Source: Arthrobacter sp. zg-Y919 (lineage in GTDB: Bacteria > Actinomycetota > Actinomycetes > Actinomycetales > Micrococcaceae). From it: a stretch of 64,000 bases of DNA. Both the position numbers and the translations under genes were made by a program. This document shows, piece by piece, positions 1 through 64,000 of the stretch. Within the stretch, counting starts at the first letter, position 1. Each line of letters begins with the position of its first letter. The stretch is from the NCBI RefSeq assembly GCF_030142045.1, contig NZ_CP126242.1, positions 868,001 to 932,000 on the forward strand, read 5' to 3'. The notes under the pieces were generated by a model. The model saw nothing but the letters and a program-made list of their open reading frames with translations. It did not search any database and was not told where the DNA came from.

Positions 1-1006
1 GTTTGTCCTGCACCGGCACCTCACGGTCCTGACGTGGCTGGGGGAATGGGAGCAGCTGCAGCAGTGCGTCGCCTCTGCGGATTCCCCCGACCAACGCACG
101 CTGTTGCATTCCGGCGGCTTCGCAGACTTCTCCGTGGGGATTGGCCACCTGCGCGCCGGGTCCCTGGAAGATGCCGTAAAGGACTTTTGTGCAGCGGCCG
201 AAGCAGCTGCGATCAATGATCCTGAAGGTATTCTCCCGCTGTCCCTGGCACTTGGCTCCTTTGCCGCAGGCAGCCTGGGCCACCGGGACCTCGCTTCGCG
301 GCTGCTTGAAACCGCAGAGCGGACAGCCCCGCGGGGAGCCGAGCATTACCAGCTGCTGGCCGAAGGCATCCTGGCCGGTGGAAGGCTCGCCCGGAATTCA
401 GACGATGCTGCCCTGCACGAACTGCGGAACGCGGCCGCCGCCGCGCAGGAGCGGTCATTCACCGCCACGGAATTCACCCTGCGCCATTTCGCGATGCGCA
501 TGGGTGATTTCTCCGATGCCGGGCGGCTGTTGAAGGTAACAGAAGGATTCGAAGGTCCGCAGGCGCCCGCGTTGAACCGGGTGGCGCGCGCCGTCGTCGA
601 CCAGGACAGTGCGGCGCTGGTGGCGCTGGCCTCGGACCCGGACCCGGAACTGGACCCGCAGCTGGCACGCCAGTGCCTGCTTGAAGCCCAGCGCCTTGCC
701 CGCAGGAATGATGACCGTGTACTGCTGAACCGGATACAACGGCTGCTGGGGCGGAACGGCGGCGGCAGCCGCGGTGCGCTTCCCCAGCTGACCCGGCGGG
801 AACGCGACGTCGCGGCGCTGGTAGCGGCCGGACAGCGCAACGCCGACATTGCCAAGGCATTGAAACTCTCCGTCCGGACCGTGGAAGGCCACATCTACCG
901 GATCTACGAAAAGCTCGGGATCAGCCGCCGGGATGAACTGAAAGCCCGGTTCCCCCTGCTGGACCACCCCTCCGGCGGCTGGAGCCGACCGTTGCCGGCC
1001 GAGTAA
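1..1006 (+). CDS. LuxR-type transcriptional regulator, 5' end outside window
   Basis: The reading frame is open from base 2 to the stop at 1006, so about 334 C-terminal residues of a longer protein are present. The last 65 or so residues are a typical LuxR/GerE helix-turn-helix: LTRRERDVAALVAAGQ, then a recognition helix with SVRTVEGHIYRIYEKLGI. The preceding part is alanine- and leucine-rich helical repeat sequence, like the TPR-type region of MalT/LAL regulators. Any N-terminal ATPase domain would lie upstream and cannot be judged. It is the first of four similar regulators in a row, which suggests local duplication. The effector and target genes are unknown. Confidence 0.85.
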   Translation, partial: FVLHRHLTVLTWLGEWEQLQQCVASADSPDQRTLLHSGGFADFSVGIGHLRAGSLEDAVKDFCAAAEAAAINDPEGILPLSLALGSFAAGSLGHRDLASRLLETAERTAPRGAEHYQLLAEGILAGGRLARNSDDAALHELRNAAAAAQERSFTATEFTLRHFAMRMGDFSDAGRLLKVTEGFEGPQAPALNRVARAVVDQDSAALVALASDPDPELDPQLARQCLLEAQRLARRNDDRVLLNRIQRLLGRNGGGSRGALPQLTRRERDVAALVAAGQRNADIAKALKLSVRTVEGHIYRIYEKLGISRRDELKARFPLLDHPSGGWSRPLPAE

Positions 1007-1368
1007 TTTGCTGCACAAACACCAGTAGCTTTTACTCGGGTGCCGCTGTTGGAGGGTTCGTAGCGTTAGAAGCGCAACTCAAGGTCCAACCGGACCGCAG
1101 CGGGCACATCCAGGGCACATCTGGCATTATCCAGAGCTCAACGGGCGGCCCACTGCACCGGTACCTCGGGTCCCATATACGGAGCCGGCGGCGTCGATGC
1201 CCTCTGAGACCGGGGCGTCCCCCCAGCCGCCGCCGGCTCCTTCCCGGAACATTCCATGGCGCTGCCCAATGGACGCTGGCCGATTTGGCGCCGGCTGACC
1301 CACAACGCTGACCCACTACAAGACCGTGACGCAACAGCGGCGGGTGACGCCGGCGGAGGAGCCGTTCG
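1007..1368. other. Intergenic region between two LuxR-type regulators
   Basis: About 360 bases without a supported gene. It holds a long hairpin (see 1181-1240) and a TACTCGGGTGCC element at 1031-1042, similar to one upstream of the next-but-one regulator. Longer frames here lack a ribosome binding site and oppose the general coding pattern. Confidence 0.5.
1181..1240 (+). terminator. Hairpin downstream of first LuxR gene
   Basis: Perfect 13-base arms (GGAGCCGGCGGCG at 1181-1193 and its complement at 1228-1240) enclose a 34-base loop. Only two T residues follow and the loop is long, so an intrinsic terminator is possible but not certain. It could also be a structured leader element for the gene at 1369. 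Confidence 0.35.
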
Positions 1369-3585
1369 ATGGAAGTTGCCGGACGCCCACTGCACCGTGA
1401 AGACAGCCGCCCCGAAGACAGCCGGAACCCCGGTAACGAAGCCGGTTTCCGTCCGGGCGTCCCTGTGCTGGCCCAGATGAAGTATGCCGCGGCCCGTGCA
1501 ATTGAAGCACTCTCGGAAGGCAAGAGTGTTGTGGTCACGGGGGCACCGGGAACAGGTAAATCCACTGTTATGGCCGGCGTCCTGGCCGGCCTGGGCAGTG
1601 GTTATTCGGTGCTGCAGCTTCGCGGAGCAGCATCGTGGTCCGGCAGGCCGTTCGACGGACTGCTCTGGCTGTTGAGCGAGCTTCCGCCCGAGTCCCTCTC
1701 GGATCCGGTCTATGTCCTCCAATACGTCCGGAGCGTGTTCCGGGAAAGGGCGACCGGTCGCACGCTGGTTCTTGCCGTGGAGAACATAGAGGATCTGGAT
1801 GGGGCAACCACTGCCGTCCTCCTTCAACTGTGCAGGGCGGGTTCGGCGCTCATCCTGTGCACCGTCCGGGACCTGTCCGCCTGCACCGGGGAATTCGTCC
1901 GGTGGTGGGCCGAAGACGGGGTGCATAAGGAGAGTCTCGAGGCGCTGCGTCCCAGTGGAACCCGCGCCTTGCTGGAGGGGTTGGCAGGAGGAGCGGTTTC
2001 GAGCCGGCTAGTGGCGCAGGTGCAGGCGAGAAGCCGGGGTAATCCGCTGCTCTCGGCATTGTTCCTCCGCGAACAAATGGACGCCGGGACGGTCCTGCGC
2101 AGGCGGGGGACCTGGGTATGGACGGGAGCGGTGTCATATTCCGGGGTACTGGCGGAACGGGTGGAGGCAGAGACCGGTGGACTGTCCGCGGAGGAACGGT
2201 ACGCTGCGGACGTACTGGCCGTCAGCGGCTCCCTTCCGTTGCTCCAGCTTCTGGAGCTCGCCGACCCGCCGGCTGTGGAACGCCTGGAACAGGATCTCCT
2301 GATTGCCTCCGGTCCGGTCCGGACGGTTCAGCTTAAGGATCCGCTGCTTGCCGAGGCCGCGGCGGCACTGGTCGCGCCGACCCGTGCCGCGGAAATCCGG
2401 TCCCGGCTGGAGACAGTGCGGGAGCTGTATGCCTCCGGAGCCGGAAACGAACCGCAAACTGCTGCAGCGGCACGGACAGCCGCACTGAACGCCAGGGATC
2501 TGTCCCTGCGCGGGCGATGGGCAGAAGCCGCAGCAGCCGCACAGGTCTGCCGGGAATTGATGGAAAAATCCGCCGGGGCCGGAAGCTGGAGCCGGGAGCT
2601 GTTGTCGGAACTGTTTTGCGTGTACGTGCGCTGTGGCGACTTGCGGCAGGCCGCCGCCCTTCTGGCACAGACGGATGAGGCCGCCGTTGAACTCCATGGC
2701 GGCAACGATCTGTGCGAGGGCATTGTGCAGGTCCTCGGTGGGCGGGCGGACCGTGCGCTGGACTACCTGCAGCGGGCACTCGCCCAGCTCGAGGAGGAAG
2801 GCCCCGCAGACCTGCTTCCCCTCGCGGAAACGGCGGCAGCCTATGCATGCCTCCTGCTTAACGACGGCGATGCTGCCCGGGGTTATCTTGCGGCGGCGGA
2901 CCAGGCATCCGGACTGGCCGATGCAGGGGTCTCCCAGCCGGGGGGAGGACTTGCCCGGCGCTTTGCCTGGCTGTGCGCTGCGCGCGGCGCGGCTTTCCAC
3001 GGCGAAACAGAGAGGCCGGTGGACGTGGGTTCCGGCGGAGCCGGGGAAGACCTTTCCGGCGCCATGCTCGCACTGGCAACGGCGGCGCTGCAGGGCTGTG
3101 CGGATGCCGCCGTCGAACTTGGGGAAGCGGCGGCCGCCTGCAGCGGGGATGCAGCGGATTTGTACGCGGAACTGGCTGAGGGACTTGCCGCGTCCCGTCC
3201 CGCCAGCATGCTCCACGCCGCGGAGAGAGCGCATGGTCTGGGGCAATACCGGATGGCGTATGAGGCGGCCCGGGGAGCCTCCCGGCTGGCCCGCGAGCAG
3301 TCAGCGCGTTCCCTGCTCCGCGCCGCGCGACGGATCGAGAACGTCAGTTACCGGATGCTCAGTGCAGCACATTCGGTGGCCGACAGGCTGCCGGAACTGT
3401 CGGACTTTGAACGGGGACTGGCCCTGGAGGCGGCCGGCGGTAAAAGCAGTTCTCAGCTGGCTGCCAGCCTGCACCTGTCACCCCGGACCATCGACTGGCA
3501 CCTGGGCCGCATCTTCCAGAAGCTGCGGGTGACGGGCCGTGCGGAACTGCGCGAGTGTCTCGAGCCGGAGCGCACGCAGCTCTGA
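1369..3585 (+). CDS. Large LuxR-type regulator with ATPase domain
   Basis: A 738-residue protein of LAL (MalT-like) layout. The Walker A motif GAPGTGKST is at residues 58-66 and a Walker B-like LVLAVENIEDLD at about 133-144. A long helical middle region follows, then a C-terminal LuxR HTH (LSPRTIDWHLGRIFQKL). The start is set by GGCGGAGGAG about 7 bases before the ATG. The Walker B carries Glu where the paralogues downstream have Asp. The HTH is the most divergent of the four, with DWH in place of EGH. It probably senses a ligand through the ATPase and helical domains, but the ligand cannot be inferred. Confidence 0.85.
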   Translation: MEVAGRPLHREDSRPEDSRNPGNEAGFRPGVPVLAQMKYAAARAIEALSEGKSVVVTGAPGTGKSTVMAGVLAGLGSGYSVLQLRGAASWSGRPFDGLLWLLSELPPESLSDPVYVLQYVRSVFRERATGRTLVLAVENIEDLDGATTAVLLQLCRAGSALILCTVRDLSACTGEFVRWWAEDGVHKESLEALRPSGTRALLEGLAGGAVSSRLVAQVQARSRGNPLLSALFLREQMDAGTVLRRRGTWVWTGAVSYSGVLAERVEAETGGLSAEERYAADVLAVSGSLPLLQLLELADPPAVERLEQDLLIASGPVRTVQLKDPLLAEAAAALVAPTRAAEIRSRLETVRELYASGAGNEPQTAAAARTAALNARDLSLRGRWAEAAAAAQVCRELMEKSAGAGSWSRELLSELFCVYVRCGDLRQAAALLAQTDEAAVELHGGNDLCEGIVQVLGGRADRALDYLQRALAQLEEEGPADLLPLAETAAAYACLLLNDGDAARGYLAAADQASGLADAGVSQPGGGLARRFAWLCAARGAAFHGETERPVDVGSGGAGEDLSGAMLALATAALQGCADAAVELGEAAAACSGDAADLYAELAEGLAASRPASMLHAAERAHGLGQYRMAYEAARGASRLAREQSARSLLRAARRIENVSYRMLSAAHSVADRLPELSDFERGLALEAAGGKSSSQLAASLHLSPRTIDWHLGRIFQKLRVTGRAELRECLEPERTQL

Positions 3586-3880
3586 ATTGCTGCCGCCGAT
3601 TGCGTGCGGGCACAGGGTTGCAAGTGGTTTGGACCCATGAATTACGTAGAGGGGCACTGGGTGAACCCTCGATTTCCAAGTAACCGCGTATTGCGACTAG
3701 GGAGCGCTACTCGTGTAGCACCCGGGGGCCCTTCCTACTCTGGTGCCCAGCAGCAGCGGCGGGTCCGCAGCGGCACCCGCATGGCGGTGGTGCCGTGCTG
3801 CGGATCCATCCCAGGAACCTGTTCCAGAACCGCTTGTACGTGAACCGAAAAACCTGAACCGACAGAAACCGGGTCTCAAA
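3586..3880. other. Intergenic region upstream of third LuxR gene
   Basis: This stretch contains GCTAC-TCGT-GTAGC, a small palindrome at 3708-3721, and TACTCTGGTGCC at 3736-3747, which matches 11 of 12 bases of an element upstream of the previous regulator. The downstream frame stays open back into this region with an unlikely Trp/Pro/Arg-rich composition, so it is probably leader DNA. Confidence 0.4.
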
Positions 3881-6640
3881 GTGCAGCCTCATGATGATCA
3901 GCCGTCCTTCAACCATCTATCCACTGCCGACCTGCCGGCCGCTGCAGTGAATGCTGCAGTGAACGCCGCGGCCCGGCAGGGGGCACAGTCCGCCGTCGTG
4001 GGCAGGACAGAGCTGCTGGAGGAAATCCTGCGGCACCTGTCGGGGGCCGCCCGGGGGTCCGGCTGCCTCCTGGTGGGGGAGGCGGGCATCGGCAAGACCG
4101 CCGTGATGCAGCACGTACTTCGAAACCTGCAGGAAGATACCTACATTGTGCAGGTGCGTGGCTCGGAGTTCGCGGGGCGTACGCCCTTCGGTGCGCTGAC
4201 GTTCCTGCTCTCGGACCTGGACCCGGAGCTTTCCACCCATCCGGTGATGATCCTGCGCGGACTGACCAGGCTGGTTGCGGAACGTTCCGGCGGGCGGCCC
4301 GTCCTCCTGGCCGTGGACAACGCCGAGGAGCTTGACGAGTTCTCCGCCATGGTACTTACCCAGATGGTACTCAACCGCAGTGCGGGGATGCTCGTGGCGT
4401 TCCGCGACTTCAGTTCAGCTCCGGCGGAATTCGCCGGGCTGTGGCGTGACGGCATTCTCGCCCGGGTGGATCTTGAACCTTTGAGCGTGTCGGAAACCGC
4501 CGCGTATCTCGGTTCGCTGCTGGGAGGTACGGTCTCGCGGGCAGCTGCGGCCGCTGTCCATGGCTACGCCGGTGGCAACCCGCACCTGCTCTCCCTGGCA
4601 CGGACGGACTTCCAGGACGCAGGACGGCTCCGGCAGCATAACGGCTGCTGGATCCTTGCACCAGGCCAGGAGCTGCACGGCGGACGGGTGGCCTCAGCAG
4701 TCATGGGCAGTCTTGCCGGCCTGACGCCCGCACAGACACGTTTGCTGCAGCTGCTGTCCATGGCGGAGTCGCTTCCGCTTCCTGTTGTCCTTTCGAGGCT
4801 GGACAGCCCGGACCTGGATGCATTGCAGGAACAGGGAATAGTCACCCTCGATGCACGTCCGGTTCCGGATGTGCTGATTACGAGCCCGGTAACGGCACGG
4901 TCTGTCCGTGCTGGACTGAGCCGTGCACGGCAGCGCCAGCTTTTCGAAGAACTCGCGCCGGCATTGAACGAGGGGCTGGTCCTGGATCCACTCGTCCTGG
5001 CCCGCTGGCTGAACGGAATCGGCGAACTGCCTGCCCCGGAGCTGGTGCTGCGGGCGGCGCGCCAGGCCACCGACTCGGGACAGCCGGAGGCCGCCGTCGG
5101 GTTGCTGTCAGCAGCCTTCGACGGGGAGGGGACTGCCGGGGCCGCCGTCGAGCTGGCGCGGGCGCGCACGGCACAAGGGGAATACGGGGCAGCCCTGGGA
5201 GTGCTTGCCCGCTTCCGCGGCAGCGACTCGGTTCCCTCGGCCGAGGACCGGATCCGGCTGCAGCTCGCCGAAGGACGGGTGCTGTGCATCCAGGCAACAG
5301 GGCTGCGCGACCCCCGCTCCACGGAGGCTCCCACGGAACCGGCCAGGATGCGGCACACGGACCTCTTCGAACAGGCGGAACGGGAAATCGGTGCGCTCGC
5401 CACAGCGGACGGGGCGGATACCGCTGATCTGGTGCGGGAACTGGTCCTGGCCCGCGCCGAATGCCACTCCGCCCACGGCCGGTTCCAGGCGAATGCCTCC
5501 TACCTTGCCGATCTCGAGATCGCCGATACGGACTTCCGGATCCTGCGGGCCGCCTGGCTATGCGAGGCCTGGAGCATGACCAACCGCCAGGACGACGCCG
5601 TTGAACAGGCTGCACGGGTGGAACGCCAGCTTCAGGGCGCCGGGCTCAGCACCGGAACACGTATCCGGGTAGTCAGCAGGCTGCTGCATACGTACGCGCT
5701 GGCGGGAGCGCTTCCGGCCTGCGAACGGCTGCTGGCACGGTCGGCTGCGGACGGCATGGAGGGAACGTACACCGAGTTGGCCGAGGGGTTGCTGCATGCC
5801 TTCGCCGGCAGGCCCGAGGCCGCGCTCGCCGCCCTGACTCCCGCCGTCAGCCAGTTGATGGCCAGCGGACCTGCCGCATTCCTTCCGCTGGCCGCGGCGG
5901 CGGCGGCGCACTGCCACGCGGCCGAGGGGCGGAGCGAGGAAGCCCGCCGCTACCTGCAGGTACAGCGTTCGGCGGCCGACGGCGGCCCCTGGGCGGTCCG
6001 GCGCGGTGCCCGGCATTTCGCGGCCCTCAGCGAAGCAGCGCTGGGATCGGAGACCGGCAGCGGACGCTTCTCATCCCTCGCCGCGCAGGACCACCGGCGG
6101 GGGGCCTACGCGTACGAACTCCTGGCCCGGTTTACCGCCATGCGGCTGGGGGATGAGGAGAGCCTGGATGATGTCCTCTCCGTGGCGGCGAACCAGCAGG
6201 GGGACTTCGCCGCGCTGTGCGAGCTGTACGCCAAAGGCCTGGGCAACGGGGACGCCCAGGTCCTGCTGCGGGCATCGGAGGTTGCCGCCGGGATTGGACA
6301 CGTACTGTTGGCCCGGGAAATCTCCGAGCATGCCTTGGGGATCGCCTCCGGGGCAGGTGACCGGGCGACCGTACGTTTTATCCACCGCAGCCGCCGGGTG
6401 GCAGCCACCGATGCACCGCCCGAAGCCGCCGACGAGTTCCTTGGCGCGCTGACTGCCCGGGAGCGCTCCATTGCACGGAAGGCAGTGGCCGGCACGAGCA
6501 ATAAGCAGATCGCCGAGGACCTGGGCATATCGGTGCGAACCGTCGAAGGGCATCTCTATCAGGTCTACTCCAAACTCCATGTCGGCAGCCGGCGGGAGCT
6601 CGCACGCACTATTGCTGAGCAGTCAGGGGCGAAGAAATGA
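3881..6640 (+). CDS. Large LuxR-type regulator with ATPase domain
   Basis: About 919 residues if the GTG at 3881 is used. The frame extends back to a GTG at 3743, but the extra 46 residues look non-coding and have no counterpart in the neighbours, so the start is uncertain. Walker A is GEAGIGKT (about residues 66-73 from 3881) and Walker B is PVLLAVDNAEELDE. Long alanine-rich helical repeats lead to a canonical LuxR HTH (ISVRTVEGHLYQVYSKL). The stop overlaps the start of the next regulator as ATGA, so the two are probably co-translated. Confidence 0.82.
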   Translation: MQPHDDQPSFNHLSTADLPAAAVNAAVNAAARQGAQSAVVGRTELLEEILRHLSGAARGSGCLLVGEAGIGKTAVMQHVLRNLQEDTYIVQVRGSEFAGRTPFGALTFLLSDLDPELSTHPVMILRGLTRLVAERSGGRPVLLAVDNAEELDEFSAMVLTQMVLNRSAGMLVAFRDFSSAPAEFAGLWRDGILARVDLEPLSVSETAAYLGSLLGGTVSRAAAAAVHGYAGGNPHLLSLARTDFQDAGRLRQHNGCWILAPGQELHGGRVASAVMGSLAGLTPAQTRLLQLLSMAESLPLPVVLSRLDSPDLDALQEQGIVTLDARPVPDVLITSPVTARSVRAGLSRARQRQLFEELAPALNEGLVLDPLVLARWLNGIGELPAPELVLRAARQATDSGQPEAAVGLLSAAFDGEGTAGAAVELARARTAQGEYGAALGVLARFRGSDSVPSAEDRIRLQLAEGRVLCIQATGLRDPRSTEAPTEPARMRHTDLFEQAEREIGALATADGADTADLVRELVLARAECHSAHGRFQANASYLADLEIADTDFRILRAAWLCEAWSMTNRQDDAVEQAARVERQLQGAGLSTGTRIRVVSRLLHTYALAGALPACERLLARSAADGMEGTYTELAEGLLHAFAGRPEAALAALTPAVSQLMASGPAAFLPLAAAAAAHCHAAEGRSEEARRYLQVQRSAADGGPWAVRRGARHFAALSEAALGSETGSGRFSSLAAQDHRRGAYAYELLARFTAMRLGDEESLDDVLSVAANQQGDFAALCELYAKGLGNGDAQVLLRASEVAAGIGHVLLAREISEHALGIASGAGDRATVRFIHRSRRVAATDAPPEAADEFLGALTARERSIARKAVAGTSNKQIAEDLGISVRTVEGHLYQVYSKLHVGSRRELARTIAEQSGAKK

Positions 6641-9390
6641 CGTATTGGGGGCAGGGCCGTCAGCTGTTCGGCCGGGACCGCGAACTTGCCGAAATCACTA
6701 ACCGCCTGCTGGAACCGGGGCTGCGCGGCGTCGTCCTTCTCGGGGCCGAGGGGATCGGCAAGTCGTCGCTTGCAGAATTGGCAGCGGAACGGCTGGGCTC
6801 CATCATGGCTCCCTACTACGTGTGCGGAAGCCCCGTATTGTCACGGATGCAGTACGGCATCCTCTCCACCTATCTGGGTGCCGCCACAGCCGCTGAAATG
6901 GAGTCTCCGCTTGCGGTGCTGAGAGCGGTGCGGGCGCATTTCCAGCGGCTTGCGGAAACCAGTGGGATGCAGACCCTGCTGGTGGTGGACAATGCCCAGC
7001 ACATTGACGAGGCCAGCGCCCACCTGCTCAGCCAGCTGGCCATGTCGGGGGAACTGCGGCTGATGGTTATTTCCCGGGCACGGGCACCAAGGATCCACGA
7101 GCTGCTCTCGCTGGCACGGGATGGTCTGCTGGCGCGGATAGACCTGGGTCCGTTGCCCCGCCAGGCAGTTCATGAGTTCTGTGTGAGCGTCCTCGGCGGG
7201 CCGGTGCTGCAGGCATCCAGTACCCTGCTGAGCCGGATGTCCGGCGGCAATCCGCTCTACGTCAAGGAACTGATGGCGCGCGCCCGGCGGCAGAAGCGGT
7301 TGATGGAGGTGAACGGGGCCTGGTACCTGACGGAGGAGCCGGACAGCCTCGACACCTCGCTGGTGGATCTGGTCAAGGGCATGCTTGCTTCCCGCAGCCC
7401 GGCGGAACGCCACGTCCTCGAGACCGTTGCCCTCGCCGAGCGCCTGCCGCGTTCCATCGTGTCTTCCGTCTCCGACGAAGAAGCCGTGCGCTCGTTGGTG
7501 ATCGACGGCATCCTGGAGATCCTGCCGGACCGGGACGAATCGGCGCACCTCGTGCAGCCGCTGCATGAAGACATTATCCGCAGCCTGGTCCCGGCGGCCC
7601 GCAGCGCCGAAATCCGTGCCCGGATCATGGAACGCTACCACCCCGGATCGCTGCAGGATCCCGGCGGGCCGGCAGCCCTGGACGCCCTGCTCCGCCACGC
7701 CGAGTGGGCAATGGACTGCGGCGAACGGCTTGCCCCGGAGGACCTGCTCGCGGCTGCCCGGGCGGCAAACGGGATGGGGGACGCTGCAAGGGGCCAGCGT
7801 TTCGCGTCCGCCGTGGATTCCCTTCCCCTCCGCAGGGCGGCGGAAGTGGAGGTTGCCGCTGCCTATGTATGGCAGGGCAGCTACGGCCTGGCCCGCACGC
7901 ACCTGGAAGCCCTGGCGGCCGTGGCTGACGACGCCGGCCCCTGGGATGAGCGCAGCCTTCAGCGGGGGGCTTTCACCACCGCGATGATGCTCCGCCAGAC
8001 CAACGCGCAGAGCACGGATGTGAACGCCCTGGCACACAGATGGATCGAAGTGGCGACAGGGCTGGTCCCGAAGGACGCGGCGTCCGCCCAAACCCCTCCC
8101 GGGGTGTCCGCCGGTGCGGGGGTGCTTACCGCCGCCGCGCTGATCCTCGACGGCGCGTATACCGAAGCCTGCAGCCGGCTGGCTGCGCTCGCCGCGGAAG
8201 AGGGTGAGCCGCAGACAATAGGCGACGCCGAGCGGGCACTGCTCATCCACGGGCTCTATGCGGAAGTCCTGGCGGCGTGCGGCGAGGTGGGGCAGGCGCT
8301 GCAGCAGGCGCAGGCCGCCACCAATCTGCTCGACGCCAGCGCCGGGCAGCTGAGGAGCTACTCGGGATTCGTGTTCGTACGCCATGCCCTGGCCCTGCTG
8401 CACGGCGGCCGGTTCGCCCAGCTGGAACAACTCATCACCCGGATGCATAACGGACCCCGCCACCTGCTGACCCTGCTGGGTGGAACGCTCGGCGTTTTCG
8501 AGGCGGCACTGGAAATCCACCGGGGCAGGCTGCATGAAGGGCTGCGGCGGCTCCGGCCGGCAGTGGAAGCACTGCGGGGGAGGGATCCTGAGTCGCTGCT
8601 TCCCTATGCGCTTGGACTGGCCGGCTACGCGTCAACGGTGGTCGGGGACGGCACCCCCGCCGCGGGGTTCGGGACCCAGGTGCACTCCGCCGGGTATACG
8701 GGTCCGCCGCATTTGTGGCTCACGGCTCAGGCGTACGCGGCGGCGGCTGAAGCTTCGCAGGCCACCGAGGGGCCCACCACCGGCGCGCTTGCCGGCCTTG
8801 CCGCCGAGGCGCGGGAGGCGGGACTCCGCAGCACTGAAAAGGACATCCTGGAACTGTGCCTCGCGGTGGGCGATCTGGGGCAGGTCACCCGGCTGGCCGA
8901 GTTGACGGCGGACTTCGAAGGAGGGGAAGCACAGGCACTGCATGCCTACGCCGCGGCAGTTGCTTCCGGCAATCCGGACCGCATGGTGGCGGCAGCGGAG
9001 GACGCCATCCGCGCCCAGAAGTACCTGGTCGCCGTGGAGAGCATTGGACACGCCATCCGGTTCTACGGGAACCACGGCAACCTGCGCCGGCAACGCGCGC
9101 TCATCCAGCAGCTGCGCCGGCGGCGGGAGGAACTGGCCGGAGTAACGGTGTCGTATCTGAGCCCGTCCCTGCATCTGGTCCGCCTGACCCGGCGGGAGCA
9201 CGAAATCGTGGACCTGCTGCTCTCCGGGGCGACCACCAAGGACATCGCTGCGCACTTCACCCTGTCGCAGCGGACCGTGGAGGGGCACGTGTACCGGATC
9301 TACGTAAAGCTGGGCATCAGCCGCCGGGCGGATCTGGAATCGGCGTACCGTGCGCTGGAGCCGGGCCCGCGCAGCGGCTCCCTGTTGTAG
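6637..9390 (+). CDS. Large LuxR-type regulator with ATPase domain
   Basis: A 917-residue protein overlapping the previous gene by four bases. Walker A is GAEGIGKSS at residues 36-44 and Walker B is TLLVVDNAQHIDE. A large helical sensor-like region follows, and the C-terminal LuxR HTH reads LSQRTVEGHVYRIYVKLGIS. This HTH closely resembles that of the first, partial regulator (RTVEGHIYRIYEKLGISRR), so these two may recognise similar DNA. It ends about 120 bases before sufS, with no clear terminator seen between. Confidence 0.87.
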   Translation: MTYWGQGRQLFGRDRELAEITNRLLEPGLRGVVLLGAEGIGKSSLAELAAERLGSIMAPYYVCGSPVLSRMQYGILSTYLGAATAAEMESPLAVLRAVRAHFQRLAETSGMQTLLVVDNAQHIDEASAHLLSQLAMSGELRLMVISRARAPRIHELLSLARDGLLARIDLGPLPRQAVHEFCVSVLGGPVLQASSTLLSRMSGGNPLYVKELMARARRQKRLMEVNGAWYLTEEPDSLDTSLVDLVKGMLASRSPAERHVLETVALAERLPRSIVSSVSDEEAVRSLVIDGILEILPDRDESAHLVQPLHEDIIRSLVPAARSAEIRARIMERYHPGSLQDPGGPAALDALLRHAEWAMDCGERLAPEDLLAAARAANGMGDAARGQRFASAVDSLPLRRAAEVEVAAAYVWQGSYGLARTHLEALAAVADDAGPWDERSLQRGAFTTAMMLRQTNAQSTDVNALAHRWIEVATGLVPKDAASAQTPPGVSAGAGVLTAAALILDGAYTEACSRLAALAAEEGEPQTIGDAERALLIHGLYAEVLAACGEVGQALQQAQAATNLLDASAGQLRSYSGFVFVRHALALLHGGRFAQLEQLITRMHNGPRHLLTLLGGTLGVFEAALEIHRGRLHEGLRRLRPAVEALRGRDPESLLPYALGLAGYASTVVGDGTPAAGFGTQVHSAGYTGPPHLWLTAQAYAAAAEASQATEGPTTGALAGLAAEAREAGLRSTEKDILELCLAVGDLGQVTRLAELTADFEGGEAQALHAYAAAVASGNPDRMVAAAEDAIRAQKYLVAVESIGHAIRFYGNHGNLRRQRALIQQLRRRREELAGVTVSYLSPSLHLVRLTRREHEIVDLLLSGATTKDIAAHFTLSQRTVEGHVYRIYVKLGISRRADLESAYRALEPGPRSGSLL

Positions 9391-9509
9391 CTCCGGCACG
9401 GGCGCCCACTAAGGCTGCACTCACATGCGGCCGGTGTTCCCTGCATGGAATGATTAGGGCAGACTTGTCTTGCGAAATGCCTCGGGCAGTCCCTAATTGA
9501 GGAGTTTTT

Positions 9510-10826
9510 GTGTCGGTTGTTTCCACTCCCGCGAGCCTTCACCGTGCCGGCGGTTCCATGGACAATGCCGAGGTGGAGCGGATCCGGAACGACTTTCCGA
9601 TCCTCGACCAGGAAGTCAACGGGCACCGGCTTGTCTACCTCGACTCCGGCGCCACCTCGCAGAACCCGCTGAGCGTCATCGAGGCTGAACAGGAGTTCTA
9701 CGAGCAGCGGAATTCGGCCGTCCACCGAGGCGCCCACACTCTGGCCGTTGCGGCCACCGATGTCTACGAGCAGGCCCGCGAAACGGTGGCCGCGTTCATC
9801 AACGCCCGCCCCAATGAGCTGGTGTGGACTTCCAACGCCACCGAGGGGCTCAACCTGCTGGCCTATTCCTTCTCCAACGCCTCCCTGGGCCGTGGGGGAG
9901 AGGCGGCGGCGCGCTTTGTCCTAAAACCCGGCGACGAAATAGTCGTCACGGAAATGGAACACCACGCCAACCTGATCCCCTGGCAGGAACTGGCGGCCCG
10001 CACCGGGGCCACGCTGCGCTATGTACCGGTGGACGACGACGGCGCGCTGCGGCTGGAAGAAGCCGAACGCATCATCGGTCCGCGCACCAGGATCCTGGCC
10101 TTTTCCCACGCCTCCAACGTGCTCGGGACCATCAACCCGGTGGACACCCTCGTGGCCATGGCCCACCGCCACGGCGCCCTGGTGGTGCTGGACGCGTGCC
10201 AGTCGGTGCCGCACATGCCGGTGGATGTGAAGGCCCTCGACGTCGACTTCCTGGTCTTCTCCGGCCACAAGATGCTCGGTCCCACCGGAATCGGCGCCCT
10301 TTACGGCAAGTCCGAACTGCTCGACGCAATGCCTGTTTTCCTCACGGGCGGCTCCATGATCACCACGGTCACCATGGACAAAGCGGAGTATCTTCCCGCC
10401 CCGCAGAGGTTCGAGGCAGGAACGCAGCGCATCTCCCAGGCAATGGCCCTGGGCACGGCGGCTAATTACCTCACCGAAACCGGGATGGACCGCATCCACG
10501 CCTGGGAGGCTGCCCTGGGCCAGCGCCTGGTGGAAGGCCTGGAGCGGATCGACGGAATCCGTGTCCTGGGCCCGAAAGCCGGCGTGGAGCGGATCGGCCT
10601 CGCGGCGTTCGACGTCGACGGCGTCCACTCCCACGACGTGGGCCAGTTCCTGGATGACCAGGGGATTGCGGTGCGGGTAGGCCACCACTGCGCACAGCCG
10701 CTGCACCGCCGGCTGGGGCTGGTCTCCACTACCCGTGCCAGCACATACCTCTACAACACCACCGGCGACGTCGACGCATTCCTGGCCGCCGTTGCCGGAG
10801 TCCGTCCCTTCTTTGGAGTGAAGTAA
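9510..10826 (+). CDS. sufS: Cysteine desulfurase SufS
   Basis: A PLP-dependent group II cysteine desulfurase that mobilises sulfur from cysteine as a persulfide for Fe-S cluster assembly in the cytoplasm. Seen: the Schiff-base lysine in SGHK (Lys254), PLP-binding DACQSVPH, and the active-site cysteine in RVGHHCAQPLHRR (Cys394). The GTG start has GAGGA seven bases upstream; an ATG at 9558 is an alternative. sufU follows with no gap, which matches the SufS-SufU sulfur-transfer pair of Gram-positive bacteria. No other suf genes are adjacent in this window. Confidence 0.95.
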   Translation: MSVVSTPASLHRAGGSMDNAEVERIRNDFPILDQEVNGHRLVYLDSGATSQNPLSVIEAEQEFYEQRNSAVHRGAHTLAVAATDVYEQARETVAAFINARPNELVWTSNATEGLNLLAYSFSNASLGRGGEAAARFVLKPGDEIVVTEMEHHANLIPWQELAARTGATLRYVPVDDDGALRLEEAERIIGPRTRILAFSHASNVLGTINPVDTLVAMAHRHGALVVLDACQSVPHMPVDVKALDVDFLVFSGHKMLGPTGIGALYGKSELLDAMPVFLTGGSMITTVTMDKAEYLPAPQRFEAGTQRISQAMALGTAANYLTETGMDRIHAWEAALGQRLVEGLERIDGIRVLGPKAGVERIGLAAFDVDGVHSHDVGQFLDDQGIAVRVGHHCAQPLHRRLGLVSTTRASTYLYNTTGDVDAFLAAVAGVRPFFGVK

Positions 10827-11288
10827 ATGAGCTCGGACCTGCAGCAGCTCTACCAGCAGATCATTTTGGAGCATGCGAAGCGGCGCCGCGGCGACGGGCT
10901 GCTCGATGCTCCGGCCGGGGTTGCTTCAGGGGAATCCCATCAGCTGAACCCCACGTGCGGAGACGAGATCACGCTGCGCGCCGTCGTGGACGGTTCCACT
11001 GTGGAGGGCGTCAGCTGGGAGGGACAGGGCTGCTCCATTTCCATGGCCTCGGCGTCGGTGCTGACCGAGCTTGCGGCCGGCACGGACCGGGACACAGTTC
11101 TCTCACTTGTCGACGAGTTCCGGACGCTGATGCGCTCCCGCGGCAGCATCGAACCGGATGAGGAAGTGCTCGGGGACGCCGCGGCGTTTGCGGGCGTGGC
11201 ACGGTATCCGGCGCGGGTGAAGTGCGCCATGCTGGCCTGGGTGGCGCTGGAGGAAGCGCTGCTGGCAGCGAACCCGCCGGTAGGCTAA
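10827..11288 (+). CDS. sufU: Fe-S assembly sulfurtransferase/scaffold SufU
   Basis: A 153-residue SufU/NifU-N-like protein that accepts sulfur from SufS. The zinc/sulfur ligands are visible as Cys44 and Asp46 (NPTCGD), Cys69 (GQGCSIS) and Cys133 (VKCAMLAW). The ATG directly abuts the sufS TAA, so the pair is one transcriptional unit. A strong hairpin follows at 11358-11390. Length and motif spacing are normal for the family. Confidence 0.95.
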   Translation: MSSDLQQLYQQIILEHAKRRRGDGLLDAPAGVASGESHQLNPTCGDEITLRAVVDGSTVEGVSWEGQGCSISMASASVLTELAAGTDRDTVLSLVDEFRTLMRSRGSIEPDEEVLGDAAAFAGVARYPARVKCAMLAWVALEEALLAANPPVG

Positions 11289-11357
11289 GGGCTTCGAAAC
11301 GGCTGAGGGCTCCGAAAGCAGCTCCCACCGGACCCGCGCAGGACCCACAAAGGAAGG

Positions 11358-11390
11358 ACCCACGGCCCGGTGTGAACCGGGGCCGTGGGT
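11358..11390. terminator. Hairpin between sufU and the convergent repeat-protein gene
   Basis: A nearly perfect GC-rich stem: ACCCACGGCCCGG at 11358-11370 pairs with 11377-11390, with one bulged base and a six-base loop. It lies between convergent genes and may act on both strands. There is no long T run. Confidence 0.65.
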
Positions 11391-11444
11391 CTGTGACCGT
11401 GATTGCTACTGCGGCTGCGGTGTCGTAGCCGCTTCAACCCGCAG

Positions 11445-12473
11445 CTACACGCTGTCCGTCCGCCGTCGGCTGATCATCACGGCTGCACCGCCTGCCAACA
11501 GCGTGCCGATGCCAGCTGCTCCCCACAGGGCCAGGGACCCATCGGCTCCCGTCGTGGCCAACGTGGCCGGGTTGCTCCGGACTGCTCCACCGCTGGAAAG
11601 CACGTTGATGCCGGCTGCCGGTGGAACAACCGGATCGTTGGGCGGGTCGATGAGCAAAACCTGCGGATCGGTTGGGTCGGCCGGTGGGAGCGCTATCTCA
11701 GTCGACGGGTCCGTAGGGTCCGACGGGTCCGTGGGGTCCGCGGGCGGATCGATAACGGTGACCGGCGGGTCCGTCGGCTCCTCCGGTGGATCGGTAGGCT
11801 CCGGTGTCTCCGTTTCCTCGCAGTCATCGTCGTGGCCGTGGCCGGGCTTGTCCTTGTCGGGTTTCCCGTGGCCGTGGCCGGGCTTGTCCTTGTCCGGTTT
11901 CCCGTGGCCGTGGCCGGGCTTGTCTTTGTCTGGTTTCCCGTGGCCGTGGCCGGGCTTGTCCTTGTCGGGTTTCCCGTGGCCGTGGCCGGGCTTGTCTTTA
12001 TCCGGTTTCCCGTCGCCCTTGTCCGGTTTCCCGTGGCCGTGGCCGGGCTTGTCTTTATCGGGTTTCCCGTCGCCCTTGTCCGGTTTCCCGTGGCCGTAGC
12101 CGGGCTTGTCTTTATCCGGTTTCCCGTCACCCCTATCGGGTTTCCCGTGGCCGTAGCCGGGCTTGTCTTTATCCGGTTTCCCGTCGCCTTTATCCTCCCT
12201 TTCCCCGCCACTGCCGGATTTACCCATATCCCCAACATCTGGTTCACCATTGTCGGGCTCTCCTGCTGTTTCTTCGGGAGCAGCAGGAGCCGCGGGTAGC
12301 TCCAGGCCGGGAGAGGGTGCTGGGTCGGCTGGCTCCGCGGGTACGTCAGGTGCCTGGGTATCGGCGGGAGGTACCGCATCAGCGGCCGGATCCGTTTCAC
12401 CGGCCTGTGCAGTACCGGTCCCGGCGAGCATCAAAACGCCCGCAAGCATAAAGGCGGAAGTGGTTTTCTTCAT
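11445..12473 (-). CDS. Wall-anchored His-rich repeat protein with LAXTG signal
   Basis: A 342-residue secreted protein. The ATG at 12473 begins MKKTTSAF and a Sec signal peptide ending in TAQA (about residue 24). A Pro/Glu/Asp-rich stretch is followed by eight copies of KPDKDKPG[H/Y]GH, the first four separated by KPD[K/R]GDG spacers. Next come an acidic Asp/Pro-rich segment, LATTG at about residues 305-309, a hydrophobic helix and a terminal RRRTDSV. LAXTG signals are known substrates of class E sortases in Actinobacteria; no sortase is in the window. The dense His/Asp/Lys repeats suggest metal binding or a charged wall stalk. The precise function is unknown. Confidence 0.8.
   Translation of the reverse strand: MKKTTSAFMLAGVLMLAGTGTAQAGETDPAADAVPPADTQAPDVPAEPADPAPSPGLELPAAPAAPEETAGEPDNGEPDVGDMGKSGSGGEREDKGDGKPDKDKPGYGHGKPDRGDGKPDKDKPGYGHGKPDKGDGKPDKDKPGHGHGKPDKGDGKPDKDKPGHGHGKPDKDKPGHGHGKPDKDKPGHGHGKPDKDKPGHGHGKPDKDKPGHGHDDDCEETETPEPTDPPEEPTDPPVTVIDPPADPTDPSDPTDPSTEIALPPADPTDPQVLLIDPPNDPVVPPAAGINVLSSGGAVRSNPATLATTGADGSLALWGAAGIGTLLAGGAAVMISRRRTDSV
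11832..12190. repeat. 36-bp in-frame tandem repeats encoding the KPDKDKPGHGHG unit
   Basis: Repeat copies of 36 bases, some interrupted by 21-base spacers, code for eight KPDKDKPG[H/Y]GH units within the wall protein. Copies at the C-terminal end of the protein are almost identical at the DNA level, which favours slippage or recombination and length variation between strains. Confidence 0.9.
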
Positions 12474-12594
12474 ATTAGGTCCCCAAAAGTCATTAGATAT
12501 CGGAAGGCCGAACAATGTCGGCAGAGGCCGACCGGCAGGGGGAACCTAGCAGTCGGGCTGCAATATCTGAATGCGTATTTAGGCGACCAAGTAG

Positions 12595-12619
12595 GCATTA
12601 CTCGGGTATCGAGAAATGC
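12595..12619. promoter_or_regulatory. Inverted repeat upstream of the wall-protein gene
   Basis: GCATTACTCG at 12595-12604 and CGAGAAATGC at 12610-12619 form ten-base arms with a single mismatch and a five-base spacer. It lies about 120 bases upstream of the wall-protein ATG in a locally AT-rich stretch, a good place for an operator or activator site. It contains the TACTCGGGT core also found upstream of a LuxR-type gene. Confidence 0.45.
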
Positions 12620-12712
12620 TGTGTTTTAAATGCGTTTACACACCACGTAATTCGATTGCACGTGTTTCTCCGGGCTTGGCGGGGGCATGCGCAGCGTCGG
12701 CCGTGAAGGGCA

Positions 12713-12750
12713 GGCCGGGAGGGGTATGCAGCTTTCCTTGTCTCCCGGCC
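12713..12750 (-). terminator. Possible terminator after ugd
   Basis: GGCCGGGAG at 12713-12721 pairs with 12742-12750 across a 20-base loop, just past the stop of the UDP-glucose dehydrogenase gene. It is weak because of the long loop and lacks a clear T run. Confidence 0.35.
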
Positions 12751-12759
12751 GGGTGGTCC

Positions 12760-14073
12760 TCAGGGCCGGCCCATGCCCTTGTAGTTCCAGCCTGCAGCCC
12801 GCCATGCGGCCGGGTCAAGGACATTGCGGCCGTCGATGATGTTCTTGTCTGCGACCAGTGGCCCGGTGGATACCGGGTCAAGAGACCGGTATTCCTTCCA
12901 CTCGGTGAGGAGCACCACCACGTGGGCGCCGAGCAGGGCGTTTTCGGTGGCCGGTTCGTAGCTCAACTCGGGGAAGCGGCCCTTGGCGTTCTGCAGTGCC
13001 TGGGGATCGGTCACTGTGACGGTGGCACCCTGGAGCTGGAGCTGCGCTGCGGCACTGAGGGCGGGGGAGTCGCGGACGTCGTCGCTCTCCGGCTTAAAGG
13101 CCGCACCCAGGATAGTCACGCGTTTACCCAACAGGGATCCACCGCAGACCTCCCGCGTCATCTCCACGACCTTGGACCGGCGCCGCATATTGATTGCGTC
13201 CACCTCCCGGAGGAAGGTGAGGGCCTGATCGGCGCCGAGTTCGCCGGCACGGGCCATAAAGGCGCGGATGTCCTTGGGCAGGCAGCCTCCGCCGAACCCG
13301 ACGCCCGCATTCAGGAAACTCCGCCCGATGCGTTCGTCCATGCCAATGGCATCGGCGAGGGCCGTGACGTCGGCTCCGGACGCGTCACACACCTCCGCCA
13401 TGGCATTGATGAAACTGATCTTGGTGGCGAGGAAGGAGTTTGCGGCGGTCTTGACCAGCTCGGCCGTCGCGTAGTCCATGGTCAACCGGGGTGTGCCTGC
13501 GGCCAGCGGTGCCGCATATGCCTGGTCGAGGACCGCGGTGGCGGCAGCGCCTGACGGGCCTTCGGGCAGTCCGTAGACCAGGCGGTCAGGGGAGAGGGTG
13601 TCCTGTATGGCGTGGCCCTCGCGCAGGAATTCCGGGTTCCAGGCCAGGACGGCTCCGGGTGCTTCATGCGCCAGATACTCGGCCAGCCGCGCGGCGGTAC
13701 CCACCGGAACCGTGGACTTGCCCGCTATGACGTCTCCGGGTGCCAGATGGGGTGCCAGCCCGGCGACGGCTGCATCCACGTAGCGCATGTCTGCCGCGTA
13801 TTCGCCCTTTCGCTGCGGCGTCCCAACGCAGAGGAAATGAACCTCAGCGCCGGCTGCATCGGCCGGATCCGTGCTGAATGCCAGCCGGCCGCTCCCGAGC
13901 GCTTCCGCAAGAAGCTCAGGCAGCCGGGGCTCGAAAAAGGGAGCGCGTCCAGCGGCCAGGTCTCCGATCCTTGCTGCGTCGACGTCGATACCCACTACGT
14001 CGTGCCCCAGTTTCGCCATGGAAACCGCGTGGACGGCCCCCAGATAGCCGCAGCCAATAACGGAAATACGCAC
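12760..14073 (-). CDS. ugd: UDP-glucose 6-dehydrogenase
   Basis: Oxidises UDP-glucose to UDP-glucuronate with two NAD+ for exopolysaccharide or wall glycan synthesis in the cytoplasm. The N-terminal Rossmann motif reads VIGCGYLGAVHA and the catalytic cysteine is in FGGGCLPKD, about 265 residues in. A GTG at 14073 is preferred as start because AGGGGA lies just upstream; an in-frame ATG at 14094 would add seven residues. Its location between a wall protein and a two-component set fits a surface or biofilm role, but this is inference. Full-length, no damage seen. Confidence 0.93.
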   Translation of the reverse strand: MRISVIGCGYLGAVHAVSMAKLGHDVVGIDVDAARIGDLAAGRAPFFEPRLPELLAEALGSGRLAFSTDPADAAGAEVHFLCVGTPQRKGEYAADMRYVDAAVAGLAPHLAPGDVIAGKSTVPVGTAARLAEYLAHEAPGAVLAWNPEFLREGHAIQDTLSPDRLVYGLPEGPSGAAATAVLDQAYAAPLAAGTPRLTMDYATAELVKTAANSFLATKISFINAMAEVCDASGADVTALADAIGMDERIGRSFLNAGVGFGGGCLPKDIRAFMARAGELGADQALTFLREVDAINMRRRSKVVEMTREVCGGSLLGKRVTILGAAFKPESDDVRDSPALSAAAQLQLQGATVTVTDPQALQNAKGRFPELSYEPATENALLGAHVVVLLTEWKEYRSLDPVSTGPLVADKNIIDGRNVLDPAAWRAAGWNYKGMGRP

Positions 14074-14142
14074 TGTTCCCCTATGTTTCATCACGGTTTT
14101 TCGGGCCGCAACAACCTTATCCTGCGCGCAGGATAGGCGGCA

Positions 14143-15810
14143 TCAGGGGACTTCGACCGGCAGGACCACACGGAAGGTGCTTCCGGCACCGAGCTCTGAG
14201 GTGAAGGAGATACGGCCCCCGTGTGCCTCGACAATGGACTTCGTAATGACCAGTCCCAGGCCGACGCCGGGGATGGCGGCCTTCTTTACCTGGCCTGTCC
14301 GGAAAAACTTAGTGAACACATCCCGCTGGTCCTCCTCACTCATGCCGATGCCGGTGTCCTGGACCTCCAGGACTACGTGTCCGCCCTCCCGGCGGGAACG
14401 TACGGTGACCGAGCCGCCGTCGGGAGAGTATTTGACGGCGTTGGAGAGGAGGTTATCGAGCACCTGGGAGATCCGGTCCGGATCAACCTCTGCTTCCAGC
14501 GTCGGTTCACAGTCACAGTCCACGGTGACTCCAATGACCGAAGCCCGGGGCCTCACGGTATCCAGGCTGGCACGGACGAGTTCGGCGACGTCCGTTTTCC
14601 GGCGGTGCAGGTGCATGGTCCCTGAAGCGGTGGTCAGCAGGTCGGCAACCAGCAGCAGCAGGCGTTCGGCATTGCGCTGGGCAACCCGCAGCGCGCTGTG
14701 GAGGTGGCCGGGGACCCCGTCCATCTCCGGGTCATCCAGGACCAGGTCGAGGTAGCCGATGATCGACGTCAGGGGTGTCCTGAGCTCGTGCGACACGCTG
14801 GAGACGAAGTCTTCCTTGGCATTGAGTGCGTTCACCATGTCGGTCACGTCGCTGTAGGCCAGCACCGAGCCGGCAAACTCCCCGTTGTCCCGCAGCGCCC
14901 GGGAACAGACGGCCAGCGCGCGCTGGTGGTTGGCCGGCCCGACCCACATGATGACATCGGAAAAGGACTCTTCACGCAGTGCCCGCTGGGCCGGGCGTTG
15001 GGCCGGTGCCAGGGGCGTGACCTGGTCCAGATCGAAAATGAGGGCGTCCTCGCCATGGATGGGTACGCCATCCGCGATGGCGAGGGCATGGTTGGCCCGT
15101 TGCCGGCTGTTCATGAGGATGGTCTGCCCCTTGGCATCGATGGCCATAACGCCAACGTCCACCGTCTCCAGCACTCCATCAAGCAGCTGGGAGCGCAGCC
15201 GTGTTTCCTGCAGGCTGCCCTGCAGCTGCGCCTCGGCCGCGGTGAGCCGTGCACGTTGAACGGATGTATCGTTCTCCACCGTCGAGACCACTATGGCGAT
15301 GCCCATCATGACGAACGGAATAAGCAGCGGAGCGGCCAGTTCTACCAGCTCGGGTGATCCCTGGCTGAAAATCGGGGCCCACAGCACCAGCGTGGTGCAG
15401 ACATAGCTGAGTATCCAGGCCGCACGTGGTGCCGCACCGGACCAGGCCATCCAGAAAACAGGGAAGACGGCCAGGAAACTCAGCCCGATTACGGAGTTTC
15501 TGCCGTCATGGTAAAGGCCGCCCACCACAGCGAAATCCAGCACAGGGATAATCCAATAAGCCAGCGGGGAATACCGCTCCCACGGCACCGCCACGCAGGC
15601 CGCAGTCAAGAGGGCAAGAAGTACCAGGCCTAATTGAAAACTGTGGCTGCCGAAAACGGCGGGGGCGACGACGGCAGTAATCGGCAGCGCTACGGCAACC
15701 GAAATCACGAGTGGGAGCTGGCTTATCAACAGTCTCAATCGAAGACTTAGTTCATTAAACTGCGATTTGATCCCCATCATGGCAGCCGCACGGTCTTGGA
15801 GACTGGACAT
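14143..15810 (-). CDS. Membrane sensor histidine kinase (PAS-type)
   Basis: A 555-residue kinase. Several hydrophobic segments occupy about residues 25-180, with a coiled linker and a PAS-like domain at about 205-320. The DHp phosphoacceptor is His341 in SHELRTPLTS, followed by the N box LDNLLSNAVKYSPDGG (about 451-466), DTGIGMS and GVGLGL. All kinase boxes are intact. It is encoded divergently, 120 bases from the OmpR-type regulator, and is a paralogue of the kinase at 16841-18517. Shared phrases include MNSRQR in the PAS-like region and VFPVFWM in the membrane part. It probably phosphorylates the neighbouring regulator; the stimulus is unknown. Confidence 0.9.
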   Translation of the reverse strand: MSSLQDRAAAMMGIKSQFNELSLRLRLLISQLPLVISVAVALPITAVVAPAVFGSHSFQLGLVLLALLTAACVAVPWERYSPLAYWIIPVLDFAVVGGLYHDGRNSVIGLSFLAVFPVFWMAWSGAAPRAAWILSYVCTTLVLWAPIFSQGSPELVELAAPLLIPFVMMGIAIVVSTVENDTSVQRARLTAAEAQLQGSLQETRLRSQLLDGVLETVDVGVMAIDAKGQTILMNSRQRANHALAIADGVPIHGEDALIFDLDQVTPLAPAQRPAQRALREESFSDVIMWVGPANHQRALAVCSRALRDNGEFAGSVLAYSDVTDMVNALNAKEDFVSSVSHELRTPLTSIIGYLDLVLDDPEMDGVPGHLHSALRVAQRNAERLLLLVADLLTTASGTMHLHRRKTDVAELVRASLDTVRPRASVIGVTVDCDCEPTLEAEVDPDRISQVLDNLLSNAVKYSPDGGSVTVRSRREGGHVVLEVQDTGIGMSEEDQRDVFTKFFRTGQVKKAAIPGVGLGLVITKSIVEAHGGRISFTSELGAGSTFRVVLPVEVP

Positions 15811-15930
15811 ATAAAATTGGAACCCCCGGATTCCTATAGTGGTAGCTCAGATTATAGGGGTGCTCCTGTAAGATACGGTGCAAGGGGTGCGGACAATCAG
15901 AACGTCCGCGGGACAGGAAAAAATACAGGC

Positions 15931-16755
15931 ATGGAAATACAGCGCGTAGCCGTCATCATCGAAGACGACGCAGATATCCGGGATCTTCTATATGCAGTTC
16001 TGCAGCAGTCCGGTTTTAAGGTCTTCACTGCACCGAACGGCTCGGAAGGCGTCGAAACCGTGCGGCTGCATAATCCCACGGTCGTCACCCTGGATCTGGG
16101 CCTCCCCGACATTGACGGGTTCGAGGTGATTCGGCAGCTGCGGCAGTTCAGCGACGCGTACATCGTGATGCTCACCGCCCGCGCCGAGGAGCTCGATACC
16201 CTGATGGGACTCGAAGCCGGAGCAGACGACTACATCACCAAGCCTTTCCGGCCGCGGGAGCTCCGCGCACGGATCTCGGCCATGCTCCGCCGCCCGCGCG
16301 GGGAATCCGGTGCAGCGTCAGACATCCCCGATTCCGGCGGTACTGCTGCTTCCGCTCCCGAAGGGGCGCCGGTGGCAACCCTCACGGCATCAGCCCCCGT
16401 GTCCGCGCAGATGGTCCCGGCCGCTCCGGGGACGTTCGCCCACAACGGCCTGACCCTGGACCCGGGCACCCGGACCACCGAGATTAACGGTGAGGGCGTG
16501 GAACTGACCCGCACCGAATTCGACCTGCTGCATGCCCTTCTGGAGGGAGGCCGGCTGGTACGGACCAAGACGGACCTGGTCCGGCGGCTGCGCGGCGAGG
16601 AATATGACACGGGCTCCTTCATCAGCGATGCGGATGAGCGGACTGTGGAAGTGCATGTGGGTAACCTCCGCCGCAAACTTGGCGACGATTCGAAGTCGCC
16701 GCGCTGGCTCGAGACCGTACGCGGCGTCGGCTACCGTCTGGCACCGCAGGTTTGA
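15931..16755 (+). CDS. OmpR-family response regulator
   Basis: A 274-residue two-domain regulator. The receiver holds the acidic pair (IIEDDADIRD), the phosphoacceptor Asp in TLDLGLPDIDG, and Lys in DDYITKPF. An Ala/Pro-rich linker of about 50 residues, longer than usual, leads to a winged-helix DNA-binding domain (VELTRTEFDLL ... ETVRGVGYRL). The ATG at 15931 gives a clean receiver start; upstream in-frame sequence is a poor protein. It is flanked by two histidine kinase genes on the opposite strand, both candidate partners. The divergent surface-protein operon at 19618 is a plausible target. Confidence 0.92.
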   Translation: MEIQRVAVIIEDDADIRDLLYAVLQQSGFKVFTAPNGSEGVETVRLHNPTVVTLDLGLPDIDGFEVIRQLRQFSDAYIVMLTARAEELDTLMGLEAGADDYITKPFRPRELRARISAMLRRPRGESGAASDIPDSGGTAASAPEGAPVATLTASAPVSAQMVPAAPGTFAHNGLTLDPGTRTTEINGEGVELTRTEFDLLHALLEGGRLVRTKTDLVRRLRGEEYDTGSFISDADERTVEVHVGNLRRKLGDDSKSPRWLETVRGVGYRLAPQV

Positions 16756-16761
16756 TGGCGC

Positions 16762-16786
16762 GGTTCCGGGTCCCTGACCCGGAACC
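16762..16786 (+). terminator. Terminator after the response regulator
   Basis: A perfect 11-base stem (GGTTCCGGGTC at 16762-16772 with 16776-16786) and a three-base loop directly follow the response regulator stop. There is no T run, but the position and stability support termination. Confidence 0.6.
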
Positions 16787-16797
16787 CCGCCGCCCGT

Positions 16798-16822
16798 GCC
16801 CGGGCCTACACGCTGCCCGGGC
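16798..16822 (-). terminator. Hairpin after second histidine kinase
   Basis: GCCCGGGC at 16798-16805 repeats in inverted form at 16815-16822, just beyond the stop of the minus-strand kinase. A modest GC stem, possibly a terminator for that gene. Confidence 0.4.
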
Positions 16823-16840
16823 TTAAACGCGGCCCGGCGC

Positions 16841-18517
16841 CTATGCGCCGGCCGGCAGTTCGACGGTAAAGGCGGTGCCGCGTCCCTGGGCGCTTTCCAC
16901 CCGGATGCTGCCGCCGTGCGCTTCGACAATATCCTTGGTGATCGCCATCCCGAGTCCTACTCCGGGGATACCCGCCAGCCGCACCGTACCGGCCCGGAAG
17001 AACTTCTCAAAGACATCCTCCACATCGTCGGCGGACATGCCCATACCGGTATCCGCCACACGGAACACCGCGCTGCCGCCTTCACGCCAGGCACTTACCG
17101 TAACCGTGCCGCCGTCGGGGGAGTATTTGACGGCGTTGGAAAGCAGGTTGTCCAGTACCTGGGTGATGCGGTGCGGATCCGCGGTCAGCGGCAGGTCGGC
17201 GGGGGTGTCGTCGACCAGTACGACGCCGGCCTCCCGCGCCTTTGTCTCTGCTGTGCCGAGACTGCTGCGGATGAGTTCAGCGAGGCACACAGGGCGGGTC
17301 TCCAAATGGACTGTGCCCGAGGCTGCGGTGAGGAGGTCCGACACCAGGCGAAGCAACCGCTCGCTGTTCCGCAGTGCAATCCGCAGGGATCCTGGGATCC
17401 CGCCCTGCAGCTGGCTGTCCTCGGCTTCGTCCAGCGCGAGCTCCAGATAACCCATGATCGACGTCAATGGGGTGCGGAGCTCGTGCGAGACGCTGGCAAC
17501 AAAATCGTCCTTGGCTGCCAGCGCTCCGACAAGGGCGGTCACGTCGGAAAAAACGAGGACCGCGCCATTGAAGCCGCCGTCGTCGGTGCGGAGTACGGCC
17601 CCGGAAGTGTTGAGGGCCACCTGCGCGCCGGGAGGGCCCAGCCACAACTGGACGTCGCGGAAGTCCGAGCCTTGCAGGGCGCGTGCAACGGGACGCTGGT
17701 CATCGGGAACCGGAGTGGTGCGGTCCAGGGTGTAGAGGAGCAGGTCGCGTTCATGCGGGTCCACCGTCCCGGCCGGCAGGGCACGCTCCTGGAGGAGTCG
17801 TTGACGGCTGTTCATATGCCGGGGCAGACCGTCCTCGTCCACCAGGAGGACGCCGACGTCGATCGCGTTCAGCACTCCGTCGAGCTGCTGGGACCGCCGC
17901 TTGCTCTCCGCCAGCGCAGCTTCAAGGAGCCGGTCCTTGTTCTCCAGGGTTTCGCGCTGGGAGCGGATATCTTCCCGGAGCACTGAGACAGTGACCGCGA
18001 CGCCGAAGCTCACCAGTGGAACGAGCAGCGGGGCGGCAAGATCCGCTCCGTCGAAGGGACCGGAACCGCCCAGGATGAACGGATGCCAAACCGACAGCAA
18101 GGGGCAGAAAAGACTCAGTGCCCGGGCGGCTACGGGGGAGACCCGGGACCACGACATCCAGAAGACCGGGAAAACGTGGAGAAGGCTCAGGCCGGTAAGG
18201 ATGCCAGTGCTGCCATGGTGCAGCATGGCGATGGCGACGAAGTCGAGCAGTGGAATGATCCAATACGACGGGTACCAGAGGCGGTTCCATGGAATAGCGA
18301 TGCACGCGGCGGTAACGAGCACCAGCATGATGAGTCCCGCAACGAATTCCTGCCGTTCGAAGACCTCCGGCAACTGCCAGGCAGCGACGGCGCTGATAAC
18401 CCCCACAACGATGACCAACGGTGCCTGGCTCAGCGCTGTCCGGATACGCAGCGGCAGTTCATGGAATTGCGAGCTTATGCCGAAAAACCCCAGCGTCGAC
18501 TGCGACAACCGCGACAT
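16841..18517 (-). CDS. Membrane sensor histidine kinase, paralogue of neighbour
   Basis: A 558-residue kinase with the same plan as the one at 14143: hydrophobic N-terminal half to about residue 180, PAS-like segment, then SHELRTPLTS with His345, the N box LDNLLSNAVKYSPDGG, ADTGMGMS and GVGLGM. The ATG at 18517 is chosen because AAGGGGG lies seven bases upstream and the sequence then aligns with the paralogue from its first residues; an upstream in-frame start would add 19 residues. The pair flank a single response regulator, so they may feed two inputs to one output or form heterodimers. Confidence 0.9.
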   Translation of the reverse strand: MSRLSQSTLGFFGISSQFHELPLRIRTALSQAPLVIVVGVISAVAAWQLPEVFERQEFVAGLIMLVLVTAACIAIPWNRLWYPSYWIIPLLDFVAIAMLHHGSTGILTGLSLLHVFPVFWMSWSRVSPVAARALSLFCPLLSVWHPFILGGSGPFDGADLAAPLLVPLVSFGVAVTVSVLREDIRSQRETLENKDRLLEAALAESKRRSQQLDGVLNAIDVGVLLVDEDGLPRHMNSRQRLLQERALPAGTVDPHERDLLLYTLDRTTPVPDDQRPVARALQGSDFRDVQLWLGPPGAQVALNTSGAVLRTDDGGFNGAVLVFSDVTALVGALAAKDDFVASVSHELRTPLTSIMGYLELALDEAEDSQLQGGIPGSLRIALRNSERLLRLVSDLLTAASGTVHLETRPVCLAELIRSSLGTAETKAREAGVVLVDDTPADLPLTADPHRITQVLDNLLSNAVKYSPDGGTVTVSAWREGGSAVFRVADTGMGMSADDVEDVFEKFFRAGTVRLAGIPGVGLGMAITKDIVEAHGGSIRVESAQGRGTAFTVELPAGA

Positions 18518-18618
18518 GCGTGACCCCCTTGTAAGCACAACAGGGTCTAACGATACCGGTGGTACAGGTGTCAAATGACCGTGCCGGTCCGGTGCGGACC
18601 CGCCGGAAGGACGGTCCC

Positions 18619-18993
18619 TTACCGGGACACTTCCACATCCAGGGAAGCCGAGAGAAAAGACATGGTCTCGGTGCCGCAGCGGTCAATCGTCTGGACCATA
18701 TTCCTTAGTCCGGCCAGGTCATAAGCGGCCACCAGATCCTGCGCCTGGCTGGCCAGGGCAGACAGGCGTTCGGCCCCTGCCATGTGGCTGGAAATCTTGA
18801 TGCTCAGGACTACGTCCATCGCAGCATCGAAGTCCTGGTGTTCCACAGCCTGCACGAGGCGGGTGAACCGTCCGTCCCACATGGAGAGGTAATTCCCGAT
18901 GTACTGCCGGCACGTACGTGCGCCCATCTGCTCACTGAGGTCCAGGAGGGTGCCCAGGGCAATCAGCCGGGGCTGTCCGCCGCGATGCATCAT
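18619..18993 (-). CDS. HPt-like domain protein lacking the phosphoacceptor histidine
   Basis: A 124-residue all-helical protein whose pattern fits a histidine phosphotransfer domain from about residue 25. In the family the active helix reads roughly AHxLKGSSxxxGAxxL; here it is VLSIKISSHMAGAERL. Lys, the small residues and Gly-Ala are kept, but Leu sits where the phosphorylated His should be. AGGGAAG precedes the ATG pair at 18993/18990. It lies directly upstream of the second histidine kinase on the same strand and divergent from the surface-protein operon. It could bind a receiver or kinase without transferring phosphate. The family assignment is by pattern and is moderately secure. Confidence 0.65.
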   Translation of the reverse strand: MMHRGGQPRLIALGTLLDLSEQMGARTCRQYIGNYLSMWDGRFTRLVQAVEHQDFDAAMDVVLSIKISSHMAGAERLSALASQAQDLVAAYDLAGLRNMVQTIDRCGTETMSFLSASLDVEVSR

Positions 18994-19617
18994 GCGGCAC
19001 TTCCCTGATGGTGGTGGCGGGAGGCGGCCGGGCCGGGCCGGAGCCGGCAACCGGTGACGGCCAGCGGCTGGACCGGTGTCCCGGTCCGCTGGTCCCGCGG
19101 GAAAGAGAGGTACAAAAAAATTTCCTTCGAGTGTGGGGCTCGTCGATGGTCGTGAAACTGTCCTGGCAGGGAAACTTCCTGCGACACGTCCCACAGTGGC
19201 ACTAAAACCTCAGGATGGAGTGCCCGCGACACTCAAGATCGAGGCAATATTTAGTGCGCGGTTTAGTGCGCCCTTTAAAGCGTTCCGGCGGGCTCTGCCG
19301 AACGCCGGGCGGCATCCCTCCCCAACGCTCCGGTGGATGCCCGCACCAGGACCGGTCCGTCGACGTCGACTGCCCCCGGCACTGCATTCCGGCACTGCAT
19401 TCCGGCCATGCAGGAGGTGCGTTTCGCTGGTTGACTCCGGTTCGTGGGACCCGGTTGAGGGGACATTGCGGTTGTCTTGCGCAGCAGTTGAGGTTTTGCG
19501 GAATGTTTCTCCAACCCTGTGTGAAGGGCGCCGCGATTCTTGAGGACGGCCGGGGAAAGTGGAAGCCAACGGCAGGAAGAACTTCCTGGCCCAAGACTTT
19601 CGAACAAGGGGAACAAG
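18994..19617. other. Long intergenic region upstream of the SipW/TasA-like operon
   Basis: About 620 bases with no supported gene between two divergent units. It contains a seven-A tract and AT-rich patch at 19114-19132, direct repeats TTTAGTGCGC at 19250 and 19262, and a tandem CACTGCATTCCGG repeat around 19379-19405. A TTGACT at 19431-19436 has no good partner -10. The length and repeat content suggest a regulated promoter region. Confidence 0.5.
19250..19271. promoter_or_regulatory. Direct repeats, possible response-regulator site
   Basis: TTTAGTGCGC occurs at 19250-19259 and again at 19262-19271, a 12-base period. OmpR-type regulators commonly bind head-to-tail repeats of about one helical turn, so this is a candidate site for the neighbouring regulator. 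It sits about 350 bases before the operon start, so the link is tentative. Confidence 0.35.
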
Positions 19618-20124
19618 ATGAACAAGATGGCTAAAGGCGCACTGGCAATCGGTCTCGGCTCGGCAATGCTGCTCGGCGGCGGCGGAACGCTCGCCGTCTG
19701 GAATGACAAGGCAACCGCCGATGCGGGAATCATCCAGGCCGGCAGCCTGGATGTCGCAGCCGAGCCGGGTGTCTGGACCAACGCCGCCGGCGTGATCGAC
19801 ATTGCCTCGTACAAGGTTGTACCGGGCGAGCAGCTCACCTTCATCCAGAACGTCGACGTTACCCTCGAGGGTAACCAGATGAAGGCCCAGCTGAGCCTGG
19901 ACCCCGTCGCGGCCAACAGCTTCAAGGGCAGCGCGTATCCCGTGGTGACCTACACGAAGGGCGGCCAGAAGTTCGATCCCGCGAAGGACTTCCTGACCAC
20001 CACCAGCGAGATCACCGCGAAGGCCGTCTTCACCTTCAACCCGAACACCACGGGTCAGCAGGACATGGGCGCGACCCTGGACCTCTCGAAGGTCAACTAC
20101 ATCCTGACGCAGGTCGCCAAGTAA
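19618..20124 (+). CDS. TasA/camelysin-like exported protein with SipW-type signal peptide
   Basis: A 168-residue protein. The start at 19618 has AAGGGGA upstream. The N-terminus MNKMAKGALAIGLGSAML is followed by GGTLAVWNDKA and AGSLDV, the pattern of SipW-cognate signal peptides in which the cleaved region contains a GTxAxW element. The mature part is Thr/Val/Asn-rich beta sequence without cysteine, as in fibre-forming TasA-type proteins. It heads an operon that also encodes the matching signal peptidase. A fibre or matrix role is inferred from the family and context, not shown by sequence alone. Confidence 0.82.
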   Translation: MNKMAKGALAIGLGSAMLLGGGGTLAVWNDKATADAGIIQAGSLDVAAEPGVWTNAAGVIDIASYKVVPGEQLTFIQNVDVTLEGNQMKAQLSLDPVAANSFKGSAYPVVTYTKGGQKFDPAKDFLTTTSEITAKAVFTFNPNTTGQQDMGATLDLSKVNYILTQVAK

Positions 20125-20209
20125 CACCCGCCCCACCCCCTTGTTCTAACCCTGGTTGTGCGCGGCGCCTACGCACCGCGCACAACCTGTTCCCCTGGAG
20201 GAAGAATCC

Positions 20210-20758
20210 GTGAAGAGCCTACTGAAAGCAGCCGGGTTGATCCTGGCCGCTGTCGTACTGGGGCTCATGACGGTCCAGGGGAGCTACGCACTGTGGAACG
20301 TTATGGTTCCCCAGAACGCCGGCACCGTCCAGGCAGCTGACTTCACTGTCCTGGTGAATGAAGCCAACATGGCCTCCACTCCGGCCCTGGCGCTTAACGC
20401 CGGCGGATTGAACCGCGGAACGGCGGCCTACACCGCTGTGCGGGTGACCAACACGGTCAACGTCACCGCGCAGTCCCCGTTGGTCCTGCAGCCGTCGGTA
20501 TCGCTTCCCCCGGCCGCCAGCATGCTGAACGGGAACCTGACGGTAGCCACCACGGTTCTCCCGGGATCGACCTCCTGCCCCGAAAATCTTGCCTACAAAG
20601 CGGGCGCCCCTGTTCTTCCGGTCCTGGCTACGGGAACCACCCAGACCATTTGCTTCAAGGTTTCGCTGAACAGCAATACCCCGGCGAACCAGCTCGGACA
20701 GCCGGTCAACATCCCGGTAAACCTCAGCGTGGCGCAGCTCGCGCCGGCAGCTAAGTGA
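20210..20758 (+). CDS. Second SipW-dependent exported protein
   Basis: 182 residues from a GTG at 20210 with TGGAGGA upstream. The N-terminal KSLLKAAGLILAAVVLGLMT ends in GSYALWN, the SipW-type recognition element, followed by AGTVQAADFTV. The mature part is beta-rich with two cysteines (SCPENL and TICFKV), unlike the first protein. It lies between the TasA-like gene and the signal peptidase gene, and its stop overlaps an in-frame GTG of the latter. It is probably an accessory or anchoring subunit of the same surface structure, by analogy with TapA-like roles; that analogy is inference. Confidence 0.78.
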   Translation: MKSLLKAAGLILAAVVLGLMTVQGSYALWNVMVPQNAGTVQAADFTVLVNEANMASTPALALNAGGLNRGTAAYTAVRVTNTVNVTAQSPLVLQPSVSLPPAASMLNGNLTVATTVLPGSTSCPENLAYKAGAPVLPVLATGTTQTICFKVSLNSNTPANQLGQPVNIPVNLSVAQLAPAAK

Positions 20759-20772
20759 CGGATAGGAAAACC

Positions 20773-21534
20773 ATGTCGAGTGGCCGCAGGACAGCAGAGA
20801 AGCCCGCCAGCCCGCTGCGTTTCATCGGAGCCGGGTTGAGCTACCTGGCCCTGTGTGCCACGGCTCTGGTTGCCCTGGTCCTGATAGTCATTCCGCTGGT
20901 GACCGGTTCGCAGACCTTCAGCGTCCTGACCAGCTCCATGGCACCGCACTACGCTCCGGGCACCTTCCTGGTGGTCAAACCCACACCGTTCGAGGAACTG
21001 CGCACCGGCGACGTGATCACCTACCAGATCGAGTCCGGCAGCTCTGCAGTCATCACCCACCGGATCAATTCCATCGGCACCGCCCAGGACGGGGAACGGA
21101 CCCTGTTCACCAAGGGTGACAACAATGCCATTGTCGACCCCGAGCCGGTACGCGAGGTCCAGGTCCGCGGCAAGCTCTTCTACGCCGTCCCCTTCATTGG
21201 TTTTGCCGCCAACGCCCTGGGCAACTCGGACCGGGGCGAGGCCATCCAGTGGGGCGCGGTAGCGCTGCTCGGCTACGGCATCGTCACCATGGTCCGCGGT
21301 GCCCTGGCCAAGAAACGTGGAGAAGGCGACTCCGGGCCGGCTGAAGCCGACAACGGAAACCCCGGCAATGACCTCACCGACGGCGGCGCGGCCCCGGTGC
21401 AGGCTCCCCGTGCCAGCGTCCCCATGCAGGATCCCTTCGGCCATGACGATCCCCACCTGGAAGAGTGCGAGCACTGCAACCATGACAGTGCACACCCGCA
21501 CATCCACAGCCGCCGGAAGCCCGTCGCTGTCTGA
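20773..21534 (+). CDS. sipW: SipW-type signal peptidase I with His/Cys-rich tail
   Basis: A membrane serine protease that removes SipW-type signal peptides outside the membrane. After an N-terminal transmembrane segment come SSMAPHYAPG with the catalytic Ser (residue 55) and ITHRI with His96, the Ser-His arrangement of ER/SipW-type enzymes rather than Ser-Lys. TKGDNNAIVDPEPV follows. A second transmembrane helix at about residues 155-175 leads to a tail of about 80 residues ending in a cluster of His and Cys (HDDPHLEECEHCNHD, then HPHIH). The ATG at 20773 has AGGAAA upstream; a GTG at 20755 is possible. The metal-binding-like tail is not part of the usual family layout. Confidence 0.87.
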   Translation: MSSGRRTAEKPASPLRFIGAGLSYLALCATALVALVLIVIPLVTGSQTFSVLTSSMAPHYAPGTFLVVKPTPFEELRTGDVITYQIESGSSAVITHRINSIGTAQDGERTLFTKGDNNAIVDPEPVREVQVRGKLFYAVPFIGFAANALGNSDRGEAIQWGAVALLGYGIVTMVRGALAKKRGEGDSGPAEADNGNPGNDLTDGGAAPVQAPRASVPMQDPFGHDDPHLEECEHCNHDSAHPHIHSRRKPVAV

Positions 21535-22475
21535 TGCCCTTCCCTGGACGGGCGAAGCAGTGGCTCACCGCCGGCGCGGTGGGCGTTGCCGCCGCAGCCA
21601 TCACGTTTGCCGGTTCCCCTGCGGCCGTTGCCGCCGGCAGCTACCTCACCTTCAGCCCTGACGGCAGCACGTACAGCCCCACCCTCGACGGCCCCGTCTT
21701 CGCCGAAAGCGCCCGGTTGGTCCCCGGTGGATCCACCGGCGGAAGCGTCTGGATCCGCAATGACGGTGCCGATGCGGCTTATCTTTCGGCCGGTGCCGTC
21801 AGCGCCGGGATGGATCCGGAGCTCGTGGGCATGCTCAGTGTGAGCGCATCCGCCGGTGCCGTGGGCGGGCCGCCGGCAGTCCTGGGCTCCAACGGGATGT
21901 GCAGCGACGTTTACCAGGGATGGGTGCTGGGGGCCGGGGACGCCGTCCGCATCCAGCTCACTGCCGGCCTGTCGCCGGACGCTCCGAACGCAGCCATGGG
22001 CCGCAGCGCCCGGTTCGACGTCGTGTTTTACCTGCAGTCCACGAACATCGCAGGTACCGGTCCCAGCGCCTGCGAAGCACTGGGGATTCTCGACGCTTCC
22101 GTGCCGCCGTCGGACCCCGGAGTGGCGGCAGGCAACGGCCCCGGCAACGACGCCCGGACTACCGGCCGGCAGGCACCTGCGCCGCGGCCGGGATCCGGGA
22201 CGGTGCCGGGCCTGGCACCAGCCGGTGACGGAGGCGCGGCAGCCCTTGCCGGATTCCCCACCGCACCGGCGGCCCCCGGCGAGGAGGACAGGAACGCCGC
22301 CTTCAACACCAACGTTCCGCCGGTGGCCGCCGGACGTTTGGAAGAGTCATCGCCGGCGTCGTTCGAGAGCACGGTGGAACCCGTGATCCGTTCCCTGTCG
22401 GGTACGCTCCTGATAGCACTTTCGGTGGCGTTCTTCGCCACCGCGGGAATCCGACTACGAAGCAGGAGCCGATGA
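21534..22475 (+). CDS. Sec-exported surface protein with C-terminal membrane anchor
   Basis: 313 residues, start overlapping the signal peptidase stop (TGATG). A conventional signal peptide ends near SPAAVA (about residue 32-34), so export is probably by normal signal peptidase rather than SipW. The N-terminal 170 residues are beta-type with SYLTFSPDG and a cysteine pair (GMCSDV and SACEAL). A Pro/Gly/Ala-rich stalk follows, then a C-terminal helix GTLLIALSVAFFATAGI and a basic RLRSRSR end. It could anchor or cap the products of the operon. No family was recognised. Confidence 0.75.
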   Translation: MPFPGRAKQWLTAGAVGVAAAAITFAGSPAAVAAGSYLTFSPDGSTYSPTLDGPVFAESARLVPGGSTGGSVWIRNDGADAAYLSAGAVSAGMDPELVGMLSVSASAGAVGGPPAVLGSNGMCSDVYQGWVLGAGDAVRIQLTAGLSPDAPNAAMGRSARFDVVFYLQSTNIAGTGPSACEALGILDASVPPSDPGVAAGNGPGNDARTTGRQAPAPRPGSGTVPGLAPAGDGGAAALAGFPTAPAAPGEEDRNAAFNTNVPPVAAGRLEESSPASFESTVEPVIRSLSGTLLIALSVAFFATAGIRLRSRSR

Positions 22476-23062
22476 GCAGGAAATCGCAGCAGGGGGCTGC
22501 GGAGAGCGCCGAAGCTGGACAGGACACGCGGTCCGGACCGGCAGCGCGGCTGCGTCCCCAGCCGGGGTTACGCACCGCTGCGGCCGCGTTTATCGTGACT
22601 GTGCTCCTTGGCCTGGGCGGGACTGCCGCGTACGCCTACTGGAGCCAGTCCACGACGGCGACCATCACGGTCCTCCCGACGGCGAAGGTCCGGACGCCCG
22701 GCCCGCTTCATTGCAACCCCTGGGGCACGAATGAGCTTTCCTGGAAGACCGTTGCCGACGTTGATTCTGATGTGGTCTACGTGCTCACCTTCGCCATGGG
22801 TTCGACCAGCAAGACCTATGCACTTCCGCTGACCACGACGGAGGTGAAGCCCGTATATCTGTCCGGCCTGGCATCGGCGCTCGGGACCAGCAAAATGGTG
22901 CCGCTGACCGTAACCCTGCGGACCGCCACCGTGAACAAAGCCGTTCCGGCAGCCACGGCCATCGCCGCCTCCGACATTCTGGCCGCGTCGGAAGCGTCCA
23001 CGCTCCAGATGTCCTACTGGTCGCTGGTGGCGGGGGCCGGCAACTATCCCTGCGCCGGCTAG
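22472..23062 (+). CDS. Third SipW-dependent exported protein
   Basis: 196 residues, starting in a four-base ATGA overlap with the previous gene. A polar N-terminus of about 35 residues precedes the hydrophobic core [20 protein letters not shown] and the SipW-type element AYAYWSQS. The mature portion resembles a fibronectin-like beta sandwich ([20 protein letters not shown]) with two cysteines (LHCNPW and the C-terminal YPCAG). It is the last gene of the operon and converges with nhaA, overlapping its end by four bases. Role unknown beyond membership of the surface-protein set. Confidence 0.75.
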
Positions 23063-24423
23063 TCGTCCCGGCCTTCGTACACGTCAGGGATCCCATCCGA
23101 GTCAGCGTCAACCCGCTCCCGGGCCTCGATGAGACGGTACCGCCGGTTGCGGGCCGTCAGCAGCACCGAGGCCAGCAGGGCGGCGAGGACCGAAGCCATC
23201 AGGATGCCCACCTTGGCATCGTCGTTGTGCAGTGACCCGACGTCAAAACTCAAATCGTTGACCAGCAGGGACACGGTGAAGCCGATACCGCCGAGGATGC
23301 CTATGCCGGCCAGGTCCACCCAGCGGACGTCCGGGTCCAGCTTGGCCCGCGTCCCTGCAGTGACAGCCCAGGTGGTGAGCAGGATGCCGATGGGTTTGCC
23401 TACCACCAGGCCCAGGATGATCCCGACCGCCACCGGGTCTGTGACGGCCGCACTTACGCCACTCCATCCGCCGAGGGCAACACCGGCGGAAAAGAAGGCG
23501 AAGATAGGCACGGCGAAGCCGGTCGAGACAGGCCGGAAGCGGTGCTCGAATATTTCCGAGAGGCCCGGGCGCTCCGGGTCGGCGGGCAGTTTCTGCCGGT
23601 CCGGCCCGCGGCGCAGCACGGGCACCGCAAAGCCCAGCAGCACCCCGGCCACGGTGGCGTGGACACCGGAGGCATGCATCAGTGCCCACGTGGCTACACC
23701 AAGGGGCAGCAGGATCACCCAGGCCGGCCAGACGCGGGTGCCGAAGAACCGGGGGACGCGCTGGACCAGGAACGTGAACGCGGCCAGCGGGAGCAGCATC
23801 CACAACAGGTAGCTCAGGTGTACGTCTTCGGAGTAGAAGAAGGCAATGATGGCGATTGCGATGAGGTCATCCACCACGGCGAGGGTCAGCAGGAAGATCC
23901 GCAGCGCGCTGGGCAGGTGCGAACTGATCACTGCGAGGACGGCCAGGGCGAATGCGATGTCGGTGGCGGTGGGGATAGCCCAGCCCCGCAGGCCGTCCGA
24001 ACCGGCAATCACGTTGACGGCTACATAGACCAGGGCGGGGACGACGACGCCGCCCGCGGCGGCAGCAATCGGAACGATTGCCTGCCTCAGGTCTCTTAGG
24101 TCCCCGGCAATGAATTCCTTTTTCAGCTCCAGACCGACCAGGAAGAAGAAGATGGCCAGCAGCCCATCAGCCGCCCAGGTGCCGATGCTCAGCTTCAGGT
24201 GCCACGGCTCGTAGCCGATTTCGAAATCACGTACGGCAAAGTAGGTGTCTGCTGCCGGGGAGTTGGCCCAGATCAATGCGGCGACGGTCGCAATCAGCAA
24301 CAGGATCCCGCCTACGGTTTCCTTGCGGAGGATCTCGCCGATGCGGAGCGTTTCACCGTAGCTGCGCCTGCCCAGGATGGTGCGCGCGCCGGTTGGCTTG
24401 GGGGAAGAGGGGTCTGAGGCCAT
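23059..24423 (-). CDS. nhaA: Na+/H+ antiporter NhaA
   Basis: A 454-residue inner-membrane antiporter for Na+ extrusion and pH homeostasis. Typical motifs are [27 protein letters not shown] and the ion-binding Asp pair in AVVDDLIAI. The start at 24423 (MASDPSS) has TAGGA eight bases upstream; the frame runs further up but without family similarity. The last 20 residues are unusual: after [15 protein letters not shown] the protein ends with [16 protein letters not shown], a DxDxDG calcium-loop-like motif on the cytoplasmic or exposed end. Full length otherwise. Confidence 0.93.
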
Positions 24424-24546
24424 GGGATGGATCCTAACGAATTCGGGTACGGCAAACTTATTGCCGACCAGACTTCCCGGCGCACCGTGTACCAGTCTAA
24501 CCGGCTCAGGGCGCCAGCGCGTGACGCACGCCGCGCCGGCAGTGAA

Positions 24547-24575
24547 GCGCCCCGGCAGGAAACCTGCCGGGGCGC
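24547..24575 (-). terminator. Intrinsic terminator after the small membrane protein
   Basis: A perfect 13-base stem, GCGCCCCGGCAGG at 24547-24559 and its complement at 24563-24575, with a three-base loop. It lies just beyond the stop of the minus-strand pair 24590-25318 and before nhaA, so it likely separates the two units. Confidence 0.7.
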
Positions 24576-24589
24576 GTGACAAACGGAAC

Positions 24590-24811
24590 TCAGCCGATGA
24601 GGCCGCGGACCCCGATCACGAGGGTGGCCAGTGCGAAGACCATGGCCGTGCTGATCTTCATCAGGTTCATCGTCATGTAGCGGGTGGGTGCCCCGTTGGT
24701 GTCCCGTGCCTGCGGGGACTTCAAGGCGTCCCGCAGATAGGGCGGCCACATGAGGAGGGACCAGAGGCCGGCGATAACCAGGACCAGTGCAAGGGGAGTA
24801 GGGAGGTCCAT
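24590..24811 (-). CDS. Small SCO4848-like membrane protein
   Basis: 73 residues with two hydrophobic helices ([16 protein letters not shown] and [17 protein letters not shown]) and a polar loop [13 protein letters not shown]. Size and loop pattern resemble the actinobacterial SCO4848 family of unknown function. It starts only three bases after the stop of the DUF2505 gene, so the two form an operon. A terminator hairpin follows. Confidence 0.75.
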
Positions 24812-24814
24812 GGG

Positions 24815-25318
24815 TTAGTGCTGCCGGCTTTCAATCCACTTGCCGGCCTGGCCCGCCTGGATGGTCAGTGCCTTGCCGATCATCGGCTCGGCCGCCTTAG
24901 CGATCTTGTCGCCAAGGAACGGGATGGAGGAAGCCACCTTGCCGTCGACGTCGACGCGGGTGCCCTCGGGGGTGCTGATAAGGCGCTGTACGGCGTTGAC
25001 CTTCAGCGGCACCCCGCCCACGGAGAGTTCCACGTCGGCTTCCCGGGATCCGTCTGCGGCAGGGGCGGCCCACTGTTCCTTCTGGGTGACGGTCAGGGTG
25101 GCGCCAACGAACTTCTTCACCATGTCCGGCAGCCGGTCCGTCGGCATGGTCCGCACGGCGGTGAGGACGAAGGCTCCCGCAGTGTCACCGTCCACGGAAG
25201 CGGACACCAGGGAGCCGCCGACGTGCTCGCTGATGCTGCGCAGGAAACCTTCATCGGCGAATGTGTCCGTCACGGTGCGTACGTCGTAGGGCAGGATGGT
25301 TGATGCGTTCAGGGCCAT
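24815..25318 (-). CDS. DUF2505 domain protein
   Basis: 167 residues beginning MALNASTILPYDVRTVTDTF, matching the actinobacterial DUF2505 family, which has a START/SRPBCC-like fold with a lipid-type cavity. GGAGGA lies just before the ATG. It contains repeated short beta stretches and a C-terminal amphipathic helix (KIAKAAEPMIGKALTIQAGQ). Function is unknown; ligand binding is a family-level guess. First gene of a two-gene operon with the small membrane protein. Confidence 0.85.
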   Translation of the reverse strand: MALNASTILPYDVRTVTDTFADEGFLRSISEHVGGSLVSASVDGDTAGAFVLTAVRTMPTDRLPDMVKKFVGATLTVTQKEQWAAPAADGSREADVELSVGGVPLKVNAVQRLISTPEGTRVDVDGKVASSIPFLGDKIAKAAEPMIGKALTIQAGQAGKWIESRQH

Positions 25319-25443
25319 GGGTCCTCCGTAAGGTGGGCGGGAAGCCGGAATCCGCGGGACTGCAAGCCCGCCGACCGGCCAACCCTCATCCTAAACCGGA
25401 CCTTTCGCTGCCCCGAAACTGCCCAGACCTCCGGATGCACGGG

Positions 25444-26121
25444 CTAGGGTTCCAGGTTGATGCAGCCCACCGGGTTCCCGGCTGCGCCGCCCTGTCCTGC
25501 GTCGAGGATGAGGAGGGACTCGGCGCCGTCGTCCGGCAGCGTCCACGGCACCGTCGTGCCTGCGGTGGCGGTGCCGGCGGCGTCGGTCGTGAAGTCCAGG
25601 ACCAGGCCACCCTGCGGGCCCTGATACTCCGGGCCTGCATCGGCCGGGTCCTCGCCGCAGTCATCCCGGTGCAGCCGGGCACTGAACGTCGTATTCGCCG
25701 CGAAGCTCTGCGCCTGCAGCTGCACGGTAGTGTCCTCCGGGGTTTCCCCGACAGTCACGATGGCAACGGACTCGTCAGGGATCAATGCCGTGTTGTAGGT
25801 GGTCGCGACGGCGTCATCGCAATACGGCCCAAACGTTCCTTCAAGGATGCCGCCCGGAGTGGGGGAGGCGGTGAACCTTCCGCACCGGTCGGGGTTGGAG
25901 GTGCGGCCCGGAATGCCGGCCGCCTGGCAGTTTTCTTCGCCGGGGCTGTTCGGGGAGATGGTGGCGCAGGACGACGGGCCGGAAGCGGACTCCGTGCCGG
26001 TGGAGGTGGAACCACCTTCGGGATCGTTGTAGCCGTCGCCGTCGGGGTTGCCGGCGCAGCCGGCAAAGGTGAGCGCGAGTACGGCAAATCCGGTGGCCAG
26101 AAGGGTCGCGTTGCGAGCCAT
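25444..26121 (-). CDS. Putative lipoprotein
   Basis: 225 residues with a lipobox: MARNATLLATGFAVLALTFAGC, so Cys22 is the likely lipidated residue. A Gly/Ser/Thr-rich linker (DPEGGSTSTGTESAS) joins a globular part with four more cysteines, possibly forming disulfides outside the cell. AAGGA precedes the ATG. No family was recognised. It stands alone between the DUF2505 operon and mfd. Confidence 0.75.
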   Translation of the reverse strand: MARNATLLATGFAVLALTFAGCAGNPDGDGYNDPEGGSTSTGTESASGPSSCATISPNSPGEENCQAAGIPGRTSNPDRCGRFTASPTPGGILEGTFGPYCDDAVATTYNTALIPDESVAIVTVGETPEDTTVQLQAQSFAANTTFSARLHRDDCGEDPADAGPEYQGPQGGLVLDFTTDAAGTATAGTTVPWTLPDDGAESLLILDAGQGGAAGNPVGCINLEP

Positions 26122-26400
26122 GGGGCAGTCCTTACGTCGGTCAAAGGCGAGACTGAAGAAAGGGGAATCGCTGTCCGGTTATGCCCGTGCCCTTCCAGCG
26201 TGGCAGGCGCTCCAGCGAAAATCCAGATCCACGGCGGCTGGGCGGTTCAGCTGGCCGGGACGGAGGCGCGTGGCCTGTTTCCGCTCTCAGCGGCAGCGCC
26301 ATACCACCGGGCCGGCAGCGGGTAATGTTGAAGAAAACCCCGGGGTTCCGTTTGTGGACTTCGGGTATTTGCGTTGCCGTCATGAAGGAGAAACCACCCC

Positions 26401-29400
26401 ATGAGCCTGAACGGACTGCGTGCCGCCCTCGCTGAGGACCCCTCGTACGCAAGGGTGCGGACCCTTTCCTCCCGGCCGCCCGCAGGCCGCAGTGAAGATC
26501 TTCAGATCGGAGCGCCGCAGGGCATGCGCGCTGCCTTGCTGGCGGAAGTCGTGGACGGGATCGCGGCGGCCGGGGCCGGCGACGGCGTCCCTCCGGTGGT
26601 GCTGGCCGTCACGGCAACGGGCCGCGAGGCCGAGGATCTGGCGGCTGCGCTGCGCAGCTACCTGCCGCTGGCCGGTATTGAGGAATTCCCCAGCTGGGAG
26701 ACCCTGCCGCACGAGCGCCTTTCTCCACGCTCGGACACCGTGGGACGGCGCCTGTCCGTGCTCCGCCGGCTGGTTCATCCGGAAACCGCGCCGGTCCAGA
26801 TAGTGGTTGCCCCCGTGCGTGCCGTGGTCCAGCCCCTGGTGGCCGGGCTCGGCGAACTGAAACCGGTGGCCCTGAAGGTCGGCCAGGAACAGCCTTTCGA
26901 CTCCGTGGTGCAGGCGCTGGCAGAGGCCGCCTACGCACGGGTGGATATGGTTTCCCACCGCGGTGAGTTCGCCGTCCGCGGCGGCATCCTCGATGTTTTC
27001 CCGCCCACCGAGGACCACCCCATCCGCATCGATTTCTTCGGTGACGAGGTGGATTCCATGCGCTGGTTCGCGGTCGCTGACCAGCGGACCCTCACCGGGG
27101 AGCACGTCACCCACCCCTCCGAGCTGTACGCCCCGCCGTGCCGGGAAATCCTGATCACGCCGTCGGTGATGAGCCGTGCCGCCAAGCTCAAGGACCAGAT
27201 GCCCGCAGCTGCGGACATGCTGGAGAAGATCGCTGGCGGGATTGCCGTGGAAGGCATGGAATCCCTGGCTCCCGTTCTCGTGGATTCCATGGTTCCGCTG
27301 ATGGGCGAGCTGCCCCGGGGATCCATCACCGTGGTCATCGAGCCGGAAAAAGTACGTGCCCGGGCCCACGACCTGGCTGCCACGAACGAGGAGTTCCTGG
27401 CAGCGGCGTGGGCCACGGCGTCCGACGGCGGCGCCGCACCCCTGGATCTTTCGGCCGGGCTCGCAGCGGACCTCGACGCCGCCAGCTTCCGCTCCCTGGC
27501 GGACACCCGCACGGCTGCGCACGCCAACGACGTCGCCTGGTGGTCCATCACGTCCTTCAACCCCGATGACGAAACCGTCCTCGATATCGACACCCTGACC
27601 ATCAACGCGCGCGAACCCCGCGGGTACCGCGGCGACGTCGCGGAAATGATGGACTTCATCGGCGGCCGCGTCCGGGATGCCTGGCGCGTGGTGGTGGTGA
27701 CTGAAGGCCCCGGCCCGGCCGCCCGCCTGGCCGAACTGTTCCGGGAAAACGACATCCCCGTCTCCCTGGTCGATTCCGTGGACGAGGAACCGCGTCCCGG
27801 CGTCATCTCCATCACCACCGCCAGCGCCGGCCGCGGGTATGTCTTCGACAGCCTCAAGACCGGCCTGCTGACCGAGGCTGACCTGCTCGGCCGCGCCAGC
27901 ACCTACTCCACCCGCGACATGCGCAAGATGCCCTCGAAACGGCGCAACGCCGTCGACCCGCTGCAGCTGCAGGAGGGCGACTTCGTGGTGCACGAGCAGC
28001 ACGGCGTGGGTAAGTTCATCGAACTGATCCAGCGCGCCACCGGCGCCGGCACCAACAAGACGGTGCGCGAGTACATGGTGCTCGAATACGCGTCCTCCAA
28101 ACGGGGTGCGCCGGGGGACCGGCTGTTTGTTCCCACCGACCAACTGGACCAGATCACCCGGTACGTGGGCGGGGAAACCCCTGTGCTGTCAAAGATGGGC
28201 GGCTCCGACTGGGCCAAAACCAAGAGCCGGGCGCGCAAGGCGGTCAAGGAAATTGCGGGCGAGCTGATCCGGCTCTATTCCGCACGGATGGCGTCCAAGG
28301 GCCATGCCTTCGGCCCGGACACCCCCTGGCAGCGTGAACTTGAGGAAGCCTTCCCCTATGTCGAGACCCCGGACCAGCTGACCACCATCAACGAGGTCAA
28401 GGCGGACATGGAACGGGAAGTGCCCATGGACCGGCTCGTTTCGGGCGACGTGGGCTACGGCAAGACCGAAATCGCGGTACGGGCTGCATTCAAGGCCGTG
28501 CAGGACGGCAAGCAGGTGGCGGTTCTGGTGCCCACCACACTGCTGGCCCAGCAGCATATGGAAACCTTCGCCGAACGCTTCTCCGGTTTCCCCGTCCGCG
28601 TGGATTCCCTTTCCCGCTTCCAGACGGCCAAGCAGGCCAAGGCCACCATTGAGGACGTCAAGGCCGGCTCGGTTGACGTCGTCATCGGCACACACCGCCT
28701 GTTGTCCCAGGAGGTCCAGTTCAAGGATCTGGGCCTGGTGATCGTGGATGAGGAACAGCGCTTCGGTGTTGAACACAAGGAAGCGCTGAAGAAGATGCGC
28801 ACCAACGTGGACGTGCTGGCCATGAGTGCCACCCCAATTCCGCGGACCCTGGAGATGTCCCTGACCGGGATCCGCGAGACCTCCACGCTGGCCACCCCGC
28901 CCGAGGAACGGCACCCGGTGCTGACCTACGTGGGTCCGTACACGGACAAGCAAGCTTCCGCCGCGATCCGCCGTGAGCTGATGCGCGAAGGCCAGGTGTT
29001 CTTCGTCCACAACCGGGTTTCGTCCATCGACCGCACCGCCGCGCACCTGCGTGAGTTGGTTCCGGAGGCACGCATCGCCGTCGCCCACGGCCAGTTGAGT
29101 GAGTCCAAGCTCGAGCAGATCATCGTGGATTTCTGGGAGAAGCGTTTCGATGTGCTCGTGTGTACCACCATCATCGAAACCGGCCTGGATATCTCCAATG
29201 CCAACACCTTGATAGTCGACCGGGCGGACCACTTCGGCCTGTCGCAGCTGCACCAGCTGCGCGGCCGCGTGGGCCGTGGCCGTGAGCGGGCCTACGCCTA
29301 CTTCCTGTACCCGTCGGAGAAACCGCTGGGCGAGGTCGCACTCGAGCGGCTGAAGGCCGTGGCGACCCACAACGAACTGGGTGCGGGTATGCAGCTTGCC

Positions 29401-30000
29401 ATGAAGGACCTGGAAATCCGCGGCGCAGGAAACCTGCTGGGTGGGGAGCAGTCCGGCCACATTGCCGGCGTCGGCTTTGACCTGTACATCCGGCTGGTCG
29501 GCGAAGCCGTGGCGGATTACCGCGGCGAGGCCGAGGAGAAGGCCGCGGAAATGAAGATCGAGCTGCCGGTTAATGCCCATCTGCCGCACGAATACGTGCC
29601 GGGGGAGAGGCTGCGGCTGGAGGCCTACCGCAAGCTGGCCTCGGCACTGACCAACGAGGCCATCGACGAAGTCCTGGCCGAGCTGGTGGACCGCTACGGC
29701 GAGCCGCCGCAGGAAGTGAAGAACCTGATCGACGTCGCCCGTTTCCGGGTGGACGCACGCGCCGCCGGGCTGACCGACGTTGCGCTCCAGGGCAACTTCA
29801 TCAAGTTTGCTCCGGCGGACCTGCCCGAATCGCGCACCATGCGGCTGCAGCGCATGTACCCCGGCGCACTGGTGAAGCCCGCATTGAACGCCGTGCTGGT
29901 GCCCAAGCCGAAGACAGCCAGGATAGGCGGCCGGGATCTGGTGGACGCCGAAATCCTGGCCTGGGCCAAGCAGGTGCTTGACGCCGTGTTCAAGGAGTAA
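26401..30000 (+). CDS. mfd: Transcription-repair coupling factor Mfd
   Basis: A 1199-residue ATP-dependent translocase that removes stalled RNA polymerase from damaged DNA and recruits UvrA. Domains in order: UvrB-like region (about 1-400, with EEFPSWETLPHE), RNA polymerase interaction domain (LQEGDFVVHEQHGVGKF), and RecG-like helicase with GDVGYGKTE near residue 682 and the DEEQ box near 783. TRCF C-terminal domain last. AAGGAGAA precedes the ATG. Length and motifs are normal for the family. Confidence 0.97.
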   Translation: MSLNGLRAALAEDPSYARVRTLSSRPPAGRSEDLQIGAPQGMRAALLAEVVDGIAAAGAGDGVPPVVLAVTATGREAEDLAAALRSYLPLAGIEEFPSWETLPHERLSPRSDTVGRRLSVLRRLVHPETAPVQIVVAPVRAVVQPLVAGLGELKPVALKVGQEQPFDSVVQALAEAAYARVDMVSHRGEFAVRGGILDVFPPTEDHPIRIDFFGDEVDSMRWFAVADQRTLTGEHVTHPSELYAPPCREILITPSVMSRAAKLKDQMPAAADMLEKIAGGIAVEGMESLAPVLVDSMVPLMGELPRGSITVVIEPEKVRARAHDLAATNEEFLAAAWATASDGGAAPLDLSAGLAADLDAASFRSLADTRTAAHANDVAWWSITSFNPDDETVLDIDTLTINAREPRGYRGDVAEMMDFIGGRVRDAWRVVVVTEGPGPAARLAELFRENDIPVSLVDSVDEEPRPGVISITTASAGRGYVFDSLKTGLLTEADLLGRASTYSTRDMRKMPSKRRNAVDPLQLQEGDFVVHEQHGVGKFIELIQRATGAGTNKTVREYMVLEYASSKRGAPGDRLFVPTDQLDQITRYVGGETPVLSKMGGSDWAKTKSRARKAVKEIAGELIRLYSARMASKGHAFGPDTPWQRELEEAFPYVETPDQLTTINEVKADMEREVPMDRLVSGDVGYGKTEIAVRAAFKAVQDGKQVAVLVPTTLLAQQHMETFAERFSGFPVRVDSLSRFQTAKQAKATIEDVKAGSVDVVIGTHRLLSQEVQFKDLGLVIVDEEQRFGVEHKEALKKMRTNVDVLAMSATPIPRTLEMSLTGIRETSTLATPPEERHPVLTYVGPYTDKQASAAIRRELMREGQVFFVHNRVSSIDRTAAHLRELVPEARIAVAHGQLSESKLEQIIVDFWEKRFDVLVCTTIIETGLDISNANTLIVDRADHFGLSQLHQLRGRVGRGRERAYAYFLYPSEKPLGEVALERLKAVATHNELGAGMQLAMKDLEIRGAGNLLGGEQSGHIAGVGFDLYIRLVGEAVADYRGEAEEKAAEMKIELPVNAHLPHEYVPGERLRLEAYRKLASALTNEAIDEVLAELVDRYGEPPQEVKNLIDVARFRVDARAAGLTDVALQGNFIKFAPADLPESRTMRLQRMYPGALVKPALNAVLVPKPKTARIGGRDLVDAEILAWAKQVLDAVFKE

Positions 30001-30009
30001 GGCGGCTGG

Positions 30010-30147
30010 CTAGCCTGTCACCGCTATAACGAAGACAGCTGCGGCAGCCACGACACACGAGGCGAGTACCGCGTAGCCAATGAGGAGAATCCGCTGCTGC
30101 CGGGCCCGGTCCCGGCGCCATTCCCTACGGGTCATGGTGGTAGTCAT
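30010..30147 (-). CDS. 45-residue single-pass membrane protein, probably leaderless
   Basis: A short frame MTTTMTRREWRRDRARQQ followed by the hydrophobic helix ILLIGYAVLASCVVAAAAVF and a short end. The basic N-terminus then helix predicts a type II, cytoplasm-in orientation. There is no ribosome binding site, but TAGATT lies seven bases before the ATG, the arrangement typical of leaderless actinobacterial messages. It converges with mfd. Function unknown; reality of the gene is likely but not certain. Confidence 0.55.
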   Translation of the reverse strand: MTTTMTRREWRRDRARQQRILLIGYAVLASCVVAAAAVFVIAVTG

Positions 30148-30154
30148 GAAGCCG

Positions 30155-30160
30155 AATCTA
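30155..30160 (-). promoter_or_regulatory. -10 element of the small membrane protein gene
   Basis: TAGATT read on the minus strand, seven bases before the ATG. A weak -35 (TTAGCG) is found 18 bases upstream. The spacing predicts transcription starting at or next to the start codon. Confidence 0.45.
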
Positions 30161-30223
30161 GGGACCGGCCGGCAGAGGCGCTAAGAGTAGGAGACACCTG
30201 CCTGTCCGCAGCCACTACTCAGT

Positions 30224-30271
30224 TAAACACTGATGCACCCGAGCCCGAAGGCTGGGGTGCATCAGTGTTTA
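30224..30271 (-). terminator. Strong terminator after the small two-helix membrane protein
   Basis: A perfect 17-base stem (TAAACACTGATGCACCC at 30224-30240 with 30255-30271), extended by a four-base inner stem AGCC/GGCT around CGAA. It follows the stop of the minus-strand gene at 30299 and ends in TTTAA on that strand. Confidence 0.8.
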
Positions 30272-30298
30272 GAGCAACTGGCCTGTGAACGGCCGGGC

Positions 30299-30550
30299 CT
30301 ACTCGTTGTGCGAGTAACCCTTGGCGAGCTCCGTGGTGGTGTCGGAACGGCCGATGCTGAATGCCACGAGGTACATGCCGGTCGCAGCAATCAGCAGGAC
30401 TGCCATGGGCCAGACATTGTCCAGGGTCAGCCAGTTAACCGCGTAGATGGCGCCAAGGAAGATGGCGAACATCACGGCGAAGATGAGGACGTTGCTGACC
30501 AGATGGCCCTCGCCCGAGTGTGAAGGCTGCTTTGACCGTGTTCCAACCAT
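30299..30550 (-). CDS. Small two-helix membrane protein
   Basis: 83 residues. A polar N-terminus (SKQPSHSGEGHL) precedes two hydrophobic segments, SNVLIFAVMFAIFLGAIYAV and WPMAVLLIAATGMYLVAFSI, and a polar C-terminal tail. GGAGAAC lies near the start. No family was recognised, though such proteins are common beside deoC in related genomes only by impression. Followed by a strong terminator. Confidence 0.7.
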   Translation of the reverse strand: MVGTRSKQPSHSGEGHLVSNVLIFAVMFAIFLGAIYAVNWLTLDNVWPMAVLLIAATGMYLVAFSIGRSDTTTELAKGYSHNE

Positions 30551-30589
30551 GAAGTTCTCCGTTTCAAAAAGTGTCAGTAGCTATGCCGG

Positions 30590-31264
30590 TCAGTAGCCCG
30601 ACGTGGCTTTGCTTCCATTAACAATAGCGATTCCCGAGCTCGCTCCGATACGCGTGGCTCCTGCATCGATCATTGCCTGTGCGTCTTCGAGGGAACGGAC
30701 ACCGCCGGAAGCCTTGACTCCGAGGTCCGGGCCGACCGTACGGCGCATCAGCGCGACGTCGTCGGCCGTCGCTCCGCCGCCATTGAATCCGGTGGAGGTC
30801 TTCACGAAATCAGCGCCGGCTTCGACGGAGGCTTCGCAGGCCAGAACCTTCTGCTCTTCATTGAGCAGCGAGGTTTCGATGATGACCTTGAGGATGCCAC
30901 CGGCAGCGTGGACGGCGTCGGCCACTGCTGCGATGTCCCTGACCAGGGCAATCCGGTCGCCGCGGCGGGCGGCTGCGATGTCAATGACCATGTCGATTTC
31001 ATCCGCACCGTCCTGAAGCGCCCCCTGGGCTTCGAAGACCTTCACTTCGGTGGTGGTGGCGCCCAGCGGGAAGCCAATGACCGAGCAGGTGAGCACTCCG
31101 CTGCCCTTCAGGGCATTGTGGACGGTGCCGACCCAGAGCGGGTTTACGCAGACGGACTTGAACTGGTATTCAGCGGCTTCGGAGCAGACCCGGAGGATGT
31201 CGTCGCGGCTGGCCTCGGGTTTGAGGAGCGTGTGATCAATATACGAGGCAATGGGTGTAGACAT
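30590..31264 (-). CDS. deoC: Deoxyribose-phosphate aldolase
   Basis: Cleaves 2-deoxyribose 5-phosphate to glyceraldehyde 3-phosphate and acetaldehyde in deoxynucleoside catabolism. The 224-residue TIM barrel shows [26 protein letters not shown] (about residue 88-93), the Schiff-base Lys155 in FVKTSTGF, and a second lysine in GVKASGGVR. Length is standard. Purine nucleoside phosphorylase and a phosphohexomutase lie 5-7 kb away and belong to the same salvage pathway. Confidence 0.95.
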
Positions 31265-31349
31265 GGGTTCTATCTTGCCATAGCGGAGTTGAGGCGCGTG
31301 GCCGGGATCACTGCCGGCGCCGGAGAAGTACCGCGGTTAGTGCCATAGC

Positions 31350-31387
31350 AAAGACCCGGCCGCCTTATGTTCTTCGGCCGGGTCTTT
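31350..31387 (-). terminator. Terminator of the small secreted peptide gene
   Basis: A perfect 13-base stem (AAAGACCCGGCCG at 31350-31362 with 31375-31387) and 12-base loop, immediately downstream of the minus-strand peptide gene. On that strand the end reads CTTTGC. It isolates the peptide gene from deoC. Confidence 0.7.
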
Positions 31388-31399
31388 GCGGTGACGCTG

Positions 31400-31561
31400 T
31401 TAGGTCCGAAGGGGCCACATTCCGAAAATGGAAACAACGTTCGTTTTCACGGTTACTTTTTCCGAGGCTGCCGCGGAAACAGATGCGGCCGACGCCGGTG
31501 CCGCCACACCGGCCCCGGTGATGACAGCGGTCAGCAGCATTGCTGCACCAAGCTTTTTCAT
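31400..31561 (-). CDS. 53-residue secreted peptide
   Basis: A short frame with a textbook signal peptide, MKKLGAAMLLTAVITGAG then VAAPASA, and a predicted mature peptide of about 27 residues ending VVSIFGMWPLRT. TAGGAG lies 7 bases before the ATG, a TATACT box is 47 bases upstream, and a perfect terminator follows. All gene signals are therefore present despite the small size. It has no cysteine. It is encoded divergently from a TPR protein starting at 31797. Possibilities are a signalling peptide, a small wall or surface peptide, or an antimicrobial; none is proven. Confidence 0.65.
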   Translation of the reverse strand: MKKLGAAMLLTAVITGAGVAAPASAASVSAAASEKVTVKTNVVSIFGMWPLRT

Positions 31562-31607
31562 GTTCTGCTCCTAGGAAGATGTAGGACTGAGGAATTCAGA
31601 CACTTGG

Positions 31608-31613
31608 AGTATA
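31608..31613 (-). promoter_or_regulatory. -10 box of the secreted peptide gene
   Basis: TATACT on the minus strand, about 47 bases before the peptide start codon, in a locally AT-rich stretch. No convincing -35 hexamer at normal spacing was found. Confidence 0.4.
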
Positions 31614-31796
31614 GCTACACGTCGAGCTGAGAAAATATTGATTCTGTTGCTGGTGCGGCAATCCTGCGGGGAACCTGCGGTGGTGTTAGGTTTGCAGTGA
31701 TTTTGGAGCCGATGCGGCGTTTGCTGGAAGGAACCGGTTGCAGCTCCCATAACCCCGAATCCCTCTGGATAAATACCGTGAGAAGGTGCCTGACAC

Positions 31797-32828
31797 GTGG
31801 ATAGCAATGCAGCATTCATCTTGGACGAATACCGTGCCATGCAATCTCAGCAGCGACGGGATTACCGGGATGCCATAAGTCATTCGCAATCCGCAGCAGA
31901 AGCCGCAAGGAAAAGCGGAGACGCTTTAGGGCTTTGTCGCATGGAGTTTCAAACGGGTCAGCTCCAACTTGACCTCGGGCTGATTCAGGATGCCATTGCG
32001 ACCTGCCGAAAGCTGCTGGAGTCCGAAGCGATAAAGCAGTATCCCGACCTCGAGTCCCGCACCAGGGTGCTCTTGTCGCGCATTTTCCACAATGACGGCC
32101 AAATGCACGATGCGCTCGAAGTCGCGAGGGAAGCCACACGCATTCCGGCGGACGACCTGTCGCTGGATGCACGCCGAAGTGTTCAGCACGCGTTGGTCGC
32201 TGCGCTTGCTGAGGATGGCGATACTGAGGCGGCATGGGCCGAGGCCATGAATCTTGCCGGCATGCTGGAAGGGGAAACCAGCTACTACGATCTCGGAGTT
32301 GCACAGTGGACCATCGGGAACGTCGCGTTTATGTCCTCCCGGCTGGATGAAGGATTGGCGTACCAAAGCCTGGCAATGGAAAACCTTTCACGCTTGGACA
32401 ACGTCAATCTCTGGGCCCAATTCAACAAGGCAACCGCGCACATGCGCTTGACGGCAGGGCTTACCGGCCCGGAAACGGCAGAGTTCGTAGAGCGGGCCGA
32501 GGTGGCTTTTGCTGTCGCCGGAGGCAAGGAAATCGATCTGTACGAAGTCCGGATCACACGTGCCTGGTGGGAACTTGCGTCCGGGAATCCATCCACCGCG
32601 GAAGAGCTGCTCCGTCCACTGGACAAGGAGCTTGCTGGTCCCTATCCGTTCCTTCAAGCGCGGGTGCTGTTGTTATTGGCACGCTGCTTCCACGCCCTGG
32701 GGCGCACCGGCGAGGCCTTGAGAAGTGCCAGACAGAGCGAAGGCATCTTCATCGAGGTCGGTGCCGACGTGTTTGCGTCCGAGTCCCGGGCGTTTATTGC
32801 AGTCCTTCAGGAGGCACCGACGTCATGA
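31797..32828 (+). CDS. TPR-repeat cytoplasmic protein
   Basis: 343 residues, almost entirely helical, with recurring TPR-like pairs (for example YRDAISHSQSAAEAARKSGD and ARCFHALGRTGEALRSARQ). There is no signal peptide, membrane helix or HTH domain. The GTG start at 31797 has GAGAAGG about 10 bases upstream. The arrangement resembles the peptide-sensing half of Rap/RRNPP proteins without a DNA-binding domain. The divergent secreted peptide gene 236 bases away makes a peptide-receptor pair conceivable. Base use is somewhat lower in GC than neighbouring genes. Confidence 0.75.
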   Translation: MDSNAAFILDEYRAMQSQQRRDYRDAISHSQSAAEAARKSGDALGLCRMEFQTGQLQLDLGLIQDAIATCRKLLESEAIKQYPDLESRTRVLLSRIFHNDGQMHDALEVAREATRIPADDLSLDARRSVQHALVAALAEDGDTEAAWAEAMNLAGMLEGETSYYDLGVAQWTIGNVAFMSSRLDEGLAYQSLAMENLSRLDNVNLWAQFNKATAHMRLTAGLTGPETAEFVERAEVAFAVAGGKEIDLYEVRITRAWWELASGNPSTAEELLRPLDKELAGPYPFLQARVLLLLARCFHALGRTGEALRSARQSEGIFIEVGADVFASESRAFIAVLQEAPTS

Positions 32829-32991
32829 TGTGCCATGAAAAATAGTTTCGGAGTGGGGAACTCGATATTTAAGCATCGAAGGCGCACAATACAGACTTAG
32901 GTACCGATCCGGGGCGGTCATGCTGTGGCCCTTCGGTACGGTGAAGCAGATCCGCTGCATTGAGGTCCTGCGCGGCGACTTGGGGGAAGCT

Positions 32992-33453
32992 ATGGCAAGA
33001 CACGACACCGCGGACCGCAGCGGCGCAGAACCGTCCACCGTCACACCGGGAAACGCACGCACGGCTCCCGGGCAGGGGCTGCAGTGCCCGCCACCTCTTG
33101 GGACGGTCCAGGTGAGCCTGGCTGATGAGGGCCACCTGTTGCTGGTGCTCCCACCCGGAGAGGTGGTTACCGGGTCCATGGCTGCCCAAGCAGCCGAGGA
33201 AATCGACCGCCTGGCTTCCCTGCACAGCCTGCCAATGCTCCTGACCCTCTCCGGGGTCGAGTCTATTTCCCGCAGCGCCCGGGATGTCTTCAGCGCCGCG
33301 CGGTCCCTTACCGCCGTCGCCGTGCTGGGGATCTCCCCGGTGGATCGGGTGATCGCCAATTTCCTGCTCGGGGGAGAGGTCCAGCCGTGTCCCACACGGT
33401 ACTTCTCCTCGGAAGATGCGGCGCTTAGATGGCTGAAGCGGTACAGCGCGTGA
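32992..33453 (+). CDS. STAS/SpoIIAA-like small protein
   Basis: 153 residues. After a disordered Thr/Pro/Ala-rich start comes an alpha/beta domain: VSLADEGHLLLVLPPGE, LPMLLTLSGVESISRSAR, TAVAVLGISPVDRVIANFLLG, then PTRYFSSEDAALRWLKRY. This resembles STAS/SEC14-type proteins of Actinobacteria. The ATG at 32992 follows GGGGAA. It overlaps the start of the GGDEF-EAL gene by 25 bases, so the two are co-translated, and this protein may modulate c-di-GMP turnover; that is inference. Confidence 0.7.
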   Translation: MARHDTADRSGAEPSTVTPGNARTAPGQGLQCPPPLGTVQVSLADEGHLLLVLPPGEVVTGSMAAQAAEEIDRLASLHSLPMLLTLSGVESISRSARDVFSAARSLTAVAVLGISPVDRVIANFLLGGEVQPCPTRYFSSEDAALRWLKRYSA

Positions 33454-35018
33454 CACTGGAGCACGGTCAGGATGTAACGTCGGATCCCCGCCTGGACCGG
33501 ATCGTCGAGGGCATTGTCAGTATCGCGGCCGGAAACCTGACGGCCCGCATCCCCATCTCGCCGACCCGGGACCAGATCGACGCCGTCAGCACCGGTATCA
33601 ACCTCCTGGCAGCCGAACTGGACGACGTCTACCAGGACATGGAACACCGGGTGGAGTCCCGGACGCTGGAACTGCGGGAAGCACACCGGCAAATGGAGCG
33701 GATGGCCTTGTCGGATCCGCTCACGGGGCTGGGGAACCGGATAGCCCTGATGCAGCAGGTGGAGCTGGCCCTCGAGGACATGGCAGGCGGAGCGGCGGCG
33801 CCCGGCGTCCTGATGATTGATTTGGACGGTTTCAAGGAAATCAATGACAGTTTCGGGCACCGGGCCGGTGACCTGGTGCTGCAGGAAGTCGCCTCCCGGA
33901 TGCTCGCATCCGTCCCGGAGGGAAGCCTCGTGGCGCGGCTGGGCGGCGACGAATTCGCCGTGCTGCTCCCCGCCGTCGGGCGGCCCTCCGCACATGGCGT
34001 TGCCGAAGCGATCCAGGCCTCCCTCGGAGTCCGGATTCTCGTGGAGGAACTGGATGTCTGGCCCCGGGCAAGCATCGGTGCCCATGTGGCCCAGGCAGGG
34101 CAATCCGCGGAAGACCTGCTGCTGTATGCCGATACGGCAATGTACGTGGCGAAGGAGGAAGGCCCGGGACTGATCAGGTCCTTCGAACCTGTGATGCTCT
34201 ATGCCCGCCAACTGCGCCGGGAGATGGTTTCTGAACTGCGGAACGCCGTGGACCGGGACGAGTTCCGTCTGGCGTACCAGCCGGTGGTTGACCTGGTGAC
34301 CGGCCGGATGCAGGGCGTTGAGGTCCTGCTCCGCTGGGAGCACCCGACGCAGGGGCTGACCATGCCGGATGCCTTCATTCCGATGGCCGAGGAAAGCGGT
34401 GCCATCCTGCGTATCGGGCGCTGGGTGCTGCGGTCCGCACTGGAGCAGCTGGCCGCCTGGCGTGCGGAAGGGCGGAGCCAGGAGGGATTCCACGTCCGTG
34501 TGAATGTTTCGCCGTCCGAGCTGCAGAACATGGACCTGGTGGACTATGTCCGGGCTGCCCTGCGGGACACGGGTGCGGCGCCGCAGGATCTGGTCCTCGA
34601 GATCACGGAGAGCGCGTTCGTCGGCGGCGGTGACGTGGAGACCTACTCCATGAGGTCACTCAAGGCCCTGGGCGTCCGCCTGGAAATCGACGACTTCGGT
34701 ACGGGTTATTCATCCATCAGTTATCTGCGCCGGCTGCCGGTGGACACGGTCAAGGTGGACCGGGCCCTGATTGCCGATATCAGCCGTGACGAGGGCCAGC
34801 TGCAGTTTGTCGACGCAGTCCATCGGCTGATTCAGGCCGCCGGGATGGAAGCGGTTTTCGAAGGCATCGAAACACGCAACCAGGCGGGGCTCCTGCGCCG
34901 GATGGGCTGCTCCAGCGGGCAGGGGTACTTCTTCAGCCGGCCCCTGACCGCTGATCAGGTGGGGACGCTCCTGGCCAGCGGCAGCCGCCTGCCGCTGGCC
35001 ACCGAACTGCTGGCCTGA
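33429..35018 (+). CDS. Bifunctional GGDEF-EAL c-di-GMP enzyme
   Basis: 529 residues. The N-terminal 80 residues look like a soluble HAMP-type helical input (LDRIVEGIVSIAAGNLTARI ... QMERMALSDPLTGLGNR). The cyclase domain has an intact GGDEF near residue 172. The phosphodiesterase domain carries EVLLRW in place of EALLRW, with the other metal and substrate residues present: NVSPSELQ, EITESAF, IDDFGTGYSS, VKVDR, EGIET and GQGYFFSRP. Both activities could therefore exist. No membrane segment is seen. Co-translated with the STAS-like protein. Confidence 0.92.
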   Translation: MAEAVQRVTLEHGQDVTSDPRLDRIVEGIVSIAAGNLTARIPISPTRDQIDAVSTGINLLAAELDDVYQDMEHRVESRTLELREAHRQMERMALSDPLTGLGNRIALMQQVELALEDMAGGAAAPGVLMIDLDGFKEINDSFGHRAGDLVLQEVASRMLASVPEGSLVARLGGDEFAVLLPAVGRPSAHGVAEAIQASLGVRILVEELDVWPRASIGAHVAQAGQSAEDLLLYADTAMYVAKEEGPGLIRSFEPVMLYARQLRREMVSELRNAVDRDEFRLAYQPVVDLVTGRMQGVEVLLRWEHPTQGLTMPDAFIPMAEESGAILRIGRWVLRSALEQLAAWRAEGRSQEGFHVRVNVSPSELQNMDLVDYVRAALRDTGAAPQDLVLEITESAFVGGGDVETYSMRSLKALGVRLEIDDFGTGYSSISYLRRLPVDTVKVDRALIADISRDEGQLQFVDAVHRLIQAAGMEAVFEGIETRNQAGLLRRMGCSSGQGYFFSRPLTADQVGTLLASGSRLPLATELLA

Positions 35019-35038
35019 TCCGCTCCGGCGGACCTGGT

Positions 35039-35602
35039 TCAGGACCCTTTCAGGACCCGGTAGCGCAGGAACACGACCCCGTTGCCAAACCGTCTCTCCT
35101 CCAGCAGCTCGAGGTCCAGACGGAGCCCGTCCGGAAGGAACCGCTTCCCGCCGCCAATGACCACGGGCGAGAGCAGCTGCTGCAGCTCGTCGACCAGTCC
35201 CGCTTTCAGTGCCTGGCCGGCGAGGTTCGCACCGCCCACGGACACGTCGCCGTCGGACGCCTCGACCAGGGCCCGCACGGCAGCGGGAGCGAATTCCCGC
35301 TCCAGCCGGGTGCGCGGCGCGGTGACTTCGGACAGGGACCGGGAAAAGACCACCTTGTCCGCCGCCTGCCAGATCCCGGCGTATTCCAGGATGGCAGGGG
35401 GCTCGCCTTCGGCCGGCACTGAATCCCAGTACGTCATCACCTCGTACAGCTGCCGCCCGAGCAGATACGTACCGATGCTGCGGTCGAGTCCGTTGACGAA
35501 GCTATGCACCTCTTCATCGGGCATGCTCCAGTCAAAGGATCCGGCCTCATCCGCTACGTATCCGTCGAGCGAAGTGATGCTGGTGTAGATCAGCCGTCCC
35601 AT
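35039..35602 (-). CDS. Dihydrofolate reductase-like (RibD C-terminal) protein
   Basis: 187 residues starting MGRLIYTSITSLDGYVAD, the usual opening of the dihydrofolate reductase/RibD-C superfamily. DVSVGGANLAGQALKAGLVDEL matches the conserved nucleotide-binding stretch. The biological substrate is unknown; many such proteins in this phylum are uncharacterised NADPH reductases. It sits 17 bases downstream of the phosphohexomutase stop on the same strand and may be co-transcribed. Confidence 0.85.
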   Translation of the reverse strand: MGRLIYTSITSLDGYVADEAGSFDWSMPDEEVHSFVNGLDRSIGTYLLGRQLYEVMTYWDSVPAEGEPPAILEYAGIWQAADKVVFSRSLSEVTAPRTRLEREFAPAAVRALVEASDGDVSVGGANLAGQALKAGLVDELQQLLSPVVIGGGKRFLPDGLRLDLELLEERRFGNGVVFLRYRVLKGS

Positions 35603-35619
35603 GCCGGCCTCCCGCCTGG

Positions 35620-37383
35620 TTAGAGTCCCAGGGCCGTCCGTACATCCGCCAGCACGGCGTCCAGCGTCGCGCGGGCATTCGAACGCGCCGCCAGCAGCTC
35701 CGCGGCCGAACCGACGGGCTCAATCACCTCGAGGTAGCACTTGAGCTTGGGTTCGGTTCCGCTGGGCCGGATGATGACCCGGGTGTTGTCCCGGGTAATG
35801 TAGCGCAGCCCGTCTGTGGGCGGAAGGCCGTTGGCGCCCTCCGCGAGGTCGACGGCGGTGTCCACTTCCGAGCCGGCGAAGGATTTCGGCGGGTGCTCGC
35901 GCAGCCGCTGCATCATTTCGGTCAGCAGCCCCAGGTTTTCCACCCGGACGGAGAGCTGGTCGCTCTGGTGCAGGCCGTGCTGCAGTGCGAGCTCGTCGAG
36001 TTCGTCAAAGAGCGTGCGCCCCGCAGCCTTCAGTGCGGCCGCAAGTTCCGCGATCAGGACTCCGGCGGAGATGCCGTCCTTATCCCGGACCTGCCCGGGT
36101 GCAACGCAGTATCCCAGCGCTTCCTCATACCCGTAGACCAGGTTCGGCACCCGGGAGATCCACTTGAAGCCGGTGAGGGTCTCCTGGTGCTCAAAACCTG
36201 CAGCATCCGCGATGCGTGCCAGCAGGCGGGAGGAAACAATCGAGTTGGCGAAGACGACGCCGGCGCGGGTCTTCTCGCCCCGGACCTTCCAGCGGCCGTC
36301 CGCAATCCGGCGGGCGATGTGGCGGCCCAGCAGGGCACCCACTTCGTCGCCGCGGAGCATGCGCCATTCACCGGTGGCCGGATCTTTGGCGGCGACGGCG
36401 GCGCGGTCGGCGTCCGGGTCGTTGGCCAGGACAAGGTCCGCGTCCCGGTCCACGGCAAGCTTCAGGGCCAGGTCCAGTGCACCGGGTTCTTCGGGATTGG
36501 GGAAGGCGACGGTGGGGAAGTCCGGGTCCGGCAGAGCCTGCTCCGGAACCAGGGTGACCGAGGTGAAGCCGGCGCCGCGGAGTACGGCGGACATGGTTTC
36601 GCCGCCGACGCCGTGCATGGGCGTGAGGACGATGTCCAGGTCCCGTGCGGGGTAGCCTTCGCGGTGCGCGAGGTCGTCCACGCCGCCGATGTAGTCGGCA
36701 ATCAGTGACTCGGAGACTTCGGTGTAGCCGTCCGGTGCCAGCTCAATGGACTCCAGCGGCACGGTGTAGTCGATCCGGGCGGCAATCTCGGCGTCGTACG
36801 GGGTGACGATCTGCGCGCCGCGGCCCGGCCCCTTGACCGTGCGTCCACCGAGGTAGACCTTGTAGCCGTTGTCCGCCGCCGGGTTGTGGCTGGCGGTGAC
36901 CATGACGCCTGCATCCGTGTCCAGTGCACGCACCGCGTAGGCGAGCAGCGGCGTCGGCAGCGTGCAGGGCAGCAGGAACGTTTCAATGCCCGCGGCACCG
37001 AAGACGGCAGCTGTTTCCAGGGCGAAGTCCTTCGACTTGTACCGGGCGTCGTAGCCGATGACGGCGCTGGGGGTCCAGCTGTCGCCGGCAGTGTCCTGGA
37101 GGAAGGACGCGATACCGGCAGCGGTGCGCCGCACCACCACGCGGTTCATCCGGTTGGGGCCGGCGCCCAGCTCCGCACGCAGCCCCGCAGTCCCGAATTC
37201 CAACGTGCCGGCGAAGCGGTCCGCCAGTTCTTCGGCCGCCGCCGCTGCCGCAGCGTCCGTACCGTCCGAGATGGTGCGCAGGAGGGTGCGGAGCTGGCGC
37301 ACGGTGTCAGGATCGGGATCGCTGTCGGCCCATTCCTGCGCGACGGCGGTGAGTTCTTCGAGTTCAGCGGGAATCAGAGTCAT
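35620..37383 (-). CDS. Phosphohexomutase (phosphomannomutase/phosphoglucomutase)
   Basis: A 587-residue alpha-D-phosphohexomutase interconverting sugar 1- and 6-phosphates, or pentose phosphates. Motifs: FGTAGLRAELGAG near the N-terminus, the phosphoserine loop TASHNP (Ser165), the metal-binding DPDADR and a C-terminal RPSGTEPKLK phosphate-binding loop. Length is that of the long PMM/PGM2-like class, which includes phosphopentomutases; next to punA and near deoC, phosphopentomutase activity is attractive. Lies upstream of the reductase-like gene. Confidence 0.92.
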   Translation of the reverse strand: MTLIPAELEELTAVAQEWADSDPDPDTVRQLRTLLRTISDGTDAAAAAAAEELADRFAGTLEFGTAGLRAELGAGPNRMNRVVVRRTAAGIASFLQDTAGDSWTPSAVIGYDARYKSKDFALETAAVFGAAGIETFLLPCTLPTPLLAYAVRALDTDAGVMVTASHNPAADNGYKVYLGGRTVKGPGRGAQIVTPYDAEIAARIDYTVPLESIELAPDGYTEVSESLIADYIGGVDDLAHREGYPARDLDIVLTPMHGVGGETMSAVLRGAGFTSVTLVPEQALPDPDFPTVAFPNPEEPGALDLALKLAVDRDADLVLANDPDADRAAVAAKDPATGEWRMLRGDEVGALLGRHIARRIADGRWKVRGEKTRAGVVFANSIVSSRLLARIADAAGFEHQETLTGFKWISRVPNLVYGYEEALGYCVAPGQVRDKDGISAGVLIAELAAALKAAGRTLFDELDELALQHGLHQSDQLSVRVENLGLLTEMMQRLREHPPKSFAGSEVDTAVDLAEGANGLPPTDGLRYITRDNTRVIIRPSGTEPKLKCYLEVIEPVGSAAELLAARSNARATLDAVLADVRTALGL

Positions 37384-37438
37384 GTTGTGTACCTACTGTT
37401 GTGGTGCTGGTGCGGATAGCTGAGCGGCGCCGAAGCTG

Positions 37439-38239
37439 CTAGATCTTGTTGATGATCTCGGCGAGCAGCTTGGAAATGCGCGGTCCGGCGGCCTGTCCGG
37501 CTTCCAGGACCTCGCCGTGGCTCAGTGCCACCGGGCTGATGCCTGCTGCCAGGTTGGTGACCAGGGAGATCCCGAAGACCTCCATGCCGGCGTGGCGCGC
37601 GGCGATGGCTTCGAGGGCCGTGGACATACCTACCAGGTCGGCGCCGATGGTCTTGGCGTAACGGACCTCGGCGGGGGTTTCGTAGTGCGGACCCGTGAAC
37701 TGGGCGTAGACACCTTCATCGAGGGTGGGGTCCACGGTGCGGGCTACATCGCGCAGGCGCGAAGAGTAGAGGTCCGTCAGGTCCACGAACGTGGCGCCTT
37801 CGAGCGGGGATGCGGCCGTGAGGTTGAGGTGGTCGCTGATGAGCACCGGAGTGCCGGGCTGCCAGTCGGGGTTCAACCCGCCGCAGCCGTTGGTGAGGAC
37901 CATGACCTTGGCGCCGGCGGCTGCTGCCGTGCGGACGCCGTGGACGACGGCGCGGACACCCTTGCCCTCGTAGTAATGCGTGCGTGCACCCAGGACGAGG
38001 GCGCGCTTGCCGTCGGTGGTGAGGACGGAGCGGATGGTGCCGACGTGCCCCTGCACGGCCGGAGCGGAGAAGCCCGGGATATCGGCGGCGGAAAGCGTAG
38101 CGGTGGTCTCGCCGATCAGTTCGGCGGCTTCACCCCAGCCGCTTCCAAGTACGAGGGCAATGTCGTGGGAGGGCACGCCGGTGTGCTCTGCAATGTAGTC
38201 GGCGGCCTGCTGGGCAAGTTCAAATGGGTCGTTAGTCAC
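37439..38239 (-). CDS. punA: Purine-nucleoside phosphorylase
   Basis: 266 residues of the trimeric PNP class. Phosphorolyses inosine and guanosine to base and ribose 1-phosphate. Seen: VLGSGWGEAAE at the N-terminus, ARTHYYEGKG, the purine-site segment VLTNGCGGLN, and GMSTALEAIAARHAGMEV. GTG start at 38239. The phosphohexomutase gene follows 55 bases downstream on the same strand, a logical pair for sugar-phosphate processing. Confidence 0.93.
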   Translation of the reverse strand: MTNDPFELAQQAADYIAEHTGVPSHDIALVLGSGWGEAAELIGETTATLSAADIPGFSAPAVQGHVGTIRSVLTTDGKRALVLGARTHYYEGKGVRAVVHGVRTAAAAGAKVMVLTNGCGGLNPDWQPGTPVLISDHLNLTAASPLEGATFVDLTDLYSSRLRDVARTVDPTLDEGVYAQFTGPHYETPAEVRYAKTIGADLVGMSTALEAIAARHAGMEVFGISLVTNLAAGISPVALSHGEVLEAGQAAGPRISKLLAEIINKI

Positions 38240-38330
38240 TTAACAAACTTACAGCCTGCAGGGACCACCGGAGTCCGCGCCGGAGGCCACCGTTTGAGCA
38301 GCGTCACTGGATGGGACAGAATAGAGCCTT

Positions 38331-39737
38331 GTGACCAGCCAACTAGATTTTACTGCCCGGAAACTTGCGATTCTCGGAGGGGGCCCCGGCGGCTACGAGG
38401 CTGCCCTCGTGGCGGCATCCCTCGGCGCCGACGTAACCATTGTCGAACGGCAGGGACTGGGCGGCTCTGCGGTGCTCACCGACGTCGTTCCCTCCAAAAC
38501 GCTTATCGCCACCGCCGACGTGATGACCCGGATGAACGCTGCCCGGAACCTCGGCGTGGAATTCGGGGACGTCGCCTCACCGGTCTTCGCGGACCTCAAG
38601 GTGGTCAACCACCGTCTGCTGGCCCTGGCCAAGGAGCAGTCCAACGACATCCGCAGCACCCTCGAACGGGTGGGTGTGAAGGTGAAGATCGGCGACGGCC
38701 GGCTGCTGGACAACTCCACCATTGAGGTCACCGCCCCGGACGGCACCGTGGAAACGGTCACGGCCGAGGCGCTGCTGATTGCCACCGGCGCCAACCCCCG
38801 CGAGCTGGACACGTCCGTGCCGGACGGCGAACGGATCTTCACCTGGAAGCAGATCTACAACCTCACCGAGGTTCCGGAGCACCTGATTGTCATCGGCTCC
38901 GGCGTGACCGGCGCTGAATTCGCGTCCGCGTATAACGGCCTGGGGAGCAAGGTCACACTGATCTCCAGCCGCGACCGTGTGCTGCCGGGCGAGGATGCGG
39001 ATGCCGCCGTCGTCCTGGAGGACGTCTTCCAGGCCCGCGGCATGACGGTGCTCAGCCGGTGCCGTGCGGATTCCGTGAAGAACACCGGCGACGGGGTGCT
39101 GGTGACCCTCGCGGACGGCCGCACCCTTGAGGGCAGCCACTGCCTCGTGGCCGTCGGCGCCATCCCGAACACGGCCGGAATCGGTCTGGAAGAGGCCGGC
39201 GTGCAGCTCGACGAGCGCGGCCAGATCCGGGTCGACGGCGTCTCCCGCACCACGGCGGACAATGTCTACGCCGCAGGGGACTGCACCGGTGTGTTCAACC
39301 TGGCGTCCGTGGCGGCCATGCAGGGCCGCATCGCGGTGGCGCACCTCATGGGCGACGGCGTGAGGCCGCTGAAGCTCAAGACAGTGGCGTCGAACATCTT
39401 CACGTCCCCGGAAATTGCATCCGTGGGTGTCACCGAAGCCGACGTCGCCGAGGGCCGCTACCAGGGCGACGTCATCAAGCTCTCCCTGCACACGAACGCC
39501 CGCGCCAAGATGATGGACGTCAAGGAGGGCTTCGTGAAGATCATTGCCCGCAAGGGCTCCGGAAGCGTGATTGGCGGCGTCGTGGTGGGGCCGCGTGCCT
39601 CGGAGCTGATCTTCCCGATCGCCATTGCCGTCACGCAGAAGCTGCATGTGGATGACCTGGCCAACACCTTTGCCGTGTACCCGTCCCTCACCGGATCTAT
39701 TTCGGAGGCTGCCCGGCGGCTGCACGTGCATCTGTAG
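38331..39737 (+). CDS. LpdA-type NAD(P)H quinone reductase
   Basis: A 468-residue flavoprotein of the pyridine nucleotide-disulfide family. FAD motif LAILGGGPGGYEAAL, NAD motif VIGSGVTGAEFAS, and FAD-binding VYAAGDCTGVFNLAS are intact. The redox-active CxxxxC expected after GLGG is replaced by SAVLTDVVPSK, so it cannot be a true dihydrolipoamide dehydrogenase. This matches mycobacterial LpdA (Rv3303c-like) quinone reductases. GTG start at 38331, divergent from punA. A strong terminator follows. Confidence 0.88.
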   Translation: MTSQLDFTARKLAILGGGPGGYEAALVAASLGADVTIVERQGLGGSAVLTDVVPSKTLIATADVMTRMNAARNLGVEFGDVASPVFADLKVVNHRLLALAKEQSNDIRSTLERVGVKVKIGDGRLLDNSTIEVTAPDGTVETVTAEALLIATGANPRELDTSVPDGERIFTWKQIYNLTEVPEHLIVIGSGVTGAEFASAYNGLGSKVTLISSRDRVLPGEDADAAVVLEDVFQARGMTVLSRCRADSVKNTGDGVLVTLADGRTLEGSHCLVAVGAIPNTAGIGLEEAGVQLDERGQIRVDGVSRTTADNVYAAGDCTGVFNLASVAAMQGRIAVAHLMGDGVRPLKLKTVASNIFTSPEIASVGVTEADVAEGRYQGDVIKLSLHTNARAKMMDVKEGFVKIIARKGSGSVIGGVVVGPRASELIFPIAIAVTQKLHVDDLANTFAVYPSLTGSISEAARRLHVHL

Positions 39738-39751
39738 GGATTACTCTTTTC

Positions 39752-39797
39752 ATTCCCGCGTCCGCGGCGGATCATCCGTCGCGGGCGCGGGATTTTT
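39752..39797 (+). terminator. Intrinsic terminator after the quinone reductase gene
   Basis: A long GC-rich imperfect stem, ATTCCCGCGTCCGCG paired against the segment ending CGCGGGCGCGGGAT, followed by TTTTTT. A classic rho-independent terminator. Confidence 0.85.
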
Positions 39798-39958
39798 TAT
39801 GTCCGATTAGTGGATTGCGGGAAGCCCATTGCCCGGTTTTTCGGAGCGGCCGATGACGGATGACGAAATGTGTGTCCAGTATTTGGACAGAAATCTCACA
39901 TGACGGACTCGGGCTCCTAGGATATGGATACTTCAATTCCTCTTGCGAAAGAGTTCCA

Positions 39959-41374
39959 ATGTCTACAAAGAATCCCTCCGCGTCAGCGGCGCCGGCTAAA
40001 GCCAATTCCAAGGGCCGTGTGATTGTTGCCAGCCTCGTCGGAACCTCCATCGAGTTTTATGACTTCTACGTCTACGCTACGGCCGCGGTCCTGGTCTTTC
40101 CCCGGTTGTTTTTTCCAAACGCCGAGGGGGTAACCGCCCTGCTCAGCTCGTTCGCCGTGTTTGGGGTGGCCTTTATTGCACGGCCGCTGGGCTCCATCGT
40201 CTTCGGGCACTTCGGTGACAGGGTGGGCCGCAAGGGAACACTGGTGGCCTCTCTGCTGACCATGGGCATCGCCACGTTCCTGATCGGCTGCCTGCCGACC
40301 GCGGAAAACGGCTGGACGATCCTTGCTCCGGCAATGCTGGTGGTCCTGCGGTTTGCCCAGGGCCTGGCCCTGGGTGGGGAATGGTCCGGAGCCGCGCTGC
40401 TCGCCACAGAGAACGCGCCGGCCAACAAGCGTGCCGTCTGGGGAACCTTCCCGCAGCTGGGCGCGCCGATCGGCTTTATCCTGGCCAACGGCCTGTTCCT
40501 GCTGCTGAGCTTCCAGCTGGATGCCGAACAGTTCGACTCCTGGGGCTGGCGCGTACCGTTCCTGGCCAGCGCCGTCATGGTGATCATCGGCCTGTACGTC
40601 CGTCTGAAGCTGGTTGAGACGCCGGCCTTCCAGAAGGTTGTGGATTCGGGCGAGGTCAGCAAACTGCCCCTGAGCCGCGCCTTCAAATACAGCTGGCGCC
40701 AGATGATAGCCGGCACCTTCATCATGCTGGCAACGTATGTGCTCTTCTACTTGATGACCACCTTCACCCTGTCCTACGGCACCGCTGCCAAGTCCGAGGA
40801 AGCCGCCCGTGCCGCGGCGGAGAAGAGCGGCAAGGTATTCGACCCCGAGACCTTCGCCGCCGGCCTGGGCTACGCCCGCAACGATTTCCTGATCATGCTG
40901 ATTATCGGCGTGGTGTTCTTCGGAGTCTTCACGCTCGTCGCCGGTCCGCTGGCGGAGAAGTTCGGGCGCCGCAAGACACTGCTGGTGGTGACCGCCGGCA
41001 TCTTCCTCTTCGGCTTCACGTTCTCGCCGCTGCTGGGCGGCGGAACCGTAGGGGTGATGGCGCTGCTGATCATCGGCTTCACCCTGATGGGGCTGACCTT
41101 CGGACCCATGGGAGCCCTTCTGCCCGAGCTGTTCCCGACCAATGTGCGCTACACGGGCTCGGCCATTGCCTACAACTTCTCCTCGATCCTGGGTGCGGCA
41201 GTGGCACCGTTCATCGCCGTCGCCCTGTGGCAGGCCGCGGACGGCAGCCCGTGGCTGGTGGGCATCTACCTGTCCTCCATGGCGGTGCTGACCCTGGTAG
41301 CCCTGTTCGTGACGAAGGAGACGCGCGACGTCGACTACGAAAACAACTCCAGTGAGGCCGTGAAGGTCGTCTAG
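39959..41374 (+). CDS. MFS transporter, metabolite:H+ symporter type
   Basis: 471 residues with about 12 membrane helices. GTSIEFYDFYVYATAA at the start and RPLGSIVFGHFGDRVGRKG between helices 2 and 3 are typical of the MHS (ProP/ShiA/KgtP-like) group, which imports organic acids or osmolytes with protons. The ATG at 39959 follows GAAAGAG; the upstream in-frame extension does not resemble the family. Substrate cannot be assigned. It stands alone between two terminators. Confidence 0.9.
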   Translation: MSTKNPSASAAPAKANSKGRVIVASLVGTSIEFYDFYVYATAAVLVFPRLFFPNAEGVTALLSSFAVFGVAFIARPLGSIVFGHFGDRVGRKGTLVASLLTMGIATFLIGCLPTAENGWTILAPAMLVVLRFAQGLALGGEWSGAALLATENAPANKRAVWGTFPQLGAPIGFILANGLFLLLSFQLDAEQFDSWGWRVPFLASAVMVIIGLYVRLKLVETPAFQKVVDSGEVSKLPLSRAFKYSWRQMIAGTFIMLATYVLFYLMTTFTLSYGTAAKSEEAARAAAEKSGKVFDPETFAAGLGYARNDFLIMLIIGVVFFGVFTLVAGPLAEKFGRRKTLLVVTAGIFLFGFTFSPLLGGGTVGVMALLIIGFTLMGLTFGPMGALLPELFPTNVRYTGSAIAYNFSSILGAAVAPFIAVALWQAADGSPWLVGIYLSSMAVLTLVALFVTKETRDVDYENNSSEAVKVV

Positions 41375-41386
41375 CCGGTTCAATGC

Positions 41387-41430
41387 AGCAGGCCCGGTTC
41401 CCTTGGTGGGAACCGGGCCTGCTTTATTTT
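41387..41430. terminator. Bidirectional terminator between the MFS and carboxylase genes
   Basis: A perfect 16-base stem, AGCAGGCCCGGTTCCC at 41387-41402 with 41408-41423, five-base loop, then TTATTTT on the + strand. It lies between convergent genes. Confidence 0.88.
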
Positions 41431-41465
41431 GGGTGCTTCTGCTGGTGTCTCCCGTTTGTCCGGGA

Positions 41466-43268
41466 TTAGTCCTGGATGGAGGCGATGACGGCACCGGCGG
41501 AGACTGTCGCGCCGGGGAGGGCGCTCAGGCCCGTGATGGTGCCGGACTTGTGCGCAGTCAACGGCTGTTCCATCTTCATGGCTTCCAGCACCACGACGAG
41601 GTCGCCCTCGTTGACTTCGGCTCCATCCTCGACGGCAACCTTGACGATGGTTCCCTGCATGGGGGAGGTGAGGTCGTCGCCAGCGGCAGCGGTGGACGCT
41701 CCGCCCCGGGAGCGCTTGCGGGCCTTCCCGTTGCCCCGAGTGCCGTTGGACGCGCCGTTGGCAGGGGCGCCCAGCCCGGCCGGCAGCACGACTTCCAGCC
41801 GCTTGCCGCCTACCTCGACGGTGACGCGCTGGCGCTCGTCGTCGTCGCCTGTTCCCGGCTCGCCGTTCCACGCCGGAATGGTGTTCACAAACTCGGTCTC
41901 GATCCAGCGGGTATGCACGCCGAACGTGTCCTCGCCCGTGAATGCGGGGTCTGCTGTGACGGCGCGGTGGAAGGGCAGCACGGTGGGGAGCCCGGCGACG
42001 TCGATCTCCGCCAGCGCGCGCCGCGCCCGCTCCAGTGCCTGGCGGCGGGTGGAGCCGGTGACAATCAGCTTGGCGAGCATGGAATCGAAGTTCCCGCCCA
42101 CGGTTTCACCGGCTTCGATGCCTGAGTCCACGCGGACGCCCGGCCCGGTGGGCAGCTTGAAATCGGAAACCGTGCCGGGAGCGGGCATGAAATTGCGGCC
42201 CGGATCTTCACCGTTGATGCGGAACTCGAAGGAGTGTCCGCGCACTTCGGGATCGCCGTAGCCCAGTGCTTCGCCGCGGGCGATGCGGAACTGTTCGCGG
42301 ACCAGGTCCAGCCCCGTGACTTCCTCGGACACCGGGTGTTCCACCTGGAGCCGGGTGTTGACCTCCAGGAAGGAGATGGTGCCGTCCTTGCCGACCAGGA
42401 ATTCGCAGGTTCCGGCACCCTGGTAGCCGGCCTCCTTCAGGATGGCCTTCGACGCCGAGTAGAGGCTGGCGTTCTGTTCCTCGGTGAGGAACGGTGCCGG
42501 TGCTTCCTCGACCAGCTTCTGGTTGCGGCGCTGCAGGGAGCAGTCGCGGGTGGAGACGACGACGACGTTGCCGTAGGCGTCGGCCAGGCACTGGGTTTCC
42601 ACATGGCGGGGTGCGTCAAGGAAGCGCTCGATGAAGCACTCGCCGCGGCCAAACGCGGCCGTGGCCTCACGGACGGCGGAATCAAACATCTCGGGGATTT
42701 CCTCGCGGGTCCGGGCGACCTTGATGCCGCGGCCGCCGCCGCCGAATGCAGCCTTGATGGCCAGCGGGAGTCCGTGCCGGTCCGCGAAATCCAGGACGTC
42801 CTGGGCGGATTCCACCGGATCCTGCGTGCCCGGAACCAGCGGGGCGCCGACCTTGGCGGCGATGTGCCGGGCCTGGACCTTGTCACCCAGGGAGGAAATC
42901 GCGCTGGGGGAGGGGCCGATCCAGGTCAGTCCCGCGTCAATGACGCGCTGGGCAAATTCGGCGTTTTCCGAGAGGAACCCGTAGCCCGGGTGGATGGCGT
43001 CGGCGCCTGCGCGGGCTGCGGCGTCGAGGATCTTTCCCATATCCAGGTAGGACTCGGCGGCGGTGCTGCCGCCCAGCGCGTAGGCCTCATCTGCGAGGCG
43101 GACGTGAAGGGCGTCGCGGTCCGGATCGGCGTAGACCGCAACGGCGGCAATTCCTTCGTCTCGCGCGGCCCGGATAACCCGTACTGCAATCTCGCCGCGG
43201 TTGGCAATGAGGATCTTGGTGAGTGCCTTTGCGGGGGTCGCAGCAGGCGCGGGGGTGTTCTGGCTCAT
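41466..43268 (-). CDS. Acyl-CoA carboxylase alpha subunit (biotin carboxylase + BCCP)
   Basis: 600 residues. Biotin carboxylase domain: [46 protein letters not shown] and [19 protein letters not shown] short Gly/Arg/Lys linker leads to the C-terminal BCCP with the biotinylated lysine in EAMKMEQP (about residue 565). It pairs with the beta and epsilon subunits at 48673-50522 and the biotin ligase at 51687 to make acetyl- or propionyl-CoA carboxylase for malonyl/methylmalonyl-CoA. Called accA3-like; the exact paralogue is not certain. Confidence 0.94.
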
Positions 43269-43514
43269 TGGTGCACTGGCTCCTTTTGATCTCTTCGGAG
43301 CCTAGCGCGGTTTTGTGGTCTCGGGCCATAATACGTGCTGTTTCTGCGTGGGAACGGTCCATTCGTTGTGGGGATTCTACAAAGCGGAGGTTGCCCGGGT
43401 GTGAGGCGATGCGCCTCCCAGCTTTCCTCCACATGTCGATTGGGTTTGCCGGCCGCTTCACCGTCGGTGCTGCACGGGGTGGAGTGCACATGCTCTCGGG
43501 TAGTTGATGAACGT

Positions 43515-44462
43515 ATGAGACCACCTAGTCCACTTCCGGATGAGCTCCGCACCCAACCCTTTACTGTCGCGGAAGCTAAAGTCCACGGCGTCGGAAAGGA
43601 ACGTCTCCGTGCCTCCGATCTGCGTGTCCCGAGCCGCTCGATCCGCGTGCCTCGGGGGATGCCTGGCGATTTGGCGGGGAGCTGCAGACCATATATCGAC
43701 TTGCTGCCGGACGCGGTCATCAGTCACGCGACGGCTGCCAGGCTGCATGGCTTGGTGCTGCCGCGGCGGCTCGCGGAGGAACCGCTGCTGCACCTGAGCC
43801 GGCGTCCCGGGTATGGGATGCCGCGACGACGAAATGTGGTGGGACACCGGCTCGATCTGTCCGAGCCGGAGACCGATGTGGTCATGGGCCTGCCCGTGAC
43901 CGGGATTGCCCGCACCTGGATGGATCTCGCGGGCGCATTGTCGCCTGATGAGCTGATTGCTATGGGGGACCAAATCATCAGCGAGCATCACCGGAGCTTC
44001 GGCCCGCCGCGATTGGCTCTCGTTCCGTTGGAAGAGCTTAAGGGATTCATTGCGGGTAAGGCACATGTTCCCCATCTCGCAAAGTGCCGCAATGCCTTGG
44101 AGCGCCTGCGGGTGGGCGTAGATTCGCCGCCGGAGACCCTGCTGCGGCTTATGCTGCTGAAGGACCCACAGCTGCCCGAATTCCTGCCCAATGTTGCCAT
44201 CTGCAATACCGGGGGAGAGGCCCAGGTATGGACGGACCTCGGGTGCAGGGAATTCCGAACATGTCTCGAGTACGACGGCGCGCACCATCTCACCCCGGAA
44301 CAGCAGGCCCGTGACCACTACAGGGATCTCAAAACCGCCGAGCTGGGATGGACGCAGGTGAAAATCAGCAAAACTGACTTCGCCCAGGGGCAGCACCGCG
44401 TCCGGGCAAAAGTGCGGCGCGGTCTGGCAATAGCTGGATGGCGTCCCGGCAAGGACGTATAG
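43515..44462 (+). CDS. AbiEi/DUF559-like protein
   Basis: 315 residues from an ATG at 43515. The N-terminal part (TVAEAKVHGVGKERLRASDL, then PDAVISHATAARLHGL) has the AbiEi-type winged-helix antitoxin look. The C-terminal part EYDGAHHLTPEQQARDHYRD with LGWTQVKISKTD resembles DUF559/Vsr-like endonuclease folds. Such fusions are frequent single genes in Actinobacteria and no toxin partner is seen beside it. Function is not established. Divergent from the carboxylase gene. Confidence 0.75.
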   Translation: MRPPSPLPDELRTQPFTVAEAKVHGVGKERLRASDLRVPSRSIRVPRGMPGDLAGSCRPYIDLLPDAVISHATAARLHGLVLPRRLAEEPLLHLSRRPGYGMPRRRNVVGHRLDLSEPETDVVMGLPVTGIARTWMDLAGALSPDELIAMGDQIISEHHRSFGPPRLALVPLEELKGFIAGKAHVPHLAKCRNALERLRVGVDSPPETLLRLMLLKDPQLPEFLPNVAICNTGGEAQVWTDLGCREFRTCLEYDGAHHLTPEQQARDHYRDLKTAELGWTQVKISKTDFAQGQHRVRAKVRRGLAIAGWRPGKDV

Positions 44463-44488
44463 GGCAGCGGGGATCCGCGTTGATAGGA

Positions 44489-44570
44489 CAGATAATGGGG
44501 CTCTGTGCCCCGGATAAGCCCGTTATCTGTACACCGATGGATCGTCAGCCCCGGATAAGCCCGTTATCTG
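44489..44570. repeat. 23-bp direct repeats between convergent genes
   Basis: GCCCCGGATAAGCCCGTTAT followed by CTG occurs at 44507-44529 and again at 44548-44570, a 41-base period. A partial inverted copy, CAGATAATGGGGC, lies at 44489-44501, so the outer CAGATAA and TTATCTG can pair. Could be a small intergenic mobile or regulatory repeat or a duplicated terminator. Confidence 0.75.
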
Positions 44571-44604
44571 CTGCAGGGTAGGGGCGCCCGCCACGCGAAG
44601 GAAA

Positions 44605-45240
44605 CTACTTCCAGAGGTCGATGATCCGCACGTCGGCGCTGGCCAGAAGCTGGCGGAGCGTCGACACGGAGAGCCCGACGACGGCGTGGGGATCGCCGTC
44701 GACCCGCTCGATGAACGCCCCGCCCAGGGAATCGATGGTGAAGGAGCCGGCCACCTGCAGCGGCTCACCGGTGGCGATGTACGCCTCGATCTCTTCCTCG
44801 GTCAGCTTCGCGAAATGCACCTCCGCCGAGGAAACCGCACCCAGGGTCGCCCCGGAGCCGTCTTCGTCGGTATCGCGGCAGTCCACCAGCCAGTGCCCGG
44901 TGTGCAGCACCCCGGAAGACCCGCTCATCCGGCGGATCCGTTCGCGCGCGACGTCGGCCTCCCACGGCTTCCCATGCGCCTCGCCTTCGAACTCGAAGAC
45001 CGAATCGCAGCCGATCACCAGTGCCCCGTCCGCCTCCGGCAGGGAGGCTACGGCTTCTGCCTTCGCGCGGGCCAGCAGCAGGGCCGTGTCATGGGGGTCC
45101 GTCAGGCCGTAGCGGGCGGTGACGGCATCTTCATCCACATCGGAGACGAGGACGGTGTGGGCAATGCCGGCATCGGTCAGGAGCTTGGTGCGGGCGGGGG
45201 ACGCGGAGGCCAGGATGAGGCTCAGATTCGGGTTGGTCAC
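44605..45240 (-). CDS. maf: Maf family nucleotide pyrophosphatase
   Basis: 211 residues from a GTG at 45240. LSLILASASPARTKLLTDAG is the Maf signature, with GCDSVFEFEGEAHGKP and a C-terminal VGLSVSTLRQLL. Family members hydrolyse non-canonical or methylated nucleotides and have been linked to septum control. The frame continues upstream to 45282 but without family match. Overall length is normal. Confidence 0.9.
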   Translation of the reverse strand: MTNPNLSLILASASPARTKLLTDAGIAHTVLVSDVDEDAVTARYGLTDPHDTALLLARAKAEAVASLPEADGALVIGCDSVFEFEGEAHGKPWEADVARERIRRMSGSSGVLHTGHWLVDCRDTDEDGSGATLGAVSSAEVHFAKLTEEEIEAYIATGEPLQVAGSFTIDSLGGAFIERVDGDPHAVVGLSVSTLRQLLASADVRIIDLWK

Positions 45241-45282
45241 GGGATCAAGCCTAGTGCCGGTGCGGACCGGTCCGGAAACCAA

Positions 45283-45320
45283 AAACGCCGGGCCGCCCCC
45301 GAGGGGACGGCCCGGCGTTT
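45283..45320 (-). terminator. Terminator after the dicarboxylate symporter gene
   Basis: A perfect 13-base stem (AAACGCCGGGCCG at 45283-45295 with 45308-45320), 12-base loop, located just downstream of the minus-strand symporter. On that strand it ends GTTTTTGG. Confidence 0.8.
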
Positions 45321-45333
45321 ACTGCAGGAGGAG

Positions 45334-46725
45334 TCAGCTCTTGGACTCGACGAGCAGCGGAACCTCAATCTCCTCGGAGTCATCCACGAACGGATCACCC
45401 TGCCGGCGGGCGTTGTACAGCCCGGCATCCAGCAGTCCGTTGCGCTTGGCCACGAGGGTGGGGACCACGGTCTGTCCGGCCACGTTGACGGCCGTGCGGC
45501 CCATGTCCAGGATCGGATCGATGGCCAGCAGCAGGCCGACGCCGGCCAGCGGCAGGCCGAGGGTGGACAGGGTCAGCGTGAGCATCACGACGGCGCCCGT
45601 GGTGCCGGCGGTTGCAGCGGAACCCAGCACGGAGACCAAGGCGATCAGCAGGTACTGCGTGAAACTCAGGTCAATTCCGAAGAACTGGGCCACGAAAATC
45701 GCGGAGATTGCCGGGTAGATGGAGGCGCAGCCGTCCATCTTGGTGGTTGCGCCCAGCGGCACGGCGAAGGATGCGTAGGCCCGGGGTACACCGAGGTTGC
45801 GTTCGGTCACCCGCTGCGTCAGCGGCAGTGTTCCCACGGAGGAGCGGGAGACGAAGGCCAGCTGGATGGCCGGCCAGGCGCCGGAGAACCACTGGCGGAT
45901 GGAAAGGCCGTGGGCCTTGATGAGGACCGGGTAAACGACAAACAGCACCAGGAACAGGCCGATGTAGATGGTCAGGGCGAACATGCCCAGGGAGCCGATG
46001 GTGTCCCAGCCGTACGTCGCCACGGCGGTGCCGATGAGGCCGACGGTGCCGACCGGAGCCAGGCGGATGATCCACCACAGGACCTTCTGGATGACTGCCA
46101 GGGCAGAGGCGTTCAGCGCCAGGAAGGCTTCGGCGGGCTTGCCCACCTTCAGGGCGGCGATGCCGACGGCGATGGCGATCACGAGGATCTGCAGCACATT
46201 GAAGCTGACGCTCGTGGTGACGTCACCGGACTCCGCAACCTTGGAGCTCGCACCGAGGCCCAGGAAGTTAGCCGGCACCAGGCCGGTCAGGAATCCTACC
46301 CAGCTGCCCTGGCTTCCGCTGAACTCGCTGCCCTCGACGTCGGTATTGCTGCCGGGCTGCATCAGGACGCCCAGCAGGATGCCGATCGTTACGCTGATCA
46401 GCGCCGTGATGGCGAACCAGAGCAGTGTCTGCCAGGCAAGCCGGGCGGCGTTGGACACGGCCCGGAGATTGGCGATCGAGCTGACGACGGCCGTGAAGAT
46501 CAGCGGGACGACGGCGGCCTTCAGCAGCGATACGTAGCTGGTGCCGATCGTGTCCAGCGTGGTGGTAAGCCAGTTCGGTTCGTCGTCAACGGTGCCCATG
46601 GACTTGGCCAGCAGGCCCAGCGCGAGGCCCGCAATGAGGGCGGCGATGATCTGCGGGCCGAAGGACGTTGCCCACTTGGGCAGCCGCCGGGCAGGGGATT
46701 TCGGGGAAGAGGTCTGTGAGGTCAC
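45334..46725 (-). CDS. Dicarboxylate/amino acid:cation symporter (DAACS)
   Basis: 463 residues, multiple hydrophobic helices. Family signatures include RSSVGTLPLT (serine-rich hairpin), PLGATTKMDGCA (the NMDG-type motif with Lys in place of Asn), and GVGLLLAIDPILDMGRTAVN. These proteins import glutamate, aspartate or C4-dicarboxylates with Na+ or H+. GTG start at 46725 without a strong ribosome binding site. Specificity not inferred. Confidence 0.9.
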   Translation of the reverse strand: MTSQTSSPKSPARRLPKWATSFGPQIIAALIAGLALGLLAKSMGTVDDEPNWLTTTLDTIGTSYVSLLKAAVVPLIFTAVVSSIANLRAVSNAARLAWQTLLWFAITALISVTIGILLGVLMQPGSNTDVEGSEFSGSQGSWVGFLTGLVPANFLGLGASSKVAESGDVTTSVSFNVLQILVIAIAVGIAALKVGKPAEAFLALNASALAVIQKVLWWIIRLAPVGTVGLIGTAVATYGWDTIGSLGMFALTIYIGLFLVLFVVYPVLIKAHGLSIRQWFSGAWPAIQLAFVSRSSVGTLPLTQRVTERNLGVPRAYASFAVPLGATTKMDGCASIYPAISAIFVAQFFGIDLSFTQYLLIALVSVLGSAATAGTTGAVVMLTLTLSTLGLPLAGVGLLLAIDPILDMGRTAVNVAGQTVVPTLVAKRNGLLDAGLYNARRQGDPFVDDSEEIEVPLLVESKS

Positions 46726-46848
46726 CCGAAAGACTCTAGCTGCCGTTCTTTATCAGACCTGTCTCAAAGTTGCGAAATGTTACGCAGGCCTTGGCGGGCA
46801 GCGCCGGGTCGCCGGTTCGGCAATCCCCGCCAGTCCCTGCAGCTGCGC

Positions 46849-46878
46849 CAGTGGCCCGGGGCATTCCCCGGGCCACTG
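46849..46878 (-). terminator. Terminator after the DUF885 gene
   Basis: CAGTGGCCCGGGG at 46849-46861 pairs perfectly with 46866-46878 around CATT. It lies 20 bases past the minus-strand DUF885 stop. No T run. Confidence 0.6.
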
Positions 46879-46898
46879 CGACGAAGATCGCAGAACCG

Positions 46899-48629
46899 CT
46901 ATCCGTCCAGCAGTGCCCGCCGCAGGGTGTCCAAGCCCACGGAACCCAGCTGCAGGGCACGGGTGTGGAAGGCCTTCTGGTCGAACGCGTCGCCCTCGCG
47001 GGTGCGGACCTCGTCGCGGATCTGCTCCCAGAGCCGCTGGCCCAGTTTGTAGGAGGGCGCCTGGCCCGGCCAGCCCAGGTAGCGGGTGAACTCGAAGTTC
47101 AGCTGCCCCTCGCTGATGGACATGTTTTCCTTCAGGAACGCGTAGCCCTTGTCGGCGGTCCAGGTGCCCTCGCCCCAGCGCTCGGGAATCTCCAGTTCCA
47201 GATGGACGCCGATGTCAAAGACCACGCGCGCTGCCCGCATCCGCTGCGCATCCAGCATGCCCATCCGGTCGCCCGGATCGCTGAGGTAGCCCAGCTGCTC
47301 CATCAGCCGCTCGGCGTAGAGCGCCCAGCCCTCGCCGTGGCCGGAGACCCAGCAGACATTCCGCCGCCAGTCGTTGAGCAGCCCGCGGGACGCCGTCGCC
47401 GTCGCAATCTGGAGGTGGTGGCCCGGAACGCCCTCGTGGTAGACGGTGGTGGTTTCCTGCCAGGTGGTGAAGGTGTCCTCACCGGCCGGCACGGACCACC
47501 ACATGCGGCCCGGACGGGAAAAATCGTCGCTGGGTCCGGTGTAGTAGATGCCGCCCTCCTGCGTGGGGGCAATCATGCACTCGATCCGGCGCATTGGCCC
47601 GCTGATCTCGAAGTGGGACCCGGCGAGGTCGGCAACAGCGCGGTCTGCCAGGTCCTGCATCCAGGCCTGCAGTTCATCCGTTCCGTGCAGCTGGCGTGCC
47701 GGATCCGCGTCCAGGATCCGCATCGCCTCGGCCACGGTCGCACCGGGCCGGATCTGCTGGGCCACGGCTTCCTGCTCCGCGATGATGCGGTCCAGTTCCT
47801 CGACGCCCCACTGGTAGGTCTCCTCCAGATCCACGGCGGATCCGAGGAACTGGCGGGACATCAGCGCGTAACGCTCCCGGCCCACGGCATCCCCCGCCGG
47901 TGCAGCGGGAAGGAGTTCCTCCTCCAGGAAGGAGGCCAGGCCTGAATAGGCGCGGCGGGCCGAGTCAGCTCCGCTCCGTACCTCTGCCAGCAGTCCCTCA
48001 GACAGTTCGCCGCCGTCGGACAGCGAGGCGTTGGCGGCGAGGGCAGCGAAGAATCCGCCGTCTTCGGCATATGCGGAGGCCTGCTCCATCACGATCTTTA
48101 CCTGCCGGCGGGCAGCCACCCGGCCGTGTTCGATTCCGCTGCGCAGGCTGGTGATGTAGCCGGCGACGGCATCCCCTACGTTGTTCAGGCGGCCCGCAAT
48201 ATGGTGCCACCGTTCCTCAGTGTCCGTGGGCATGAGGTCGAAGATGGTGCGGATGCCCTGCGCGGGGGAGGCAATGTTGTTCAGTTCGGCCAGGTCCCAG
48301 CCCGAGGCGTGGATCTCCAGGTCAAGGCCGAGGCGCTCGCGCATGGCATCGAGGGTCACGCGGTCGACGTCGTCCGCCGGCTCCAGGCCGTCCAGCCGGC
48401 TGAGCGTCTCCCGGACGGCTTCGGCGTAGGACTCAAGGCCGGCCGGCGAATAGTCACCGTATTCGGTCTCCCGCCCCGGGATGCCCAGGGACGTGGCGAA
48501 GGATGGATCCAGGTGCAGGAAGGTGGCGGTGAAGGCATCGGCAACGGCGTCGATGGCGGTGGGCTGGCGCGCGGGGGCGCTGCCGGCAGAGGGGAACTCG
48601 GGCGGGGAGGATGGTGTCGTTTGGCTCAC
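46899..48629 (-). CDS. DUF885 family protein (putative metallopeptidase)
   Basis: 576 residues matching the DUF885 family. The likely zinc motif is in TVYHEGVPGHHLQIA, and a downstream GEGWALYAERLMEQLGY segment carries the third ligand glutamate. Family members are predicted metal-dependent peptidases or hydrolases; few have been characterised. There is no signal peptide, so it acts in the cytoplasm. GTG start at 48629. It may be co-transcribed with the carboxylase subunits lying upstream on the same strand. Confidence 0.88.
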   Translation of the reverse strand: MSQTTPSSPPEFPSAGSAPARQPTAIDAVADAFTATFLHLDPSFATSLGIPGRETEYGDYSPAGLESYAEAVRETLSRLDGLEPADDVDRVTLDAMRERLGLDLEIHASGWDLAELNNIASPAQGIRTIFDLMPTDTEERWHHIAGRLNNVGDAVAGYITSLRSGIEHGRVAARRQVKIVMEQASAYAEDGGFFAALAANASLSDGGELSEGLLAEVRSGADSARRAYSGLASFLEEELLPAAPAGDAVGRERYALMSRQFLGSAVDLEETYQWGVEELDRIIAEQEAVAQQIRPGATVAEAMRILDADPARQLHGTDELQAWMQDLADRAVADLAGSHFEISGPMRRIECMIAPTQEGGIYYTGPSDDFSRPGRMWWSVPAGEDTFTTWQETTTVYHEGVPGHHLQIATATASRGLLNDWRRNVCWVSGHGEGWALYAERLMEQLGYLSDPGDRMGMLDAQRMRAARVVFDIGVHLELEIPERWGEGTWTADKGYAFLKENMSISEGQLNFEFTRYLGWPGQAPSYKLGQRLWEQIRDEVRTREGDAFDQKAFHTRALQLGSVGLDTLRRALLDG

Positions 48630-48672
48630 AAACGTAGCCTAACCGCACACCCGCCCGGGGGTCCCAATGTGT

Positions 48673-48930
48673 CTAGCGGAAGCTCCGCCGCCAGGAGCCG
48701 GGACCGGGTTTCGGGTCCAGGCGCAGGTTCCGCCGGCGGACCCAGGCCCGGTGTGCCGGCCGGGCAGGGGGAAGCGGTGCGGCCTGCGCGCCGAGCCCGG
48801 CGACGACGGCGGCCAGGGCTGCCAGCTCCTCTGGGGTGGGGTTGCCGGAGACGACCGAAAGCAACGGCTTCGGTTCCAGGTCTCCGGTACCGACAGTGTC
48901 TGTGGTACCTACGGCGTCTGCGGAACTCAC
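48673..48930 (-). CDS. Acyl-CoA carboxylase epsilon subunit
   Basis: 85 residues. The C-terminal half [20 protein letters not shown] followed by a Pro/Arg-rich tail ending WRRSFR is the actinobacterial epsilon-subunit pattern. It stabilises the alpha-beta complex. The GTG start overlaps the beta subunit stop by four bases, so the two are translationally coupled. Confidence 0.88.
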
Positions 48931-50522
48931 AGCGGCATGTTTCCATGCTTCTTGGCGGGCAGTGAGGCCCGCTTGTCCCGCAGGGCCCGCAGGCCGCGGA
49001 TGAGCTGCAGGCGCGTCTCCGAGGGGGCGATCACTGCATCCACGTAGCCGAGCTCGGCAGCCTGGTACGGGTTGAGCAGCTCGTCTTCGTACTGTTCGAT
49101 GTATTGGCGCCGCACGTCCTCAACGTCGCCGCCGGCGTCGGCCGCTGCCTTGAGCGGGGCGCGGTAGAGAATGTTCACGGCGCCCTGGGCACCCATCACG
49201 CCGATCTGCGCGGTGGGCCACGCGAGGTTGATATCGGCACCGAGCTTCTTGGAGCCCATCACGATGTACGCGCCGCCGTAGGCCTTGCGGGTGATGACCG
49301 TCAGCTTGGGCACGGTGGCCTCGGCGTAGGCATAGAGGAGCTTGGCGCCGCGGCGGATGATGCCCTGGAATTCCTGGTCCTTGCCGGGCAGGAAGCCGGG
49401 AACGTCCACGAAGGTCAGGATCGGGATGTTGAAGGCATCGCAGTTGCGGACGAACCGGGCGGCCTTTTCGGAGGCGGCGATGTCCAGGGTGCCGGCAAAC
49501 TGCATCGGCTGGTTGGCGACGATGCCCACGGTGTGCCCCTCGACCCGGCCGTAGCCGATGATCACGTTGGGTGCGTACAGGGCCTGCATTTCCAGGAAGT
49601 GTCCGTCATCAAGGACATTTTCGATGACGGCCCGGATGTCATAGGGCTGGTTGGCGGAGTCCGGGATCAGCTCATCGAGCGCCAGATCAGCTTCCGTGGG
49701 CTCGGGATCGGAGTCGAAGGCGGTCAGCGGCGCTTCGGCGAGGTTGTTCGAAGGGAGGAAATCGAGCAGTTCGCGGACGAACTCGATGGCGTCCTCTTCA
49801 TCGGAGGCCAGGTAGGCGGAGGTTCCCGTATTGGCATTGTGCTGCCGCGCGCCGCCGAGGGTCTCCATGTCCACGTCCTCGCCGGTGACGGTCTTGATGA
49901 CATCGGGGCCGGTGATGAACATGTGGGAGGTCTTGTCCACCATCACCACGTAGTCAGTGAGGGCGGGGGAGTAGGCAGCGCCGCCTGCGGACGGGCCCAT
50001 GATCAGCGAAATCTGGGGAACGACGCCGGAGGCGTGGACATTGTTGCGGAAAATATCGGCGAACATGGCCAGCGAGGCAACGCCTTCCTGGATGCGGGCG
50101 CCGCCGCCGTCCAGGATGCCGATCACCGGGCAGCCGTTGCGCAGGGCAAATTCCTGCACCTTGACGATTTTCTCGCCGTTGACCTGGCTCAGGGAGCCGC
50201 CGTACACACTGAAGTCCTGGCTGTAGACGGCCACGGGCCGCCCGTCCACGGTGGCGTAACCGGAGACCAGCCCGTCACCGAGCGGCTTTTTCTTCTCCAT
50301 GCCGAAGGCGGTGGAGCGGTGTACGGCCAGGGCATCGAACTCCACGAAGGATCCCGCATCCACCAGCAGGTCGATGCGCTCGCGGGCGGTGTGCTTGCCG
50401 CGGGCATGCTGCTTTTCCACGGCAGCCGCACCCGAGGGCACCGCTGCCATGGCCTGGCGGCGCCGGAACTCGGCAATCTTGCCGGCAGTCGTATGCAGGG
50501 ACAGGTCCTGGTCGATGCTCAA
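48927..50522 (-). CDS. Acyl-CoA carboxylase beta subunit
   Basis: The 531-residue carboxyltransferase subunit, which transfers the carboxyl group from biotin to acetyl- or propionyl-CoA. Seen: [17 protein letters not shown] stretch near the N-terminus, [43 protein letters not shown] and [16 protein letters not shown] start at 50522 supported by CGGAGG six bases upstream. Most like AccD5/PccB types. With the epsilon gene it forms an operon; the alpha subunit lies 5.7 kb away. Confidence 0.94.
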
Positions 50523-50719
50523 GGGGGCCTCCGGGTGCTTCAGTTGAGACGCCGTTCGGCCTCCACAGGGGAGGCGGTGCGGGCGTTAAGTAGGTTCCGC
50601 ACAAAATGCGTGGCGGTTTACCCAGTCTAATGAGCGCATGCAGGGGGACCGAGTGTAGAAAACCTACAATTTCGTCTCCCGCCGGTTGGTCCGGGTGCTT
50701 CGTGGACGGACAGCGGCGC

Positions 50720-50747
50720 ACTGATGTTACTCACTAGTAACATCAGT
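50720..50747. promoter_or_regulatory. Perfect palindrome, likely TetR-type operator
   Basis: Left arm ACTGATGTTACT at 50720-50731, four-base spacer CACT, and perfect complementary right arm at 50736-50747. It ends 23 bases before the SDR start codon and overlaps its probable promoter or leader. Size, symmetry and location are typical of TetR-family operators. No TetR gene is adjacent, so the repressor acts from elsewhere. Confidence 0.8.
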
Positions 50748-50770
50748 GGAGGGTGCATTACCCTGTGGCT

Positions 50771-51628
50771 ATGAGCATCCCCAACAGCACCCCGGAAACG
50801 GCGTCGCGGTCTCTGGCCGGACGCACCATCCTGATGTCCGGCGGCAGCCGCGGCATCGGCCTGGCCATCGCCCTGCGCGCCGCAGCCGACGGCGCGAATA
50901 TCGCCATGCTGGCGAAGACTGCGGAGCCCCATCCAAAGCTGGAAGGGACCGTGTACACGGCCGCCGAGCAGCTGGAGGCAGCAGGCGGCAAGGCACTGCC
51001 GATCATCGGCGACGTGCGCCGCGACGAAGATGTCGCCCGTGCCGTCGAAGCCACCATCGAGCAGTTCGGCGGTATCGACATTGTCCTGAACAATGCCTCC
51101 GCCATCGATCTCTCCGGCACCGACGCCGTGACGATGAAGAGCTACGACCTGATGGCCGATATCAACACCCGCGGCACCTTTATGCTTTCCAAGTTCTCCC
51201 TGGACGCCCTGCGCCGCTCGGACAACGGGCACATCCTGACCCTTTCCCCGCCCCTGAACCTTGATCCCAAGTGGGCGGGCGGCTACCTGGCCTACACGAT
51301 GGCCAAGTACGGTATGTCCCTCACCACCCTCGGCCTGGCCGAGGAACTGAAGAACGACGGCGTCGCCGTCAACTCCCTCTGGCCGGTGACCGGCATCGAC
51401 ACCGCGGCCATCCGCAACATGCCCGGGGGAGCAAAGCTGGCTGCGGCCTCCCGCAGCACGGACATCATGGCCGATGCCGCCCACGCCATCCTCACGCGCC
51501 CCAGCAGTTCCTCCACCGGCAACTTCTACACCGACGAGGAGGTGCTGCGGGAGGAAGGCATCACGGATTTCAGCCGCTACGCTCCCGGGGTCCCGGCGGA
51601 CAAGCTGATGCCGGACTTCTTCCTCTGA
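50771..51628 (+). CDS. SDR family oxidoreductase (HSDL2-like)
   Basis: 285 residues. Rossmann motif SGGSRGIGLAIAL, NNAS motif, catalytic Ser in HILTLSPP and YLAYTMAK with the Tyr-Lys pair. The long first loop (KTAEPHPKLEGTVYTAAEQL) is characteristic of hydroxysteroid dehydrogenase-like 2 proteins, often linked to lipid metabolism. The ATG at 50771 is chosen by homology; GGAGGG is 20 bases upstream, so GTGs at 50753 or 50764 are alternatives. Controlled by the palindrome just upstream. Confidence 0.9.
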   Translation: MSIPNSTPETASRSLAGRTILMSGGSRGIGLAIALRAAADGANIAMLAKTAEPHPKLEGTVYTAAEQLEAAGGKALPIIGDVRRDEDVARAVEATIEQFGGIDIVLNNASAIDLSGTDAVTMKSYDLMADINTRGTFMLSKFSLDALRRSDNGHILTLSPPLNLDPKWAGGYLAYTMAKYGMSLTTLGLAEELKNDGVAVNSLWPVTGIDTAAIRNMPGGAKLAAASRSTDIMADAAHAILTRPSSSSTGNFYTDEEVLREEGITDFSRYAPGVPADKLMPDFFL

Positions 51629-51686
51629 CCTTCGCCGCGGAAGCGGGCGCCCGGGATTGTCCGGGCGCCCGCGTAAGATCGGAACC

Positions 51687-52568
51687 ATGCAACTGCACTA
51701 CTCCAGCATGGAAAGACCGGCACTGGATGCCGGCCACCTGAGGGCAGCCCTGGTGGCCCCGAATGGTCCCCTGGCCGCGCTGGAGGTAGTGGAGGAGACC
51801 GGCTCCACCAATGCCGACCTGGCCGACGCCGCACGGCTGCGCCCCTGGGAAGCGGCGGACCTGACCGTCCTCACAGCTGAACTCCAGACCGCGGGCCGCG
51901 GGCGGATGGACCGCAGCTGGGTTGCGCCGGAACGTTCCTCATTATTTGTCAGCGTGCTGCTGCGTCCCGTAAATGCCGCCGGGCGCCCGCTGCCCACTAC
52001 GTCCTACGGTTGGCTGTCCCTGCTTGCCGCCCTGGCCATGGCCGAGAGCGTCGCCGCGCGCACCGGCGTCGAGGCGCGCCTGAAATGGCCGAACGATGTC
52101 ATGGTCGACGGCCGCAAGCTTGCCGGTGTGCTGGCACAGCTGGTGCCCGCGTCCGACGGCGGCCCGCCGGCCGTGGTGGTCGGTGCCGGGCTGAACGTCA
52201 GCCTCACGGATGACGACCTGCCTGTTCCCACGGCCACCAGCCTGCTGATGGAGTACGCCTCCACCACCGACCGCAACATCCTCCTGCAGGATTACCTGCT
52301 GGCGTTCACCGCCCGGTACCGGACGTTCTGCTCGGTCGACGGCGACCCGGAAGCCGTCGCATCCGGTGCGTCGCTCCGCGATGAGGTCACCGCACGCCTG
52401 GACACCCTCGGCCGCGCCGTGAGCGCCCAGCTGCCCGGAGGCGGCGTCCTCACCGGCCGCGCCGTGGCCCTGGCACCGACCGGTGCGCTGGTGATTGTCG
52501 ACGACGCCGGCGCCACCCACACCGTCAGCGCGGCCGACGTCGTGCATCTGCGGCCCGAGCCGTCGTGA
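51687..52568 (+). CDS. birA: Biotin-[acetyl-CoA-carboxylase] ligase
   Basis: 293 residues. Attaches biotin to the lysine of BCCP via biotinyl-AMP. ETGSTNADLAD, the biotin/ATP loop AGRGRMDRSWVAP and KWPNDVMVDGRKLAGVL are intact. There is no N-terminal HTH, so it is a class I, non-repressor enzyme. The substrate is presumably the BCCP domain encoded at 41466. The ATG at 51687 matches the family length. Confidence 0.94.
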   Translation: MQLHYSSMERPALDAGHLRAALVAPNGPLAALEVVEETGSTNADLADAARLRPWEAADLTVLTAELQTAGRGRMDRSWVAPERSSLFVSVLLRPVNAAGRPLPTTSYGWLSLLAALAMAESVAARTGVEARLKWPNDVMVDGRKLAGVLAQLVPASDGGPPAVVVGAGLNVSLTDDDLPVPTATSLLMEYASTTDRNILLQDYLLAFTARYRTFCSVDGDPEAVASGASLRDEVTARLDTLGRAVSAQLPGGGVLTGRAVALAPTGALVIVDDAGATHTVSAADVVHLRPEPS

Positions 52569-52602
52569 GGGCACCACTGAACCGCCTGCGCGGAGGGGTG
52601 CC

Positions 52603-53172
52603 GTGCGCCTGAAACTCTCTCCCGGCGAGCACATTATTGCCGCCGGCCGGCCGCATGCCCGCGCACTGTGGAAACCGCTGGTGCTTGCCGGAATCACCGG
52701 TGCCCTGGGCGGATACGCCATCGGATGGCTGGGGCGGGACTCGCTGCCCGGACAGCTGGGCGAGTGGAGCCCCTACCTGCAGGTCGCCGCCGTCGCCCTG
52801 GCCGTGCTGGTGCTGGCCCGCTACTGTGTTCCGCCCGTGCTGCGCTGGCTGGCCGGACGCATCATCCTCACGGACCGGAGACTGATCCAGCGGCAGGGAG
52901 TGCTCCTGCGCCGTGAACACGAAATCGCCCTCGCCGCCATTTACCAGCTGGAAATCCGGCAGTCCGTGCCGGACCGGATGCAGCGCAGCGGAACGCTCAT
53001 CCTCGATCTGGGACACGGGCGGATCATGCAGTACCCCGCGGTACCCGAGGTGCACCGTTTCCGCTCCATTGTGGTCTCTGCCATCGGGCAACTGCCGCTG
53101 ACGGCAATGTTCGATGGTGTAGATATGGAAGGTGACGGGCAATACGACTACGAAGGGAGGGACGATGACTGA
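52603..53172 (+). CDS. PH-domain (bPH2) membrane protein
   Basis: 189 residues from a GTG at 52603 with CGGAGGGG upstream. Two N-terminal hydrophobic helices (PLVLAGITGALGGYAIGWL and YLQVAAVALAVLVLARYCVP) precede a bacterial PH domain: RIILTDRRLIQRQGVLLRR, then YQLEIRQSVPDRMQRSGTL. Such proteins are common and of unknown role. It overlaps the cyclase gene by eight bases, suggesting a functional link to that signalling enzyme. Confidence 0.85.
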   Translation: MRLKLSPGEHIIAAGRPHARALWKPLVLAGITGALGGYAIGWLGRDSLPGQLGEWSPYLQVAAVALAVLVLARYCVPPVLRWLAGRIILTDRRLIQRQGVLLRREHEIALAAIYQLEIRQSVPDRMQRSGTLILDLGHGRIMQYPAVPEVHRFRSIVVSAIGQLPLTAMFDGVDMEGDGQYDYEGRDDD

Positions 53173-54310
53173 CGCGCACGGCGGATTCGGCCCCGCAAAC
53201 CACCCCGAACCGATACCGCAGCCGGTGGACGCCACGCCGACGCGACGTCCCGACTACTCGCTGGCCAGTACGGGCACCGAGATTGACCGCGAGGACGTGC
53301 GGCGGCTGGAAGCCCAGTTGCTGGGCGGCCCGCGTACCCTCCGGCGCCGGGAGGCCGCTGCCGAGGCAGGGGTGTCCCTGCTCTCGGCCCGCAAGCTCTG
53401 GCGGGCCATGGGGTTTCCGAACCTCGACGACGAGGCAGTCTTCTTCACGGAACAGGACCGCGAGGCACTGACCACCGTCATTGAGCTGGTGCGCGATGAG
53501 CAGCTCACCGAGGAAGCGGCCATTTCCATCATGCGGTCCATCGGGCAGATGACGGACCGGATGGTTGTGTGGCAGGTTGAAGCGCTGGTGGAGGAAATGG
53601 TGGTGCGCCGCGGCATCACGGACGCCGAAGCCCGCAAGCGGCTGGTCGAAGCCCTGCCCGATCTGATTGAGCCGCTGGAAAAGACCCTCGTTTATGCCTG
53701 GAAGCGCCAGCTCAATGCTGCTATTCAGCGCCTAGCCCTTCGTGCAGAGGCCGGACTGGCGAGCCACGACGACGGTGCCTCCGACGACGCCCCGCTGCCG
53801 CTGGCCCGGGCGGTGGGTTTCGCGGATCTTGTTTCCTACACCAGCCTTTCCCGGCAGATGAATGAGAAGACGCTGGCCCAGATGGTGCAGCGCTTCGAAC
53901 ACATGTGCGCGGAGATCATCTCGGTGGGTGGCGGACGGCTGGTGAAGACCATCGGCGACGAAGTCCTCTTCAACGCGGAAAGCCCCGAGGCCGGAGCCGA
54001 GATTTCGCTGGCGCTGGCCAAGGCCTTCACCGAGGATGATCTGCTGCCCTCGGCCCGGGTCTCACTGGTCTGGGGACGGGTGCTCTCGCGGTTGGGCGAT
54101 ATTTACGGTCCCACCGTAAACCTCGCGTCCCGGCTGACGTCCCTGGCCGAGCCGGGCACCGTCCTTACCGATGCATCCACCGCCGCGGCGCTGAAGGACA
54201 ATCCCAAGTTCGTGCTTATCCCGCACCAGCCGCGCAATGTGCGGGGCTTCGGCGAAATCCATCCGGTGACCCTGGCCCGGGGGACCGGTTCGGGGCTGGT
54301 GCTGGACTAG
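53165..54310 (+). CDS. Class III adenylate cyclase with regulatory domain
   Basis: 381 residues. An N-terminal regulatory domain (about 40-200; RREAAAEAGVSLLSARKLWR) resembles that of the pH-sensing mycobacterial enzyme Rv1264. The C-terminal catalytic domain holds both metal aspartates (FADLVSYT and KTIGDEVLF), the substrate lysine of KTIGD, Asp of GDIYGP and the Asn/Arg pair of VNLASR, so cAMP synthesis is expected. GGGAGGG precedes the ATG. Co-translated with the PH-domain protein; a PP2C gene follows. Confidence 0.92.
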   Translation: MTDAHGGFGPANHPEPIPQPVDATPTRRPDYSLASTGTEIDREDVRRLEAQLLGGPRTLRRREAAAEAGVSLLSARKLWRAMGFPNLDDEAVFFTEQDREALTTVIELVRDEQLTEEAAISIMRSIGQMTDRMVVWQVEALVEEMVVRRGITDAEARKRLVEALPDLIEPLEKTLVYAWKRQLNAAIQRLALRAEAGLASHDDGASDDAPLPLARAVGFADLVSYTSLSRQMNEKTLAQMVQRFEHMCAEIISVGGGRLVKTIGDEVLFNAESPEAGAEISLALAKAFTEDDLLPSARVSLVWGRVLSRLGDIYGPTVNLASRLTSLAEPGTVLTDASTAAALKDNPKFVLIPHQPRNVRGFGEIHPVTLARGTGSGLVLD

Positions 54311-54416
54311 CGACGCGGTTCCGTCACGGCGGAGCGGCAGGTGCCTGCGTCGGCTAGGGTATTCAAGAGACCTCGTAAGCCAGATCACTTTTGTGAACCT
54401 TCCGGATAGGGCGTGA

Positions 54417-55247
54417 ATGAACTCCGACGAAACGACATCCCCGGATACTGACGTGCATGCCGTTTTTGGTTATGCGTCCGACCGGGGACTGCGCCGCGAA
54501 CTGAATGAGGATTCACTTATCGCCGCCGATCCGATCTTTGCGGTCGCGGACGGCATGGGCGGCCACGAGGCCGGGGAAGTGGCCAGCAGCATCTGCGTGC
54601 GGACCCTGGGCGATTCCCCGATTGTGGGGAAGCACCTGCCCGAGTTCTCCCCCCAGCAGTTGGAGGCCCTGATCCTGGAGGCCGACGAACGCATTCGTAC
54701 AGCCACGGGCGGACGTGCCGGAACCACGCTGACCGGTGCCGTTCTGGTCCGGGAAGGGGGACGGCCCCACTGGCTGGTGTTCAATGTGGGCGATTCCCGC
54801 ACCTACCGGGTAAACCACGGGGTGCTGGAGCAGGTCACCGTGGACCACAGTGAAGTCCAGGAACTCGTGGACCTGGGGCAGATCACTGCCGCCGAAGCCC
54901 TGGTACACCCACGCAGGCATGTGGTGACGCGGGCCCTGGGCACGGGCAATGACGCCGAGGCGGATCTGTGGCTTATTCCGGTGGAGGCCGGCGACCGGCT
55001 CGTGGTCTGTTCCGACGGGCTGACCGGCGAGGTGGCCGACGAACACATCGAACAGATCCTTGCGTCCGCGGAGAACCCGCAGGACGCGTGTGCTGCCCTT
55101 GTGCAGGCCGCGCTGCGTTCGGGCGGACGGGACAACATTACGGTCCTGGTGGTGGACGCCGTGGGCGGTCCCGACCGTTCCGAATCCGCCGCCGTCACGC
55201 TGCCGGGAACGCCGGACCCCGCTGAGCCTAATAAGCTTGACGAATAA
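54417..55247 (+). CDS. PP2C-type serine/threonine phosphatase
   Basis: 276 residues, soluble. PPM-family motifs are complete: NEDSL, ADGMGGHEAGEVAS, GTTLTGAVL, FNVGDSRTYRV, CSDGLTGEVADE and GGRDNITVLVVD. It dephosphorylates Ser/Thr-phosphoproteins using two metal ions. No protein kinase gene is nearby. It follows the adenylate cyclase by about 100 bases and precedes the DUF6457 gene by about 27 bases on the same strand. Confidence 0.93.
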   Translation: MNSDETTSPDTDVHAVFGYASDRGLRRELNEDSLIAADPIFAVADGMGGHEAGEVASSICVRTLGDSPIVGKHLPEFSPQQLEALILEADERIRTATGGRAGTTLTGAVLVREGGRPHWLVFNVGDSRTYRVNHGVLEQVTVDHSEVQELVDLGQITAAEALVHPRRHVVTRALGTGNDAEADLWLIPVEAGDRLVVCSDGLTGEVADEHIEQILASAENPQDACAALVQAALRSGGRDNITVLVVDAVGGPDRSESAAVTLPGTPDPAEPNKLDE

Positions 55248-55274
55248 CAACCGCACCACACTGAAGGAGCCGCA

Positions 55275-55592
55275 ATGAGTACTGACCCGGATATGGAAGA
55301 GCGCCGCCTTAGTGACTGGAGCAGGCGCCTGACGCAGGCGCTGCAGATCCTCGATCTTGAAGTGGACCACAAGATGCTCGTGGAACTCGGGGAGAAGTCG
55401 GCCCAGACGGTGTCCGGCAACGCAGGCGTGATCAGCGCCTTCGTCGTTGGGTATGCAGCCGGACTTACCACCACCAGCGGCCGTAAGGGCGCAGACGAGG
55501 CCGTCCAGAAGGCTGCCGATACTGCTTTCCAGCTGGCCGAGACCGGTATCGACGGACCGGATAATCCGGGTTGGAAGGGCTCTGCCCAGTAA
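55275..55592 (+). CDS. DUF6457 domain protein
   Basis: 105 residues, helical, with LSDWSRRLTQALQILDLEVD and AGVISAFVVGYAAGLTTTSG. The pattern fits DUF6457, small proteins often encoded with molybdenum-cofactor enzymes. A molybdopterin oxidoreductase is convergent just downstream, consistent with that. AAGGAG precedes the ATG. Function unproven. A perfect terminator follows. Confidence 0.75.
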   Translation: MSTDPDMEERRLSDWSRRLTQALQILDLEVDHKMLVELGEKSAQTVSGNAGVISAFVVGYAAGLTTTSGRKGADEAVQKAADTAFQLAETGIDGPDNPGWKGSAQ

Positions 55593-55620
55593 GCAGCCGC
55601 GTTAGATACACAGAGTTAGA

Positions 55621-55660
55621 CACACAACAGGCCAGGACCGAAGTCCTGGCCTGTTGTGTG
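55621..55660. terminator. Bidirectional terminator
   Basis: A perfect 18-base stem, CACACAACAGGCCAGGAC at 55621-55638 with 55643-55660, and a CGAA tetraloop, between convergent genes. Flanking T content is modest. Confidence 0.85.
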
Positions 55661-55667
55661 TGCGGGA

Positions 55668-58016
<2,349 letters not shown>

Positions 58017-58249
58017 GCCGCACTTCCCTTCATTGCATAACTTCAGGGCCACCGAAGCGGCTTCTGCCTCTCCCGTAGTTTACCTATGATCAGGCCTAGC
58101 AGCCCCGGCGCACCGCCCGCAAGCGTTGCGGGGTGTGCGGACATTGATCCCGGGGCGGGGGTGCAGGGCAGAACCAGGGCCGGCAACAGAACCCGTGGGG
58201 AAGCCTTCCGGCTCCCGCAGAACAGGCCCGATGGGGCAAGATTGGTTAG

Positions 58250-61296
<3,047 letters not shown>

Positions 61297-61917
61297 CGCG
61301 CCATTCATCGGCCAGGAGCGCGTAACGGAGGTCGTCGAGCCAACGGCCCGAGCGGTGCAGGGACCCCTGGCGGGACCTCCCCTCACGCCGCATACCCACC
61401 TTTTCCATCACCCGCCAGGATGCGGTGTTGTCGGCGAAACACTCCGCGACAACGCGGCGCAGGCCCAGTTCCTCGAAACAGATGCGCACAAGTTCGGCCA
61501 CTGCTTCGCTCGCATACCCCCGCCCGGCGAATTCCGGAGCTATGGTGTAGCCGATCTCCGCCTGCGTGCCGCGCGCCAGTTCCTCTACTTCCCGCTGGGC
61601 CCAGGCGTCCTGGCGGGCGAGATAGAGGTCACCGACCAGGGTTCCGGCTTGTTCCACGACGAGGATGGCGGCCAAACGCTCCGGCTGGCTAAGCCGCTCC
61701 ACGAAGGCATCCATATCCGTGGCCCGGGCTGTTATCCATTGAGCGACCTCGGGCGTCCGGCGGTACTCAAACATGTGCGGCAGGTCTTCGACTACGGCGG
61801 GGCGGATAGACAGGCGTGGGGTGAGGACGGGCCAGCGGAGGCCGGGGGAATTGGCGGTCATGGCACCATCATGACCTATCCCCGTCCCCGGAGACGCCGG
61901 GATGTCCCGGCAGCCCG

Positions 61918-62670
61918 CTACCGTCGGGCGGCGATAATGATCTCCCGGCTCTCCGCTGCCAGGAACGGGCCGCCTTCCCAGTCCCCGAACCAGTCCACAG
62001 AAGTGAAGCCGGCCCGGTCCAGCAGCTCCTTCAGTACCTCGGCCCGCACGAACTTCAGCGTGCTGCGGCTGACGAACCGTTCGCCGTCGGACCGGAAAAC
62101 GGTGCGGTCCTCGAAGGTAACCAAAACACCGTCGGGCTGGTCTTCAGCCGCGATCAGCTCCCATTCCAGCTCCAGCGTTCCCGCTGAGGAATCCTGGATC
62201 GCCGGTCCGGTCCTGCCGCTGTCCCACTCCAGCCAGGCCTTCGCCGTTGGATTGCGTGTCTCGAAATAGAAGGCTCCCCCGGGTACGAGCCGGGACCGGA
62301 CGGCGGTCAGTGTCTCGAGAATCTCGGCCTCTGTCAGCAGGCACTGGAACGCGTGCCCGGTCATCAGGGCAGCATCAAACGGACCCGGAGGCAGATCCGG
62401 CGCGGTGCCCTGCAGCCAGGTAACATTCCCGCTGCCGTCGCGCGAACGCGCCACCTCCAACATCCCGGAGGCCGGATCGACGCCGGTCAACGTGTGTCCC
62501 GCCTGCGCCAGACGCACGGCGAAACTGCCGGTACCGCATCCGACGTCGGCAATCCGGAGCGGCTTATCGCCGATCAACCCTGCGTAGAAGTCGGTGTCCC
62601 ACTGCCCGGCATTGTCTTCGTCATAGAGCGCCACCAGCCGCGGCTCGTTGTAGAACGTGTCAACCATCAT
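61918..62670 (-). CDS. Class I SAM-dependent methyltransferase
   Basis: 250 residues. SAM motif I is RIADVGCGTGSFAV, followed by LTGVDPASGMLEVAR and FDAALMTGHAFQCL. Substrate unknown. A frame upstream stays open for hundreds of bases but lacks similarity; GGGGGA directly before the ATG pair at 62670/62667 supports this start. Confidence 0.88.
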   Translation of the reverse strand: MMVDTFYNEPRLVALYDEDNAGQWDTDFYAGLIGDKPLRIADVGCGTGSFAVRLAQAGHTLTGVDPASGMLEVARSRDGSGNVTWLQGTAPDLPPGPFDAALMTGHAFQCLLTEAEILETLTAVRSRLVPGGAFYFETRNPTAKAWLEWDSGRTGPAIQDSSAGTLELEWELIAAEDQPDGVLVTFEDRTVFRSDGERFVSRSTLKFVRAEVLKELLDRAGFTSVDWFGDWEGGPFLAAESREIIIAARR

Positions 62671-62763
62671 TCCCCCGGATTTCGGACTGTTGACCCGAAT
62701 CCTACCGGGATTAAGCCCTGAGGAAAGGGCGGTCCGGAGCAGCCGTTTTGCGCGTTCGAGCGG

Positions 62764-62778
62764 CGGATAATTTATCCG
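62764..62778. promoter_or_regulatory. Perfect palindrome upstream of the zinc-finger gene
   Basis: CGGATAA-T-TTATCCG, seven-base arms around a single base, 39 bases before the ATG of the DksA/TraR-type gene. It is AT-rich within GC-rich DNA and could be an operator or overlap the promoter. Confidence 0.5.
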
Positions 62779-62817
62779 ATGCATCCAGTGCAGCACTGAC
62801 TCACAGGAGGAATACGC

Positions 62818-63294
62818 ATGCCTCGAAAAGCACCCCCGGCCCCGCGGAAGACTATCCACGGGACCTCCGGGCCCGGGCTGCCCTCGCAGTCGCCGCCCGC
62901 GCCTCCCGCAGCGCAGACCGCGCCGCAGACTCCACCGGACCTGGACGCCGCCTACTTCGCCCGCCTGATCGATGAGCGGATGGAGCACACCCGAGAGCAG
63001 ATCAGTACGCTGACGGCCGTCATCCGGGAAGTCACGCTGGCCGCCAAGGATATTCCCGCAGACGACGAACATGATCCCGAAGGAACCACCGTGTCCGTGG
63101 AACGGGCCAACGAGGTGGCCCTGCTCGCCGCAGCGGAAACGTCCCTTCTGGAACTGATGGAGGCACGCGAACGCCTGAACACAGACGCTTACGGAATCTG
63201 TGAACGGTGCGGGACCCCCATCCCGGCAGCAAGGCTGGAGATCCGTCCAGAAACCCGTTTCTGCGTGGAGTGCGCGGCCGCCCGTCGCCGGTAG
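62818..63294 (+). CDS. DksA/TraR-type C4 zinc-finger protein
   Basis: 158 residues. A disordered Pro/Ala/Lys-rich N-terminus (about 45 residues) is followed by a coiled-coil region and CERCGTPIPAARLEIRPETR then FCVEC, the four-cysteine finger of DksA/TraR proteins. These bind RNA polymerase in the secondary channel in relatives; the actinobacterial members are less studied. ACAGGAGGA precedes the ATG. Confidence 0.88.
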   Translation: MPRKAPPAPRKTIHGTSGPGLPSQSPPAPPAAQTAPQTPPDLDAAYFARLIDERMEHTREQISTLTAVIREVTLAAKDIPADDEHDPEGTTVSVERANEVALLAAAETSLLELMEARERLNTDAYGICERCGTPIPAARLEIRPETRFCVECAAARRR

Positions 63295-63422
63295 CGCGAC
63301 TGCCCAGCGGCCGCCCATGGCGCGGGACCATGTGCGCCGCCTCACCACTGTCCGGAGAGCCTCCCGGACGGGGATAGAATCTACGTGCACTTCAACCATG
63401 ACCTTAAGGATTCGTACCACGC

Positions 63423-63917
63423 ATGAGCATCACCATCCGGCTTGCCACCGAGGCTGACTATGAAGACATCCGCCGGATTACCCGTGAGGCTTACCTGCAC
63501 GGCAACCACATCGAAGCCGACAATCCGTACGTCAAGGAACTGGAAAACGTAGAGGACCGGGCCAAGCACACCGAGCTCTGGGTCGCCGAGCTCGACGGCA
63601 AGGTGGCCGCCTCCGCCGCCATCACCTACACCGGCCAGCCCTACACGGACATTGCCATTGAGGGTGAGCTGGAATTCCGGATGCTCGCCGTTGACCCCGC
63701 CCTCCAGCGCGGGGGAGTGGGCCGCGCGATGGTCAACGCCATCGTCGACTACGCCCGGAACAAGGAAGGCATCGAGGCGGTCAGCCTGACCAGCATGACC
63801 ACCATGAAGAAGGCGCACGCCCTTTACCTGTCCTGCGGGTTTGAACGGGTTCCGGAACGCGACTGGACTGTTCCCGGCGAGGACTACATTCTCTGGGTCT
63901 TCCGCAAGGCGGTTTAG
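63423..63917 (+). CDS. GNAT N-acetyltransferase
   Basis: 164 residues. The acetyl-CoA loop is RMLAVDPALQRGGVGRAMV, with SLTSMTTMKKAHALYLSCGF after it, typical of GNAT enzymes. AAGGAT lies upstream of the ATG. Substrate not inferred. A short hairpin and TTTT follow. Confidence 0.9.
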   Translation: MSITIRLATEADYEDIRRITREAYLHGNHIEADNPYVKELENVEDRAKHTELWVAELDGKVAASAAITYTGQPYTDIAIEGELEFRMLAVDPALQRGGVGRAMVNAIVDYARNKEGIEAVSLTSMTTMKKAHALYLSCGFERVPERDWTVPGEDYILWVFRKAV

Positions 63918-63941
63918 TTCTCCGTCCAGCACACGGCCCCT

Positions 63942-63977
63942 GCCGTCCCGGCGCCCGACGGCGGCGGGACGGCTTTT
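63942..63977 (+). terminator. Intrinsic terminator
   Basis: GCCGTCCCG at 63942-63950 pairs with CGGGACGGC at 63965-63973, followed by TTTT. It ends the acetyltransferase transcript. Confidence 0.8.
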
Positions 63978-64000
63978 GCATGTCGGCGGGCATGTGGCGG

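Follow-up and report, generated by a model that had tools for sequence, protein, structure and literature searches.

The tapA-sipW-tasA operon of Bacillus subtilis, which makes TasA fibres, encodes a dedicated SipW-type (Ser-His) signal peptidase together with substrates that carry SipW-type signals. In that species SipW also has a second role, which concerns surface-adhered biofilm (work of Terra et al. 2012, described in a review, PMC4238804). Here we describe an actinobacterial locus, in a 3.08-Mb single-contig genome of Arthrobacter sp. zg-Y919, which likewise encodes a dedicated peptidase with its SipW-signal substrates. It differs from the B. subtilis operon in three respects: its first exported protein, T1, matches TIGR04089 and not the TasA or camelysin models; it has the extra genes X and T3; and it includes an OmpR-type two-component set and an HPt-like protein that we call the pseudo-HPt. 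Among the matches listed in a search of open-licence papers, judged from titles and starts of abstracts, we found no experimental work on an actinobacterial SipW-type surface system, no SipW system with such a regulator and no bacterial family of standalone pseudo-HPts linked to secretion. The locus offers a concrete starting point for studying how actinobacterial SipW-type surface systems are regulated.

Open reading frames and profiles confirmed all the genes named at this locus in a first-pass annotation. Coordinates are those of the window, the whole 64,000-nucleotide stretch of DNA that was analysed.

12760-14094, flank, before HK1: UDP-sugar dehydrogenase gene, named by eye from its translation
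14143-15810, minus strand: HK1, membrane sensor histidine kinase, 555 aa (HisKA and HATPase_c)
15931-16755, plus strand: OmpR/PhoB-family response regulator, 274 aa
16841-18574, likely start 18517, minus strand: HK2, paralogue of HK1
18619-18990, minus strand: pseudo-HPt, 123 aa, with phospho-His replaced by Leu62 and H+4 Gly by Ile66
19455-19492, plus strand: candidate response-regulator binding array, four TTG(A/C)G half-sites with an 11-bp period
19618-20124, plus strand: T1, exported protein with SipW-type signal, putative major subunit
20154-20187, plus strand: strong T1/T2 intergenic hairpin, which may attenuate transcription or stabilise the mRNA
20210-20758, plus strand: T2, second protein with SipW-type signal (GSYALWN)
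20755-21534, plus strand: SipW/archaeal-type (Ser-His) signal peptidase
21534-22475, plus strand: X, with Sec-type signal and C-terminal membrane anchor (by hydropathy)
22472-23062, plus strand: T3, third exported protein, with SipW-like signal (AYAYWSQ)
23059-24582, flank, after T3: nhaA-type gene, named by eye from its translation

T1 matched TIGR04089 (133.7 bits, cut-off 60) and was the only protein in the genome to match TIGR04088 (28.9 bits, cut-off 19); its SipW-type signal, LAVWN, is also seen by eye (GTLAVWN). It fell below the cut-offs of the TasA model NF046066 (16.2 bits against 450) and of camelysin (M73), PF12389 (18.8 bits against 22.5). Its predicted structure is beta-rich (pLDDT 81.6), and the match of this fold to TasA did not stand out. 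Three SipW-type signals had been claimed in the annotation. That of T1 was borne out by both profile and eye and that of T2 (YALWN, in a protein with a GTG start behind GGAGG) by eye, whereas the YAYWSQ of T3, which has a hydrophobic segment at 32-50, resembles one by eye. Neither T2 nor T3 matched an NCBIfam or Pfam family; in the loci collected from relatives, T2 homologues adjoin T1 and T3 homologues are present. The peptidase is of the Ser-His type, as had been proposed, exceeding the TIGR02228 cut-off (85.3 bits, cut-off 51.85) and carrying the motifs SSMAP, ITHR and GDNN, and it falls below the Bacillus SipW equivalog (65.6 bits, cut-off 190). X gave no Pfam or NCBIfam match, and its hydrophobic segments at 15-33 and 284-302 agree with the Sec-exported, anchored protein described earlier. 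The locus thus combines a Ser-His peptidase with a SipW-type signal on a co-encoded substrate, T1 (T2 and T3 by eye only), as expected for SipW-dependent secretion. From T2 to T3 every gene starts at or inside the end of the preceding one (20755, 21534 and 22472), which supports a single transcript. The hairpin between T1 and T2 has a 12-bp outer stem, and the fold of 20125-20205 reaches -33.6 kcal/mol. From its sequence, the operon is predicted to build a surface fibre.

The signalling genes had been described as a divergent block. Two kinases, a regulator and an HPt-like protein are indeed present, but they do not form one divergent transcription unit because the regulator is on the plus strand. 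HK1 (PF00512 57.4 bits, PF02518 104.5 bits, H-box SHELRTPL) and HK2 (PF00512 63.6 bits, PF02518 101.2 bits) are paralogues with 51% identity over 555 aa, both with an intact H-box, and Pfam profiles detected no receiver domain in either. The regulator scored 96.1 bits with PF00072 and 71.9 bits with PF00486, and its D12, D13, D55, T82 and K104 were invariant among 21 aligned module regulators. These proteins therefore have the full receiver catalytic set, the winged-helix output and the HisKA kinase with H-box of an OmpR/PhoB two-component system. Five same-genus loci (L015-L017, L019, L020) had a single kinase per fetched stretch and Arthrobacter sp. zg-Y769 (L105) had two, so that the second kinase copy looks lineage-specific.

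The HPt-like protein keeps the fold and lacks the phospho-histidine. The predicted model of the window protein shows the four-helix HPt fold, with Leu62 where the phosphorylatable histidine of HxxKG would be and Ile66 in place of a small residue at H+4. Among 154 distinct domains (exact duplicates removed), the phospho-His position held Leu in 135, Ile in 10, Ala in 4, Arg in 2, and Val, Gly and His in 1 each, so that histidine was absent in 153 of 154. Gly at H+4 was found in 0 of the 154, with Ser or Ala there in 29; the H+10 Gly was kept in every one, and Lys or Arg stood at H+3 in 104 of 127 domains. Counted over 120 genomes, the histidine was absent in 78 of 79 family matches. It was found in 0 of the 27 matches near a peptidase and was also absent in the window protein and 34 close relatives. 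The sole member bearing it (L214, in genome G057) has a regulator as its neighbour but no peptidase match nearby; the loss is therefore not universal in the family. As a positive control, the same profile did recover HPts with the histidine, at 15 of 27 class loci. No HPt domain other than that of the pseudo-HPt was matched in the genome. When a large residue occupies H+4 of yeast Ypd1, acceptance of phosphate is almost lost, whereas binding to the receiver is only modestly weakened (PMC6341664); this fits binding without transfer by the pseudo-HPt. The protein is thus an HPt fold without the phosphate-carrying histidine, and would act by binding.

Next to this loss stands a recurrent neighbourhood. 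In a survey of 120 genomes of the family, the HPt-like protein occurred in 49 (79 matches) and a match to the peptidase in 84 (129 matches). In 27 of 79 cases a SipW-type peptidase match lay no more than 6 kb from the pseudo-HPt, against 0.34 expected under random placement, and for 3 kb the figures were 23 of 79 against 0.18; the 27 come from 24 genomes, and related genomes are not independent. The comparison of gene order suggested by the annotation thus showed that linked signalling and secretion sets recur beyond chance. The other 52 of the 79 matches were not within 6 kb of a peptidase, suggesting that the module serves other outputs too. Viewed from the peptidase side, 18 of the strongest 25 matches had a pseudo-HPt within 7 kb and 7 did not, one of the latter (G032) owing to a contig end.

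The arrangement varies. The pseudo-HPt is divergent from T1, as in the window; or immediately follows the peptidase gene in the same orientation (L035-L039, L043); or is joined to the peptidase as one continuous frame (L040, L041, L042). L168 has a similar frame, but across an N run. In the L040-L042 fusions, two hydrophobic segments flank the peptidase part, and the HPt part should therefore lie on the cytosolic side. Six further loci (L074, L079, L110, L197, L200, L203) have glycosyltransferase-pseudo-HPt frames. The gene order of zg-Y769 is that of the window (kinase, regulator, kinase, pseudo-HPt, T1, T2, peptidase, X, T3, nhaA), with X and T3 assigned by eye and other frames between pseudo-HPt and T1. 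We also scanned named genomes with the regulator alignment as bait. Among the best 80 of at least 585 loci, which lean to close relatives, a pseudo-HPt was present in 46 and none was seen in 34; in 33 of the 80 it was convergent with the regulator and no more than 150 bp away. The 46 include Arthrobacter, Pseudarthrobacter, Paeniglutamicibacter, Sinomonas, Cryobacterium, Clavibacter, Isoptericola, Tessaracoccus and Micropruina. Across collections the same genome apparently occurs twice in three cases (L035/L109, L057/L127, L072/L144), and several loci come from close relatives.

OmpR/PhoB regulators typically bind tandem half-sites one helical turn apart. A search for response-regulator footprints in the DNA upstream of T1, also suggested earlier, gave a phased candidate array of this kind, a site predicted from sequence, in the intergenic region common to T1 and the pseudo-HPt gene. 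Its half-sites, at 19455, 19466, 19477 and 19488, have 0 mismatches to the four-repeat pattern, which with up to 3 mismatches gave 3 overlapping matches in the window against 0.05 expected. The three-repeat form, with up to 1 mismatch, occurs nowhere else in the genome, with 1 control match. The two-repeat form had its 1 genome match at the T1 array and 6 control matches, and hence is not specific. Other repeats, TTTAGTGC at 19250-19283, were considered as the regulator site and rejected: they are unique in the genome, but were found in 0 of 10 other T1 upstream regions, several of which have approximate start positions.

The array has counterparts in relatives. The motif core was picked after viewing a few T1 upstream regions (L105, L110, L112), and the controls were shuffles and reversed sequence, the motif at other spacings, and pseudo-HPt promoters held out from training. 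At an 11-bp period, a tandem CTTGAG with up to 2 mismatches over 12 bases was found in 23 of 35 T1 upstream regions, compared with 0-6 for other spacings and a mean of 0.27 in shuffles. A matrix built from the 23 sites gave 132 matches above 15 bits, compared with 5 in reversed sequence, over 141 loci (2.46 Mb) that include the training sites and some duplicate genomes. In the held-out set, 63 pseudo-HPt upstream regions from loci without T1 (exact duplicates removed), 23 exceeded 15 bits; the corresponding share was 1.4% among random and 0.0% among shuffled regions. In 36 of the 63, no motif rose above 11 bits. Some of the motif-less pseudo-HPt genes lie directly behind a peptidase gene, where a promoter of their own is unneeded, and many belong to solitary regulator/pseudo-HPt loci.

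Together, these results partly support the earlier interpretation of a fibre operon set by adjacent phosphosignalling. The two-component set is likely dedicated to the adjoining secretion operon. On balance, we favour a predicted fibre-type secretion operon that stands beside its likely controlling kinase-regulator pair and a pseudo-HPt acting by binding. A signal would reach HK1 and HK2, which would phosphorylate the OmpR-type regulator. The regulator would bind the 11-bp tandem half-sites and drive both T1-T2-SP-X-T3 and the pseudo-HPt gene, the latter from the intergenic region that the two have in common. The peptidase would process T1, T2 and probably T3, and the products would be exported and assembled on the surface. 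The pseudo-HPt would dock on a kinase or receiver without taking phosphate and restrain signalling as a product-feedback brake; where it is fused to the peptidase or directly behind it, the secretion machine would itself carry the brake. Given a docking fold without an acceptor, and the H+4 behaviour of Ypd1, a brake on the kinase-regulator pair is the simplest reading; the sequence would also suit a helper, and the docking partner may be either the receiver or the kinase.

The pseudo-HPt might instead be an anti-kinase that docks on the DHp or ATP-binding domain and blocks autophosphorylation, not touching the regulator. HPt and DHp are both helical bundles. Comparison of distance matrices (60 of 71 pairs, the other 11 having no kinase nearby) gave a partial correlation of 0.50 between pseudo-HPt and kinase catalytic domain and 0.35 between pseudo-HPt and receiver. 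All these tests were significant, but species phylogeny was left in, so that the correlations include its effect and do not separate interaction from shared ancestry. The convergent pseudo-HPt within 150 bp of the regulator (33 of the best 80 of at least 585 loci) points away from an action on the kinase alone, as do a few such loci whose stretch lacks a module kinase (L136, L150 and L156 among them), and we consider an anti-kinase rather unlikely. It is very unlikely that the pseudo-HPt is still a phosphocarrier, using window His69 or the conserved Ser63 in an ordinary kinase-to-regulator phosphorelay. The HPt fold and the H+3 Lys/Arg are kept, His69 lies seven residues past the canonical site and one relative (L214) has the canonical histidine. 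However, position 69 is variable (His, Gln, Asp or Lys in close relatives, other residues farther away), the H+4 Gly is lost throughout although Ser or Ala stands there in 29, and with no receiver on the kinases and no other HPt domain in the genome there is no relay that needs a carrier. Least probable of all, a two-component set that controls other genes and lies beside the operon by chance would suit the regulator/pseudo-HPt sets, most with a kinase, that have no peptidase in the stretch (L055-L063, L065, L067), but not the 27 of 79 linked matches in several different arrangements, the single-frame fusions or a phased three-repeat array that in this genome occurs at the T1 promoter only.

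We retain, as the likelier reading, a pseudo-HPt that acts by binding. As a tentative extension, with the chances somewhat against it, a bacterial family of phosphate-blind HPts may couple envelope or matrix exporters to their controlling two-component systems, by capturing the regulator or kinase at the membrane and so reporting the amount or activity of the exporter. The exporters in question would be SipW-type peptidases and surface glycosyltransferases, with the pseudo-HPt fused to them or made with them. His-less bacterial Hpt domains are rare (90 of 10,312 sampled, PMC12632262). Those described here form a coherent family that is spread over several families of actinobacteria; its partners recur, and it has a predicted binding motif and natural fusions, which makes the function of the pseudo-HPt directly testable.

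The plant HPt AHP6 lacks the phospho-His and lowers the output of the phosphorelay. The window protein is like AHP6 in this lack, by description and not by sequence, and differs in being bacterial and linked to a secretion system and an OmpR-type regulator. In the canonical HptB of Pseudomonas aeruginosa (PDB 7c1i), His and Gly occupy H and H+4 (AHSFKGGS), where the aligned window protein has Leu and Ile (LSIKISS). P. aeruginosa ChpA contains Hpt domains that lack the His; in vitro they do not become phosphorylated, and their function is not established (PMC10782961). They are parts of a CheA-type kinase, whereas the family described here is standalone or shares a frame with a peptidase or glycosyltransferase. 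The Caulobacter crescentus protein HmrB is small and helical, has no HxxKG and influences motility and adhesion; its gene adjoins that of a hybrid kinase (PMC11481889). It is a predicted dimer of hairpins that needs both histidines and is regarded by its authors as an active phosphotransferase, whereas the window protein is modelled as a monomeric HPt fold without the histidine. Finally, unlike in B. subtilis, the peptidase of some relatives itself bears a pseudo-HPt domain, and these fusions may be a structural counterpart of SipW's second role in Bacillus.

Around T1 and T2, the first genes of the SipW operon, which encode exported proteins with SipW-type signal elements, we found the following features.
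19250-19283, direct repeat TTTAGTGCGC-N2-TTTAGTGCGC
20154-20187, strong hairpin in the T1-T2 intergenic gap
The direct repeat, with an inverted copy near 19199, was found once in the genome and was not found upstream of the 10 other T1 genes checked. The hairpin could set the T1:T2 expression ratio. A tRNA was also predicted by ARAGORN.
12709-12804, tRNA-Gly (ccc)
This call, overlapping the UDP-sugar dehydrogenase gene at its 3' end, may be spurious.

Loci of the pseudo-HPt, an HPt-fold protein without the phospho-histidine, repeatedly adjoin an nhaA-type gene, in varying gene arrangements.
23059-24582, nhaA-type Na+/H+ antiporter gene
Among the relatives' loci, this gene was also present at L015, L016, L019, L020, L023, L024, L032, L033, L035, L055, L070, L073, L105 and L109. 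At L055, L070 and L073 it lies beside the pseudo-HPt and the SipW operon is absent from the stretch; at L026 it is split over several frames.

At L149, L154, L162, L166, L169 and L173, a glycosyltransferase-like gene, recognized by eye and without an HPt match, is convergent to the module's OmpR-type regulator. This arrangement, whose loci include Microbacteriaceae, suggests a sister module for surface polysaccharide.

Standalone HPts with the histidine and a related SPAAMLGA motif were found at L087, L089 and L093, in another taxonomic family of the class, and are possibly active relatives of the pseudo-HPt. In the pseudo-HPt protein family, the only collected member with a histidine at the phosphorylation site (AVHSVTTSSMMVGA) is L214:2978-3574, which is adjoined by an OmpR-type regulator and provides a natural comparison for the members that lack the histidine.
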